A stretch of DNA of 42,608 bases from Bacteroidota bacterium (lineage in GTDB: Bacteria > Bacteroidota > Bacteroidia > AKYH767-A > OLB10): positions 1 to 42,608 of the forward strand of contig JAHEKC010000013.1 of the NCBI GenBank assembly GCA_024638565.1, written 5' to 3'. Positions 1 through 42,608 of the stretch are shown here, one piece after another. The notes beneath the pieces were generated by a model. It ran no database searches and had not been told where the DNA came from. It worked only from the letters and a program-made list of their open reading frames with translations. Both the position numbers and the translations under genes were made by a program. The first letter of the stretch is position 1. The number at the start of each line of letters is the position of its first letter.

Positions 1-119
1 ACCAGGGCATCACCGTGGCCGGCGGCCTGTACCTGATCCATATCGAAGCGCCTGGGCTGGGTGAGCGTACGCTCAAGTGGTTCGGCGTGCTCAGGCCCAT
101 TGACCTTGATACCTTCTGA
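1..119 (+). CDS. C-terminal tail of a T9SS-type secreted protein (5' truncated)
   Basis: Only the last 38 codons lie in the window. The reading frame starts at base 3 and ends at TGA 117-119. The residues include GLYLIHIEAPGLGERTLKW and end in RPIDLDTF. This resembles the extreme C-terminus of very large secreted Bacteroidota proteins, with a GLYLIHI strand like those of T9SS sorting domains. The body of the protein is outside the window, so its function cannot be stated. A hairpin terminator follows 45 nt downstream. Confidence 0.6.
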   Translation, partial: QGITVAGGLYLIHIEAPGLGERTLKWFGVLRPIDLDTF

Positions 120-163
120 TAAGAAGAACGAAGACTTTACTAGTAGCGATGAGCTTTTCACGG

Positions 164-190
164 GGCCCGGCTTTCAGCCGGGCCTTATTT
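164..190 (+). terminator. Intrinsic terminator between converging genes
   Basis: A 9-bp perfect stem pairs GGCCCGGCT (164-172) with AGCCGGGCC (176-184) across a 3-nt loop, and the T-rich run TTATTTATTTT follows. It fits rho-independent termination of the upstream plus-strand gene. On the minus strand, downstream of nadD (stop at 189), the same stem lacks a good U tract. Confidence 0.75.
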
Positions 191-779
191 ATTTTCCAGT
201 GGAAGATTTCTCGTAAAAATGCATCTCCTCCACGTAGCTGAAAACGGATTCAGGGAGCATAAAGCGTATATCCTTTCCGGCGGCAATGGCCTTCCGGATA
301 AATGATGCGGAAACCTGGAGCAGGGGTGCACCGGTCATGGTGACGTGCGGGTGATCCCGGTATTGGCCACCGGCATGGCCCGGCCGCGGGTATACATATA
401 TATGGTAGTCCGCCAGGATCTGCTCATGGTTCTTCCATTTGTGCAGGGTCTCCAGGTTATCACTGCCCATGATCAGGACAAATTCATCGCTCGGATGCTT
501 TTCCTTCAGGTATGCCAATGTATGGATGGTGTAGGACGGCCGTGGCATTTCGAATTCAATGCGGGAGGCCTTCATCCGGCGGTAGTCGCCGATGGCAATC
601 TCCACCAGCCGGAAACGGTGGTAGTCGGCAAGCAGGGAAGAGGCGGGCTTGAGCGGGTTCTGCGGTGAAACGATGAACCACACGCGCTCCAGGTCTGTGA
701 ACTCGGCATAATAATTGGCCAGGGCCATGTGGCCGATATGCACCGGGTTGAACGAGCCGAACAGCAGTCCGATCTTCAT
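189..779 (-). CDS. nadD: Nicotinate-nucleotide adenylyltransferase
   Basis: This 196-aa protein adenylylates nicotinate mononucleotide with ATP to form deamido-NAD, the second-to-last step of NAD synthesis in the cytosol. The N-terminus carries the nucleotidyltransferase signature GSFNPVHIGH (residues 8-17, HxGH type). A second nucleotide-binding motif near the C-terminus reads SASFIRKAI, matching the family's SxTxIR. Length is normal for NadD. It is the last gene of a leftward run yicC-gmk-nadD and starts 3 nt after the gmk stop, so it is almost certainly cotranscribed with gmk. The ATG at 779 is the only sensible start because the Rossmann strand begins at residue 2. Confidence 0.93.
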   Translation of the reverse strand: MKIGLLFGSFNPVHIGHMALANYYAEFTDLERVWFIVSPQNPLKPASSLLADYHRFRLVEIAIGDYRRMKASRIEFEMPRPSYTIHTLAYLKEKHPSDEFVLIMGSDNLETLHKWKNHEQILADYHIYVYPRPGHAGGQYRDHPHVTMTGAPLLQVSASFIRKAIAAGKDIRFMLPESVFSYVEEMHFYEKSSTGK

Positions 780-782
780 GGC

Positions 783-1370
783 TCAGCGGTTACCTTCCTG
801 CGGAACACCGGACAGGAATGCCTTCACCAGCTTCTCCGCATGAAGGGAGGCCTCATCGAAGTCCCTGTTGATGATGGTATGTGAAAAGTGATCCGCATAG
901 GTAAGTTCCTTGCCTGCTTTCTGAACACGTGCCTCCAGGCTTTCCGCTGATTCGGTTTCACGCGCCACGAGCCGGCGGCGCAGCTCTTCGATCCCCGGTG
1001 GCCTGACAAAGACATCCAAAAGCGAGTTTCTGAATGCGGATTTTATCTTCAACCCGCCTTCGACATCGACATCAAAAACCGCCACCCTTCCGGTACGGGA
1101 AATGCGGTTGATTTCGGATCGCAGGGTGCCGTAATAGCCGTTTTCATATACCTTTTCCCATTCCAGGAATTCGTTATCGGCGATCTTCCGCCTGAACACC
1201 TCCGGTGCAATGAAATAATAATCCCTGCCTTCTTCTTCCCCGGAACGCTTTTCGCGCGTGGTGGCCGACACCGAAAAGGCAAGCTCGGGAATCCTGCCGA
1301 GCAGGTGATGCACGATACTTGTTTTTCCGCTTCCTGACGGCCCGCAAAATAATATCAGCTTATCCGGCAT
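783..1370 (-). CDS. gmk: Guanylate kinase
   Basis: This 195-aa enzyme phosphorylates GMP (and dGMP) to GDP with ATP, feeding GTP and dGTP pools. The P-loop GPSGSGKTS lies at residues 10-18. The GMP-binding region reads SATTREKRSGEEEGRDYYF, the standard guanylate kinase signature. The lid and C-terminal helices (VARETES, FDEASLHAEKL) are also typical. It lies 24 nt downstream of yicC and 3 nt upstream of nadD in the same orientation. This cluster is common in Bacteroidota. No anomaly is seen. Confidence 0.95.
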   Translation of the reverse strand: MPDKLILFCGPSGSGKTSIVHHLLGRIPELAFSVSATTREKRSGEEEGRDYYFIAPEVFRRKIADNEFLEWEKVYENGYYGTLRSEINRISRTGRVAVFDVDVEGGLKIKSAFRNSLLDVFVRPPGIEELRRRLVARETESAESLEARVQKAGKELTYADHFSHTIINRDFDEASLHAEKLVKAFLSGVPQEGNR

Positions 1371-1394
1371 GCGTGGGGTAAGGAGCTCCGTACA

Positions 1395-2261
1395 CTACAG
1401 CACGTTGGCGAGCTGTTCCTTCATCTTTTCAAGTTCATCTTTCATCATTACTACCAGGCGTTGCATGCCCGCATCATTTGATTTGGCGCCAATGGTGTTG
1501 ATCTCCCGGCCGATCTCCTGGGAGATAAACCCCAGCTTCTTGCCGTTCGGGTTCTTGGAACGCATCGTCTCCAGGAAATAGTCACAGTGGTTGCCCAGCC
1601 GGATCTTCTCTTCCGTGATGTCCAGCCGCTCCAGGTAATAGATCAGCTCCTGTTCGAAACGACTCTTATCGACATCCAGGTCACCGGCCTGCGCCATCAG
1701 CTTATCGAGGCGTGTGCGCACCGCCTTCCGCCGTGCAGGCTCACCCGCCTCCAGCTTGGCGAGGTATTTCTTGATGTTCCGGACACGCAGCAGCAGGTCC
1801 TTTTCAAGTGCCCGCCCTTCCTGCTCGCGAAATTTGCGGAGATCGGCCAATGCCTGCTTCACCAGTTTTCTTACCTGGTGCCATTCCGTCTTCCCTGCCA
1901 CAGGCCTGGCTTCTACCACGGCATCGGGTTGCGACAGGGCCAGCTGCAGGTAATGCTCGTTGTCCAGCTTCAGGTTCCCGGCTATTTTCCGCAGCTCCGT
2001 TACATGCTGCCTGATGGCCGCGCTGTTGAAGCTGTTCTTGCCGGCAGCCTGGGTATCGCTGGTAATCAAAAGATCGGCTTTGCCGCGCATGATCTGCTCA
2101 GCGGACAATTGCCTTAGCTCGGCTTCAAAGTCCTTGTAGGCCTGTGGCAGCCTGAGCCCGAGCTCGAGTGACTTGCTGTTAAGGGAGCGGACCTCCGCCT
2201 GCGCCAGCTTCCCCTTTACCTTGCCGGCGGCTTTTCCGTATCCCGTCATTGAAAGCAACAT
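1395..2261 (-). CDS. yicC: YicC/YloC-family endoribonuclease
   Basis: This 288-aa protein starts with the family hallmark MLLSMTGYGKA. The C-terminal part reads DVDKSRFEQELIYYLERLDITEE and later GREINTIGAKSNDAGMQ, which is the conserved C-terminal domain (DUF1732) of YicC/YloC proteins. Members are stress-associated endoribonucleases acting on RNA in the cytosol. The direct substrate here is unknown. Upstream of the ATG on the minus strand is a purine-rich GGGAGAGG segment that may serve as a ribosome binding site. It heads the yicC-gmk-nadD run. Confidence 0.92.
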   Translation of the reverse strand: MLLSMTGYGKAAGKVKGKLAQAEVRSLNSKSLELGLRLPQAYKDFEAELRQLSAEQIMRGKADLLITSDTQAAGKNSFNSAAIRQHVTELRKIAGNLKLDNEHYLQLALSQPDAVVEARPVAGKTEWHQVRKLVKQALADLRKFREQEGRALEKDLLLRVRNIKKYLAKLEAGEPARRKAVRTRLDKLMAQAGDLDVDKSRFEQELIYYLERLDITEEKIRLGNHCDYFLETMRSKNPNGKKLGFISQEIGREINTIGAKSNDAGMQRLVVMMKDELEKMKEQLANVL

Positions 2262-2320
2262 ACCTCTCCCTTTGTATGGCGGTAAAATTAGGTTTTATAC
2301 GGCAACCCGTGATGCTGATT

Positions 2321-2683
2321 TCAGCCCTTCACCGAACGCACGGCTTCCCTTGCCGCAGCCACGGTTTTTGGCGCATTGCCGATGAAGATCTGCTTTCCCG
2401 CAATTACAACGGGGCGCTTCAGGAAAGTATACTCATCGAGGATGTATTTCCGGTAATCGCGTTCAGTAAGCTTTTTCTTGGCCAGTCCCCAGGCCCTGTA
2501 TTTCATGGCGATGCGGCTGAACAGCGCCTCGTAACTGCCGGCCAGCCCGGCCATGGCGTCCAGCTGTGCAGCCGTCAGTGGTTCCGATTTGATATCCTGC
2601 ATTTCAAAGCGCGGTCCCGGTTTCAGCTCTCCGAGGATGCGCTGGTTGGTCGTACAGGTCTTGAGATGGTAGATCTTATTCAT
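2321..2683 (-). CDS. ArsC/Spx-like thioredoxin-fold protein
   Basis: This 120-aa protein begins MNKIYHLKTCTTNQRIL. The layout is that of the arsenate reductase/Spx family: a first beta strand, a single Cys (C10) at the start of helix 1, a basic residue after it (R14), and a late RPVVIAGKQIFIG segment matching the family's RPIV...G motif. Only one cysteine is present in the N-terminal motif, so it is not a canonical CxxC Spx. Whether it reduces arsenate or is a relative with another role cannot be told. The start at 2683 is preferred over a longer one at 2719, whose extra 12 residues precede the family's first strand. A -7-like box TATTTTTG lies at 2697-2704 on the minus strand. Confidence 0.75.
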   Translation of the reverse strand: MNKIYHLKTCTTNQRILGELKPGPRFEMQDIKSEPLTAAQLDAMAGLAGSYEALFSRIAMKYRAWGLAKKKLTERDYRKYILDEYTFLKRPVVIAGKQIFIGNAPKTVAAAREAVRSVKG

Positions 2684-2696
2684 TTTCAGGTGTTGA

Positions 2697-2704
2697 CAAA
2701 AATA
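2697..2704 (-). promoter_or_regulatory. Candidate Bacteroidota -7 box for the ArsC-like gene
   Basis: Read on the minus strand this is TATTTTTG, matching TAnnTTTG. It ends 13 nt before the ATG at 2683, predicting a leader of only a few nucleotides. No clear -33 TTTG was found at the usual spacing. The assignment rests on the -7 box alone. Confidence 0.45.
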
Positions 2705-2764
2705 TGGTTTACAACGCATAGCGCTTCAGCGGGACGCAATATTTTTCTTTCTTTGACCCCTGGT

Positions 2765-3541
2765 ATGAAGGCCCTTGAAGAGGTTTTTGAAATTCGGCTG
2801 CCCCAGTTTGAAGGGCCGTTCGACCTGTTGCTGTTTTTCATCGAGCGGGATGAGCTGAACATCCATGACATCCCCATCTCCAAGATCACACGGGATTTCC
2901 TGGATTATATCCACGAGGCCGATCGCATGAACATCGAATTGGCCTGCGAGTTCATCCTGGTGGCTTCCACACTCATGCGTATCAAGGCCAAAATGCTGCT
3001 GCCTCGATATACCACGGATGAAGAAGGAAACGAAGTGGACCCGAGGCTGGACCTGGTTGAGAAGCTGCTCGAATACAAGCAGTACAAAGAAGCGACCGGA
3101 GAGCTGCAGGAGCAGGAAGCGGAGCGTGTCAAATGGCATCCGCGGGGGAATATGTCGACCGAGCTGTCAGACATCGCCCTTTACGCGGACGGATCCACGT
3201 ACTCATCGGAACTGAACAGCCTTACGCTTTACAAGCTCATGATCACCTTCGATAAGATCATGGAGCGCTACAAGCGGCACGAAGTGACCAAGCATACGAT
3301 CACGCGTTATCCCTACAGCCAGGAAACGGAGCGGAAACGTATCATGACCCACCTGAAGGAAAAACCCACGCTTTCATTCAAGGACCTGTTCACGCATGTT
3401 CACAACCGTATGCATGCCGTTTACGTGATTCTCTGCATTCTCGATCTTCTTCAAAACAGGCAGGTATTCCTGTTCATGAGCGGTGGCTATAATAACTTCT
3501 TCCTCAGCCATGCGGAGCCAAACCCCGAGGTGGCCAACTAG
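2765..3541 (+). CDS. scpA: Segregation and condensation protein A (kleisin)
   Basis: This 258-aa protein is the kleisin subunit that bridges the SMC ATPase heads, with ScpB, in chromosome condensation and segregation. The N-terminus has the family signature RLPQFEGPFDLLLFFIERDELNIHDIPISKIT broken across residues 11-42, followed by ACEFILVASTLMRIKAKMLLPR. The C-terminal winged-helix part reads LSFKDLFTHVHNRMHAVYVILCILDLLQ. The frame is open upstream to 2249, but that stretch lies over the oppositely oriented ArsC-like gene and shows no ScpA homology. ATG 2765 puts the signature at the expected distance from the start. scpB is not adjacent. Confidence 0.93.
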   Translation: MKALEEVFEIRLPQFEGPFDLLLFFIERDELNIHDIPISKITRDFLDYIHEADRMNIELACEFILVASTLMRIKAKMLLPRYTTDEEGNEVDPRLDLVEKLLEYKQYKEATGELQEQEAERVKWHPRGNMSTELSDIALYADGSTYSSELNSLTLYKLMITFDKIMERYKRHEVTKHTITRYPYSQETERKRIMTHLKEKPTLSFKDLFTHVHNRMHAVYVILCILDLLQNRQVFLFMSGGYNNFFLSHAEPNPEVAN

Positions 3542-3577
3542 GGTTGCTTCTTACTGAAAACTTCATTCTTGCTTCCG

Positions 3578-3585
3578 TATTTTTG
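3578..3585 (+). promoter_or_regulatory. Candidate -7 box, leaderless geometry
   Basis: TATTTTTG matches TAnnTTTG and ends 4 nt before ATG 3590. With a start site 5-7 nt past the box, transcription would begin at or next to the start codon. No convincing -33 element is seen. Confidence 0.45.
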
Positions 3586-3589
3586 AACT

Positions 3590-4003
3590 ATGGGCAATTT
3601 CCGGAAAACGGGTATCCTGTGGGTGCTTTCCTTCACCGCATGGTTTTTTGTCTCTTGCGGCAAGGACAAGGCTGGCCTTGGCGGTGAAGTAACCCTTATC
3701 CTGTACCCGGAGCATCATGCCAAGCCGATCTACAGCCAGCCGGGCTATCCCGACTCCGCGTTTATCAAATTCAATGTTTCCGAATTCCCCGGTGACAGCC
3801 CGGGCCTGTACGATGCTGTCCGTGTCGGCAATACAGGCGAAAACTTCGTAAGGGTTTCCGGTCTTAAAAAGGGGAAATACTTCATCTACATGGCCGGATG
3901 GGACACTACGATCAGCCAGCGCGTGGTGGGCGGTATCCCATACGAGATCATGCAGTCTTCCGGCGAACTGACCGCCCGGATTCCAGTCACCGAAGGCGAC
4001 TAG
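3590..4003 (+). CDS. Small predicted lipoprotein, function unknown
   Basis: This 137-aa protein has an N-terminal hydrophobic signal sequence ending in a lipobox-like FVSCGKD with Cys24, so it is probably lipid-anchored. The mature part is beta-rich (GGEVTLILYPEHHAK, GENFVRVSGLKKGKYFIYMAGWD), suggesting a small Ig- or transthyretin-like sandwich that may bind a partner. No family is recognised. Its stop TAG shares CTAG (4000-4003) with the stop of the convergent GT9 gene, leaving no room for a terminator. A -7 box TATTTTTG sits directly upstream. Confidence 0.75.
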   Translation: MGNFRKTGILWVLSFTAWFFVSCGKDKAGLGGEVTLILYPEHHAKPIYSQPGYPDSAFIKFNVSEFPGDSPGLYDAVRVGNTGENFVRVSGLKKGKYFIYMAGWDTTISQRVVGGIPYEIMQSSGELTARIPVTEGD

Positions 4004-5019
4004 CCAAGCAGCTTCTCCGCTTCCCGCATCACTTCTTCCACCGCAATCCTTTGCATGCAGGTGTTGCCAGGGTACTTGCAATGTACCTGGTCACAGGGAT
4101 TGCATTCCAGCTTGTGATGAATGAATGCGCAACGCGCTCCGAACGGGGCAAACACGTGCGGCTCCCCGGGGCCGAACAGCCCGATCACGGGTACCTGCAT
4201 GGCGGCGGCCAGGTGCATGGGGCCGCTTTCGTTTCCCACGAACAGCGAGGCGCGCGCCGCCAGCGCCGCCAGGTCCGGGAGCGTATGGCCGGTGAAGATA
4301 TACGCAGGTGTTCGCATGCTGCCGGTAATGGCCTTCACCTCTTCCAGTTCGTCAGGCGTGCACGTAAAAACGATGTCCAGACCGAATCGCTTGTGCAGCT
4401 GATCGCCAAGCGCGGCAAACCGGTCGCCGGGCCAGCGACGCAGCGCCTTCCGTGCCCCGGCGTGAAACAAAACGAAGCGGCCATTCACCTGTGACTGGGT
4501 AAATTCTTCCGCCACTGATTCATTTTCGCGCCCGACCTGCAGGTGCACCACGGGGCTGGCCGGCGAAGGGCCCGTCACGGGTTCGATCACCTGCAGGTTG
4601 GTCATGACCTCATGCGGATGCTGATTTCTCAGGAATTTGTTTCGAAAACGGACGGACCCCCGGTCCAGTCGGATCGCGGATCGCTGTCCCAGCGCAAAAC
4701 GCATGGTTGTAAAATTGCCCCTCAGGTCCACGATCAGGTCGAACTTCTTGCCTGACGGTGGCATAGTGGTGATATTGTCGATGGCTTCCTGATGGCTGAG
4801 CAGCGATTCCGTAAGGGGAGACACCCAGGCGGTGAGGGTTGCTTCAGGGAAAACTTCCCGCAGCCTGTCGAAGACCGGCAGGCTGGTCACCATGTCGCCG
4901 ATCTCATCCAGACGGACAACGAGGATATGCCTGTAGGTGCGGTGTCGCGGGCTGCGCCCCCGGTTGACCAACCGGGAGGTCAGCCACGAAAAGAAATAAT
5001 TGATCTTCCAGCCTCCCAT
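4000..5019 (-). CDS. Glycosyltransferase family 9 (heptosyltransferase-like)
   Basis: This 339-aa protein belongs to the ADP-heptose:LPS heptosyltransferase (GT9) family, GT-B fold. After about 30 variable residues it reads HILVVRLDEIGDMV, the N-terminal GT9 signature (RxDxIGD). The C-terminal nucleotide-sugar site reads GNESGPMHLAAAMQVPVIGLFGP, and a central HAGARKALRRWP matches the family's phosphate-binding stretch. Family members add heptose or related sugars to lipid A-core oligosaccharide at the inner membrane. The exact sugar here is unknown. The basic N-terminus with aromatic residues may help membrane association. The start at 5019 is supported by a -7 box 4 nt upstream. Confidence 0.88.
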   Translation of the reverse strand: MGGWKINYFFSWLTSRLVNRGRSPRHRTYRHILVVRLDEIGDMVTSLPVFDRLREVFPEATLTAWVSPLTESLLSHQEAIDNITTMPPSGKKFDLIVDLRGNFTTMRFALGQRSAIRLDRGSVRFRNKFLRNQHPHEVMTNLQVIEPVTGPSPASPVVHLQVGRENESVAEEFTQSQVNGRFVLFHAGARKALRRWPGDRFAALGDQLHKRFGLDIVFTCTPDELEEVKAITGSMRTPAYIFTGHTLPDLAALAARASLFVGNESGPMHLAAAMQVPVIGLFGPGEPHVFAPFGARCAFIHHKLECNPCDQVHCKYPGNTCMQRIAVEEVMREAEKLLG

Positions 5020-5023
5020 CAGG

Positions 5024-5031
5024 CAAAACTA
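5024..5031 (-). promoter_or_regulatory. Candidate -7 box of the GT9 gene, leaderless geometry
   Basis: The minus strand reads TAGTTTTG (TAnnTTTG), then CCTG, then the ATG at 5019. The spacing is the same as for the lipoprotein gene at 3590. It predicts a leaderless or nearly leaderless transcript. Confidence 0.45.
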
Positions 5032-5122
5032 TCAATCCCTTTAAGTTTCGGATAACGCCATCCCTGCGGCCGTAAATGTTAAAACCATATTTTTACCCTC
5101 GTACCCCCTTAAACGAAAGGTC

Positions 5123-5833
5123 ATGAAAAATCTTGCCTGTATCCTGCTTTTTGCCTCGCTCACCCAGCTGTGGAATGGCTGCAGCATTGCATGCAAGAGC
5201 GGGCACGGCCCCGTGCGTGGCGAAGCCAGGGAGGTAGGCGACTTTGACGCCCTGCACCTGAATATCCCTGCACAGGTTACCGTCACCCAGGGAGAAAGGT
5301 TTCTTGTGGAGGTTGAAGCAGAGGACAACCTGCTGGATGAAATTCGTACCAAGGTAAAAGGACGTACGCTGCGCATCTCCTCGGAAGGGTGCCTCAAGCC
5401 CAACATCCGGATAAAGGTACACGTATCCCTGCCGGAGCTGACCGAGCTGGAGATCAACGGCACGGGCGATATCCTGGTTCCGGATACATTCAGGGTGGAA
5501 GATGTTGATCTCGCAATTAACGGCACGGGAAATATCGAATGCCGCCTGATCGCGGCACGGGTGGAAGCTGTTATCCGCGGATCCGGAGATGTCCGCCTCA
5601 CGGGATCTGCTAACGAACAGGAGCTGAAGATCATGGGTTCTGGCGACATCGACGCCATGCAGATGCCCTGCAACACGGCAGAAATTCGGGTAAGCGGTTC
5701 AGGCGACGTGTACGTGTACGTGATTCGTGACCTCGACATCCGGATCAGCGGAAGCGGGGACGCCTACTACAAGGGCAAACCGAAAGTCAGCACCAAGATC
5801 AATGGTTCCGGGAAGGTAGTGGACCGGAATTAG
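5123..5833 (+). CDS. Head-GIN domain lipoprotein (DUF2807)
   Basis: This 236-aa protein has a signal peptide with a candidate lipid-attachment Cys (WNGCS, Cys20). The mature part is a right-handed beta-helix of the putative autotransporter adhesin/head-GIN family. The evidence is the start of the fold (VGDFDALHLNIPAQVTVTQG) and a ladder of GTGD/GSGD turns: INGTGDI, INGTGNI, IRGSGDV, IMGSGDI, VSGSGDV, ISGSGDA, INGSGKV, spaced by about 20 residues. Members are exported, surface- or periplasm-facing proteins of unknown function, abundant in Bacteroidota. The stop TAG shares TTAG (5830-5833) with the stop of the convergent cyclase gene. Confidence 0.88.
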   Translation: MKNLACILLFASLTQLWNGCSIACKSGHGPVRGEAREVGDFDALHLNIPAQVTVTQGERFLVEVEAEDNLLDEIRTKVKGRTLRISSEGCLKPNIRIKVHVSLPELTELEINGTGDILVPDTFRVEDVDLAINGTGNIECRLIAARVEAVIRGSGDVRLTGSANEQELKIMGSGDIDAMQMPCNTAEIRVSGSGDVYVYVIRDLDIRISGSGDAYYKGKPKVSTKINGSGKVVDRN

Positions 5834-6579
5834 CTATCAATGGCGTAAAGCACAGGCCTGGATGGCGCAGCATCATTTTCAAAAGCGGCGAACTGCAATT
5901 CCAGGAAATACCGGCCATCAGGAATATGGTCCGGAATATACACCAGCTCCGTGATGGTACAGTCCATGCGCGGAGCATCAGGGAAATTCCAGAACGCATG
6001 ATGCGCAGCCAGCCTGCCATCATCCCGCTCCTTGTCCACAGAAGGAAGGTCGACCAGGAGGTGCTGCACGCCCGATGCACACATCCATGCCGCGGCCTCC
6101 TGATCCAGGAATGGCGGATTCGTTCCCGAATAGTGGCGCTTTGCCTTCGATTCATCATTGGGGAGCGTACGGATGACCAGGCCCTCCAGAAAGTGCCCGG
6201 TGCCGGTTCGTTCCATGAGCTTCCTGGTGATCACCCGGTCATCACCATCCTTTTCAGGTGTTACCGTCAGCAACGTTGCAGGAAAGAAGAAACGTTTTAC
6301 CACCCGGTTGACAGAATGGATTTCGCGCGCAATATGTCCCACGGATTCGGTATGCGTGCAATGCCCATGGGGATTGAAGAAAATATTCCTGAAGTTAACC
6401 GGTGCGCCCTCGCTAACCGCACCCACCCATTCGCCGATGCGTACGGGCTCCATGCGGGGAGAAGTGACCTGCCAGGCCCTGATATTGTCCTCCGACGCCC
6501 TGAGGGGTATGGAAATATCTAGCGGGCGCGAAAGATCGATTGCGTATTCCTTATTATTATACGAGACCCGGGCTTTCAA
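5830..6579 (-). CDS. Cyclase-family (kynurenine formamidase-like) metal hydrolase
   Basis: This 249-aa protein belongs to the Cyclase family (PF04199 type), metal-dependent amidases that include KynB arylformamidase. The region NPHGHCTHTESVGH (residues 69-82) corresponds to the metal-binding motif HxGTHxDxPxH. It has Glu for Asp and lacks the canonical Pro, a variant form. The C-terminal part carries DCTITELVYIPDHIPDGRYFLELQF, the conserved late strand. The substrate is not known and no other tryptophan catabolism gene is nearby. It starts 11 nt after the hemW stop, so it is likely cotranscribed with hemW. Confidence 0.8.
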   Translation of the reverse strand: MKARVSYNNKEYAIDLSRPLDISIPLRASEDNIRAWQVTSPRMEPVRIGEWVGAVSEGAPVNFRNIFFNPHGHCTHTESVGHIAREIHSVNRVVKRFFFPATLLTVTPEKDGDDRVITRKLMERTGTGHFLEGLVIRTLPNDESKAKRHYSGTNPPFLDQEAAAWMCASGVQHLLVDLPSVDKERDDGRLAAHHAFWNFPDAPRMDCTITELVYIPDHIPDGRYFLELQFAAFENDAAPSRPVLYAIDS

Positions 6580-6590
6580 AGTGGGCAGTG

Positions 6591-7724
6591 TCAGGTGAAC
6601 AACTGCGAACTGATCCGGTCAGCCAACAGCATGCCTTTGTGTGTAAGATAGAAATTATTTGCCTGCTCCCGCACGAGGCCATCAGCGAGTGAGCCGGCAA
6701 CCTGCTTTTTAAAATGCAAGGCGAGCTCCTCCCCGTGTAAGTTCTGCAATGCAGGTAACGAGACGCCCCACCTGGTCCGGAGCGAGGTGAGGATATACTC
6801 GTTATAACGGTCCCGCGCGGAGAGCGCCTCCGTCCGGTGCTCCGGCATTCCGGCGAAGGTTGATTTAATATAGCGCGTGTTGTGTGCCACGTTCCAGCTT
6901 CTGACCTTCCCGTCATATGAATGGGCCGAGGGTCCGAGTCCCAGGTATGGTTTCCCCTTCCAGTATCCGCTATTGTGGCGTGCGTACTGCCCGGGCCTGC
7001 AGAAGTTCGAGATCTCATAATGCTCGAATCCTGCTTCCCCTGCCGCCTCGGTCAGGATGTCGAACTGCGTGGCAGCCCTGGCTTCGTCCACCGGTTCGCT
7101 CTTACGCTTGCGGATCATGGTGTCGAGGGCGGTGCCCTTTTCCACTGTCAGGGCATAACACGAAAGGTGATTCACGGGTGCGCCCAGCATCTGTTCCAGG
7201 TTCCGGCGCCAGGCATCGTTGTCCATGGTGGGCGTGCCGTATATCAGGTCAGCGCTTAGTTCCGTGAATCCGGCGGCAGCGGCATTGTCAAGTGCGGCGA
7301 CAGCCTGCGAAGCGTTGTGCGAACGATTCATATAGGCAAGATCGGTATCGTGGAATGACTGTACCCCTATGCTTAGCCGGTTAACAGGGGATTGCTTCCA
7401 GTCGCGCAGAAGCCCGGGGTCAAGGTCCTCGGGATTCGCTTCCAGTGTCACTTCCGCATCATCCGCCACGGGGAACAGCCGGGCCGCATGCGCGAACAGC
7501 GCTCCCGCTTCAGCGGGGGTAAGCAGCGACGGCGTACCGCCGCCGAAATACACGGATGTCACCTTCAAATTGCCCGGCGGGCCGAAGAAATCACGGCGTG
7601 CCTCCAGCTCCAGGTGCAGCGCTTCCAGCATTTCGGCTTTCCGGAGAAGGGAGGTGGAAAAGTGAAAATCGCAATAGTGGCATGCCTGCCTGCAAAAGGG
7701 AATATGAAAATAAACACCGGCCAT
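6591..7724 (-). CDS. hemW: Radical SAM heme chaperone HemW
   Basis: This 377-aa radical SAM protein was formerly called oxygen-independent coproporphyrinogen oxidase-like. The cluster-binding motif CRQACHYC (Cys11, Cys15, Cys18; CX3CX2C) follows YFHIPF at the N-terminus. Further family motifs are VYFGGGTPSLL, the glycine-rich SAM site, RLSIGVQSFHD, and the HemW-type HNSGYWKGKPYLGLGPSAHS. HemW binds heme and hands it to target proteins, and it lacks the extended N-terminal region of true HemN. It is followed by the cyclase-family gene in an apparent two-gene unit. A TACTTTTG box on the minus strand at 7799-7806 could be its -7 element. Confidence 0.93.
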   Translation of the reverse strand: MAGVYFHIPFCRQACHYCDFHFSTSLLRKAEMLEALHLELEARRDFFGPPGNLKVTSVYFGGGTPSLLTPAEAGALFAHAARLFPVADDAEVTLEANPEDLDPGLLRDWKQSPVNRLSIGVQSFHDTDLAYMNRSHNASQAVAALDNAAAAGFTELSADLIYGTPTMDNDAWRRNLEQMLGAPVNHLSCYALTVEKGTALDTMIRKRKSEPVDEARAATQFDILTEAAGEAGFEHYEISNFCRPGQYARHNSGYWKGKPYLGLGPSAHSYDGKVRSWNVAHNTRYIKSTFAGMPEHRTEALSARDRYNEYILTSLRTRWGVSLPALQNLHGEELALHFKKQVAGSLADGLVREQANNFYLTHKGMLLADRISSQLFT

Positions 7725-7798
7725 ATGAATACACGCGACACCGCACGGGAAGCAGTGAATGGCGCTTCCCGGAGGGGGAATTCTTTTTTATCTTAGAC

Positions 7799-7806
7799 CA
7801 AAAGTA
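7799..7806 (-). promoter_or_regulatory. Candidate -7 box for hemW
   Basis: The minus strand reads TACTTTTG (TAnnTTTG), which would give a leader of about 70 nt before the hemW ATG at 7724. A TTTG at 7821-7824 (minus) lies closer than the usual 19-21 nt spacing, so the -33 partner is uncertain. Confidence 0.4.
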
Positions 7807-7873
7807 AGGGATTGGGCCGGCAAATCGGGTGGCTTTAAAGTGAGGCGCTTGTAAATATGTGGCAGTGGCAGTG

Positions 7874-7936
7874 GCCCTGAAGCAGAAACGAAAACGTACC
7901 GCTCGCCTGCAAATGCCGGATGTTTCGCTTCAGGGC
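7874..7936. repeat. Inverted repeat upstream of polA
   Basis: The left arm GCCCTGAAGCAGAAAC (7874-7889) pairs with the right arm GTTTCGCTTCAGGGC (7922-7936), with one bulged base and a 32-nt loop. The RNA would form a long stem. It lies about 100 bp before polA and has no trailing T run, so it is not a simple terminator. Confidence 0.6.
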
Positions 7937-8040
7937 AGGCAAATGATGATCAGTGGTCCTGTTTGATAGCCCTGGGCGTTTTTAAACGGCAGTGGCAGTA
8001 GATTTTCAAGTTGAACTGAATTAACCGTACCGGAACATCG

Positions 8041-10839
8041 ATGGCAAAAGAAAAAGAAGAAAAGAAACTATTCCTGCTAGACGCAATGGCGCTCATTTAC
8101 CGGGCCTACTTTGCCTTCAGCAATAACCACCGGGTGAATTCCAAGGGGCAGAATACCTCCGCCGTTTTCGGGTTCACCACCACGCTCCTGAGAATGCTCA
8201 AACAGGAGTCGCCCACGCATATTGCAGTGGTCTTCGACACGCCGGAGCCCACCACACGGCACGAAGTGTATGAAGATTACAAGGCCAACAGGGAAGAGAT
8301 ACCAGAGGACCTGGCCGCGGCCATTCCTTATGTCGAAAAGCTGTGCGAAGCTTTCAACATTCCGGTGCTGGCCATGGCGGGCTACGAGGCCGACGACCTG
8401 ATCGGCACGCTGGCGCGCATGGCCGAGAAAAAAGGCTTTACCACGTTTATGATGACACCAGACAAAGATTACGGGCAGCTGGTGGACAAGAACACCTATA
8501 TATACAAGCCTCCGCGTGGTGGCGGCAGCGCCGAGGTAATGGGCGAACGTGAGGTGTGCGACCGATGGGAGATCGAGCGCATCGACCAGGTGATCGACAT
8601 CCTGGGATTGATGGGTGACAAGGTGGATAACATCCCGGGCATCCCGGGCGTGGGGGAGAAAACAGCCATTAAGCTCGTCAAGGCCTATGGAAGCATCGAG
8701 AACCTTTACAAGCATACGGATGACCTCAAGGGCAAACTCAAAGAAAAGGTGGAGAATAACAAGGACCAAGCGCTTCAGTCCAAAATGCTGGCAACCATTA
8801 TTACCGATGTACCTATAAAATTCAATGAAAAGGAGCTCGTGCTAAAACCGGTAGACCCTGTCCGCGTCCGCGCCCTTTTCGCGGAACTGGAATTCCGCAC
8901 CCTCGAAAAACAAGTCCTCGCCGGCGGCAACGGCGCGCCGCCCGTAAACACTGAGCCTGTGCAGCAGTCCATGTTCGGTAGCTTTGATGGCGACGAGGTC
9001 GAAGGCGTGGAATCGACGCCCGGATTCAAGAATATCCACAGCGTGCCGCATCAGTATCACACCGCCGGTACGCCGGCGAGCCGAAGGAAACTCGCTGCCA
9101 TGTTAGCAAAGAAGAAACTTGTTTGTTTCGATACCGAAACTACAGGTGTGGATGCGCATACAGCTGAACTTGTAGGCATTTCTTTTGCGGTCAAGCCTTT
9201 TGAAGCATGGTACGTACCTGTGCCGGAAGGCCGGAAGGAAGCGCTGGAAATACTCGAGGAATTCGTGCCGGTATTCCGGAATGAAAAGATCACCAAGGTA
9301 GGGCAGAACATCAAATACGACCTGGTGGTGTTACAGCATTACGATGTGGAAATCAAGGGGCCCCTTTTCGATACCATGATCGCCCACTTCCTGATCAGGC
9401 CGGAAATGCGGCACAACATGGACATCCTCGCAGAAACATATCTTCAGTACGCACCCGTTTCAATTGAAACACTCATCGGCAAGAAGGGCAAGGGGCAACT
9501 CAGCATGCGGGATGTGCCGGTTGGCGAAGCAGCCGCATACGCAGCCGAGGATGCTGACGTCACCCTGCAGTTGCAGATGCAGTTCAAGCCAATGCTGAAA
9601 GAATCCGGGGTCCAAAAGCTGTTCGACGAGGTGGAGATCCCCCTGATTCCCGTTTTGGCGTCAATGGAAAAAGAAGGTATCCGCCTCGATGGCGACGCCC
9701 TGAACGACCTGTCCGGTAAGCTGGGCCGCGACATCAGGCGAGCGGAAGGGCAGATCCGCAAGATGGCGGGAACGGATTTCAATATCTCGTCACCGAAGCA
9801 GGTAGGCCAGGTGCTGTTCGACCAGCTGAAGATCATGGACAAGCCGCCGAAGACAAAGACCGGCCAGTATTCAACCGCCGAGGATGTGCTGACCAAGATC
9901 GAATCCAGGCATCCTATCATCAAAAAGATCCTCGATTACCGGGAACTGGTAAAGCTCAAGAATACGTACGTGGATGTGCTGCCGCAACTGGTGAACCAGA
10001 AGACGGGAAGAATCCACACGAGCTACAACCAGGTGGTTGCGGTTACGGGTCGCCTCAGCTCGGACAATCCCAACCTGCAAAACATTCCCATCCGCACGGA
10101 AAGGGGGCGTGAGATCCGGAAAGCCTTTATACCCCGGAGTGCGAAATACGTATTGCTGTCGGCCGACTACTCCCAGGTGGAGCTGCGCATCATCGCATCG
10201 CTCAGCGGCGACAAAGGCATGATCAGCGCCTTCAAGAGCGGGGCCGACATTCACGCCGCCACCGCGTCCAAAGTGTATGAGGTGGACATGGAGAATGTCA
10301 CTGCCGAGATGCGGCGCAACGCCAAGATGGTCAACTTCGGTATCATCTACGGGATCTCGGCCTTCGGGCTTGCGGAAAGGCTCAACATCCCGAGAGGCGA
10401 GGCACGGGAGATCATCGATAATTATTTCGCGCAGTACCCGGGCATCAAGTCCTACATGGACCAGAGTATCGAGAATGCGCGCAAGAAGGGATACGTGGAA
10501 ACGCTGCTGGGCCGCCGGCGCTACCTCCGTGATATCAACTCTGCCAATGCCACGGTACGCGGCTTCGCCGAACGGAATGCCATCAACGCACCCATCCAGG
10601 GATCGGCTGCCGACATGATCAAGGTGGCCATGATCAATATCCACCATGACCTGGCAAAAAAGAAAGTGACTTCCCGGATGCTGCTGCAGGTGCATGATGA
10701 ACTGGTATTCGATGTGGCGCGCAATGAACTCGAAGACGTGACGAAGCTCGTAGAGAAGCACATGAAGACGGCTATGAAACTGGACGTTCCGCTGGATGTG
10801 GGCATGGGATCGGGGAAGAACTGGCTGGAAGCGCATTAG
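8041..10839 (+). CDS. polA: DNA polymerase I
   Basis: This 932-aa, three-domain enzyme acts in Okazaki fragment maturation and repair. Residues 1 to about 290 form the 5'-3' flap exonuclease (ADDLIGTLA, IPGVGEKTAIKL). About 340-520 is the 3'-5' proofreading exonuclease, with metal ligands D364 and E366 (CFDTETTG) and GQNIKYDL intact, so proofreading is probably active. The C-terminal part is the polymerase: RLSSDNPNLQNIP, palm Asp709 in DYSQVELR, the fingers helix RRNAKMVNFGIIYG, and Asp886 in QVHDELVFD. Length is normal for the family. The region upstream carries an inverted repeat but no clear -7 box. Confidence 0.97.
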   Translation: MAKEKEEKKLFLLDAMALIYRAYFAFSNNHRVNSKGQNTSAVFGFTTTLLRMLKQESPTHIAVVFDTPEPTTRHEVYEDYKANREEIPEDLAAAIPYVEKLCEAFNIPVLAMAGYEADDLIGTLARMAEKKGFTTFMMTPDKDYGQLVDKNTYIYKPPRGGGSAEVMGEREVCDRWEIERIDQVIDILGLMGDKVDNIPGIPGVGEKTAIKLVKAYGSIENLYKHTDDLKGKLKEKVENNKDQALQSKMLATIITDVPIKFNEKELVLKPVDPVRVRALFAELEFRTLEKQVLAGGNGAPPVNTEPVQQSMFGSFDGDEVEGVESTPGFKNIHSVPHQYHTAGTPASRRKLAAMLAKKKLVCFDTETTGVDAHTAELVGISFAVKPFEAWYVPVPEGRKEALEILEEFVPVFRNEKITKVGQNIKYDLVVLQHYDVEIKGPLFDTMIAHFLIRPEMRHNMDILAETYLQYAPVSIETLIGKKGKGQLSMRDVPVGEAAAYAAEDADVTLQLQMQFKPMLKESGVQKLFDEVEIPLIPVLASMEKEGIRLDGDALNDLSGKLGRDIRRAEGQIRKMAGTDFNISSPKQVGQVLFDQLKIMDKPPKTKTGQYSTAEDVLTKIESRHPIIKKILDYRELVKLKNTYVDVLPQLVNQKTGRIHTSYNQVVAVTGRLSSDNPNLQNIPIRTERGREIRKAFIPRSAKYVLLSADYSQVELRIIASLSGDKGMISAFKSGADIHAATASKVYEVDMENVTAEMRRNAKMVNFGIIYGISAFGLAERLNIPRGEAREIIDNYFAQYPGIKSYMDQSIENARKKGYVETLLGRRRYLRDINSANATVRGFAERNAINAPIQGSAADMIKVAMINIHHDLAKKKVTSRMLLQVHDELVFDVARNELEDVTKLVEKHMKTAMKLDVPLDVGMGSGKNWLEAH

Positions 10840-10903
10840 GGAAGACGAGGAGTGCATGCAAAGACAAGTATGTTATCCGGGGATTTGCTCATGCATTCGA
10901 CAA

Positions 10904-10929
10904 GCGGCAGTCGGCAGCGGCAGTCGGCA
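10904..10929. repeat. 13-bp tandem repeat, two copies
   Basis: GCGGCAGTCGGCA occurs twice head to tail with no mismatch. It is related to GGCAGTGGCAGT, found at 7861-7872 and 7988-7999 upstream of polA. Confidence 0.8.
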
Positions 10930-10995
10930 GGAGCGAACGATAGATCATGAACGGCAATCTGTGATCCGTTATCCCTGTCCGCAGGCAGGGGAGAC

Positions 10996-11029
10996 GTCAT
11001 TGCGAGGAGCGAAGCAACGCGGCAATCTC
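10996..11029. repeat. Dispersed intergenic repeat element (GTCATTGCGAGGAGCG type)
   Basis: The element begins GTCATTGCGAGGAGCGAAGC and ends GCGGCAATCTC, with partly complementary ends (CATTGC against GCAATC). I recall very similar sequences as dispersed intergenic repeats in many unrelated bacterial genomes. That is from memory, not a search. Only one copy was noticed in this window. Confidence 0.6.
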
Positions 11030-11204
11030 CAATTGTGAAGAGTGAAAAGGATGAAGGTTGAGGTTGCCAATAAAGCTCAACTCTTGACCTTCAACTATTA
11101 ACAATATTGTTACAGCGAACTCCTGCCCGAACGCCACATGGCGGGCGGGTTGAACCTCGAACCTTGCACTGTTTACAAAAACCCGAAAACCTTATTCCAA
11201 TATT

Positions 11205-11882
11205 ATGCCAACAGCGACCTTAACCCCCGTCTCCAGGTCCACCCTGGACTTCCTGCGCAAACTCAAAAAAAACAACAACCGGCCCTGGTTCGACAAGAAC
11301 AGGGATGCCTACGTGGCCGCAAAAGAGAACATGGAGGCGTTCACCGCTTCATTGATCGAAACGTTGTCGAAAAAGGACCAGAAGCTGAAAGGCCTGGCCC
11401 CGAAGGATTGCCTGTTCCGGATCTTCCGGGATGTGCGGTTCTCGAAAAACAAGGACCCGTATAAAACATCCTTCGGTACGGTCATCAGCCCCGGCGGCAG
11501 GAAGTCGGAGCGTGCAGGATTTTATTTCCACGTGGAGCCGGGCAAGAGCTTTATTGCAGGGGGCCGTTGGATGCCATCACCTGACCACCTGAAGGAGATT
11601 CGCAAGGAGGTCTATTACAACGCGCCGGCTTTTAAGCGTATACTGAATGCGGCTGCTTTCAAAAAGCGTTTTGGCTCACTGCACGATGCCAAACTGAAAC
11701 TGGCCCCTAAGGGTTTTGACAAGGAATTCAAAGATATCGAGTTGCTGAAATACACCAGCTACATGGCGGACTGCCCCGTACCGGAAAGCGTCCTGACTTC
11801 CCGTTCCGTTTTCAAGCGCGTGACGGATACGTACCGTGAAATGGCGCCATTGCTGAAATTCCTGAACAACGCCACACATTAG
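11205..11882 (+). CDS. DUF2461 family protein
   Basis: This 225-aa protein matches the DUF2461 (TIGR02453-type) family. Visible features are the N-terminal LDFLRKLKKNNNRPWFDKNRDAY split over residues 14-36, the basic central RIFRDVRFSKNKDPYKT, and GFYFHVEPGKSFIAGGRWMPSPDHL. The family is widespread in Bacteroidota and its biochemical role is unknown. The many basic residues in the central motif would suit binding of a polyanion, which is inference only. It ends convergently with the GH92-like gene, the two stops sharing TTAG at 11879-11882. Confidence 0.88.
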   Translation: MPTATLTPVSRSTLDFLRKLKKNNNRPWFDKNRDAYVAAKENMEAFTASLIETLSKKDQKLKGLAPKDCLFRIFRDVRFSKNKDPYKTSFGTVISPGGRKSERAGFYFHVEPGKSFIAGGRWMPSPDHLKEIRKEVYYNAPAFKRILNAAAFKKRFGSLHDAKLKLAPKGFDKEFKDIELLKYTSYMADCPVPESVLTSRSVFKRVTDTYREMAPLLKFLNNATH

Positions 11883-14476
11883 TCGATAGAAACTTCGTCA
11901 ATCAGCATCAACCTGTCATGCAGGCTGCCGGAGCTGTCCGCTGCAACAGCCCGCATTTTGACATATCGCGTAGTCGTGGGTTCGATCTCCCCTGAAAGCC
12001 GCTCCACGTACGCGCCTGTACCCTGCCTTGCCGCGGATTTCAACCGCAGGATTTCGCTAAAGAGCGTGCCATCGCCCGAAAGGGAAAACACCACTTCCCC
12101 GGGCGGCATGGCATGTATGTCATCACGGGACAGGAACCCCGCCGCCAGCCGGCGTATTTCCGTTTCCTTGCCCAGGTCTATCACGCATTCGATTTCATTC
12201 CCCAGGCAGCCCCGCCAGCGATGTCCGGCAAGAGTTGTGTCACCCTGCAGGCCGTCGATTAGCGCTTCCGGCCCGCCTGCGGTGAATGGGGGCACGCCGC
12301 ACGGTTCCGTGCGGATGTGACGATCAGGGTAGGGCAGCAGCCGGAAATCGGCACTTACATGGGGGCTTTCATTGCCCTGTCTGTCGATTACAAATGCCGT
12401 GACCCTGGCGGAGCGATTCAGCTCCAGCGGCCCGCTATAGGATTCGATCTCGCTACCGGCCCCTGAAATAATATACCGGATCTCCGCCCCCGGCACAAGG
12501 GAAGAAATCGAAACACGGCAAACAGCATCAAAGTACAAGCCCCCTGATTCAATGACCGGTGCCGGCAGGTATGGCGCGCCTTTCACATACGCAGACGGGA
12601 AGCACCGGTACCGCGTGCCGAACCGTCCGGTTAGCGAATCCGTGAGGTAAACGGCAAAATCGCCACCCATGAGGATGTCGTTATGCTGCATGTAGGAGTT
12701 GTAGAATGGCATGCCACGCAGGGAGGCGCTGTCGATATACACACGCCCCTGGCCCGTGTTGGCGGTCATGAGAAAGTCTCTGCCGTTTTCCAAATGGATA
12801 ACAGTGGTGTCGAACCGCGGACAGGACATGGCATAAATTCCCGTGCCCGGCGTGACGGGGTACATGCCCAGGCTTGCAAAAACGAGCCACGCATCGCCGG
12901 CCCGGGTGACATGGGATCCATAGATACGTTCATCCAGCAAAAGTCTTGCGGCATCCTGGGCCTTGCCGGGACGCGGAACATAATTGTACAGGTAGGGTAA
13001 AAATCCGGCGAATGGTTCGTGGTGCGGCGCCGACTCATGCCGGTGAGCGGACAGGTTCCCGAAAAGGCTGTCGAGCGCCAGCTCGAACGGCATTTCGCCA
13101 CCCATCATACGCATCTGCGCGGTCAGGTCATGGAGTGCTGCCACCGGGACATGGTCCGTCACGTCAGGCCAGCCTCCGTTGAAACGCGGGCGGATGCGCG
13201 CGGAAACGGGATCGAACAGGTTTTTCCAGGATTTCGCCCGTTTCATCCATTTCTTTTCATCATCGCGGCGTTCGATGATCGCGCTGACGCGCGCCACACA
13301 CCAGTCCTCCAGCGCGAACTGCATGGTCCGGGCCACGGCATGTGTCGCGTCCTCCCGTGACACGAAACCCTGATCCAGGTATGAATTCATGCCATCGCGT
13401 GACCGCGCGTTGGAAAAGCCCTTCATGGCCTCCTGTGCTTTTTCGAGATCGAAATTCCAGTTGCCGGTGAGGATGGCATCCCCAACGGATGCGAGTACGG
13501 AATGGCCATACAGCACCTGTTCGCCATTGGCCGGGCTACCGGCTTCCGTCCGGGCGACAAAGGTCCGAACGAAATGTGCGGCCTTTTTCTTGCTGATGAT
13601 ATTCAGCAGCGGGTTCCAGGAAGCAGGAGCCTCATGCATGGGTGCCGCGGTGTAATAGTCAAAGCCGTCTGTCTTTTGTACGGTGCCGCCGGGCCGAAGG
13701 TAGCTGCCGTTGGCGTCGCTGTAAAGGCTGGGGCGGAGGAAGCAACGGTGCAGCGCTGCATAGAATGCCGCGCGAAGGCCGGGGTCGCCGGCCCGGATAT
13801 CGATTTTTGAGAGTTCGCGCTCCCAGGCTTTTTCCGCGCCTTCACGGATCATGTCGAAGTCCCAGCCCGGCATTTCAGCATGCATGTTCGCCACTGCGTT
13901 TTCTGCACCCACAGATGACAGTGCCACCTTGATGCGAAGCGGCTCCATGCCCGGGGCGAAGCGAAACCGTGCCGGTGCGCCGGCCGCAATGACTGTATCG
14001 GTAAATGATGCTGAAAATGATATATGCACATGAAAGGAGTACGCCCCCTGTTCCACATGAGCAGTGACCGTTTGCCTGTCCCGGATCCGGAGGGTGCTGC
14101 TTCCCCCCTGGCCCTGCAGGGCAATTGCGATCCGGGGTTCCGCTTTTGCATCGAAAGTATAGCGATGCATGGCCACGCGCCGTGCGGCCGTCAGCTCTGC
14201 ACGTACACTCTGAAAGTCCGCCCTGTAATAGCCGGGCAGGGCCTGCTCGCCGGGCGCTGCCTCGCTGCCATGCAGCACCGGCGACACAAGAATGTCCGTA
14301 TGGCCGTTGCCCGTGTGGCTGAACACGGCCGGCCCGGCTCCTTCCCGGGGACCCGGCTGTACCATCCCGAACGGGCGGCCCGCCGCATGGCGCTGCCGCT
14401 CCTGGGCATGCGACCCTGATGACAGCCATAACAAGGCCGCGCACCATGCCGCATGCAGCACAGGTAAGCGTATCAT
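11879..14476 (-). CDS. GH92-like secreted protein with degenerate active-site motifs, plus C-terminal accessory domains
   Basis: This 865-aa protein has a signal peptide (cleavage near SHAQ, residue 24). The body is glycoside hydrolase family 92 (exo-alpha-mannosidase) by fold: an N-terminal sandwich, then DATHAVARTMQFALEDWC, FLPYLYNYVPRPGKAQ, and AWLVFASLGMYPVTPGTGIY with DTTVIHLENG. After it come a chitobiase/FN3-like segment (AEIRYIISGAG, about residue 680) and an F5/8-type discoidin-like domain (about 740-865). As I recall the family, WDTFR, GNET, the NAWQY stretch and the NDDCG catalytic-base loop are conserved, but they are replaced here (MHEAP, NGEQ, missing, SHVTR). Enzyme activity is therefore doubtful. 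It could be a lectin-like or altered-specificity relative. Confidence 0.78.
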   Translation of the reverse strand: MIRLPVLHAAWCAALLWLSSGSHAQERQRHAAGRPFGMVQPGPREGAGPAVFSHTGNGHTDILVSPVLHGSEAAPGEQALPGYYRADFQSVRAELTAARRVAMHRYTFDAKAEPRIAIALQGQGGSSTLRIRDRQTVTAHVEQGAYSFHVHISFSASFTDTVIAAGAPARFRFAPGMEPLRIKVALSSVGAENAVANMHAEMPGWDFDMIREGAEKAWERELSKIDIRAGDPGLRAAFYAALHRCFLRPSLYSDANGSYLRPGGTVQKTDGFDYYTAAPMHEAPASWNPLLNIISKKKAAHFVRTFVARTEAGSPANGEQVLYGHSVLASVGDAILTGNWNFDLEKAQEAMKGFSNARSRDGMNSYLDQGFVSREDATHAVARTMQFALEDWCVARVSAIIERRDDEKKWMKRAKSWKNLFDPVSARIRPRFNGGWPDVTDHVPVAALHDLTAQMRMMGGEMPFELALDSLFGNLSAHRHESAPHHEPFAGFLPYLYNYVPRPGKAQDAARLLLDERIYGSHVTRAGDAWLVFASLGMYPVTPGTGIYAMSCPRFDTTVIHLENGRDFLMTANTGQGRVYIDSASLRGMPFYNSYMQHNDILMGGDFAVYLTDSLTGRFGTRYRCFPSAYVKGAPYLPAPVIESGGLYFDAVCRVSISSLVPGAEIRYIISGAGSEIESYSGPLELNRSARVTAFVIDRQGNESPHVSADFRLLPYPDRHIRTEPCGVPPFTAGGPEALIDGLQGDTTLAGHRWRGCLGNEIECVIDLGKETEIRRLAAGFLSRDDIHAMPPGEVVFSLSGDGTLFSEILRLKSAARQGTGAYVERLSGEIEPTTTRYVKMRAVAADSSGSLHDRLMLIDEVSID

Positions 14477-14597
14477 CCAAACAAAATAACAAAATATTTG
14501 CCCTGATTATCACCGGCCACGTCACAGGCGCTTTTATTCCCGCACCTGGTTGATTATATTACAACCTCTTTATTGATTGTATAACAATCTTTCCCCG

Positions 14598-17564
14598 ATG
14601 TATATAAACTGCCACTCCTGGTTCAGTTTCAAGTACGGAACCATGGATCCGGAAGCGTTACTGCGGGAGGCGAAGCAAAAGGATATTGCCTGCCTGGCGC
14701 TGACGGACATCAACAACACGTCGGGCATCCTGGACTTTGCCCGGCTGGCGCCCAGGTACGGTGTCCGGCCCGTGGCGGGCATCGACTTCCGTCACGGTGT
14801 ATGCCAGCGTTTTATCGGTCTCGCCAGGAACAACGACGGGTTCCGCGAGCTGAACGATTTTTTGTCGTTCCACCTGCACGGCAGGGAGCCCATCCCCGAA
14901 AGGGCGCCGTATTTCAAGAACGCGTACATCGTCTATCCTTTCGGCCGGGCACCTGCCACCTTGCGCGAAAACGAATTCACCGGCGTCCGGCCTGCCGACC
15001 TGTTCCGTTTCACCACGGCGCGGTGCGGCGGCCTGCCCGCCGGGAAGGCGGTCATGCTTTTCCCCGTCACCTTCCGCGACCGCAAGGATTACAATACCCA
15101 CCGGCTGTTGCGGGCCATCGGCCTGAACAGCCTGCTTCGCAAAGTGCCACCAGGTGAATTTGCCGGGCCGGAAGCCGTGATGCTGCACCGGTACGAACTC
15201 ATCAAGCTTTTTGGCGATTACCCCCGGCTGATCGACAATACGCTGCGGCTGCTCGATGGCTGCGCGGCCGACTTCGCCTTCGGGACAAACAAGAACAAGA
15301 AAACTTTTACGGGCAACCTGTACGAAGACGAGCTGCTGCTGCAACGGCTGTGCAGGAAAAACCTGGCATACCGCTACCCCGACGCGGGGCCGGAAGTCCG
15401 GGAGCGGTACGAGAAGGAGATCCGGGTCATCACCGACCTGGGGTTCGCGTCCTACTTTCTCATCAACCACGACATCGTCCGGTACGCGCGGCACAAAGGG
15501 TACTTTTATGTGGGGCGGGGCAGCGGCGCCAACAGCATGGTGGCCTACCTGCTGCGCATCACGGACGTGGATCCCATCGAGCTGGATCTCTACTTCGAGC
15601 GGTTCATCAACGCCTACCGCACCAGCCCGCCCGATTTCGACCTCGACTTCTCATGGAAAGACCGCGACGACGTGATCCGCTATATCTTTCATGAACACGG
15701 GAAGGCATACGTGGCGCAGCTGGCCACCTACAGCACGTTCCAGGCGAATGCCGTGGTGCGCGAGCTGGGTAAGGTGTTCGGCCTGCCCGCGCGGGAGATT
15801 GACGCGCTGGGCAGGAACCGGCGCCTGCCGCCCGCGCACCGGGCGGATACTAATGACCGGGTTACCCGCGCCATACAGGAGTACGGGCAGCGGCTGATCG
15901 ACTTCCCGGCACACCTGAGCGTGCATGCGGGCGGCATCCTGATATCCGAACGCCCCGTTCACTATTACACGGCCACGGAAGTGCCGCCCAAGGGCTTCCC
16001 CATCACGCAATTCAGCATGCTGGAAGCCGAAGACGTGGGGTTGTACAAGTTTGACATCCTGTCGCAGCGCGGGCTGGGACATATCAAAGACGCCGTGGAG
16101 CTCGTGAAGGAAAACCGCAACACGGAAGTCGACATCCACGACGTAACGCGATTCAAGCGCGACGAAAAGGTGCGTGAACGGCTGCGCGATGCCCGCTGCA
16201 TGGGCTGCTTCTATATTGAATCGCCCGCCATGCGCGGCCTGCTCAAAAAACTGCAGGTCGACAGCTACCTCGGACTGGTAGCCGCCAGCTCCATCATCCG
16301 GCCGGGCGTGGCCTCGTCGGGCATGATGCGCGAGTACATCCTCCGCTTCCGCGGGATGAAACCCACGTACGAAACGCCGAAAGCCATCCTCGATATCCTG
16401 GGGGATACCTATGGCGTGATGGTGTACCAGGAGGACGTGATCAAGGTGGCGCATTATTTCGCGGGGCTGACGCTGGGGGAGGCCGACATGCTGCGGCGCG
16501 GCATGAGCGGCAAGTACCGCGGACGGGCGGAATTCAAAAAGGTGGAGGAGAAGTTTTTTTCGAACTGCGAGGCCAAAGGGTACCCCGGCGAAGTGACGCG
16601 CGAGGTATGGCGGCAAATCGAGAGCTTCGCCGGCTATGCCTTCTCCAAGGGGCACAGTGCATCGTATGCCGTGGAAAGCTACCAGAGCCTGTTCCTCAAG
16701 GCGCACTACCCGCTGGAGCATATGACAGCCGTCATCAACAACTTCGGCGGTTTTTACCGGACCGAGTTCTACGTGCATGAAGCACGTATGCTTGGCGCCT
16801 GCGTACACGCCCCCGACATTAACCATGGTGAATACCTGGCCTCGCTTCGCGGCCGCGACCTTTACCTGGGCTTCGTGCACATGGCTGAACTGGAAAAACA
16901 GACCGCCGACCGGCTCCTGCGCGAACGGGCTGCCCGCGGTGCGTTCGCCTCGCTGGAAGATTTCATGCGGCGCGTGGAGGTTGCCGTCGAACAGCTGCGC
17001 ATCCTCATCCGCGCGGGCGCTTTTCGCTTTACCGGGCGTACCAAGAAACAACTGCTGTGGGATATCCATGCCATCCTGGGCGCCGCACGCAAGACCCGCA
17101 CGGAGAAGGAGCTGTTTGAAACGGGCCCGCGCTCCTTCCGGCTTCCCGACCTGCTGCACACACCGCTCGACGATGCCTGGGATGAAACGGAGATCCTCGG
17201 GTTCCCGCTGTCCTCACCCTTCGACATGCTGACCCGCCCCGTAAGCGCACCACCCGCCACGGCCCCAAAGGCAGGGGAGAAGGTCGCCGTGGCCGGCTAC
17301 CTGGTCACCACCAAGCGTACCCGCACCAAACACGGTGAGCTCATGGCCTTCGGCACCTTCCTCGACTGCGAGGGCCGCTTTTTCGATACCACCCATTTCC
17401 CGAAGGTGAATGCACGGTACCCGTTCCGCGGCAGGGGCTGCTACATGATCAAAGGGCGTGTCGATGAAGAGTTCGGCTTCCAGAGCATCACGGTATCTGA
17501 AATGCACCGGCTCGACATGAAGGAACGCGGCAAGGAAAGCCGCCAGCCGGGCGTGAAGTCGTAG
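14598..17564 (+). CDS. DnaE2-type (short) DNA polymerase III alpha subunit
   Basis: This 988-aa C-family polymerase starts MYINCHSWFSFKYGTM. The PHP domain has lost metal ligands (INCH for HxHxxYS, ALTDINNT for ALTDHGN), as in DnaE2 forms rather than the main replicase. The polymerase site is intact: GRGSGANSMVAYLLR, PDFDLDF (residues 345-351), and KFDILSQRGLGHI for the third Asp. A helix-hairpin-helix part and a C-terminal OB fold (VAVAGYLVTTKRTRTKHGELMAFGTF) complete it. Such copies usually act in error-prone translesion synthesis with ImuA/ImuB, but neither is adjacent. ATG 14598 is preferred over an upstream TTG at 14577. Confidence 0.88.
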   Translation: MYINCHSWFSFKYGTMDPEALLREAKQKDIACLALTDINNTSGILDFARLAPRYGVRPVAGIDFRHGVCQRFIGLARNNDGFRELNDFLSFHLHGREPIPERAPYFKNAYIVYPFGRAPATLRENEFTGVRPADLFRFTTARCGGLPAGKAVMLFPVTFRDRKDYNTHRLLRAIGLNSLLRKVPPGEFAGPEAVMLHRYELIKLFGDYPRLIDNTLRLLDGCAADFAFGTNKNKKTFTGNLYEDELLLQRLCRKNLAYRYPDAGPEVRERYEKEIRVITDLGFASYFLINHDIVRYARHKGYFYVGRGSGANSMVAYLLRITDVDPIELDLYFERFINAYRTSPPDFDLDFSWKDRDDVIRYIFHEHGKAYVAQLATYSTFQANAVVRELGKVFGLPAREIDALGRNRRLPPAHRADTNDRVTRAIQEYGQRLIDFPAHLSVHAGGILISERPVHYYTATEVPPKGFPITQFSMLEAEDVGLYKFDILSQRGLGHIKDAVELVKENRNTEVDIHDVTRFKRDEKVRERLRDARCMGCFYIESPAMRGLLKKLQVDSYLGLVAASSIIRPGVASSGMMREYILRFRGMKPTYETPKAILDILGDTYGVMVYQEDVIKVAHYFAGLTLGEADMLRRGMSGKYRGRAEFKKVEEKFFSNCEAKGYPGEVTREVWRQIESFAGYAFSKGHSASYAVESYQSLFLKAHYPLEHMTAVINNFGGFYRTEFYVHEARMLGACVHAPDINHGEYLASLRGRDLYLGFVHMAELEKQTADRLLRERAARGAFASLEDFMRRVEVAVEQLRILIRAGAFRFTGRTKKQLLWDIHAILGAARKTRTEKELFETGPRSFRLPDLLHTPLDDAWDETEILGFPLSSPFDMLTRPVSAPPATAPKAGEKVAVAGYLVTTKRTRTKHGELMAFGTFLDCEGRFFDTTHFPKVNARYPFRGRGCYMIKGRVDEEFGFQSITVSEMHRLDMKERGKESRQPGVKS

Positions 17565-17624
17565 GCGTTTCGGTGAATACGGCATGAAAAAACACCCCGG
17601 GCGCAAGAAATCAAGTAATATTTC

Positions 17625-17654
17625 TGTTTAATTATGTGGCATGAATGTTAAACA
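17625..17654. promoter_or_regulatory. Candidate operator TGTTTAA-N16-TTAAACA upstream of the CarH-like gene
   Basis: Arms TGTTTAA (17625-17631) and TTAAACA (17648-17654) form a perfect 7-bp inverted repeat with a 16-nt spacer. It ends 5 nt before the -7 box of the regulator gene, where a bound protein would block the -33 region. The same arms with the same spacing occur upstream of the DUF4397 gene (18618-18647). Autoregulation by the adjacent regulator is inferred. Confidence 0.65.
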
Positions 17655-17659
17655 TCTAA

Positions 17660-17667
17660 TATATTTG
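17660..17667 (+). promoter_or_regulatory. -7 box of the CarH-like regulator gene
   Basis: TATATTTG matches TAnnTTTG and ends 5 nt before ATG 17673. The predicted start site falls on or next to the start codon, so the message may be leaderless. Confidence 0.5.
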
Positions 17668-17672
17668 CAGTA

Positions 17673-18563
17673 ATGAAGTTCCAGGCGCACTATTCCATCA
17701 AGGACCTAGAGAAACTGTCCGGCATCAAGGCCCATACGCTCCGTATCTGGGAAAAGCGGTATGCGCTGTTCGAGCCGGGCCGAACCGAAACCAACATCCG
17801 CCACTATTCCAATGATGACCTGAAACGCATCCTGAACATCAGCCTGCTCAACAAGCACGGGTTCAAGATTTCGGCCATCGCCGCCATGCGGGAAACCGAA
17901 ATAGCGGAAAAGGTGGAGGAACTCAACCTGGTTCGGACCGGGAGGGAAGACCTGGTAGACAAACTCATCGTAAGCATGATCGAGATGGACGAGGTCCGGT
18001 TTGACAAGGTATTCTCGGCCGGTATCCTGCACAGCGGATTCGAGCAGACCATCCAGGTCCTGATCTTCCCGTTTTTCAAACGGATTGGCATCATGTGGCA
18101 GACCGGCGGCATCAACCCCGCACAGGAGCATTTTGTCAGCAACATTATAAGGCAGAAGCTGATTGTGGCCATCGACGGCCTGCAGGTACCCGTGGACCGG
18201 AAGAAGCCCACCGTGGTATTATTCCTGCCGGAAAACGAACTGCATGAAATGAGCCTGCTTTTCTACCATTACGCGCTCCGGTCACGCGGGGTGCGCACCG
18301 TTTACCTGGGCCAGACCGTGCCCCTCGAAAGCCTGGCCCGCGTGGTGGATGTGGTCCGCCCTGACTACCTGGTGAGTGTTATAACCAACCCGTTCGGGAA
18401 AAAAGACATGGAAGCCTATATGCAACGCCTCGCCGCGCTGAAAGGTGTCCGCCGGGTGCTTCTCTCCGGTAAGGCCGTTATGGACAACGGACATAAGCTT
18501 CCCGCCCGTATCGCGGGCTTCCCGGACCTGGCTGCCCTGCTGGGCCTGCTACGGCTTCGTTGA
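17673..18563 (+). CDS. MerR-family regulator with cobalamin-binding domain (CarH/LitR-like photoreceptor)
   Basis: This 296-aa protein has an N-terminal MerR winged helix (YSIKDLEKLSGIKAHTLRIWEKRY, residues 7-30; RHYSNDDLKRI) and a helical plus Rossmann cobalamin module. The B12-capping motif W-x9-EH is exact: W142, E152, H153. The lower-ligand motif DxHxxG appears as E189-L-H191-E-M-S194, so the key His is kept while Asp and Gly differ. In CarH/LitR proteins adenosylcobalamin holds the tetramer on DNA in the dark, and light releases it. Gene context (carotenoids, photolyase) supports that role. A palindrome upstream suggests autorepression. Binding of B12 is inferred. Confidence 0.87.
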   Translation: MKFQAHYSIKDLEKLSGIKAHTLRIWEKRYALFEPGRTETNIRHYSNDDLKRILNISLLNKHGFKISAIAAMRETEIAEKVEELNLVRTGREDLVDKLIVSMIEMDEVRFDKVFSAGILHSGFEQTIQVLIFPFFKRIGIMWQTGGINPAQEHFVSNIIRQKLIVAIDGLQVPVDRKKPTVVLFLPENELHEMSLLFYHYALRSRGVRTVYLGQTVPLESLARVVDVVRPDYLVSVITNPFGKKDMEAYMQRLAALKGVRRVLLSGKAVMDNGHKLPARIAGFPDLAALLGLLRLR

Positions 18564-18613
18564 TCCTTCGATTTTTTAACGTTGACATTCAGGGGGTTAC
18601 TGTACAAAGCAAT

Positions 18614-18651
18614 ATTTTGTTTAACTTTCTATTGTATTTGTTAAACAAAAT
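18614..18651. promoter_or_regulatory. Candidate operator upstream of the DUF4397 gene
   Basis: The arms ATTTTGTTTAAC (18614-18625) and GTTAAACAAAAT (18640-18651) are a perfect 12-bp inverted repeat with a 14-nt spacer. Within it lies the core TGTTTAA-N16-TTAAACA (18618-18647), identical in arms and spacing to the site upstream of the CarH-like gene. The site overlaps the -33 region of the promoter whose -7 box is at 18656-18663, as expected for repression. Confidence 0.7.
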
Positions 18652-18655
18652 GTTT

Positions 18656-18663
18656 TACCTTTG
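18656..18663 (+). promoter_or_regulatory. -7 box of the DUF4397 gene
   Basis: TACCTTTG matches TAnnTTTG. A TTG at 18632-18634, inside the palindrome, lies 21 nt upstream and would be the -33 element. The leader to ATG 18734 would be about 65 nt. Confidence 0.6.
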
Positions 18664-18733
18664 CGTTAACATAATCAAATCATCCCGGCTGGGCCGGGCT
18701 AACCAGAAAATCACCAAACAAAAATTAATAGCC

Positions 18734-21115
18734 ATGAAAAAACTTCTACAAATCCTGGTCGCCGGCCTGATCGCGGTTCCGGCGAGCGCCCAAAACGCAG
18801 AATTGCAAGTAATTCACAATTCGGCCGATCCCGCGGCAGCATCGGTTGACATTTACGTGAACGGTACGCTGTCAGTGGACGATTTCGCATTCCGGTCAGC
18901 CACGCCATTCATTACGCTCCCAGCAGGTGTTATGCTCGATATTGGTGTGGCGCCAGGTAACAGCACAGGCGTCAACGACACAATTAAGAACTTCCCGCTC
19001 ACACTGGTAGCAGGCGAGCGTTATATAGCCGTGGCCAACGGGGTGCTTAATCCTGCCGGATTCGCTGCAAACCCCGACGGGAAATCAACCGCATTTACCC
19101 TGTTCCTGCAAAATGCCATCCGGGCTTCGGCCATGATGCCCACCGACGTAGACTTCATCGTCGTGCATGGTTCCAGTGACGCGCCCACCGTTGACGTGAT
19201 CGCGCGTCATGTAGCTACCCTTGTGGACGACGCAGCGTACGGAGACATCACACCCTATATAAGCGTGCCGCCGGCATCTTACATCCTCGATGTCACGCCG
19301 GCAGCAGGATCGCCCATCGTGGCCACGTTCGAAGCAGATCTCAGCGGGCTTACGGGCGGGGCAGCAGTGGTATTCGCTTCCGGCTTCCTGAATCCCGCTG
19401 CCAACCAGAACGGGCCGGCATTCGGACTGTTCGCCGCACTGCCTACGGGCACGGTCGTTACCCTGCCCGCCACCAGCCTGGCACGGCTGCAGGTCATCCA
19501 TAATGCCGCCGACCCGGCAGCAGCTACCGTGGATGTCTATATCGACGGCAACCTCACGCTGGACGATTTCGCATTCCGCACAGCCACCCCTTACATAGAC
19601 ATCCCGGCCGACGTGGTACTTAACATCGGCGTGGCGCCGGGTAACAGCACAGGTGTCAACGATACAATTAAGAACTTCCAGGTACAACTCGATAACGGCA
19701 ACTCATATATCGCGGTAGCCAACGGCGTGCTCAATCCCGCCGGCTTCGCCGCCAACCCCGACGGGAAATCCACCGCCTTCACCCTGTTCCTGCAGGATGC
19801 CATGCGTGAATCCGCGCTCAACATGAATGAAGTCGACTTCAGGGTCGTGCACGGTTCCAGCGACGCACCCACCGTGGATGTGATCGCACGTAACGTGGCA
19901 ACGCTTGTCGATGATGCCGCTTACAGCGACATTACCGGCTACCTGTCCGTGCCGCCGGCATCTTACATCCTCGATGTCACGCCGGCAGCAGGATCACCCA
20001 TCGTGGCCACGTTCGAAGCAGATCTCAGCGGGCTTACGGGCGGGGCAGCAGTGGTATTCGCTTCCGGCTTCCTGAATCCCGCTGCCAACCAGAACGGGCC
20101 GGCATTCGGACTGTTCGCCGCACTGCCTACGGGCACGGTCGTTACCCTGCCCGCCACCAGCCTGGCACGGCTGCAGGTCATCCATAATGCCGCCGACCCG
20201 GCAGCAGCTACCGTGGATGTCTATATCGACGGCAACCTCACGCTGGACGATTTCGCATTCCGCACAGCCACCCCTTACATAGACATCCCGGCCGACGTGG
20301 TACTTAACATCGGCGTGGCGCCGGGTAACAGCACAGGTGTCAACGATACAATTAAGAACTTCCAGGTACAACTCGATAACGGCAACTCATATATCGCGGT
20401 AGCCAACGGCGTGCTCAATCCCGCCGGCTTCGCCGCCAACCCCGACGGGAAATCCACCGCCTTCACCCTGTTCCTGCAGGATGCCATGCGTGAATCCGCG
20501 CTCAACATGAATGAAGTCGACTTCAGGGTCGTGCACGGTTCCAGCGACGCACCCACCGTGGATGTGATCGCGGTGGGCGTGGCCACACTTGTTGATGACG
20601 CCGCCTACGGGGATATCACACCGTATATAAACGTGCCAGCATCCGCATACAACCTGAATATTACCCCTGGTAATAACAATTCAACAATCGTGGCAAGCTT
20701 CTTCGCCGACCTTACATCCCTGGCAGGCGGCTCGGCCGTGATCCTTGCCTCCGGCTTCCTCGATCCCTCCACCAACCAAAACGGGCCAGCCTTTGGACTA
20801 ATAGCCGTGCTGACGGATGGTACCGTACTCATCCTTGGCAATGTGACAGGGCTCGAAGAGCCGTTGGCATACACCGATTTCGACGTATTCCCGAATCCGG
20901 CAACGACTGATGTCTCAATTCGTTTCGATCCTTCCGCCAATGGCGAAAAAGCGATTCGCCTCTCCGACCTTTCAGGCAGAACAGTCCTGTCAATGGATGC
21001 GGTGTTCGGGACGGAAGTGCAACTGAATACTGCCGCACTCAGCGAAGGGCTGTACATGATACATATTGAAACGGCCGGCAATGTGGTAACCCAAAAGCTC
21101 ATTATAAGAAATTAA
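18734..21115 (+). CDS. Secreted repeat protein with six DUF4397 domains and a T9SS sorting domain
   Basis: This 793-aa protein has signal peptide MKKLLQILVAGLIAVPASAQ. Three units of exactly 228 aa follow, beginning at codons 18803, 19487 and 20171. Each unit holds two DUF4397 beta-sandwich domains (LQVIHN..DPAAATVDVYIDG and FRVVHGSSDAPTVDVIA starts). The C-terminus is a T9SS sorting domain (DVFPNPATTDVSIRF ... LSEGLYMIHIETAGN), so the protein should cross the outer membrane and be attached or released. DUF4397 function is unknown, and adhesion or surface-layer roles are possible. Frame-open sequence upstream of 18734 contains the promoter, so the ATG before the signal peptide is the start. 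It sits between the CarH-like gene and the crt operon and ends in its own terminator. Confidence 0.9.
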   Translation: MKKLLQILVAGLIAVPASAQNAELQVIHNSADPAAASVDIYVNGTLSVDDFAFRSATPFITLPAGVMLDIGVAPGNSTGVNDTIKNFPLTLVAGERYIAVANGVLNPAGFAANPDGKSTAFTLFLQNAIRASAMMPTDVDFIVVHGSSDAPTVDVIARHVATLVDDAAYGDITPYISVPPASYILDVTPAAGSPIVATFEADLSGLTGGAAVVFASGFLNPAANQNGPAFGLFAALPTGTVVTLPATSLARLQVIHNAADPAAATVDVYIDGNLTLDDFAFRTATPYIDIPADVVLNIGVAPGNSTGVNDTIKNFQVQLDNGNSYIAVANGVLNPAGFAANPDGKSTAFTLFLQDAMRESALNMNEVDFRVVHGSSDAPTVDVIARNVATLVDDAAYSDITGYLSVPPASYILDVTPAAGSPIVATFEADLSGLTGGAAVVFASGFLNPAANQNGPAFGLFAALPTGTVVTLPATSLARLQVIHNAADPAAATVDVYIDGNLTLDDFAFRTATPYIDIPADVVLNIGVAPGNSTGVNDTIKNFQVQLDNGNSYIAVANGVLNPAGFAANPDGKSTAFTLFLQDAMRESALNMNEVDFRVVHGSSDAPTVDVIAVGVATLVDDAAYGDITPYINVPASAYNLNITPGNNNSTIVASFFADLTSLAGGSAVILASGFLDPSTNQNGPAFGLIAVLTDGTVLILGNVTGLEEPLAYTDFDVFPNPATTDVSIRFDPSANGEKAIRLSDLSGRTVLSMDAVFGTEVQLNTAALSEGLYMIHIETAGNVVTQKLIIRN
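19264..19887 (+). repeat. 624-bp intragenic direct repeat, copy 1
   Basis: This block is repeated at 19948-20571, offset 684 bp. By reading both copies I found a single mismatch (G19312 against A19996), a synonymous Ser codon change. The block spans the second half of unit 1 and the first half of unit 2 of the DUF4397 protein. Confidence 0.9.
19948..20571 (+). repeat. 624-bp intragenic direct repeat, copy 2
   Basis: This is the second copy of the block at 19264-19887, with 623 of 624 positions the same. It covers the second half of unit 2 and the first half of unit 3. The flanks (19888-19947, and after 20571) diverge at once. Confidence 0.9.
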
Positions 21116-21140
21116 GACAGGTTTAGGTTAGGTTAGGTTT

Positions 21141-21172
21141 GGAGGCTGCCATTTTTCGGCAGTCTCCTTTTT
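21141..21172 (+). terminator. Intrinsic terminator after the DUF4397 gene
   Basis: GGAGGCTGCC (21141-21150) pairs with GGCAGTCTCC (21158-21167), a 10-bp stem with one G-T pair and a 7-nt loop, followed by TTTTT. It separates the DUF4397 transcript from the crt operon. A GGTTA/GGTTTA-type short repeat (21121-21140) precedes it. Confidence 0.85.
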
Positions 21173-21234
21173 CCACATATGCGTGGACAATACCGATGCC
21201 TGATCCTGTGAAAAAAATCTACTGAACCTACCTG

Positions 21235-21657
21235 ATGAAAAACGATACACAAGATAAAGTTAGTGCCGCCGAAACCGGCAGCAGTGCAGCCCATCGGAAT
21301 GAGCTATTGATAAGCAAAGCATATATTCACGATATTGGGTCCGGTAAAGAAATGAACCTGAATCCCTTGTTTGCTATGGCACTTAACCGCCGGGATGTAT
21401 TCTGGATAAGTGACGATTCAGCACCCCTGGATTATCCCTGGTTTCACGGAATGTCCAGGCAACAGCTTTCAGCGTGGGGCGACGGATGGTACCGTATTGT
21501 CGAAAAGTGCTTCCTGCCCGGCGGGCTGCTGGAGATTCGTGTGGAAAACATGCATGGTATTGAAGGTGGGGCAAAAAAAAACAGCACCCATAATGAAAGG
21601 ACATTAACGACCGGAGTGCACGCGACAAATGGCGAGACCGGCAACGGTAGTTCATAA
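21235..21657 (+). CDS. Hypothetical protein heading the carotenoid operon
   Basis: This 140-aa protein is not recognised. The middle (about residues 25-105) looks like a folded domain (NPLFAMALNRRDVFWISDDS, PWFHGMSRQQLSAWGDGWY, LPGGLLEIRVENM). Both ends are polar and low in hydrophobic residues. There is no signal peptide, membrane segment or known motif. The stop is 7 nt before the crtI ATG in the same direction, which suggests cotranscription. The gene holds a run of nine A residues (21573-21581) near its 3' end, a possible slippage site. It may be a real small gene or the remnant of a larger one. Confidence 0.5.
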   Translation: MKNDTQDKVSAAETGSSAAHRNELLISKAYIHDIGSGKEMNLNPLFAMALNRRDVFWISDDSAPLDYPWFHGMSRQQLSAWGDGWYRIVEKCFLPGGLLEIRVENMHGIEGGAKKNSTHNERTLTTGVHATNGETGNGSS

Positions 21658-21664
21658 GAATGCC

Positions 21665-23158
21665 ATGAACCCACGGTCAGACAGGATTATAGTGATCGGG
21701 GCGGGCTTCGCCGGTCTCAGCGCCGCCGCAAGCCTGGCTGCCGACGGCCATTCGGTCACCGTACTTGAAAAACACGACCAGCCGGGCGGTAGAGCCCGGG
21801 TGCTGCACCAGCAAGGGTTCGCCTTCGATATGGGCCCCAGCTGGTACTGGATGCCGGATGTAATGGAACGCTTTTTCGGGCGTTTCGATAAAAAAGTTTC
21901 GGATTATTTCAGCCTGGTGCGCCTGGACCCTTCCTACCAGGTAATCTTCTCTGACTCGGAAGCGGTCAGCCTGCCCGCTGACTTCGTCGCCTTGCAGGGC
22001 CTGTTCGAGGAAATTGAGCCGGGAAGCGGGTCGCGTCTTAAAGAATTTCTTGAAGAGGCCGGCAGGAAATATGAAGCCAGCATGCGAAAGTTTGTCTATA
22101 AGCCCTGCCTTTCTGTTTCCGAGTTCGCCAGCTTTGAATTACTTTCCTCCCTTTTTTCGCTCGACTTGATGCAGTCGTTCAGCACGCATGCCAGGAAGTT
22201 CTTCCGCGATCCGCGAATATTGCAGATCATCGAGTTTCCCGTCCTTTTCCTGGGTGCAAGTCCAGCCAGGACGCCGGCCATGTACAGCATCATGAATTAC
22301 GCTGACATGAAGCTGGGCACCTGGTATCCGATGGGGGGCATGCATAAGCTCGTCGAGGCCATGGCCTCCCTGGCCGGGGAAATGGGCGCCGACATCCGGC
22401 TGTCGGCACCCGTGAGCAGCATCCGCGTGGAAAACCGCCGTGCCACCGGGGTGGTGACAAGCGGGGAAGCCCTCGATGCCGACCTTGTGCTTGCAGGGGC
22501 AGACTACCATCATGTGGAACAGCACCTCCTGGAACCGGAATACAGAACTTATTCGGAAAAATACTGGGACAGCAGAACCATGGCGCCTTCCTGCTTGTTG
22601 TATTACATTGGGCTGGACATAAAGCTCGGTAAGCTGGAACACCATAACCTTTTCTTCGATGCAGACTACGAACGGCATGCAGCTTCCATTTATGACACGA
22701 AATCATGGCCTGAAAAGCCGCTGTTTTACACCTGCTGCCCGTCCGCCACCGATCCCGGCGTCGCACCCGCCGGCCACGAAAACCTGTTCGTCCTTATTCC
22801 CGTTGCCGCAGGCCTTGACGATACACCGGAAATACGTGCTCAATACTTTCAAATGGTGCTCGGCCGCCTCGAGCGTTTTTGCGGTGAAAGCATTTCTGAA
22901 CACATAGTATACAGCAAAAGCTATGCGGGTAGCGACTTTACCCGCGACTATAACGCATTCAAGGGAAATGCCTATGGCCTTGCGAATACCCTGAAACAAA
23001 CCGCCATGCTCAAGCCCTCGTTGAGAAGCAAAAAAGTGAAAAACCTGTTTTATACAGGCCAGTTAACCGTACCCGGGCCGGGAGTGCCCCCGTCCATTAT
23101 CTCAGGGCAGGTAGCTGCCGACTATATTAAAACAAGATCCAGACGACAACTCGTATGA
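21665..23158 (+). CDS. crtI: Phytoene desaturase
   Basis: This 497-aa FAD-dependent enzyme introduces double bonds into phytoene to give lycopene (or a shorter desaturation product). The N-terminal dinucleotide-binding fold reads IVIGAGFAGLSAAASLAADGHSV, then EKHDQPGGRAR. The C-terminal CrtI signature reads LTVPGPGVPPSIISGQVAADYI. Near the start it has FDMGPSWYWMPDV, typical of bacterial CrtI. ATG 21665 places the Rossmann strand at residues 8-12, while an upstream in-frame start at 21629 overlaps the preceding ORF. Its stop overlaps the crtB start by ATGA. Confidence 0.93.
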   Translation: MNPRSDRIIVIGAGFAGLSAAASLAADGHSVTVLEKHDQPGGRARVLHQQGFAFDMGPSWYWMPDVMERFFGRFDKKVSDYFSLVRLDPSYQVIFSDSEAVSLPADFVALQGLFEEIEPGSGSRLKEFLEEAGRKYEASMRKFVYKPCLSVSEFASFELLSSLFSLDLMQSFSTHARKFFRDPRILQIIEFPVLFLGASPARTPAMYSIMNYADMKLGTWYPMGGMHKLVEAMASLAGEMGADIRLSAPVSSIRVENRRATGVVTSGEALDADLVLAGADYHHVEQHLLEPEYRTYSEKYWDSRTMAPSCLLYYIGLDIKLGKLEHHNLFFDADYERHAASIYDTKSWPEKPLFYTCCPSATDPGVAPAGHENLFVLIPVAAGLDDTPEIRAQYFQMVLGRLERFCGESISEHIVYSKSYAGSDFTRDYNAFKGNAYGLANTLKQTAMLKPSLRSKKVKNLFYTGQLTVPGPGVPPSIISGQVAADYIKTRSRRQLV

Positions 23159-23991
23159 AATCATTATTCGACTCCGTTTCCGCCCAGTGCAGCAAACTGG
23201 CCACGGAAAGATACAGCACGTCCTTTTCCCTTGGCATAAGGTTGTTCGCCCGCAGGCTGCATGCCCCGGTATATGCCATCTATGGATTCGTCCGGTTCGC
23301 GGATGAGATCGTGGATTCCTTTCACGGGTACGACAAGCATGGCTTGTTGCGAGATTACGAACGGGATGCTTACAGGGCCATTGAGACCGGCATCAGCCTG
23401 AACCCGGTGCTGAACAGTTTCCAGCATGCCGTGACAAAATACGGGATCGAGCGCGGGCTGGTAGACGCCTTTTTTCAAAGCATGAGGATGGATCTTTCGA
23501 AAAGCACATATGACAGGAGCGCATATGAACGATATATATACGGGTCCGCCGAGGTGGTCGGCCTTATGTGCCTGCGGGTATTCTGCGAGGGCGACCATGC
23601 CCTGTATGAGTCGCTGAAAGCGCCTGCCCGGAAGCTGGGGTCCGCACTCCAAAAGGTTAACTTCCTGCGGGATCTGAAGGCTGATAATGAGCTGCTTGGC
23701 CGCACCTATTTCCCTTCTGTGGACTTCAGCCAGTTCAGTGATGGGGACAAACTCAAGATTGAACGTGATATCCAGCGTGACTTCACCGATGCGCTGCCGG
23801 GCATTCGCAAACTGCCCGCTTCCTCCCGTGCAGGTGTTTACCTGGCATACTATTATTATGCAACGTTGTTCCGGAAAATACGCTCAGTTCCTGCGGGTAG
23901 ACTGGCTTCGCGGCGTATAAGGGTTTCTAATCCCCATAAGATAGGGCTGATGGTAAACTCGCTGATCAAATTCCGGCTTAACACCATATGA
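23155..23991 (+). CDS. crtB: Phytoene synthase
   Basis: This 278-aa protein joins two geranylgeranyl diphosphates head to head to form phytoene. It is a squalene/phytoene synthase family member. The first Asp-rich motif lies in YGFVRFADEIVDSF, and the second in KVNFLRDLKADNELLGRTYFP, in place of the usual NIxRDxxED...GRxYxP. The second motif is slightly relaxed (KADNE) but keeps its spaced acids. Its start overlaps the crtI stop and its stop overlaps the idi start, each by 4 nt. No GGPP synthase gene is in the window. Confidence 0.93.
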   Translation: MKSLFDSVSAQCSKLATERYSTSFSLGIRLFARRLHAPVYAIYGFVRFADEIVDSFHGYDKHGLLRDYERDAYRAIETGISLNPVLNSFQHAVTKYGIERGLVDAFFQSMRMDLSKSTYDRSAYERYIYGSAEVVGLMCLRVFCEGDHALYESLKAPARKLGSALQKVNFLRDLKADNELLGRTYFPSVDFSQFSDGDKLKIERDIQRDFTDALPGIRKLPASSRAGVYLAYYYYATLFRKIRSVPAGRLASRRIRVSNPHKIGLMVNSLIKFRLNTI

Positions 23992-24566
23992 CAACCCAAA
24001 TGAACTCGTTAGGACACAGCCAGCCCTCCCGCCCTGACGACGACGACATGCTTATCCTGGTAGACCGGGATGACTGCCAGTGGGGCAAACTGGAAAAGAA
24101 ACTGGTGCACGAGATCGGCGCCTTACACCGTGCCTTTTCGGTATTCATATTCAATACCCAGGGTGAACTCCTGCTTCAGCAACGCGCCGATGACAAATAC
24201 CACTCCGGTGGGTTATGGACCAATACCTGCTGCAGCCATCCCCGTCACGGTGAAGATCTGTACGATGCCGTGAATCGCAGGCTCGCGGAGGAGATGGGCC
24301 TGCAGTGCCATGTAGCGCATGCCTTTCATTTCACCTACCGGGCCGAATTGGACAACGGACTCACGGAACACGAACTGGACCACGTTTTCATGGGGGTTAG
24401 CGACCAGCGCCCGCAACCCGACGCGAACGAGGTGGAGCAATGGAAATACATGCAGCCGGAATCAGCGCTTGAAGACATGCGCGGAAAGCCGGGGACCTAC
24501 ACGGCCTGGTTCCCGTTGGCACTGCAGCGCATCCTGGAACACGGGCTCGTTTCAAAGGTGGCATGA
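23988..24566 (+). CDS. idi: Isopentenyl-diphosphate delta-isomerase type I
   Basis: This 192-aa Nudix-fold isomerase interconverts IPP and DMAPP, supplying the starter for prenyl chain growth. The catalytic Cys lies in TNTCCSHP (Cys82 aligns with the E. coli catalytic Cys). The catalytic Glu129 is in EHELDHVF, and the Nudix-like helix reads AVNRRLAEEMGL. An acidic run (PDDDDM, residues 16-21) precedes the fold. Placement between crtB and the photolyase, with 4-nt overlaps on both sides, ties it to carotenoid supply. Confidence 0.95.
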   Translation: MTTQMNSLGHSQPSRPDDDDMLILVDRDDCQWGKLEKKLVHEIGALHRAFSVFIFNTQGELLLQQRADDKYHSGGLWTNTCCSHPRHGEDLYDAVNRRLAEEMGLQCHVAHAFHFTYRAELDNGLTEHELDHVFMGVSDQRPQPDANEVEQWKYMQPESALEDMRGKPGTYTAWFPLALQRILEHGLVSKVA

Positions 24567-25864
24567 AGCCAAAAGTCAATGTCTTCTGGTTTCGCCGCGA
24601 CCTCCGGCTGGAAGACAATGCAGGCCTATGGCATGCCTTGCAGGACGAGTTGCCCGTATTGCCGCTGTTTGTTTTTGACAAAAATATCCTCGACCGGCTG
24701 TCCGACCGTTCGGACCGCCGCCTGACCTTTATATACAGGGCGCTTGAAGCAATACAGGATGCGCTGCATCCGCATGGCGCCGCGATCCGGGCCGAATATG
24801 GCACGCCGGTACAGGCTTTTGAAAAGCTGTTCGGCGAGTTCGAGGTCCATTCCGTTTATGTAAACAGGGATTATGAGCCCTATGCGCGTGACCGCGATGC
24901 CGCGATTCGGGGCTTCTGTAAGAAACAAGGGGTGGCACTACGCGATTTCAAGGACCAGGTCATTTTCGAAAAGGACGAGGTGCTGAAGCCCGACGGCACC
25001 CCCTATACGGTCTTCACTCCGTACGGGAACAGATGGAAGGCAAGGCTTTCACCCGGTGACCTGGAGCCATATAACTCCATGGGCCGCCCCGGCGACTTCT
25101 ATAAATGTGCATACCGGCTGCCCGCGCTTCCGGATCTGGGTTTCATGGAAAATGATTCATGCCTGCCCACCATCCGTATTGACAAAACATCTATACGCGA
25201 ATACCACCGGCACCGCGACTTTCCGGCACGGGATCGTACTACTTATGCCGGCACGCACCTTCGGTTCGGAACCGTCTCCATACGCGCACTCGTCAAGAAG
25301 GCGCGTGTCAACGAAAAGTATCTGAACGAATTGATATGGCGCGAGTTCTTCATGCAGGTGCTCTGGCACTTCCCGCATGTCGCCAACGGCCCGTTCCGGA
25401 AACAATACGAATCGATTCCATGGCGTCAGGATGAAAGGTCATTTGAGAAATGGCAGTGCGGCGAAACCGGCTACCCGATCGTGGATGCCGGTATGCGGGA
25501 GCTGGCCGAGACCGGATTCATGCACAACAGGGTGCGGATGATCACGGCAAACTTCCTGTGTAAGCTCCTGCTCGTGAACTGGCAGTGGGGTGAGGCCTGG
25601 TTCGCCGAAAAGCTTACTGACTTCGAATTGTCAAGCAACAACGGCAACTGGCAATGGTCGGCGGGCTGCGGTTGTGATGCGGCGCCCTATTTCAGGATCT
25701 TCAACCCGCAACTGCAGGCGCAGAAGTTCGACCCGGACGGTGAATACGTGGCGAGGTGGATTCCGGACTATGCCCCGGACCGATACGTGGAGCCGGTTGT
25801 GGATTATCGCATGGCACGCCAGCGGGCGCTGGATATATATAAGGAAGCACTGGCTGCAGCATGA
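24563..25864 (+). CDS. phr: Deoxyribodipyrimidine photolyase (cryptochrome/photolyase family)
   Basis: This 433-aa protein has an N-terminal antenna domain (VFWFRRDLRLEDNAGL, residues 6-21) and a C-terminal FAD domain (NELIWREFFMQVLWHFP; YPIVDAGMRELAETGFMHNRVRM; NGNWQWSAGCGCDAAPYFRIFNP). The pattern is that of class I CPD photolyases, which split UV-made pyrimidine dimers using blue light. The length is near the family norm. A cryptochrome signalling role cannot be excluded. It is embedded in the crt operon with ATGA overlaps at both ends, so photorepair would be made together with the light-screening pigment. Confidence 0.92.
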   Translation: MKPKVNVFWFRRDLRLEDNAGLWHALQDELPVLPLFVFDKNILDRLSDRSDRRLTFIYRALEAIQDALHPHGAAIRAEYGTPVQAFEKLFGEFEVHSVYVNRDYEPYARDRDAAIRGFCKKQGVALRDFKDQVIFEKDEVLKPDGTPYTVFTPYGNRWKARLSPGDLEPYNSMGRPGDFYKCAYRLPALPDLGFMENDSCLPTIRIDKTSIREYHRHRDFPARDRTTYAGTHLRFGTVSIRALVKKARVNEKYLNELIWREFFMQVLWHFPHVANGPFRKQYESIPWRQDERSFEKWQCGETGYPIVDAGMRELAETGFMHNRVRMITANFLCKLLLVNWQWGEAWFAEKLTDFELSSNNGNWQWSAGCGCDAAPYFRIFNPQLQAQKFDPDGEYVARWIPDYAPDRYVEPVVDYRMARQRALDIYKEALAAA

Positions 25865-26337
25865 GTCATCACCTGTTGAAGAGAAGCATGTTCCTGCCCG
25901 TCCCGCTCCATGTGGCCTGGGATTTCTTCTCCAATCCCCGCAACCTGGAAAAGATCACCCCGCCCGAAATGGCGTTCAGGATCCTGTCCGGCAACCTTCC
26001 TGACACAATTCACGAAGGGCTGACCATCAGGTACAGCGTGGTCCCGCTTGCTGGCCTCCGCATGCAGTGGGTCTCGGAAATAACCGGGGTCCGGGCGCCC
26101 GGTCGCTTCACGGACATCCAGCGCAAGGGGCCCTATGCCGCCTGGCAGCACACCCACTTGTTCGCGCAAGCGCCGGGCGGCACGAATATGGAGGACCTGG
26201 TGGAATACCGGCTTCCACTGGGGGCCCTCGGCCGACTCGCACACCGGTGGTTCGTGAAGAAACGGCTAAATGATATCTTTGAATACCGGACGGCCGCTAT
26301 CCGGAAACTCTTTCCCCCTGCAATGGCTGCATCATGA
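25861..26337 (+). CDS. SRPBCC (START-like) ligand-binding protein
   Basis: This 158-aa protein has an SRPBCC-type helix-grip fold: MFLPVPLHVAWDFFSNPRNLEKITPPEM near the N-terminus, a central WVSEITGVRAPGRFTDIQ, HTHLF and the closing helix RLNDIFEYRTAAIRKLF. Such proteins bind hydrophobic ligands in a cavity. The ligand here is unknown. Its location between photolyase and crtZ, overlapping both by 4 nt, suggests a role linked to carotenoid or light physiology, for example handling a carotenoid intermediate. That is inference only. Confidence 0.85.
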   Translation: MSHHLLKRSMFLPVPLHVAWDFFSNPRNLEKITPPEMAFRILSGNLPDTIHEGLTIRYSVVPLAGLRMQWVSEITGVRAPGRFTDIQRKGPYAAWQHTHLFAQAPGGTNMEDLVEYRLPLGALGRLAHRWFVKKRLNDIFEYRTAAIRKLFPPAMAAS

Positions 26338-26789
26338 ACCTGCTGATCTTTCTCACTTCCTTCGTGGCAATGGAGGCTGTTGCCTGGTTCACGCATAAAT
26401 ACGTCATGCACGGGCTGTTGTGGGTGCTGCACCAGGACCACCATGTTCGCGGCGAGGGCCAGGTGCTGGAAAAAAATGATTCCTTCTTCCTCATCTTCGC
26501 CATCCCCGGGTTCCTGCTGACCCTCTGGGGCAGCCTGGCCGGTTTTGATTTCCGGTTCTGGATCGGCGCAGGCATCACCGCATATGGTGCGGCTTATTTC
26601 CTGGTACATGACATATTCATTCACCAGCGGTTCAGGATCCTGAGAAAGACGGACAACTTTTACCTGCGCGCCATCCGCAGGGCACATAAGGTGCACCACA
26701 AGAAGCTTGTGAAGGAGGATGGGGAGTGCTTTGGCATGCTTTGGGTGCCGCTTAGGTATTTCAGGCAGGCCCGGCAGGCGAAAACATGA
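26334..26789 (+). CDS. crtZ: Beta-carotene hydroxylase (CrtZ-type)
   Basis: This 151-aa integral membrane di-iron hydroxylase adds 3-hydroxyl groups to beta-ionone rings (beta-carotene to cryptoxanthin to zeaxanthin). Histidine boxes are HKYVMHGLLWVLHQDHH near residue 22, IHQRF, and AHKVHHKKL near residue 120, the fatty acid hydroxylase superfamily arrangement. Hydrophobic segments lie at the N-terminus and centre (FFLIFAIPGFLLTLWGSLAGF). Length matches short CrtZ. Coupling by ATGA overlap to the lycopene cyclase gene fits sequential steps. Confidence 0.92.
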   Translation: MNLLIFLTSFVAMEAVAWFTHKYVMHGLLWVLHQDHHVRGEGQVLEKNDSFFLIFAIPGFLLTLWGSLAGFDFRFWIGAGITAYGAAYFLVHDIFIHQRFRILRKTDNFYLRAIRRAHKVHHKKLVKEDGECFGMLWVPLRYFRQARQAKT

Positions 26790-27484
26790 GCACCTACCTG
26801 GCCGTCGACCTGGCAGCCATCCTCATTCCGCTGTTCTTTACCTTCCATCCCGCGCTGCGGTTCGACCGCAGGTACCGCACGTTCTGGCCCGCCTGCGCGG
26901 TGGTAGCGCTTGTATTCCTTCTGTGGGACGCCTGGTTCACGGCACGCGGTGTATGGGGATTCAATCCCAGCCACCTTGCAGGATGGCATCTCTTTAACCT
27001 GCCGGCGGAAGAGATCCTGTTTTTCTTTTGTATTCCATATGCCTGTGTATTCACATACCATTGCTTTGAACGGCTGCGCGTTCCGGCACCCGGTCAGCGA
27101 ACACAACATGTGGTTACGGTGGTGCTGCTGGCATGTCTCCTGGTGCCCGGCCTGGCATTCCTTGGCCGCGCATACACCGCCACTACATTCCTGCTTATGG
27201 CGGCATCGCTCGCCTGGTGGCAGTTCGCGGCACGCGTAACGTGGCTTGGTCGCTTTTACATAGCGTACAGTGTATTGCTTATTCCGTTCCTTGCCGTGAA
27301 CGGCGTGTTAACCGGTTCATGGCTCAGTGAGCCCGTGGTGTGGTATGACGACACGGAAAATCTTGGGCTGCGGATTGGCACCATTCCGGTGGAGGATGTT
27401 TTTTATGGCATGCTGCTAATCGGATGGATCGTTGCTGCCATGGAATGGCTGGAGAAAAAGCGCTTACGCGGTGAAGCCCGTTAA
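26786..27484 (+). CDS. Lycopene beta-cyclase, fused CrtYc-CrtYd type
   Basis: This 232-aa, multi-spanning membrane protein consists of two similar halves. Each half carries the heterodimeric lycopene cyclase acidic motif: LPAEEILFFFCIPY (half 1) and IPVEDVFYGMLLI (half 2). The aromatic WDAWFTARGVWGFNP is also typical. It closes the ends of lycopene into beta-ionone rings, the step before CrtZ. It is the last gene of the overlapping run. No clear terminator was seen after it, and the next gene begins 25 nt downstream. Confidence 0.9.
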   Translation: MSTYLAVDLAAILIPLFFTFHPALRFDRRYRTFWPACAVVALVFLLWDAWFTARGVWGFNPSHLAGWHLFNLPAEEILFFFCIPYACVFTYHCFERLRVPAPGQRTQHVVTVVLLACLLVPGLAFLGRAYTATTFLLMAASLAWWQFAARVTWLGRFYIAYSVLLIPFLAVNGVLTGSWLSEPVVWYDDTENLGLRIGTIPVEDVFYGMLLIGWIVAAMEWLEKKRLRGEAR

Positions 27485-27497
27485 CGAAGCGCTTTGC

Positions 27498-27505
27498 TAA
27501 CTTTA
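27498..27505 (+). promoter_or_regulatory. Weak -7-like box before the YdeI-like gene
   Basis: TAACTTTA differs from TAnnTTTG at the last base and ends 4 nt before GTG 27510, the same geometry as the stronger boxes at 3578, 5024 (minus strand) and 17660. The gene could also be read from the crt transcript. Confidence 0.3.
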
Positions 27506-27509
27506 CCTC

Positions 27510-28127
27510 GTGCCAGCCAAAGACAAACGCATTGACGCTTACATCAAAAAGGCGCAGCCGTTCGCGCAACCCGTGCTGAAACGCATGCGTACGCTCATCC
27601 GCAAGGCCTGCCCGGAAGTGGAGGAAACAATCAAGTGGGGGGCGCCCGCATTCGGGCACCATGGCCCCATGTTTTTTATGGCCTCCTTCAAGCAGCATTG
27701 CGCGGGCTCTTTCTGGAAGTCCGGCCTGCTCAGGGACCCGAAAGGATACCTGCAGGAAAACAGCAACCGGGGTGGCGGGTCCATGGGCCACCTTGGCCGC
27801 ATGACAACGCTGAAGGATCTTCCCCCCGAAAGGGTATTCATCGCATTCGTCAAACAGCACATGAAACTGAATGAGCAGGGCGTCAAGCCGAAAAAACATC
27901 CTGCATCCAAGAGGCCGCTTGTGGTGCCGGACGTGCTGAACAAGGCTCTTGCAAAGCATGCCGGGGCGCGGAAAACGTTCGATGCCTTCCCGCCTTCCCA
28001 TAAAAGGGAATACGCAGATTGGATTGCTGAAGCAAAGACGGAAGCCACCCGCGACAAGCGCGTCGCCACCGCCCTGGAGTGGATGTCCGAGGGCAAGTCG
28101 CGGAACTGGAAGTACATGAAAAAGTAG
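27510..28127 (+). CDS. DUF1801/YdeI-type protein with OmdA-like C-terminus
   Basis: This 205-aa protein has two parts. The N-terminal part resembles the DUF1801 (YdhG-like) fold (PFAQPVLKRMRTLIRKACPEVEETIKWGAPAF). The C-terminal part resembles the YdeI/OmpD-associated (OmdA) helical domain (AFPPSHKREYADWIAEAKTEATRDKR). Its biochemical function is unknown; relatives are described as stress- or bacteriocin-tolerance-associated. Translation probably starts at GTG 27510, since no nearby ATG gives the full first domain. It lies 25 nt after the lycopene cyclase and 9 nt before the DUF3089 gene. Confidence 0.8.
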   Translation: MPAKDKRIDAYIKKAQPFAQPVLKRMRTLIRKACPEVEETIKWGAPAFGHHGPMFFMASFKQHCAGSFWKSGLLRDPKGYLQENSNRGGGSMGHLGRMTTLKDLPPERVFIAFVKQHMKLNEQGVKPKKHPASKRPLVVPDVLNKALAKHAGARKTFDAFPPSHKREYADWIAEAKTEATRDKRVATALEWMSEGKSRNWKYMKK

Positions 28128-28136
28128 TTCCTGGCA

Positions 28137-29180
28137 ATGAGATGGGTTTTTCTTGTGGTCGCAGTTGCTGTGCTTTTTTCCTCCTGCAAGGTCATCCGGC
28201 CCCGGGTAAAGATTATCGAAACGCCGTATGAGGCCGGGCCGGTTCCGCCTCCTCCTGATTACCTGGCATCGGCTGCATGGGTGGCACATCCCGATAAGGA
28301 AGATCCCTCCGACGAGGTACCGAAAGGCTGCCCGATACCGGCGGCCGGGGACCGGGCCGGCGTAAGTGTATTCTTCTTATACCCCACGCTTTACATAGGC
28401 AAGTCCCGGAATGGCAGCTGGAACGCCGACGCCCGGGACCGTGCGCTCAATAAGAAAATCGGCCGCAGCGCCATCCGGTACCAGGCAAGCGTCTTCAATG
28501 CCACGGGACGCATCCATGCGCCCTATTACCGCCAGGCACATGTTTCAGCTTACTTCTCCAAAGATTCTGTATCGGCACAACGTGCGCTGGATACGGCTTA
28601 TGCCGATGTCCTTCGTGCGTTCAAATATTTTATCGGGGAGGTGGGCGGCGGCCCTTTTATTGTCGCGGCCCACAGCCAGGGGACCACTCATTTGATCCGG
28701 GTGCTCCGGGAAGAGATAGACGGGAAGCCCCTGGCCTCCCGGATGATCGCGGCCTACCTGGTGGGTATGGAGTTAATGGCCAGCCGGTTCGACTCCCTGG
28801 TGCCCTGTACTGCGCCGGCGGAAACGAATTGTTTCGTAGGATGGCGGACTTATGCGACAGGGTACTATCCCGACTGGTACGCGGCGCCAGTTGAAACGCC
28901 GGTGGCCATTAACCCGCTTACATGGACGGCGGATTCGGCATACGCATCACGCGACCTGAACCGGGGGGGCGTGCTATGGCGTTTCAACAAGGTTTTGCCC
29001 CGGGTTTGTGACGCCCAGGTGCTTGACGGGGTCGTGCGCATCAACAGGCCCTGGGTGCGCGGAAGAAAACACATCAAAATAAAAAACTACCACATCGCTG
29101 ATTATAACCTGTTTTATATGAACATCAGGGAAAACGCCATGCTGAGGACAAGGGCCTGGAGGGAAAATAACAGACGATAG
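28137..29180 (+). CDS. DUF3089 alpha/beta-hydrolase-like lipoprotein
   Basis: This 347-aa protein has a signal peptide ending in the lipobox LFSSCKV (Cys17). The mature part has an alpha/beta hydrolase nucleophile elbow, VAAHSQGTTHLI, and conserved DUF3089 stretches (FFLYPTLYIG, NATGRIHAPYYRQAH, RTYATGYYPDW, DYNLFYMNIRENA). Family members are predicted secreted hydrolases of unknown substrate. It follows the YdeI-like gene by 9 nt and is probably cotranscribed. It ends 49 nt from the convergent rpiB stop. Confidence 0.88.
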   Translation: MRWVFLVVAVAVLFSSCKVIRPRVKIIETPYEAGPVPPPPDYLASAAWVAHPDKEDPSDEVPKGCPIPAAGDRAGVSVFFLYPTLYIGKSRNGSWNADARDRALNKKIGRSAIRYQASVFNATGRIHAPYYRQAHVSAYFSKDSVSAQRALDTAYADVLRAFKYFIGEVGGGPFIVAAHSQGTTHLIRVLREEIDGKPLASRMIAAYLVGMELMASRFDSLVPCTAPAETNCFVGWRTYATGYYPDWYAAPVETPVAINPLTWTADSAYASRDLNRGGVLWRFNKVLPRVCDAQVLDGVVRINRPWVRGRKHIKIKNYHIADYNLFYMNIRENAMLRTRAWRENNRR

Positions 29181-29229
29181 CCTGCTGGTCCCCATTTCGC
29201 TGTCATTCAGCAGCCTTGTTCGGGCCTTT

Positions 29230-29658
29230 TCAGCAACTCATTTTTTCGACCCTGCGCTGGTGCCGGCCACCCTCAAAGGGGGTATTGACAAAGGCCTCTA
29301 GCATTTCCGCAGCCAGTTCCTTGCTGACGAACCGTGCCGGGATACATATAATATTGGCATTGTTATGTTTCCGGGCTAATTCCGCAATCTCGCGGGTCCA
29401 GCATACCGCTGCCCTTGCACCGGCGTGCTTGTTGGCTGTTATGGCCACGCCATTGGCGCTGCCACAAACCAGTATGCCGAGTTCGCTGGTGCCCTCCGAC
29501 ACCTGGCTGGCCACGGGATGGGCAAAATCCGGGTAGTCCACTGATTCCGGGCTGTCAGTCCCTGCATCAACTGCCTCTATTCCCTTATTCCCGAGGATCT
29601 CGCGGAGGTGTTGTTTGTATTCATAGCCGGCATGGTCGGCCCCGATGGAAATTTTCAT
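29230..29658 (-). CDS. rpiB: Ribose-5-phosphate isomerase B
   Basis: This 142-aa enzyme of the RpiB/LacAB family interconverts ribose 5-phosphate and ribulose 5-phosphate in the pentose phosphate pathway. It starts MKISIGADHAGYEYK, the family N-terminus. The active-site Cys65 lies in LVCGSANGVAITANKH, and DYPDFAHPVA supplies the phosphate-site region. The reading frame is open upstream to 29847, but ATG 29658 begins exactly at the first conserved strand. It is a single gene flanked by an AT-rich intergenic island. Confidence 0.95.
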   Translation of the reverse strand: MKISIGADHAGYEYKQHLREILGNKGIEAVDAGTDSPESVDYPDFAHPVASQVSEGTSELGILVCGSANGVAITANKHAGARAAVCWTREIAELARKHNNANIICIPARFVSKELAAEMLEAFVNTPFEGGRHQRRVEKMSC

Positions 29659-30215
29659 GATTATCCTGGTATCCTGTAAATCTAAAAATTTATCAGTTCG
29701 GCCGTTGTCGAAAAAAATAATACTGTTGTAAATGAGTCTCCTGGGATTAGGACTTATCAGCACCAAACCGGTGCATAACCGTCCAGGTTGTTTAAATCCG
29801 GTGATAACATTTCCAATACCTGTTGAAAAACAACCCCTGTTTACCAAATGTTAAAATTCGCATCTAAAAATAAAATGATCTGCACAGGGTAATAAACATT
29901 CTCAGGATATTGTACACAATAATCTTTTGAACAACTGTCTAAACCAATCCCTTGTTCAATTGTCGAAAATTATTTCTAAAGCTGCATGCTATCCCGTTTA
30001 TTGCCTGTTTCCACTCGCTTAAAACATGTTCATATCATTTAATAACCCAATAAAGGTTCCTTTTACAGGAAAAATTACACACCGTTTCAACAGGCATATA
30101 ACAATACATTTATAATATAAATTATAATATAATTATTAATTGGAGTGTTGATAAGATAAACTTGTTTTTGCGGGGTGACAAAGTGCACCTTTGTGCCATG
30201 CCCGGCCTGCTTCAA
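29659..30215. other. AT-rich intergenic island, candidate for regulatory or replication-origin function
   Basis: There is no recognised gene across 557 bp, and the sequence is clearly richer in A and T than its neighbours. It includes a nearly pure A/T run around 30106-30140 (repeated TATAA/TTATAAT words). Right after it is TGTTGATAA, whose complement TTATCAACA is one base from a DnaA box. Weaker box-like words occur elsewhere: TTATCAGCA, TTGTACACA and TGTTGAAAA. A short inverted repeat ACAAAG-TGCAC-CTTTGT lies near 30180-30196. The function is not established. Confidence 0.5.
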
Positions 30216-30869
30216 TCACCCTTCCACCATCGACTGCAGTTTGCTCACATACTGCTTGTCCTCGGCGTATACCTTACCGAGAAAATCGAGGTATTTGCGC
30301 TCGAGTTTGAACGAATAGTCCTGCCAGAGTTTGTAGTCCCGTACCGCGTCCTTCCAGGTATCGTAAACGGCGTAGGTGTTGACGATCCTGCTGTACTGCC
30401 GCAGCGAGTCCCGCGGGCCGGTGATCACAGTATCCCTGGATGGGAGATAAATGCCACTTGCCGTGGTGGGACGTGAAAATGGATAGCGCATACCCATCAG
30501 GTTATTCATGTGCCTGAACAGGTGTGAGTCGAAATGGCCGGATTCGAGTTTCATTTGCGCCAGCACCTGGACCGGACAAAGGATTTGCTGGTTAAGCAGT
30601 TCTTCCTCGAGTGCCTTGGCGCTGAACGGCTCCTTGCGTTCAATGACGTTAAGGGGAACCATGTCCCTTTCTTCCTGCTTCATCGAAAAATTTTCGAAGG
30701 AGAAAAACGAAGAGATGACAATGAATACACCAATAGCCATCCCCCTAAGGGGGACACTGGCACGCCGGATACCCGTTTTGCCCAGGTAGTGACCGCAATG
30801 CTCATTCAGGCAGATAAATGCGCCGTTGAGATTTGAAATGTTTGTTGAGTGACAGCAAGTTGTTTTCAT
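30216..30869 (-). CDS. Membrane-anchored glucosaminidase-domain protein with N-terminal Cys cluster
   Basis: This 217-aa protein has a short N-terminal segment with Cys5, Cys6, Cys20 and Cys25 (ICLNEHCGHYLG), looking like a small zinc site. One transmembrane helix follows (about residues 43-58), then an outward-facing glucosaminidase (peptidoglycan N-acetylglucosaminidase) domain. The catalytic Glu109 lies in QMKLESGHFDSHLF, and NNLMGMRYPFSRP and VYDTWKDAVRDYKLWQ are family motifs. It should trim peptidoglycan in the periplasm. The upstream small ORF overlaps its start by 4 nt. Confidence 0.85.
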   Translation of the reverse strand: MKTTCCHSTNISNLNGAFICLNEHCGHYLGKTGIRRASVPLRGMAIGVFIVISSFFSFENFSMKQEERDMVPLNVIERKEPFSAKALEEELLNQQILCPVQVLAQMKLESGHFDSHLFRHMNNLMGMRYPFSRPTTASGIYLPSRDTVITGPRDSLRQYSRIVNTYAVYDTWKDAVRDYKLWQDYSFKLERKYLDFLGKVYAEDKQYVSKLQSMVEG

Positions 30870-30991
30870 GATTCCATTATTTTGAGGATCAATTCGCGGT
30901 TAGCTGTCAGATCGCGTATGATGAAATATCCGGCTCCGGCGTACCGGATAGTGGATTTTAGGGTGATTTCAGAGGTTGAATACGTGAACAT
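30866..30991 (-). CDS. Possible 41-aa small protein coupled to the glucosaminidase gene
   Basis: The frame MFTYSTSEITLKSTIRYAG... ends with TGA overlapping the next ATG (ATGA at 30866-30869). The peptide alternates polar and hydrophobic residues (GYFIIRDLTANRELILKIM), like a small beta-hairpin plus helix. No family is recognised. The same frame extends to a GTG at 31105, but that part is AT-rich and less protein-like. Only the overlap and composition support it as a gene. Confidence 0.4.
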   Translation of the reverse strand: MFTYSTSEITLKSTIRYAGAGYFIIRDLTANRELILKIMES

Positions 30992-31154
30992 CGCTTGGGG
31001 ATAGGCAAAAGTCGTGCTCAAACCGGACCCAAAACGGTAAATTATTACTTTGTAAGATGTAAGAGACTGGGTATTAACAATTAAAATTAATTGAAAGTTA
31101 ATCACATCGTTATAAGCCCATTACCTGCAGACGATGCATTAAGCAGTTAAGATT

Positions 31155-32372
31155 TTGAATATCAATAACTTGAACGGAGAAAAGGGCACTCCTGCAAATA
31201 AAGTACTGTTAAGCAGCGTAATAGCAGTTTTTGCGGGATTGGCTTTTTTCCTTCTCCGGAATACGTCTGCGCTGGTTGACGAGGTGGACCATTACCGCCA
31301 GATCAGGCTTTTTATGGAAGGTAGTTTCGTCCTACAGGAGATCACTACCCTTCCCGGGTACCATGTTTGGATGGCCTTGCTTGGAAGGGTCACCGGACTG
31401 GAGTCCCTTTTTGCCATGCGCATGTTGTCTTTCTTTTCCGGGGTTGGGTCAGTAGTTATTTTTTACCGGATGGCATCCGATGCAGGCGCCTCCCTGCCCC
31501 GAACCATTCAGTTCTTCCTGATGCCGCTATTCTTCGTTTACCTGTTTCTTGTATATACGGACGGCCTGTCGCTTTTCCTGGTGTTGCTGATGCTATACCT
31601 GGCCCGCGGCAACAAGATGGCTTGGGCGGGCCTCGCCGGCATTCTTGCGATGCTGGTCAGGCAGAACAATGTCATTTGGGTTGGCATGGTGATTTGGATG
31701 GCGCTTGCGGACCAGTGGCCGGCAACCGGGCAATGGCATAAGCTGTTTCGAAAAACCTGGTCTCTTGTGCTGGCATTGCTGCTTTTCGTGGCGTTTTTCA
31801 TCGTGAACGGCGGCGCGGCGGCAGGTGACGTGGCACATCATCCGCCCTTCGTCCTTTCAGTTGGAAATGTATTTGTTTCGTTGCTCTATTTCTTTATCCT
31901 CTTTTTACCGCTTCACCTTTCCAATTTCCGTCGTATTGAAATGCTGTGCAGAAAATGGTATTCATGGGCTGCACTCGCAACTTTATTTGCCGTTTATATG
32001 TGGCTGTTTCAAAATGACCATCCGTACAACCGCCTGGTACCGCATTATTTTATCCGCAGTGCGTTGCTGGAGTTCGTCACCTCCTCCCGGGTAATGCAGG
32101 CACTGTTCTTCATCCCAATGGCATATGCGGCATTATCCGCCGCGGCTACACCCTTTCAAGACCGAAGCCAGTATGTGATGTATGCCTTCGGTGTGCTGTT
32201 TTTAATTCCCTCGTGGCTGATCGAGGGACGGTACTATCTCATCCCCTTCACGCTGTTTCTCCTTTACCGGGAGCCGGGCCGGAAACAAACGGAATGGGCC
32301 GGTGTTGTATATTATATGCTGATATTAGCGGTGGTATTGCCCCTGATGGCAAGAAGCATGATCTTCCTATGA
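31155..32372 (+). CDS. ALG10/DIE2-like integral membrane glycosyltransferase
   Basis: This 405-aa protein has about ten hydrophobic segments. The first loop reads DEVDHYRQIRLFMEGSF then EITTLPGYHVW. As I recall it, the eukaryotic ALG10 alpha-1,2-glucosyltransferase has DE.FH..QA...G.F...ITT.PGLY at this place. Two later matches are MLVRQNNVIWV (ALG10: RQTNIVWV) and EGRYYLIPFTLF (ALG10: E.RYY..P). It is therefore probably a GT-C enzyme using a polyprenyl-phosphate sugar, with an unknown acceptor. There is no ATG at the start, so a TTG at 31155 (or 31170) must serve. It overlaps the MORN-repeat gene by ATGA. Confidence 0.72.
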   Translation: MNINNLNGEKGTPANKVLLSSVIAVFAGLAFFLLRNTSALVDEVDHYRQIRLFMEGSFVLQEITTLPGYHVWMALLGRVTGLESLFAMRMLSFFSGVGSVVIFYRMASDAGASLPRTIQFFLMPLFFVYLFLVYTDGLSLFLVLLMLYLARGNKMAWAGLAGILAMLVRQNNVIWVGMVIWMALADQWPATGQWHKLFRKTWSLVLALLLFVAFFIVNGGAAAGDVAHHPPFVLSVGNVFVSLLYFFILFLPLHLSNFRRIEMLCRKWYSWAALATLFAVYMWLFQNDHPYNRLVPHYFIRSALLEFVTSSRVMQALFFIPMAYAALSAAATPFQDRSQYVMYAFGVLFLIPSWLIEGRYYLIPFTLFLLYREPGRKQTEWAGVVYYMLILAVVLPLMARSMIFL

Positions 32373-33931
32373 GATGGCCGGGAAAGCATAATTTAAAACC
32401 CGGGAACAGGCGCCCCGTGCCGCTGGCCTGGCTGCTTTTGTTTATATGGATGCCGCTGACCGGTTTGGCACAAAGCGACAGCATCGTTATGAACGGGTAT
32501 AACAAGTTTTACTACCCGTCAGGAGCGATCAGCAGCGAAGGAAACCTCGTTAACGGCAAGCCGGACGGCTTGTGGAAGGCCTATTATGAAAACGGCAACC
32601 TGAAATCCGAAGGAAGCAGGAAGGATCTGAAACTGCAGGGTACCTGGATTTTTTACCACGGCGACGGGGCAAGGAAGGCGGAATACCACTACGTGGCCGG
32701 GATCAAGAGCGGGCTGCAGAAGGAGTACCATTTAAACGGGAACATCCGCTCTGAAGAGGTGTTGGTGGAAAGCGCCCGGGACGGCATTTGCCGTTATTAT
32801 AACGAGGAAGGGAAGATGGCGAAGGAGGTCCGGTTTGCGGGCGGCAAGGAAGACGGCCTGGCGCGCGAGTTTGCCGGAGACGGCCGGGTCATCACGCTGA
32901 GCAGGTATGAAAAGGGCTATCTGAAAAAGGTGGAGCGCGTCAACAGGAAAGACAAGTTCGGTTTCAGGCAGGGCGTGTGGCGCACGTTTTATGATGATGG
33001 CAGCGTAAAGACAGAGGCGCGTTACCTGGATGACAAATTGCATGGCCTTTACCGCGAGTTTTCACCGAAGGGAAATATCAGAAAGTCGGAAGTATACAAT
33101 AACGGCATGCGCGTGGTGGACAAGGTCACGAAAGCCGACCTGCAGATCAAGCGCAGGTACCACAACAACGGCAGGCCCAAATCATCGGTCAATGTCATTG
33201 ACGGACAGAAGCAGGGGGTCTACCGGGAATATGACCGGGAAGGAAACATCACGGACGGAAAGCTTTACACGGATGACCGCGTGGTGGCGCAAGGCATATC
33301 GGACGGGTCAGCCAGGCAGCAGGGGAGGTGGAAATACTTTTTCGATGACGGCAACCTGAAAAGCGAGGGGGATTACCTCGACGGAAAGCGCGAAGGCGCG
33401 TGGGTGTTCTATTACCGGGACGGCGCAGTGCAACAGAAAGGGAAGTACAAAAAGGACAAGCCGGTGGGAGACTGGAAATGGTATTATCCCTCCGGCAACG
33501 TGTTGCGGGAAGAGTATTTCCTGAATGGCCGGGAAGACGGCTATTCCAGAGAGTACAATGACAGCCTGGACGTGATCGCGGAAGGCAGCTATATAGACGG
33601 GCTTAAGGACGGCGAGTGGAAGTACAGCAACAATGAATATGTAGCTGCGGGCAGCTACCTGGACGGCCGCAGGGAGGGGGCGTGGAAGCAGGTGTACCGG
33701 AACGGAAAGACTGCCTTCAGGGGCTCATTCCGTGACGGCTTTGAAAACGGGAAGCATGTGTACTATTATGACAATGGACAGGTACGCGAAGAGCGATATT
33801 ATAAACTAGGGGTGCGCGACGGCGACTGGCGTACCTATGATTACACCGGCGAACCCATCCTTAAGGTTACATACAACGCCGGCGTAGAGGAGCGGATCGA
33901 CGGGGTCAAGGTTGACGCAGGGAGCCAGTAG
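32369..33931 (+). CDS. Secreted MORN/YwqK-repeat protein
   Basis: This 520-aa protein has a signal peptide (LAWLLLFIWMPLTGLAQ, cleavage near residue 35). Nearly all the rest is tandem MORN-type repeats of about 22-24 residues with the pattern Y..G....EG.Y..G...G.W..Y, for example YYENGNLKSEG, FFDDGNLKSEGDYLDGKREGAW and YYDNGQVREERYYKLGVRDGDW. Roughly 18 repeats are visible. Such proteins are annotated as YwqK antitoxin-like, but no toxin gene is near and the name has little meaning here. The gene overlaps the ALG10-like gene by 4 nt and should be translated with it. Confidence 0.85.
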   Translation: MRWPGKHNLKPGNRRPVPLAWLLLFIWMPLTGLAQSDSIVMNGYNKFYYPSGAISSEGNLVNGKPDGLWKAYYENGNLKSEGSRKDLKLQGTWIFYHGDGARKAEYHYVAGIKSGLQKEYHLNGNIRSEEVLVESARDGICRYYNEEGKMAKEVRFAGGKEDGLAREFAGDGRVITLSRYEKGYLKKVERVNRKDKFGFRQGVWRTFYDDGSVKTEARYLDDKLHGLYREFSPKGNIRKSEVYNNGMRVVDKVTKADLQIKRRYHNNGRPKSSVNVIDGQKQGVYREYDREGNITDGKLYTDDRVVAQGISDGSARQQGRWKYFFDDGNLKSEGDYLDGKREGAWVFYYRDGAVQQKGKYKKDKPVGDWKWYYPSGNVLREEYFLNGREDGYSREYNDSLDVIAEGSYIDGLKDGEWKYSNNEYVAAGSYLDGRREGAWKQVYRNGKTAFRGSFRDGFENGKHVYYYDNGQVREERYYKLGVRDGDWRTYDYTGEPILKVTYNAGVEERIDGVKVDAGSQ

Positions 33932-33987
33932 TTCTTTTCCCGGAACGGCTCTGTGTCACCAGTCGCGTTCAACCGGGCTTGATGAAA

Positions 33988-34365
33988 TTACCCTGGAGAT
34001 GCAGAGGGGTCGCCGGCCGCCTGCTTTTCAAACACGACGTAGCTGCTGATGCGCTTCACCTGGAGGTTCGAGAAAGTATAGACATCGCAGAAAAAGGCGC
34101 GGCCCGGCGAGCCATCAACTTCCTTCCAGGCCATCGAGCCGCGGCCGGCCACCACGGGCCCCTCTTCGATAATTGCATCAATCGTACAGCCGGTAATCTC
34201 AGGTATGCGTTTGAAGAATTCGCGTACAGCGTCCCTGCCCGGCTCGAGCGCGAAAGCGCCGGGCCATTCCATGACAATGTCGTCCGTCATGTGCGCCAGC
34301 GCCCCTTCGGGGTCCCTGGCCATGAAAGCGTCGATCACTGTTTTGACAATCTCCTTCCGGGTCAT
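33988..34365 (-). CDS. SnoaL-like (NTF2-fold) protein
   Basis: This 125-aa protein starts MTRKEIVKTVIDAFMARDPEGALAH, followed by MTDDIVMEWPGAFALEPGRDAVREFF and a C-terminal strand set (FFCDVYTFSNLQVKRISSYVVFE). This is the NTF2-like/SnoaL fold, small cavity proteins acting as isomerases, hydrolases or ligand binders. No catalytic residues can be assigned. The start at 34365 is chosen because the first helix begins there, while the frame extends to 34413 without homology. It is the leftmost of four small minus-strand genes. Confidence 0.78.
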   Translation of the reverse strand: MTRKEIVKTVIDAFMARDPEGALAHMTDDIVMEWPGAFALEPGRDAVREFFKRIPEITGCTIDAIIEEGPVVAGRGSMAWKEVDGSPGRAFFCDVYTFSNLQVKRISSYVVFEKQAAGDPSASPG

Positions 34366-34490
34366 GGTGGTACGGGAAGGAAAGATAGCAAATGCGCACG
34401 GGCCCGAAACCATTCCCGGTCACCCATGCCGCTTGTCCTGCAGGACGCACCAGTACCTGGTTGCACCCCCTGCAATTCAGCCGCAGGGCT

Positions 34491-34973
34491 TTACTCTGCC
34501 CCCTTTTCGCCCTTCGCGAAAGTGGCATACACGTAAACAGGTATGCCCAGGTCGCCGAGCCGTTGTTTAATAAGCGGTAACACCTCCTCCCATGACAGCC
34601 TGCCATAACCGGTGGCAAGTCGCGGCAGGGCCAGGCTTTGGATCTTTTCTTCTTTCACCATTTTAGCGAGGCTCTTGAGGCTTTGGCTGACGTTATGTGT
34701 GGAAGCGGGCCCCGGGTGGCCGCCCTGCGTGGGCGACGGTTCCTGTGTCATCAGGTTAAAGATCCGCTTGTGGTCCACGGTACCCCACATCCACACATCG
34801 CCGGCCGGCGGGTTGCTTATTTTACAGTAGTGCCTGAAGTCCTTCACCATGGCAGGGTAGTGTTCCCGCAGGCTGAGGGCCAGCCCCCGGTCAAAATGGT
34901 CGTGCGGCGCCACGCCATGCGCGATGGCCTGGGCGCCGGTCAACAGGATATCGCCTTTTACTTCCTTTATCAT
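34491..34973 (-). CDS. Macro domain protein
   Basis: This 160-aa protein begins with the macro fold strand IKEVKGDILLTGAQAIAHGV. It continues through YCKISNPPAGDVWMW and ends with LALPRLATGYGRLSWEEVLPLI, the conserved late phosphate-binding loop. Macro domains bind ADP-ribose or its derivatives and some remove ADP-ribose from proteins or nucleic acids. The usual NAAN of hydrolytic MacroD types is absent (AIAHGVAP), as in ALC1/TARG1-like members. The ligand is therefore uncertain. Confidence 0.82.
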   Translation of the reverse strand: MIKEVKGDILLTGAQAIAHGVAPHDHFDRGLALSLREHYPAMVKDFRHYCKISNPPAGDVWMWGTVDHKRIFNLMTQEPSPTQGGHPGPASTHNVSQSLKSLAKMVKEEKIQSLALPRLATGYGRLSWEEVLPLIKQRLGDLGIPVYVYATFAKGEKGAE

Positions 34974-35113
34974 AGTTTCATGTTATGTTGGAAAAGAAGA
35001 AAGTTCGTACAGCCGCGAGAGAAAAAACATGACGGGCGTCATCGGGCACAATGAGGTATGTCGGAATAAGGCAAGGCGCCGGCACAGGAAATGGCACAGG
35101 GGCGTCCCGGCAT

Positions 35114-35644
35114 TCAGCGGATTCCATACTTCAATTCAACCATGCCGTCCCGGTACGCAGTCACATCTTTCAGCTGCAGCCGCTTTTCGGTTCCGGCCCC
35201 GAAGAACGGGATGCCGTCGCCGAGCAGCACCGGCATGACGGAGATGATGATGTCGTCCGCGAGATCCAGCCGCAGGCATGCATTAGCGAGTTTCGCCCCG
35301 CCCACCAACCAGGTGTTTTCGTAATCCCGCCTGAGCTGCCGCACAATCGTTTCAGGGCCTTCCCCGCAGAAGTGCACGTTTGCCCTTTCGCTTTCCAGCC
35401 GGCGAGATGTCATTACGTAGACCGGCTTGTCACCGTATGGCCAGCCCAACCGGAGCGCCTGCTCGTATGTGCGGGAGCCCATGATATAACAATCAATGGA
35501 CCCCGTTACGCGCGCCACCTCCTCGCTGCTGAGCGCAATCCCCTTTTCGTAGTGGCCGGTTGACTCCATCCATGAGAGATCGCCGTCCTTTTTGGCGATA
35601 TAGCCGTCGAGGCTGCAGACCATGTGAAGGGTGAGGGTTGACAT
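35114..35644 (-). CDS. Dihydrofolate reductase / RibD C-terminal family protein
   Basis: This 176-aa protein carries the N-terminal LHMVCSLDGYIAKKDGDLSWM, the typical start of YyaP/YwjB-type reductases in the RibD C-terminal superfamily. It also has IDCYIMGSRTYEQAL, VYVMTSRRLESE, WLVGGAKLANACLRLDLADDIIISVMPVLLGDGIPFF and a closing strand. The fold binds NADPH. True folate reduction is not implied, and the physiological substrate is unknown. ATG 35644 is used because the first strand follows at once. Confidence 0.85.
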   Translation of the reverse strand: MSTLTLHMVCSLDGYIAKKDGDLSWMESTGHYEKGIALSSEEVARVTGSIDCYIMGSRTYEQALRLGWPYGDKPVYVMTSRRLESERANVHFCGEGPETIVRQLRRDYENTWLVGGAKLANACLRLDLADDIIISVMPVLLGDGIPFFGAGTEKRLQLKDVTAYRDGMVELKYGIR

Positions 35645-35697
35645 GTTAGGAGCGTTGCGCACAAGCCCGCGGCAAAAGCAGCGATACGCGGCGAAGT

Positions 35698-36111
35698 CTA
35701 GTCAAGGGACTCCACATGCTTCCTGAAGTTTTCGAGAATAGCCTGCCACCCCGCTTTTTGCATTTCGACTGGATTGCTCTCCTCTGCCTCGAAGGTTTCC
35801 GTCACGCGGGTCTGTTCGCCATCCGCCTCAAAGTGTACGGCTACCTCCCTGCCATCGTCGAGCTTGCCCGCGATCCGTTTGCGTTGCTCTACGAGATCGT
35901 AGGTGCCGCAAAAATCAAATCCCATGCTCCCGTCCCGTGCTTCCATTCTCCAGCTAAAGCGCCCGCCGGGTCGCAGGTCGTTATTTGCCGATGGGCAATG
36001 CCATTCGTCGCTGGCGAAGTTCCATTGCGTGATATGTTCAGCCATTGTCCAGGCACCCCATACTTTATCGACGGGCCTGCCTATCAGGGTACGGACTGTA
36101 ATGGGGTTCAT
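35698..36111 (-). CDS. SRPBCC/AHSA1-like protein
   Basis: This 137-aa protein begins MNPITVRTLIGRPVDKVWGAWTMAEHITQWNFASDEWHCP, a clear Aha1/AHSA1 (activator of Hsp90 ATPase homolog 1-like) start. GGRFSWRMEARDGSMGFDFCGTY and the C-terminal helix GWQAILENFRKHVESL follow. These proteins have a ligand-binding cavity of unknown specificity. The frame opens further to 36210, but those residues do not resemble the family. A 429-bp gene-free stretch lies upstream. Confidence 0.85.
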   Translation of the reverse strand: MNPITVRTLIGRPVDKVWGAWTMAEHITQWNFASDEWHCPSANNDLRPGGRFSWRMEARDGSMGFDFCGTYDLVEQRKRIAGKLDDGREVAVHFEADGEQTRVTETFEAEESNPVEMQKAGWQAILENFRKHVESLD

Positions 36112-36540
36112 GTGCGCTGCTATGGCGAGAGATAAAACGCCGTATGCATGGCCAGCCTGGGTTTGAATATCGCGTAGAATATAAGCGGCAGGAATAGCAT
36201 CGATGCCCAATCAGGAAATATCAGGTTATTGTACAAACTGCAATTCTTGTATTTCTCTTTCAATTATGGAATGGCACGTTCATGAAAATGACCCGGCTGT
36301 GTTAATGCCAAATAAAAATAAGGATAATCATGTCTTCGCCGGGAATAAAGCCGTTTGCCGCGCATTGATAGGGGCCGCCAGACCCGGGGCCGGGCTGTCA
36401 GCTGGCCGCTATCTTGGCACCGCCATGCCAATCCGATTGTTAATCTGCTGGTAATTAGACGCACAAGGATTGAAAAATCCACGTAAAAACGCATACAAAA
36501 AAGCGGTTTTTACGTATATTTACTTCGTTATTGGGGTATT
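36112..36540. other. Intergenic region between divergent AHSA1-like and BNR-protein genes (429 bp)
   Basis: No gene is supported. An 83-aa open frame (36203-36454) has a CTNCNSC stretch but otherwise no protein-like pattern. The right end carries a hairpin (36481-36515) overlapping a -7-like TATATTTA (36515-36522) in front of ATG 36541. The left part should hold the AHSA1-like gene's promoter, which was not identified. Confidence 0.5.
36481..36515. repeat. Inverted repeat at the BNR-protein promoter
   Basis: ACGTAAAAACGC (36481-36492) pairs with GCGGTTTTTACGT (36503-36515), with one bulged base and a 10-nt loop. It abuts TATATTTA (36515-36522), a -7-like box 18 nt before the start codon. It could be an operator, or a leftover terminator for leftward transcription. 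Confidence 0.55.
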
Positions 36541-39500
36541 ATGCGTAATCAGCAAACCATTTTCAGGCGTTTCAGGGAAGCGGGCATCACCGCTGCCGTG
36601 CTGACACTTGTGCTCTGCGGCTGGACCATGGTCCGCCCGGTGGCGCCTGCGCATGAATACCAGGCCCAATCCCGCGACGGCAAACCACCGCTCATAAACA
36701 AGGTGCCCAAGCAGGACCGCATGGACCTCGCCTGGGAACAGGAGGTGGAGTGGACGCGCGACCTTTCGACGAACACCGTTCCCCGGGAACGGCTGCTCGA
36801 TGCGCAGGCTTACATGCTGCAACTTAAGCAGAAGTCGCCGCCGCATAAAGTGGCAGGCGCCATATCCGGCGTGACATGGTCCGAGCGGGGGCCGTCGAAC
36901 GTTTCCGGCCGTACACGCGCCATCATGGTGGATCCCAACGACCCGTCGGGCCTTACCGTATGGGTAGGCAGCGTGGGAGGCGGCATCTGGAAGACAACGG
37001 ACATCTCTGCATCGGCACCCGCCTGGACACCGGTCAACGATTTGTTCAACAACATCGCCATCAGCAGTATCGTTCACGACCCGTCAAACACATCGGTTTT
37101 CTATTTCGGAACCGGCGAAGGGTGGTATAACTCCGACGCACAGCGCGGCCTCGGCATCTGGAAATCGACTGACGGCGGCAATACCTGGAACCAGCTTTCT
37201 GCCACGAACAACTCCACCTACCATTACATCCAGCGGCTGGCCGTGGCCGGCAACGGCGATTTATATGTCGCCACACGCTCCGGCCTCCGGCGCTCCACCA
37301 ACGGCGGCACGTCTTTCTCGCAGGTACTCGGAAGCGGGAACGGCTCCTCTAGCAACCGCGTCTCCGACGTGGAGATTGCGGCCGACGGTGCCATATGGGC
37401 CGGCATCGGCATCTTCTCCACGGACGGCGTGTACCGATCCACCACCGGCAATGCCGGCTCCTGGACCAAGCTGAATACGGGCGGAAACGGCTTCCCTACC
37501 TCCGGCATACGACGCGTTGAGATTGCGCTGGCGCCGTCCAACGCCGCAGTGGCGTATGCTGTCGTACAGAGCGGCGGCAGCGGGCTGGATGAAATATACC
37601 GTACGTCTAATACAGGGTCGTCATGGACCACGCTGGCAAAGCCCAATGACGCTGACGGCGGCATTCCCGCAAGCGACTTTACGCGCAGCCAGGCATGGTA
37701 TGACTTCTCCCTCGTGGTGGATCCCAATGACGCCAACGTGGTTTTCGCAGGCGGCATCGACCTGTTCAAGAGCAGCAATGGCGGCAGCAGTTGGCAGCAG
37801 ATCTCCCACTGGTACGGCGGCTTCGGTTACCAGTACGTGCATGCCGATCAGCACATCGCTTACTTCCAACCCGGAAGCTCCAGCACCATTTACTTTGGTA
37901 ATGACGGCGGCATATGGCGCTCCACCAATGCCACGGCAGCCATCCCGACAATCTCCTTCAGGAGCGACAACTACAACGTCACCCAGTATTATGCCTGCGC
38001 GATGAACCCCACGGCCTACTCGCACCAGTTCCTGGCAGGGGCGCAGGACAACGGCACGCAACGCTATGACAATGCAGGAATTAACGCTACGGTGGAGGTG
38101 ACAGGCGGCGACGGCTGCTTCTGCCATATCGACCAGTCCAACGCCAATTACCAGTTCAGCTCCTACGTTTACAGCAACTACTACCGCTCCACCAATGGCG
38201 GTGCGTCATTCTCCTCCATCAGCAACAACAACAACGGATATTTCGTCAATCCCTCGGATTACGATAACGACGACCATCACCTGTATGCCAGTTACACGTC
38301 TGGCAGGTATTCCCGCATACTCAACGTTCGTACCAGCACCTCCCTTTCGAGCGTCTTGATAGGCGCTTTCAACGGCGGGCGCGTCACCCACGTGTCATGC
38401 TCTCCCAACACCGCCAACCGCGTCTTCTTCGGGCTGAACAACGGCGATATCGTGCGTGTGGACAATGCCCACTCGGGCGGGCCTTCAGCCTCCAATATCA
38501 CGGGTGCGGGCATGCCCAACGGCACGGTGTCCTGCATCGCCATCGAAGACGGGAATGACAACCACCTTGTCGCGACATACAGCAACTACGGCGCAAACAG
38601 CGTTTGGGAAACCACCAACGGCGGCTCGTCGTGGACCTCTGTGGAAGGCAACCTCCCCGACATGCCCGTGCGCTGGGCCCTGTTCGACCCGAACAACGCC
38701 TCACAGGTATTGCTGGCTACCGAGCTGGGCGTTTGGTCTACTGACATGCTCAGCGGTGGCGCAACCAACTGGGGGCCCTCCAACACTGGCATGGCCAATA
38801 CACGGACGGACATGCTGCAGATCCGGTCATCCGACAACCTGGTAGCCGCCGCCACCCACGGTCGCGGGCTGTATACCAGTGACGTGTTCACCACGCCATT
38901 CCCTGAATTTACGGCAGACAAGAAGCTGGTGTATATAGGCAAGAATGTGCAGTTCAGTGACGCTTCGTACAACTCTTCCTCGTGGGATTGGAACTTCGGC
39001 GATGGGACCACCTCCACGGCGGAGAATCCATCCAAGGCATATAATGCCCCCGGCACCTATACCGTGACCCTCGAAATCAACGGCAACCCGGGGTATACCG
39101 AAACCAAGACCTCATATGTGCAGGTCCTGCCCAACCGCGGCACACCTTATGCGCCCGGGGACGGCGGAAACTTCGAATCTGCGGGTGAGTTCGGAGCGGA
39201 TAATTTCACCGGTACACCATGGGAGCTCGGCAACTCCGGTGTGGGCGGAAAGAACGGCGTCAACAGCGGCAGCAACGCCTGGGTGACCGGGCTGGCGGGC
39301 AACTACCAGAATAATTCGGACGCCAGGCTGCAGACACCCAACTACAATTTCTTCACACCGGGCACGTACACGGTGCGCTTCTACCGGAAGAACTCCGTGG
39401 AGATCGGCTGGGACGGGTACAGGGTCGAGTATTCGCTTGACAAGGGCGACAACTGGACACTGCTTGGCACCACGGCGGTGAACTGGTACGACTTTGCCAA

Positions 39501-40254
39501 CACCACGCAAAACACGGCCTTCCCGTTAAACGAACCGTACTTCAACGCCACGCGTAACAACTATACCCTGGCTTCCTATGATGTGTCCTTCCTCGCGGGC
39601 AACACTGACGTGGCCTTCCGTATCCGCTTCAAGTCGGATACCTGGGTGACCGGCGCCGGCGTAGCCATCGACGACTTCGAAATCATTGGCCCCGCGAACA
39701 ACCCGCTGCCGGTCCAGCTGGTGTCCTTTACGGGTACCCACCGGCAGGACCACAACCTGCTTGAATGGCGGACGGCCTCAGAGCTGACCAATGCCGGCTT
39801 CGAGGTGGAGCGCGCCGCGGATGGAATCAACTTCAGAAAGATCGGTTTTGTGGAAGGCGCCGGCAGCTCCACATCACTGAAATCTTATGCGTTCCGGGAT
39901 CACGATGTCCGGGAACCCCTGTATTACTATCGGCTGCGGCAGGTTGACTATGATGGAAGGCATGAGTATTCCAGCGTCATTGCCGTTAAGGCCGACCGCG
40001 GCAAGGTCAAATTCGTTTATCCCAACCCATTCGCTGACGAACTGCATATCGTACTTGGAGGCGATGAATCACGCAGCACCATCAGGGTGCAACTTTTCGG
40101 CCTGGGGGGCAAGCTGGCCTATGACCGGACATTCCCGTCCCAATCCTTCGGCGTACGTGCCGACGTTTCCGCGGCCAGCCTGGCCACGGGATCTTACCTG
40201 CTGGTCGTACATGCAGGGGAAGACACCTTTACCCAGAAGGTGTTTAAAAAGTAA
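36541..40254 (+). CDS. Large secreted BNR/VPS10-type beta-propeller protein with PKD and T9SS sorting domains
   Basis: This 1237-aa protein has a basic N-terminus and hydrophobic signal (about residues 14-27). A long propeller region follows with BNR/Asp-box motifs (GIWKSTDGGNTW, LRRSTNGGTSF, LFKSSNGGSSW, VWETTNGGSSW). A PKD domain lies at about 788-861 (WDWNFGDGTTSTAENP), then a jelly-roll-like domain (about 874-1055), then LPVQLVSFTGTHRQDHNLLEW with an Fn3-like linker, and a T9SS sorting domain (VYPNPF near 1159, to KVFKK). It should be exported across the outer membrane. BNR propellers bind glycans or peptides, but no enzymatic residues can be assigned. The ligand is unknown. Confidence 0.9.
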   Translation: MRNQQTIFRRFREAGITAAVLTLVLCGWTMVRPVAPAHEYQAQSRDGKPPLINKVPKQDRMDLAWEQEVEWTRDLSTNTVPRERLLDAQAYMLQLKQKSPPHKVAGAISGVTWSERGPSNVSGRTRAIMVDPNDPSGLTVWVGSVGGGIWKTTDISASAPAWTPVNDLFNNIAISSIVHDPSNTSVFYFGTGEGWYNSDAQRGLGIWKSTDGGNTWNQLSATNNSTYHYIQRLAVAGNGDLYVATRSGLRRSTNGGTSFSQVLGSGNGSSSNRVSDVEIAADGAIWAGIGIFSTDGVYRSTTGNAGSWTKLNTGGNGFPTSGIRRVEIALAPSNAAVAYAVVQSGGSGLDEIYRTSNTGSSWTTLAKPNDADGGIPASDFTRSQAWYDFSLVVDPNDANVVFAGGIDLFKSSNGGSSWQQISHWYGGFGYQYVHADQHIAYFQPGSSSTIYFGNDGGIWRSTNATAAIPTISFRSDNYNVTQYYACAMNPTAYSHQFLAGAQDNGTQRYDNAGINATVEVTGGDGCFCHIDQSNANYQFSSYVYSNYYRSTNGGASFSSISNNNNGYFVNPSDYDNDDHHLYASYTSGRYSRILNVRTSTSLSSVLIGAFNGGRVTHVSCSPNTANRVFFGLNNGDIVRVDNAHSGGPSASNITGAGMPNGTVSCIAIEDGNDNHLVATYSNYGANSVWETTNGGSSWTSVEGNLPDMPVRWALFDPNNASQVLLATELGVWSTDMLSGGATNWGPSNTGMANTRTDMLQIRSSDNLVAAATHGRGLYTSDVFTTPFPEFTADKKLVYIGKNVQFSDASYNSSSWDWNFGDGTTSTAENPSKAYNAPGTYTVTLEINGNPGYTETKTSYVQVLPNRGTPYAPGDGGNFESAGEFGADNFTGTPWELGNSGVGGKNGVNSGSNAWVTGLAGNYQNNSDARLQTPNYNFFTPGTYTVRFYRKNSVEIGWDGYRVEYSLDKGDNWTLLGTTAVNWYDFANTTQNTAFPLNEPYFNATRNNYTLASYDVSFLAGNTDVAFRIRFKSDTWVTGAGVAIDDFEIIGPANNPLPVQLVSFTGTHRQDHNLLEWRTASELTNAGFEVERAADGINFRKIGFVEGAGSSTSLKSYAFRDHDVREPLYYYRLRQVDYDGRHEYSSVIAVKADRGKVKFVYPNPFADELHIVLGGDESRSTIRVQLFGLGGKLAYDRTFPSQSFGVRADVSAASLATGSYLLVVHAGEDTFTQKVFKK

Positions 40255-40503
40255 CCAGCCTTCAATTAATTGCATTATCCTGCACAAAAAGGGCAGGGTG
40301 GCGTGAGGTTTTCGCGATTCACGGGTTTACAATTTGCGGTTCACCGTTCAGGGCCACGAAAACGCATTAACGGCTATGGCAAGCCAGCAGTTTCACCGAA
40401 CCCGATTTTCCCTATCTTCAACCGTTCAACGATTAAATGATTCAACATTTTATTTCAAACTTTCCTTTGCAAGAAGGAGCGCCATAACCCCGTACGACAT
40501 CCC

Positions 40504-41463
40504 ATGAACCGTAAAACATTTCTTTCCCGTACTGCGTTGCTGGCTGCCGGGCTGGCAGGTTTGCGCGGAAAGGCACAGGCCACACACAACCCGAACAGCC
40601 TGTCGGGACATCCGGCCGTTATCGCGACCTGGGATAACCGTGGGGCGACAGAAGCGGCTATACAGCGCATGCTGAAAGGCGGCAATGCGCTGGATGCCGT
40701 GGAAGCCGGCGCACGCGTGCCCGAAGCCGATCCGGAAGACCAGAGTGTGGGCTATGGCGGCAGGCCGGACCGGGACGGAAAGGTGACACTGGACGCATGT
40801 ATCATGGATGCAAAAGGACGCGCGGGTGCGGTGACATTCCTGCAGCATATCATGCACCCGGTATCCGTGGCCCGGAAGGTCATGGAAGAAACTCCGCACG
40901 TGACGCTGAGCGGCGCCGGGGCCCTGCGCTTTGCGCTGGAACAGGGCTTCGAAAAGACGGAGTTGCTTACCGGCAAATCACGCGGGCAATGGGAGGAATG
41001 GCTGAAAAAGGGAGTCTACAACCCGGCAATCAACCATCGCCAGCATGACACCATTGGCATCCTGGCACTGGACGCGCAAGGCCATATCGCAGGCGCGTGT
41101 ACCACCAGCGGGCTGTCCTACAAGATGCACGGCAGGGTGGGAGATTCCCCGGTCATCGGTGCGGGCATGTACGTCGACAATGAAGTGGGCGGCGCCTGTG
41201 CTACCGGCATCGGCGAACTGGTCCTGAAGACCCTGGGCTCATTTCTGATCGTGGAGCTGATGCGCAATGGCAGCACCCCGCAAGAGGCATGTGAAGAGGC
41301 CGTTCGGCGTATCGTGAAGAAGTATGATACCAGGGGCGGACAGGTTGGTTATCTCGCATTGAATAAGAATGGGGAACACGGGGCCTTTTCAATCAGGAAG
41401 ACATTCCCATATGCCCTGTACCAGGCAAAGGAGAACAGGCTGCTGAAAGCAGGTCACCTTTGA
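40504..41463 (+). CDS. Secreted glycosylasparaginase (N4-(beta-N-acetylglucosaminyl)-L-asparaginase)
   Basis: This 319-aa Ntn-hydrolase has a probable export signal (MNRKTFLSRTALLAAGLAGL). The precursor is expected to cut itself before Thr183 in HDTIGILALD, which becomes the catalytic N-terminal nucleophile of the small subunit. Supporting motifs are WDNRGATEAAIQRMLKGGNALDAVEAG, CTTSGLSYKMHGRVGDSPVIGAGMYVD and ACATGIGE, the family's substrate and oxyanion residues. The enzyme cleaves the GlcNAc-Asn bond left after N-glycan removal. It is a single gene here with no glycosidase directly adjacent. Confidence 0.9.
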   Translation: MNRKTFLSRTALLAAGLAGLRGKAQATHNPNSLSGHPAVIATWDNRGATEAAIQRMLKGGNALDAVEAGARVPEADPEDQSVGYGGRPDRDGKVTLDACIMDAKGRAGAVTFLQHIMHPVSVARKVMEETPHVTLSGAGALRFALEQGFEKTELLTGKSRGQWEEWLKKGVYNPAINHRQHDTIGILALDAQGHIAGACTTSGLSYKMHGRVGDSPVIGAGMYVDNEVGGACATGIGELVLKTLGSFLIVELMRNGSTPQEACEEAVRRIVKKYDTRGGQVGYLALNKNGEHGAFSIRKTFPYALYQAKENRLLKAGHL

Positions 41464-41521
41464 ATTTAGAGGCCGGTAAGTAAATTTCTTATAGCACTTT
41501 ACGCTTCAACGCAGAATCCCG

Positions 41522-42608
41522 CTACTCGAAAGCATTGATCCCCGTTACATCCATACCCGTGATGAGCAGGTGGATGTCATGCGTACCCTCGTAAGTGATG
41601 ACGCTTTCGAGGTTCATCATGTGGCGCATGATGGGGTATTCGCCGGTGATGCCCATGCCGCCGTGGATCTGCCGCGCCTCGCGTGCGATCTGCAACGCCA
41701 TATGTACGTTGTTGCGCTTGGCCATCGAGATCTGTGATGGCGCCGCACGATCTTCGTTTTTCAGCACGCCCAGCCGCCAGGCCAGCAGTTGTCCCTTGGT
41801 GATCTCGGTCAGCATCTCGGCGAGTTTCTTCTGCTGCAGCTGGAAAGAAGCAATAGGCTTCCCGAACTGGCTTCGCTCTTTCGCATAACGGAGCGCGGAG
41901 TCGTAACAATCCATGGCGGCGCCTACCGCACCCCATGAGATGCCGTACCGGGCCGAATTCAGGCAGCCAAGCGGCCCTTTCAGGCCGGAAACGTTCGGAA
42001 AGATATTTTCCTTGGGCACCTTTACGTTGTCGAACACAAGTTCACCTGTAGCGCTGGCGCGCAGGCTCCACTTGCCATGCGTCTCCGGCGTGGTAAACCC
42101 TTCCATGCCGCGCTCCACGATCAGCCCTCTGACAACACCTTCCTCATCCTTCGCCCATACGACTGCTACGTGGGCGAAAGGTGCATTGCTGATCCACATC
42201 TTGCTTCCGTTAAGCACGACATGGTCGCCTTTGTCTTCAAACTTGCTGGCCATGCCTGCGGGGTTGGAACCATGGTCGGGCTCCGTAAGGCCGAAGCACC
42301 CCATCCATTCCCCGCTCGCCAGCCTGGGCAGGAATTTCTTGCGCTGTTCTTCACTGCCGTAGGTATAAATGGGATACATCACCAGCGAACTCTGCACCGA
42401 TGCCGTGGAGCGGATGCCGGAGTCGCCGCGCTCAAGCTCTTGCATGATGAGGCCGTAGGAAATCTGGTCGAGCCCGCCGCCGCCGTATTTTTCAGGGATG
42501 TAAGGCCCGAAGGCGCCGATGCCTGCCAGCCCCTTGATCAGGTGCCGGGGGAACTCCGCCTTCTGCGCATATTCTTCAATAATAGGCGAGATTTCCTTCT
42601 TAACCCAT
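41522..42608 (-). CDS. Acyl-CoA dehydrogenase, glutaryl-CoA dehydrogenase-like (5' end outside window)
   Basis: The frame is open to the window edge, so the N-terminus is missing. About 361 codons are visible. Features are GAFGPYIPEKYGGGGLD near the N-terminus, FGLTEPDHGSNPAG for FAD and substrate binding, NGSKMWISNAPFAHVAVVWAKDEEG, RSQFGKPIASFQLQQKKLAEM, and the C-terminal IHGGMGITGEYPIMRHMMNLESVITYEGTHDIH with the catalytic Glu in YEGT. The pattern is closest to glutaryl-CoA dehydrogenases, which oxidise glutaryl-CoA to crotonyl-CoA, but other acyl substrates are possible. Confidence 0.9.
   Translation of the reverse strand, partial: WVKKEISPIIEEYAQKAEFPRHLIKGLAGIGAFGPYIPEKYGGGGLDQISYGLIMQELERGDSGIRSTASVQSSLVMYPIYTYGSEEQRKKFLPRLASGEWMGCFGLTEPDHGSNPAGMASKFEDKGDHVVLNGSKMWISNAPFAHVAVVWAKDEEGVVRGLIVERGMEGFTTPETHGKWSLRASATGELVFDNVKVPKENIFPNVSGLKGPLGCLNSARYGISWGAVGAAMDCYDSALRYAKERSQFGKPIASFQLQQKKLAEMLTEITKGQLLAWRLGVLKNEDRAAPSQISMAKRNNVHMALQIAREARQIHGGMGITGEYPIMRHMMNLESVITYEGTHDIHLLITGMDVTGINAFE

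Follow-up and report, generated by a model that had tools for sequence, protein, structure and literature searches.

Described CarH systems

Among the closest known systems are the CarH (CarH/LitR) adenosylcobalamin (AdoCbl) photoreceptors of Thermus thermophilus and Bacillus megaterium. In known CarH operators, an 11-bp direct repeat of the form nnnnTnnACAn occurs three or four times in tandem (PMC9304148), and the published light signature of these proteins comprises GxxW, EH, GxxH, and GxxxP (PMC11796333). In the CarA/CarH systems of Myxococcales, the Pcrt operator of Myxococcus overlaps the -35 region and contains an inverted repeat, which is also read as direct repeats and is limited to a few species. 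Among Bacteroidota, gene clusters containing merR, rpoE (encoding an ECF sigma factor), crtI, and crtB are described for Echinicola (PMC8683446), and Chryseobacterium lacus has light-induced carotenoids, with no regulator named in the accessible text (PMC7064467). The accessible portions of these two accounts contain no operator, no assignment of merR to CarH, and no DUF4397 target. A literature search, in which subscription papers were mostly out of reach, found no published Bacteroidetes operator with the sequence described below. MliR of Bizionia was rejected as a relative, because cobalamin appears nowhere in the paper, which presents it as a MerR-like regulator.

The CarH-type regulator

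The stretch of DNA analysed (42,608 nucleotides; hereafter, the window) belongs to a genome of 3.02 Mb in 165 contigs (G000). It contains a gene on the forward strand (P0001; positions 17673-18563) for a regulator composed of a MerR winged helix, a B12_binding_2 four-helix bundle, and a Rossmann domain. The Pfam models MerR_1 and B12-binding_2 matched the protein, and the Pfam Rossmann B12 model gave no match. In the PDB, most of the protein could be matched to Thermus CarH (6e-26), and the AlphaFold model of the protein (mean pLDDT, 87) was most similar to 5c8d and 5c8e, which are full-length CarH without and with DNA, respectively. The CarH/LitR domain order (MerR DNA-binding domain, B12 helical bundle, and Rossmann domain) is thus found in both the sequence and the modelled fold. 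The AdoCbl-contact residues W142, E152, H153, and H191 are present and invariant in the family alignment, and W-x9-EH is shared by the window protein and 114 of 117 relatives. With regard to the light signature, GIMW, EH, and GQTVP (for GxxxP) are present, whereas GxxH is represented by NELH, in which the histidine is kept and the glycine is not. Similarly, the B12 motif E/DxHxxG appears as ELHEMS, with the histidine kept and the glycine replaced by serine; among the 113 relatives read at this glycine position, 59 have glycine and 41 serine. The protein therefore shares with Thermus and Bacillus CarH the domain order, fold, W-x9-EH, axial histidine, and GxxxP but differs from them in two motif glycines. 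Because of these changed glycines and a score of 101.5 bits against the 400-bit cut-off of the NCBIfam CarH equivalog (NF052513), which marks it as a homologue rather than a curated equivalog, the protein is referred to here as CarH-type. A gene for a DnaE2-like DNA polymerase III alpha subunit (14577-17564) lies directly upstream of carH in the window, and other genes occupy this position in relatives.

Palindromes at the carH and DUF4397 promoters

The sequence-only reading had pointed to one perfect palindrome, TGTTTAA-N16-TTAAACA, at two sites, and re-reading of the sequence confirmed 7 + 7 arms with 16-nt spacing at both 17625-17654 (operator 1, in the carH promoter, where it predicts autoregulation) and 18618-18647 (operator 2, in the promoter of the DUF4397 gene). 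The 12-bp arms claimed for operator 2 were also found, namely ATTTTGTTTAAC (18614-18625) and GTTAAACAAAAT (18640-18651). The -7 boxes, said to lie 5-8 nt beyond the palindromes, are TATATTTG (17660-17667, forward strand), 5 nt past operator 1, and TACCTTTG (18656-18663, forward strand), 8 nt past operator 2. A counterpart of operator 1 is located at the same place in locus L051 and, with one mismatch, in genome G305. Because no more than 5 nt separate the -7 box of carH from the start codon (17660-17673), the carH transcript may be leaderless. Loose matches were rejected as evidence, because those with three mismatches in the window are at the chance level: window shuffles allowing up to three mismatches gave a mean of 0.84 matches, so that weak matches are common and perfect ones are not.

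In the whole window genome, four perfect palindromes were identified, compared with none of the reversed control pattern. In addition to the two in the window, these are C57:5540, flanked by genes for a flavin reductase and a short-chain dehydrogenase, and C19:13911 (minus strand), directly preceding a gene for a secreted GEVED-type protein. Perfect copies were present in 17 of 24 genomes of the same family, in which the control pattern occurred once. Two genera have perfect palindromes ahead of related genes for secreted GEVED-type proteins (L005 at G000 C19:13911 and L042 at G011:C4), and the GEVED-type protein is a possible further surface target.

Spacing and distribution of the palindrome

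Spacings of N = 0 to 30 were compared at 80 named loci of Bacteroidota that encode relatives of the window regulator (1.41 Mb in all), including Algoriphagus, Roseivirga, Spirosoma, Chryseobacterium, Pontibacter, and many metagenome-assembled genomes (MAGs); MAGs also make up most of the genomes compared in this study. Perfect matches numbered 57 for the 16-nt spacer, 6 for the 17-nt spacer, and 0-1 for every other spacing, and the control pattern gave no matches in the same loci. The base profile widens the arms to about TTTTGTTTAA...TTAAACAAAA, with a scarcely conserved spacer. A fixed distance, conserved arms, and a barely conserved spacer together are the hallmark of a protein that reads a pair of half-sites.

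When 248 Bacteroidota genomes were divided by possession of a carH-clade gene (profile E ≤ 1e-20), the perfect N16 palindrome was found in 43 of 56 genomes with carH versus 6 of 192 without it, corresponding to 128 and 6 sites, respectively (Fisher p 6e-30, a value that overstates the strength of the association and is merely indicative because the genomes are related). Within the class Bacteroidia alone, the corresponding figures were 41 of 50 versus 2 of 12 genomes and 126 versus 2 sites. The perfect N16 site is absent from 13 of the 56 carH genomes; in three carH genomes without N16 (G030, G056, and G149), an N17 palindrome adjoins carH. In about a dozen loci a site precedes carH itself, and in many the following gene has one upstream. 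In G021 and G023, the ECF sigma gene lies on a different contig from carH and still keeps the palindrome (N17), with a second, weaker copy 63 bp further on, indicating that the link is more than adjacency. Conservation in orthologous promoters, on which the sequence-only reading had staked its proposal, was thus found at the class level. The co-occurrence with carH and the sites at carH, at pigment and sigma genes, and at DUF4397 genes support its view of the palindrome as the regulator's operator; from these sequence comparisons, the palindrome is very probably the operator of the CarH-type protein.

Operator geometry

The half-site TAAACA, read in the right arm and on the opposite strand in the left arm, fits TnnACA. 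The operator is consequently less foreign than the sequence-only reading, which set it apart from the TGTACA-type sites of proteobacterial LitR, had supposed: the half-site obeys the known rule (PMC9304148), and it is the inverted arrangement that differs. The possibility that the palindrome or its flanks conceal tandem direct repeats was considered and rejected: TnnACA at offsets -22, -11, +11, and +22 occurred in 0, 1, 0, and 2 of 208 contexts, respectively (mean per offset, 1.7), showing no enrichment at ±11 or ±22, and an excess at -21 is merely the left arm followed by CA. The palindrome therefore lacks the array of three or four same-direction 11-bp repeats that defines known CarH operators. 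The only regular extra TnnACA copies, at ±44, represent paired whole palindromes; such pairs are 44 bp apart in 12 loci and 63 bp apart in 6 loci. Palindrome pairs precede the ECF sigma gene in L054, L057, L069, L076, L077, L083, L086, L098, L128, and others. Were each half-site to take up an 11-bp unit, the empty slot between the units would be 10 bp with N16 and 11 bp with N17. We infer that one dimer of a tetramer binds each palindrome.

The system thus resembles those of Thermus and Bacillus in its TnnACA half-site and carotenoid-gene neighbourhood, whereas their operators are tandem and here two half-sites face each other across 16 (17) nt. Compared with the inverted repeat of Myxococcales, the form in Bacteroidia is conserved, resides at -33/-7 promoters, and in some loci occurs as pairs 44 or 63 bp apart. 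Relative to the palindrome start, the -7 box TAnnTTTG is commonest at -6, +4, +15, and +35 and is located at +35 and +38 in the window. The operator thus overlaps the promoter in several registers, which fits blocking.

DUF4397 genes as predicted targets

The gene following carH (18734-21115, forward strand) encodes a protein with repeated DUF4397 domains (Pfam PF14344; 186.1 bits versus a cut-off of 30.6, in six stretches) and a C-terminal type IX secretion tail recognised by PF18962 (Por_Secre_tail, 48 bits) and TIGR04183, both above cut-off. The protein is therefore a cell-surface or secreted protein. Two of its DUF4397 repeats were modelled as tandem Ig-like beta sandwiches (pLDDT, 88), for which the nearest solved fold is the PepT2 extracellular domain. 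A role in adhesion is a guess.

For the class set, the single best DUF4397 gene of each genome was examined, and 40 such genes had readable upstream sequence, with start codons set by rule. The palindrome lies within 200 bp upstream of 14 of these 40 in perfect form and of 18 when one mismatch is allowed, versus expectations of 0.00 and 0.14, respectively, from dinucleotide shuffles. The corresponding counts for fasciclin, a second surface-protein family in the same class genomes, were 0/30 and 2/30. These figures, drawn from many genera, bear out the proposed conservation of the palindrome at DUF4397 promoters; of the inferences in the sequence-only reading, the one on DUF4397 was the boldest and was strengthened the most. 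In the window family, a perfect palindrome is present just upstream of DUF4397 in G000, G002 (N17), G003, G004, G011, G012, G014, and G018, and in every genome except that of the window these sites are on a contig other than that of carH; DUF4397 genes of G006, G015, G016, G017, G019, and the g10 genomes have no upstream palindrome. In other families of the class, a perfect or one-mismatch palindrome precedes DUF4397 in 10 genomes, all of which possess carH (10/10). DUF4397 and carH also co-occur (36/45 vs 31/74 genomes, p 5e-5). The order operator-carH-operator-DUF4397 recurs in G305, a member of another family, where the encoded proteins are about 57% identical to those of the window. A DUF4397-epimerase-SRPBCC-like-carH series in G279 and G317 begins with a palindrome and is followed by another palindrome, an ECF sigma gene, idi, and folE. 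Judging from this placement and from characterised CarH proteins, the DUF4397 gene may well be light-induced in the window organism.

Pigment and other downstream genes

When genes directly following palindromes were counted as clusters of distinct proteins, the most frequent were genes for ECF sigma factors (66), carH (14, including 2 with sites inside the gene), GTP cyclohydrolase I (folE; 10), crtI (7), fasciclin (6), DUF4397 (3 in this first set), and microbial rhodopsin (2). Short-chain dehydrogenase, glutathione peroxidase, heme oxygenase, and other genes were single cases, which may include chance. These loci match the gene content of the Echinicola clusters (PMC8683446). Fasciclin genes were rejected as a general target, since only 2 of 30 best genes have a palindrome within one mismatch despite the six among the palindrome neighbours. 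A palindrome is located 68 nt before a rhodopsin gene in L137 (G217:C41:21121), which matches PF01036, and 8 nt before another in L140 (G169:C2:51329), which clusters with L137; control of a light-driven pump by a B12-type light sensor is possible in these two loci.

In the window, the DUF4397 gene is followed by an intrinsic-terminator-like hairpin with a T run, read from the sequence (21141-21172, forward strand), and then by a photoprotection cluster on the same strand (21235-27484) comprising orf140, crtI, crtB, idi, a photolyase gene, and genes for an SRPBCC-like protein, a CrtZ-like FA_hydroxylase, and a lycopene cyclase. Its frames overlap or adjoin, the carotenoid and photolyase genes occupying 21629-27484. 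The 140-aa frame before crtI (21235-21657) had no Pfam or NCBIfam match. The small SRPBCC-like protein is encoded at 25861-26334, between the photolyase and CrtZ-like genes, and a homologue is encoded beside carH in G279 and G317 (L250 3791-4273). A scan of the window found no palindrome belonging to the cluster (21235-27484). Loss of the ECF sigma gene from the window genome was considered and rejected, as an orthologue is present on C105, minus the palindrome. Since this sigma gene has no palindrome and the crt cluster lies behind a terminator without one, the predicted direct targets in the window genome are carH and the DUF4397, GEVED-type, and dehydrogenase genes, and pigment control in this organism may occur by read-through or be absent.

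Alternative explanations

Several other explanations of the palindrome and its regulator were weighed. That the palindrome is an AT-rich chance match or an intrinsic terminator stem is a practically negligible alternative: loose matches with three mismatches are indeed expected by chance in the window, but near-zero controls, a single preferred spacing, and promoter placement refute it by counts. It is also very improbable that another transcription factor travelling with carH binds the palindrome. Six genomes lacking carH carry single perfect sites, which would agree with such a factor, whereas sites are present at carH itself, are mostly gone when carH is absent, and are built from the CarH half-site.

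Two further alternatives accept the CarH-type protein as the binding factor. It could act as a MerR-like activator, switching genes on in the dark or in the light, and both window sites do lie in the spacer region ahead of the -7 box, where MerR-type activators sit; the register of the -7 box nevertheless varies widely among relatives, which suits blocking over the realignment of promoter elements, making activation quite improbable. Alternatively, the protein of this subclade could bind the operator without sensing light through AdoCbl, either responding to B12 status or a redox cue or acting without a cofactor as does CarA of Myxococcus. The replacement of the ExHxxG glycine by serine or valine and the loss of the GxxH glycine in the window protein, L051, and G305 would agree with this possibility, which is unlikely given that W-x9-EH, the axial histidine, and GxxxP are all kept, that the genes cluster with photolyase and carotenoid genes, and that rhodopsin is among the targets.

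Proposed model and implications

The likely mode of regulation is that a CarH-type B12 photoreceptor represses carH and the DUF4397 gene in the dark and releases them in the light. In the dark, the AdoCbl-bound protein would occupy the two inverted TAAACA half-sites of each palindrome and, as the palindromes overlap promoters, repress both carH itself and the DUF4397 gene; light would break AdoCbl, and the DNA would be released. Comparative sequence data show the predicted operator, link it to the regulator clade, and place it repeatedly at the promoters of carH, ECF sigma, crt, and DUF4397 genes. That the protein binds AdoCbl, represses in the dark, and lets go of the DNA in the light is expected by analogy with characterised CarH proteins. 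More broadly, we lean towards a CarH operator code of Bacteroidia in which inverted TAAACA half-sites separated by a one-turn gap are read by facing DNA-binding domains, serving a class-wide light regulon that includes Ig-like DUF4397 proteins.

For Bacteroidia, in which light induction of pigments is known but no regulator was named (PMC7064467), these results provide a ready sequence of a probable light-regulated operator. The palindrome would be a naturally occurring counterpart to tandem CarH operators, helping to explain how CarH reads DNA, and it would be useful for green-light gene switches in Bacteroidota. Placing DUF4397 in a concrete regulon makes its role in light-dependent surface behaviour testable and suggests that Bacteroidia alter their cell surface in the light. 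If the proposed model is true, a B12 light sensor would be linked to the cell surface through secreted DUF4397 proteins.
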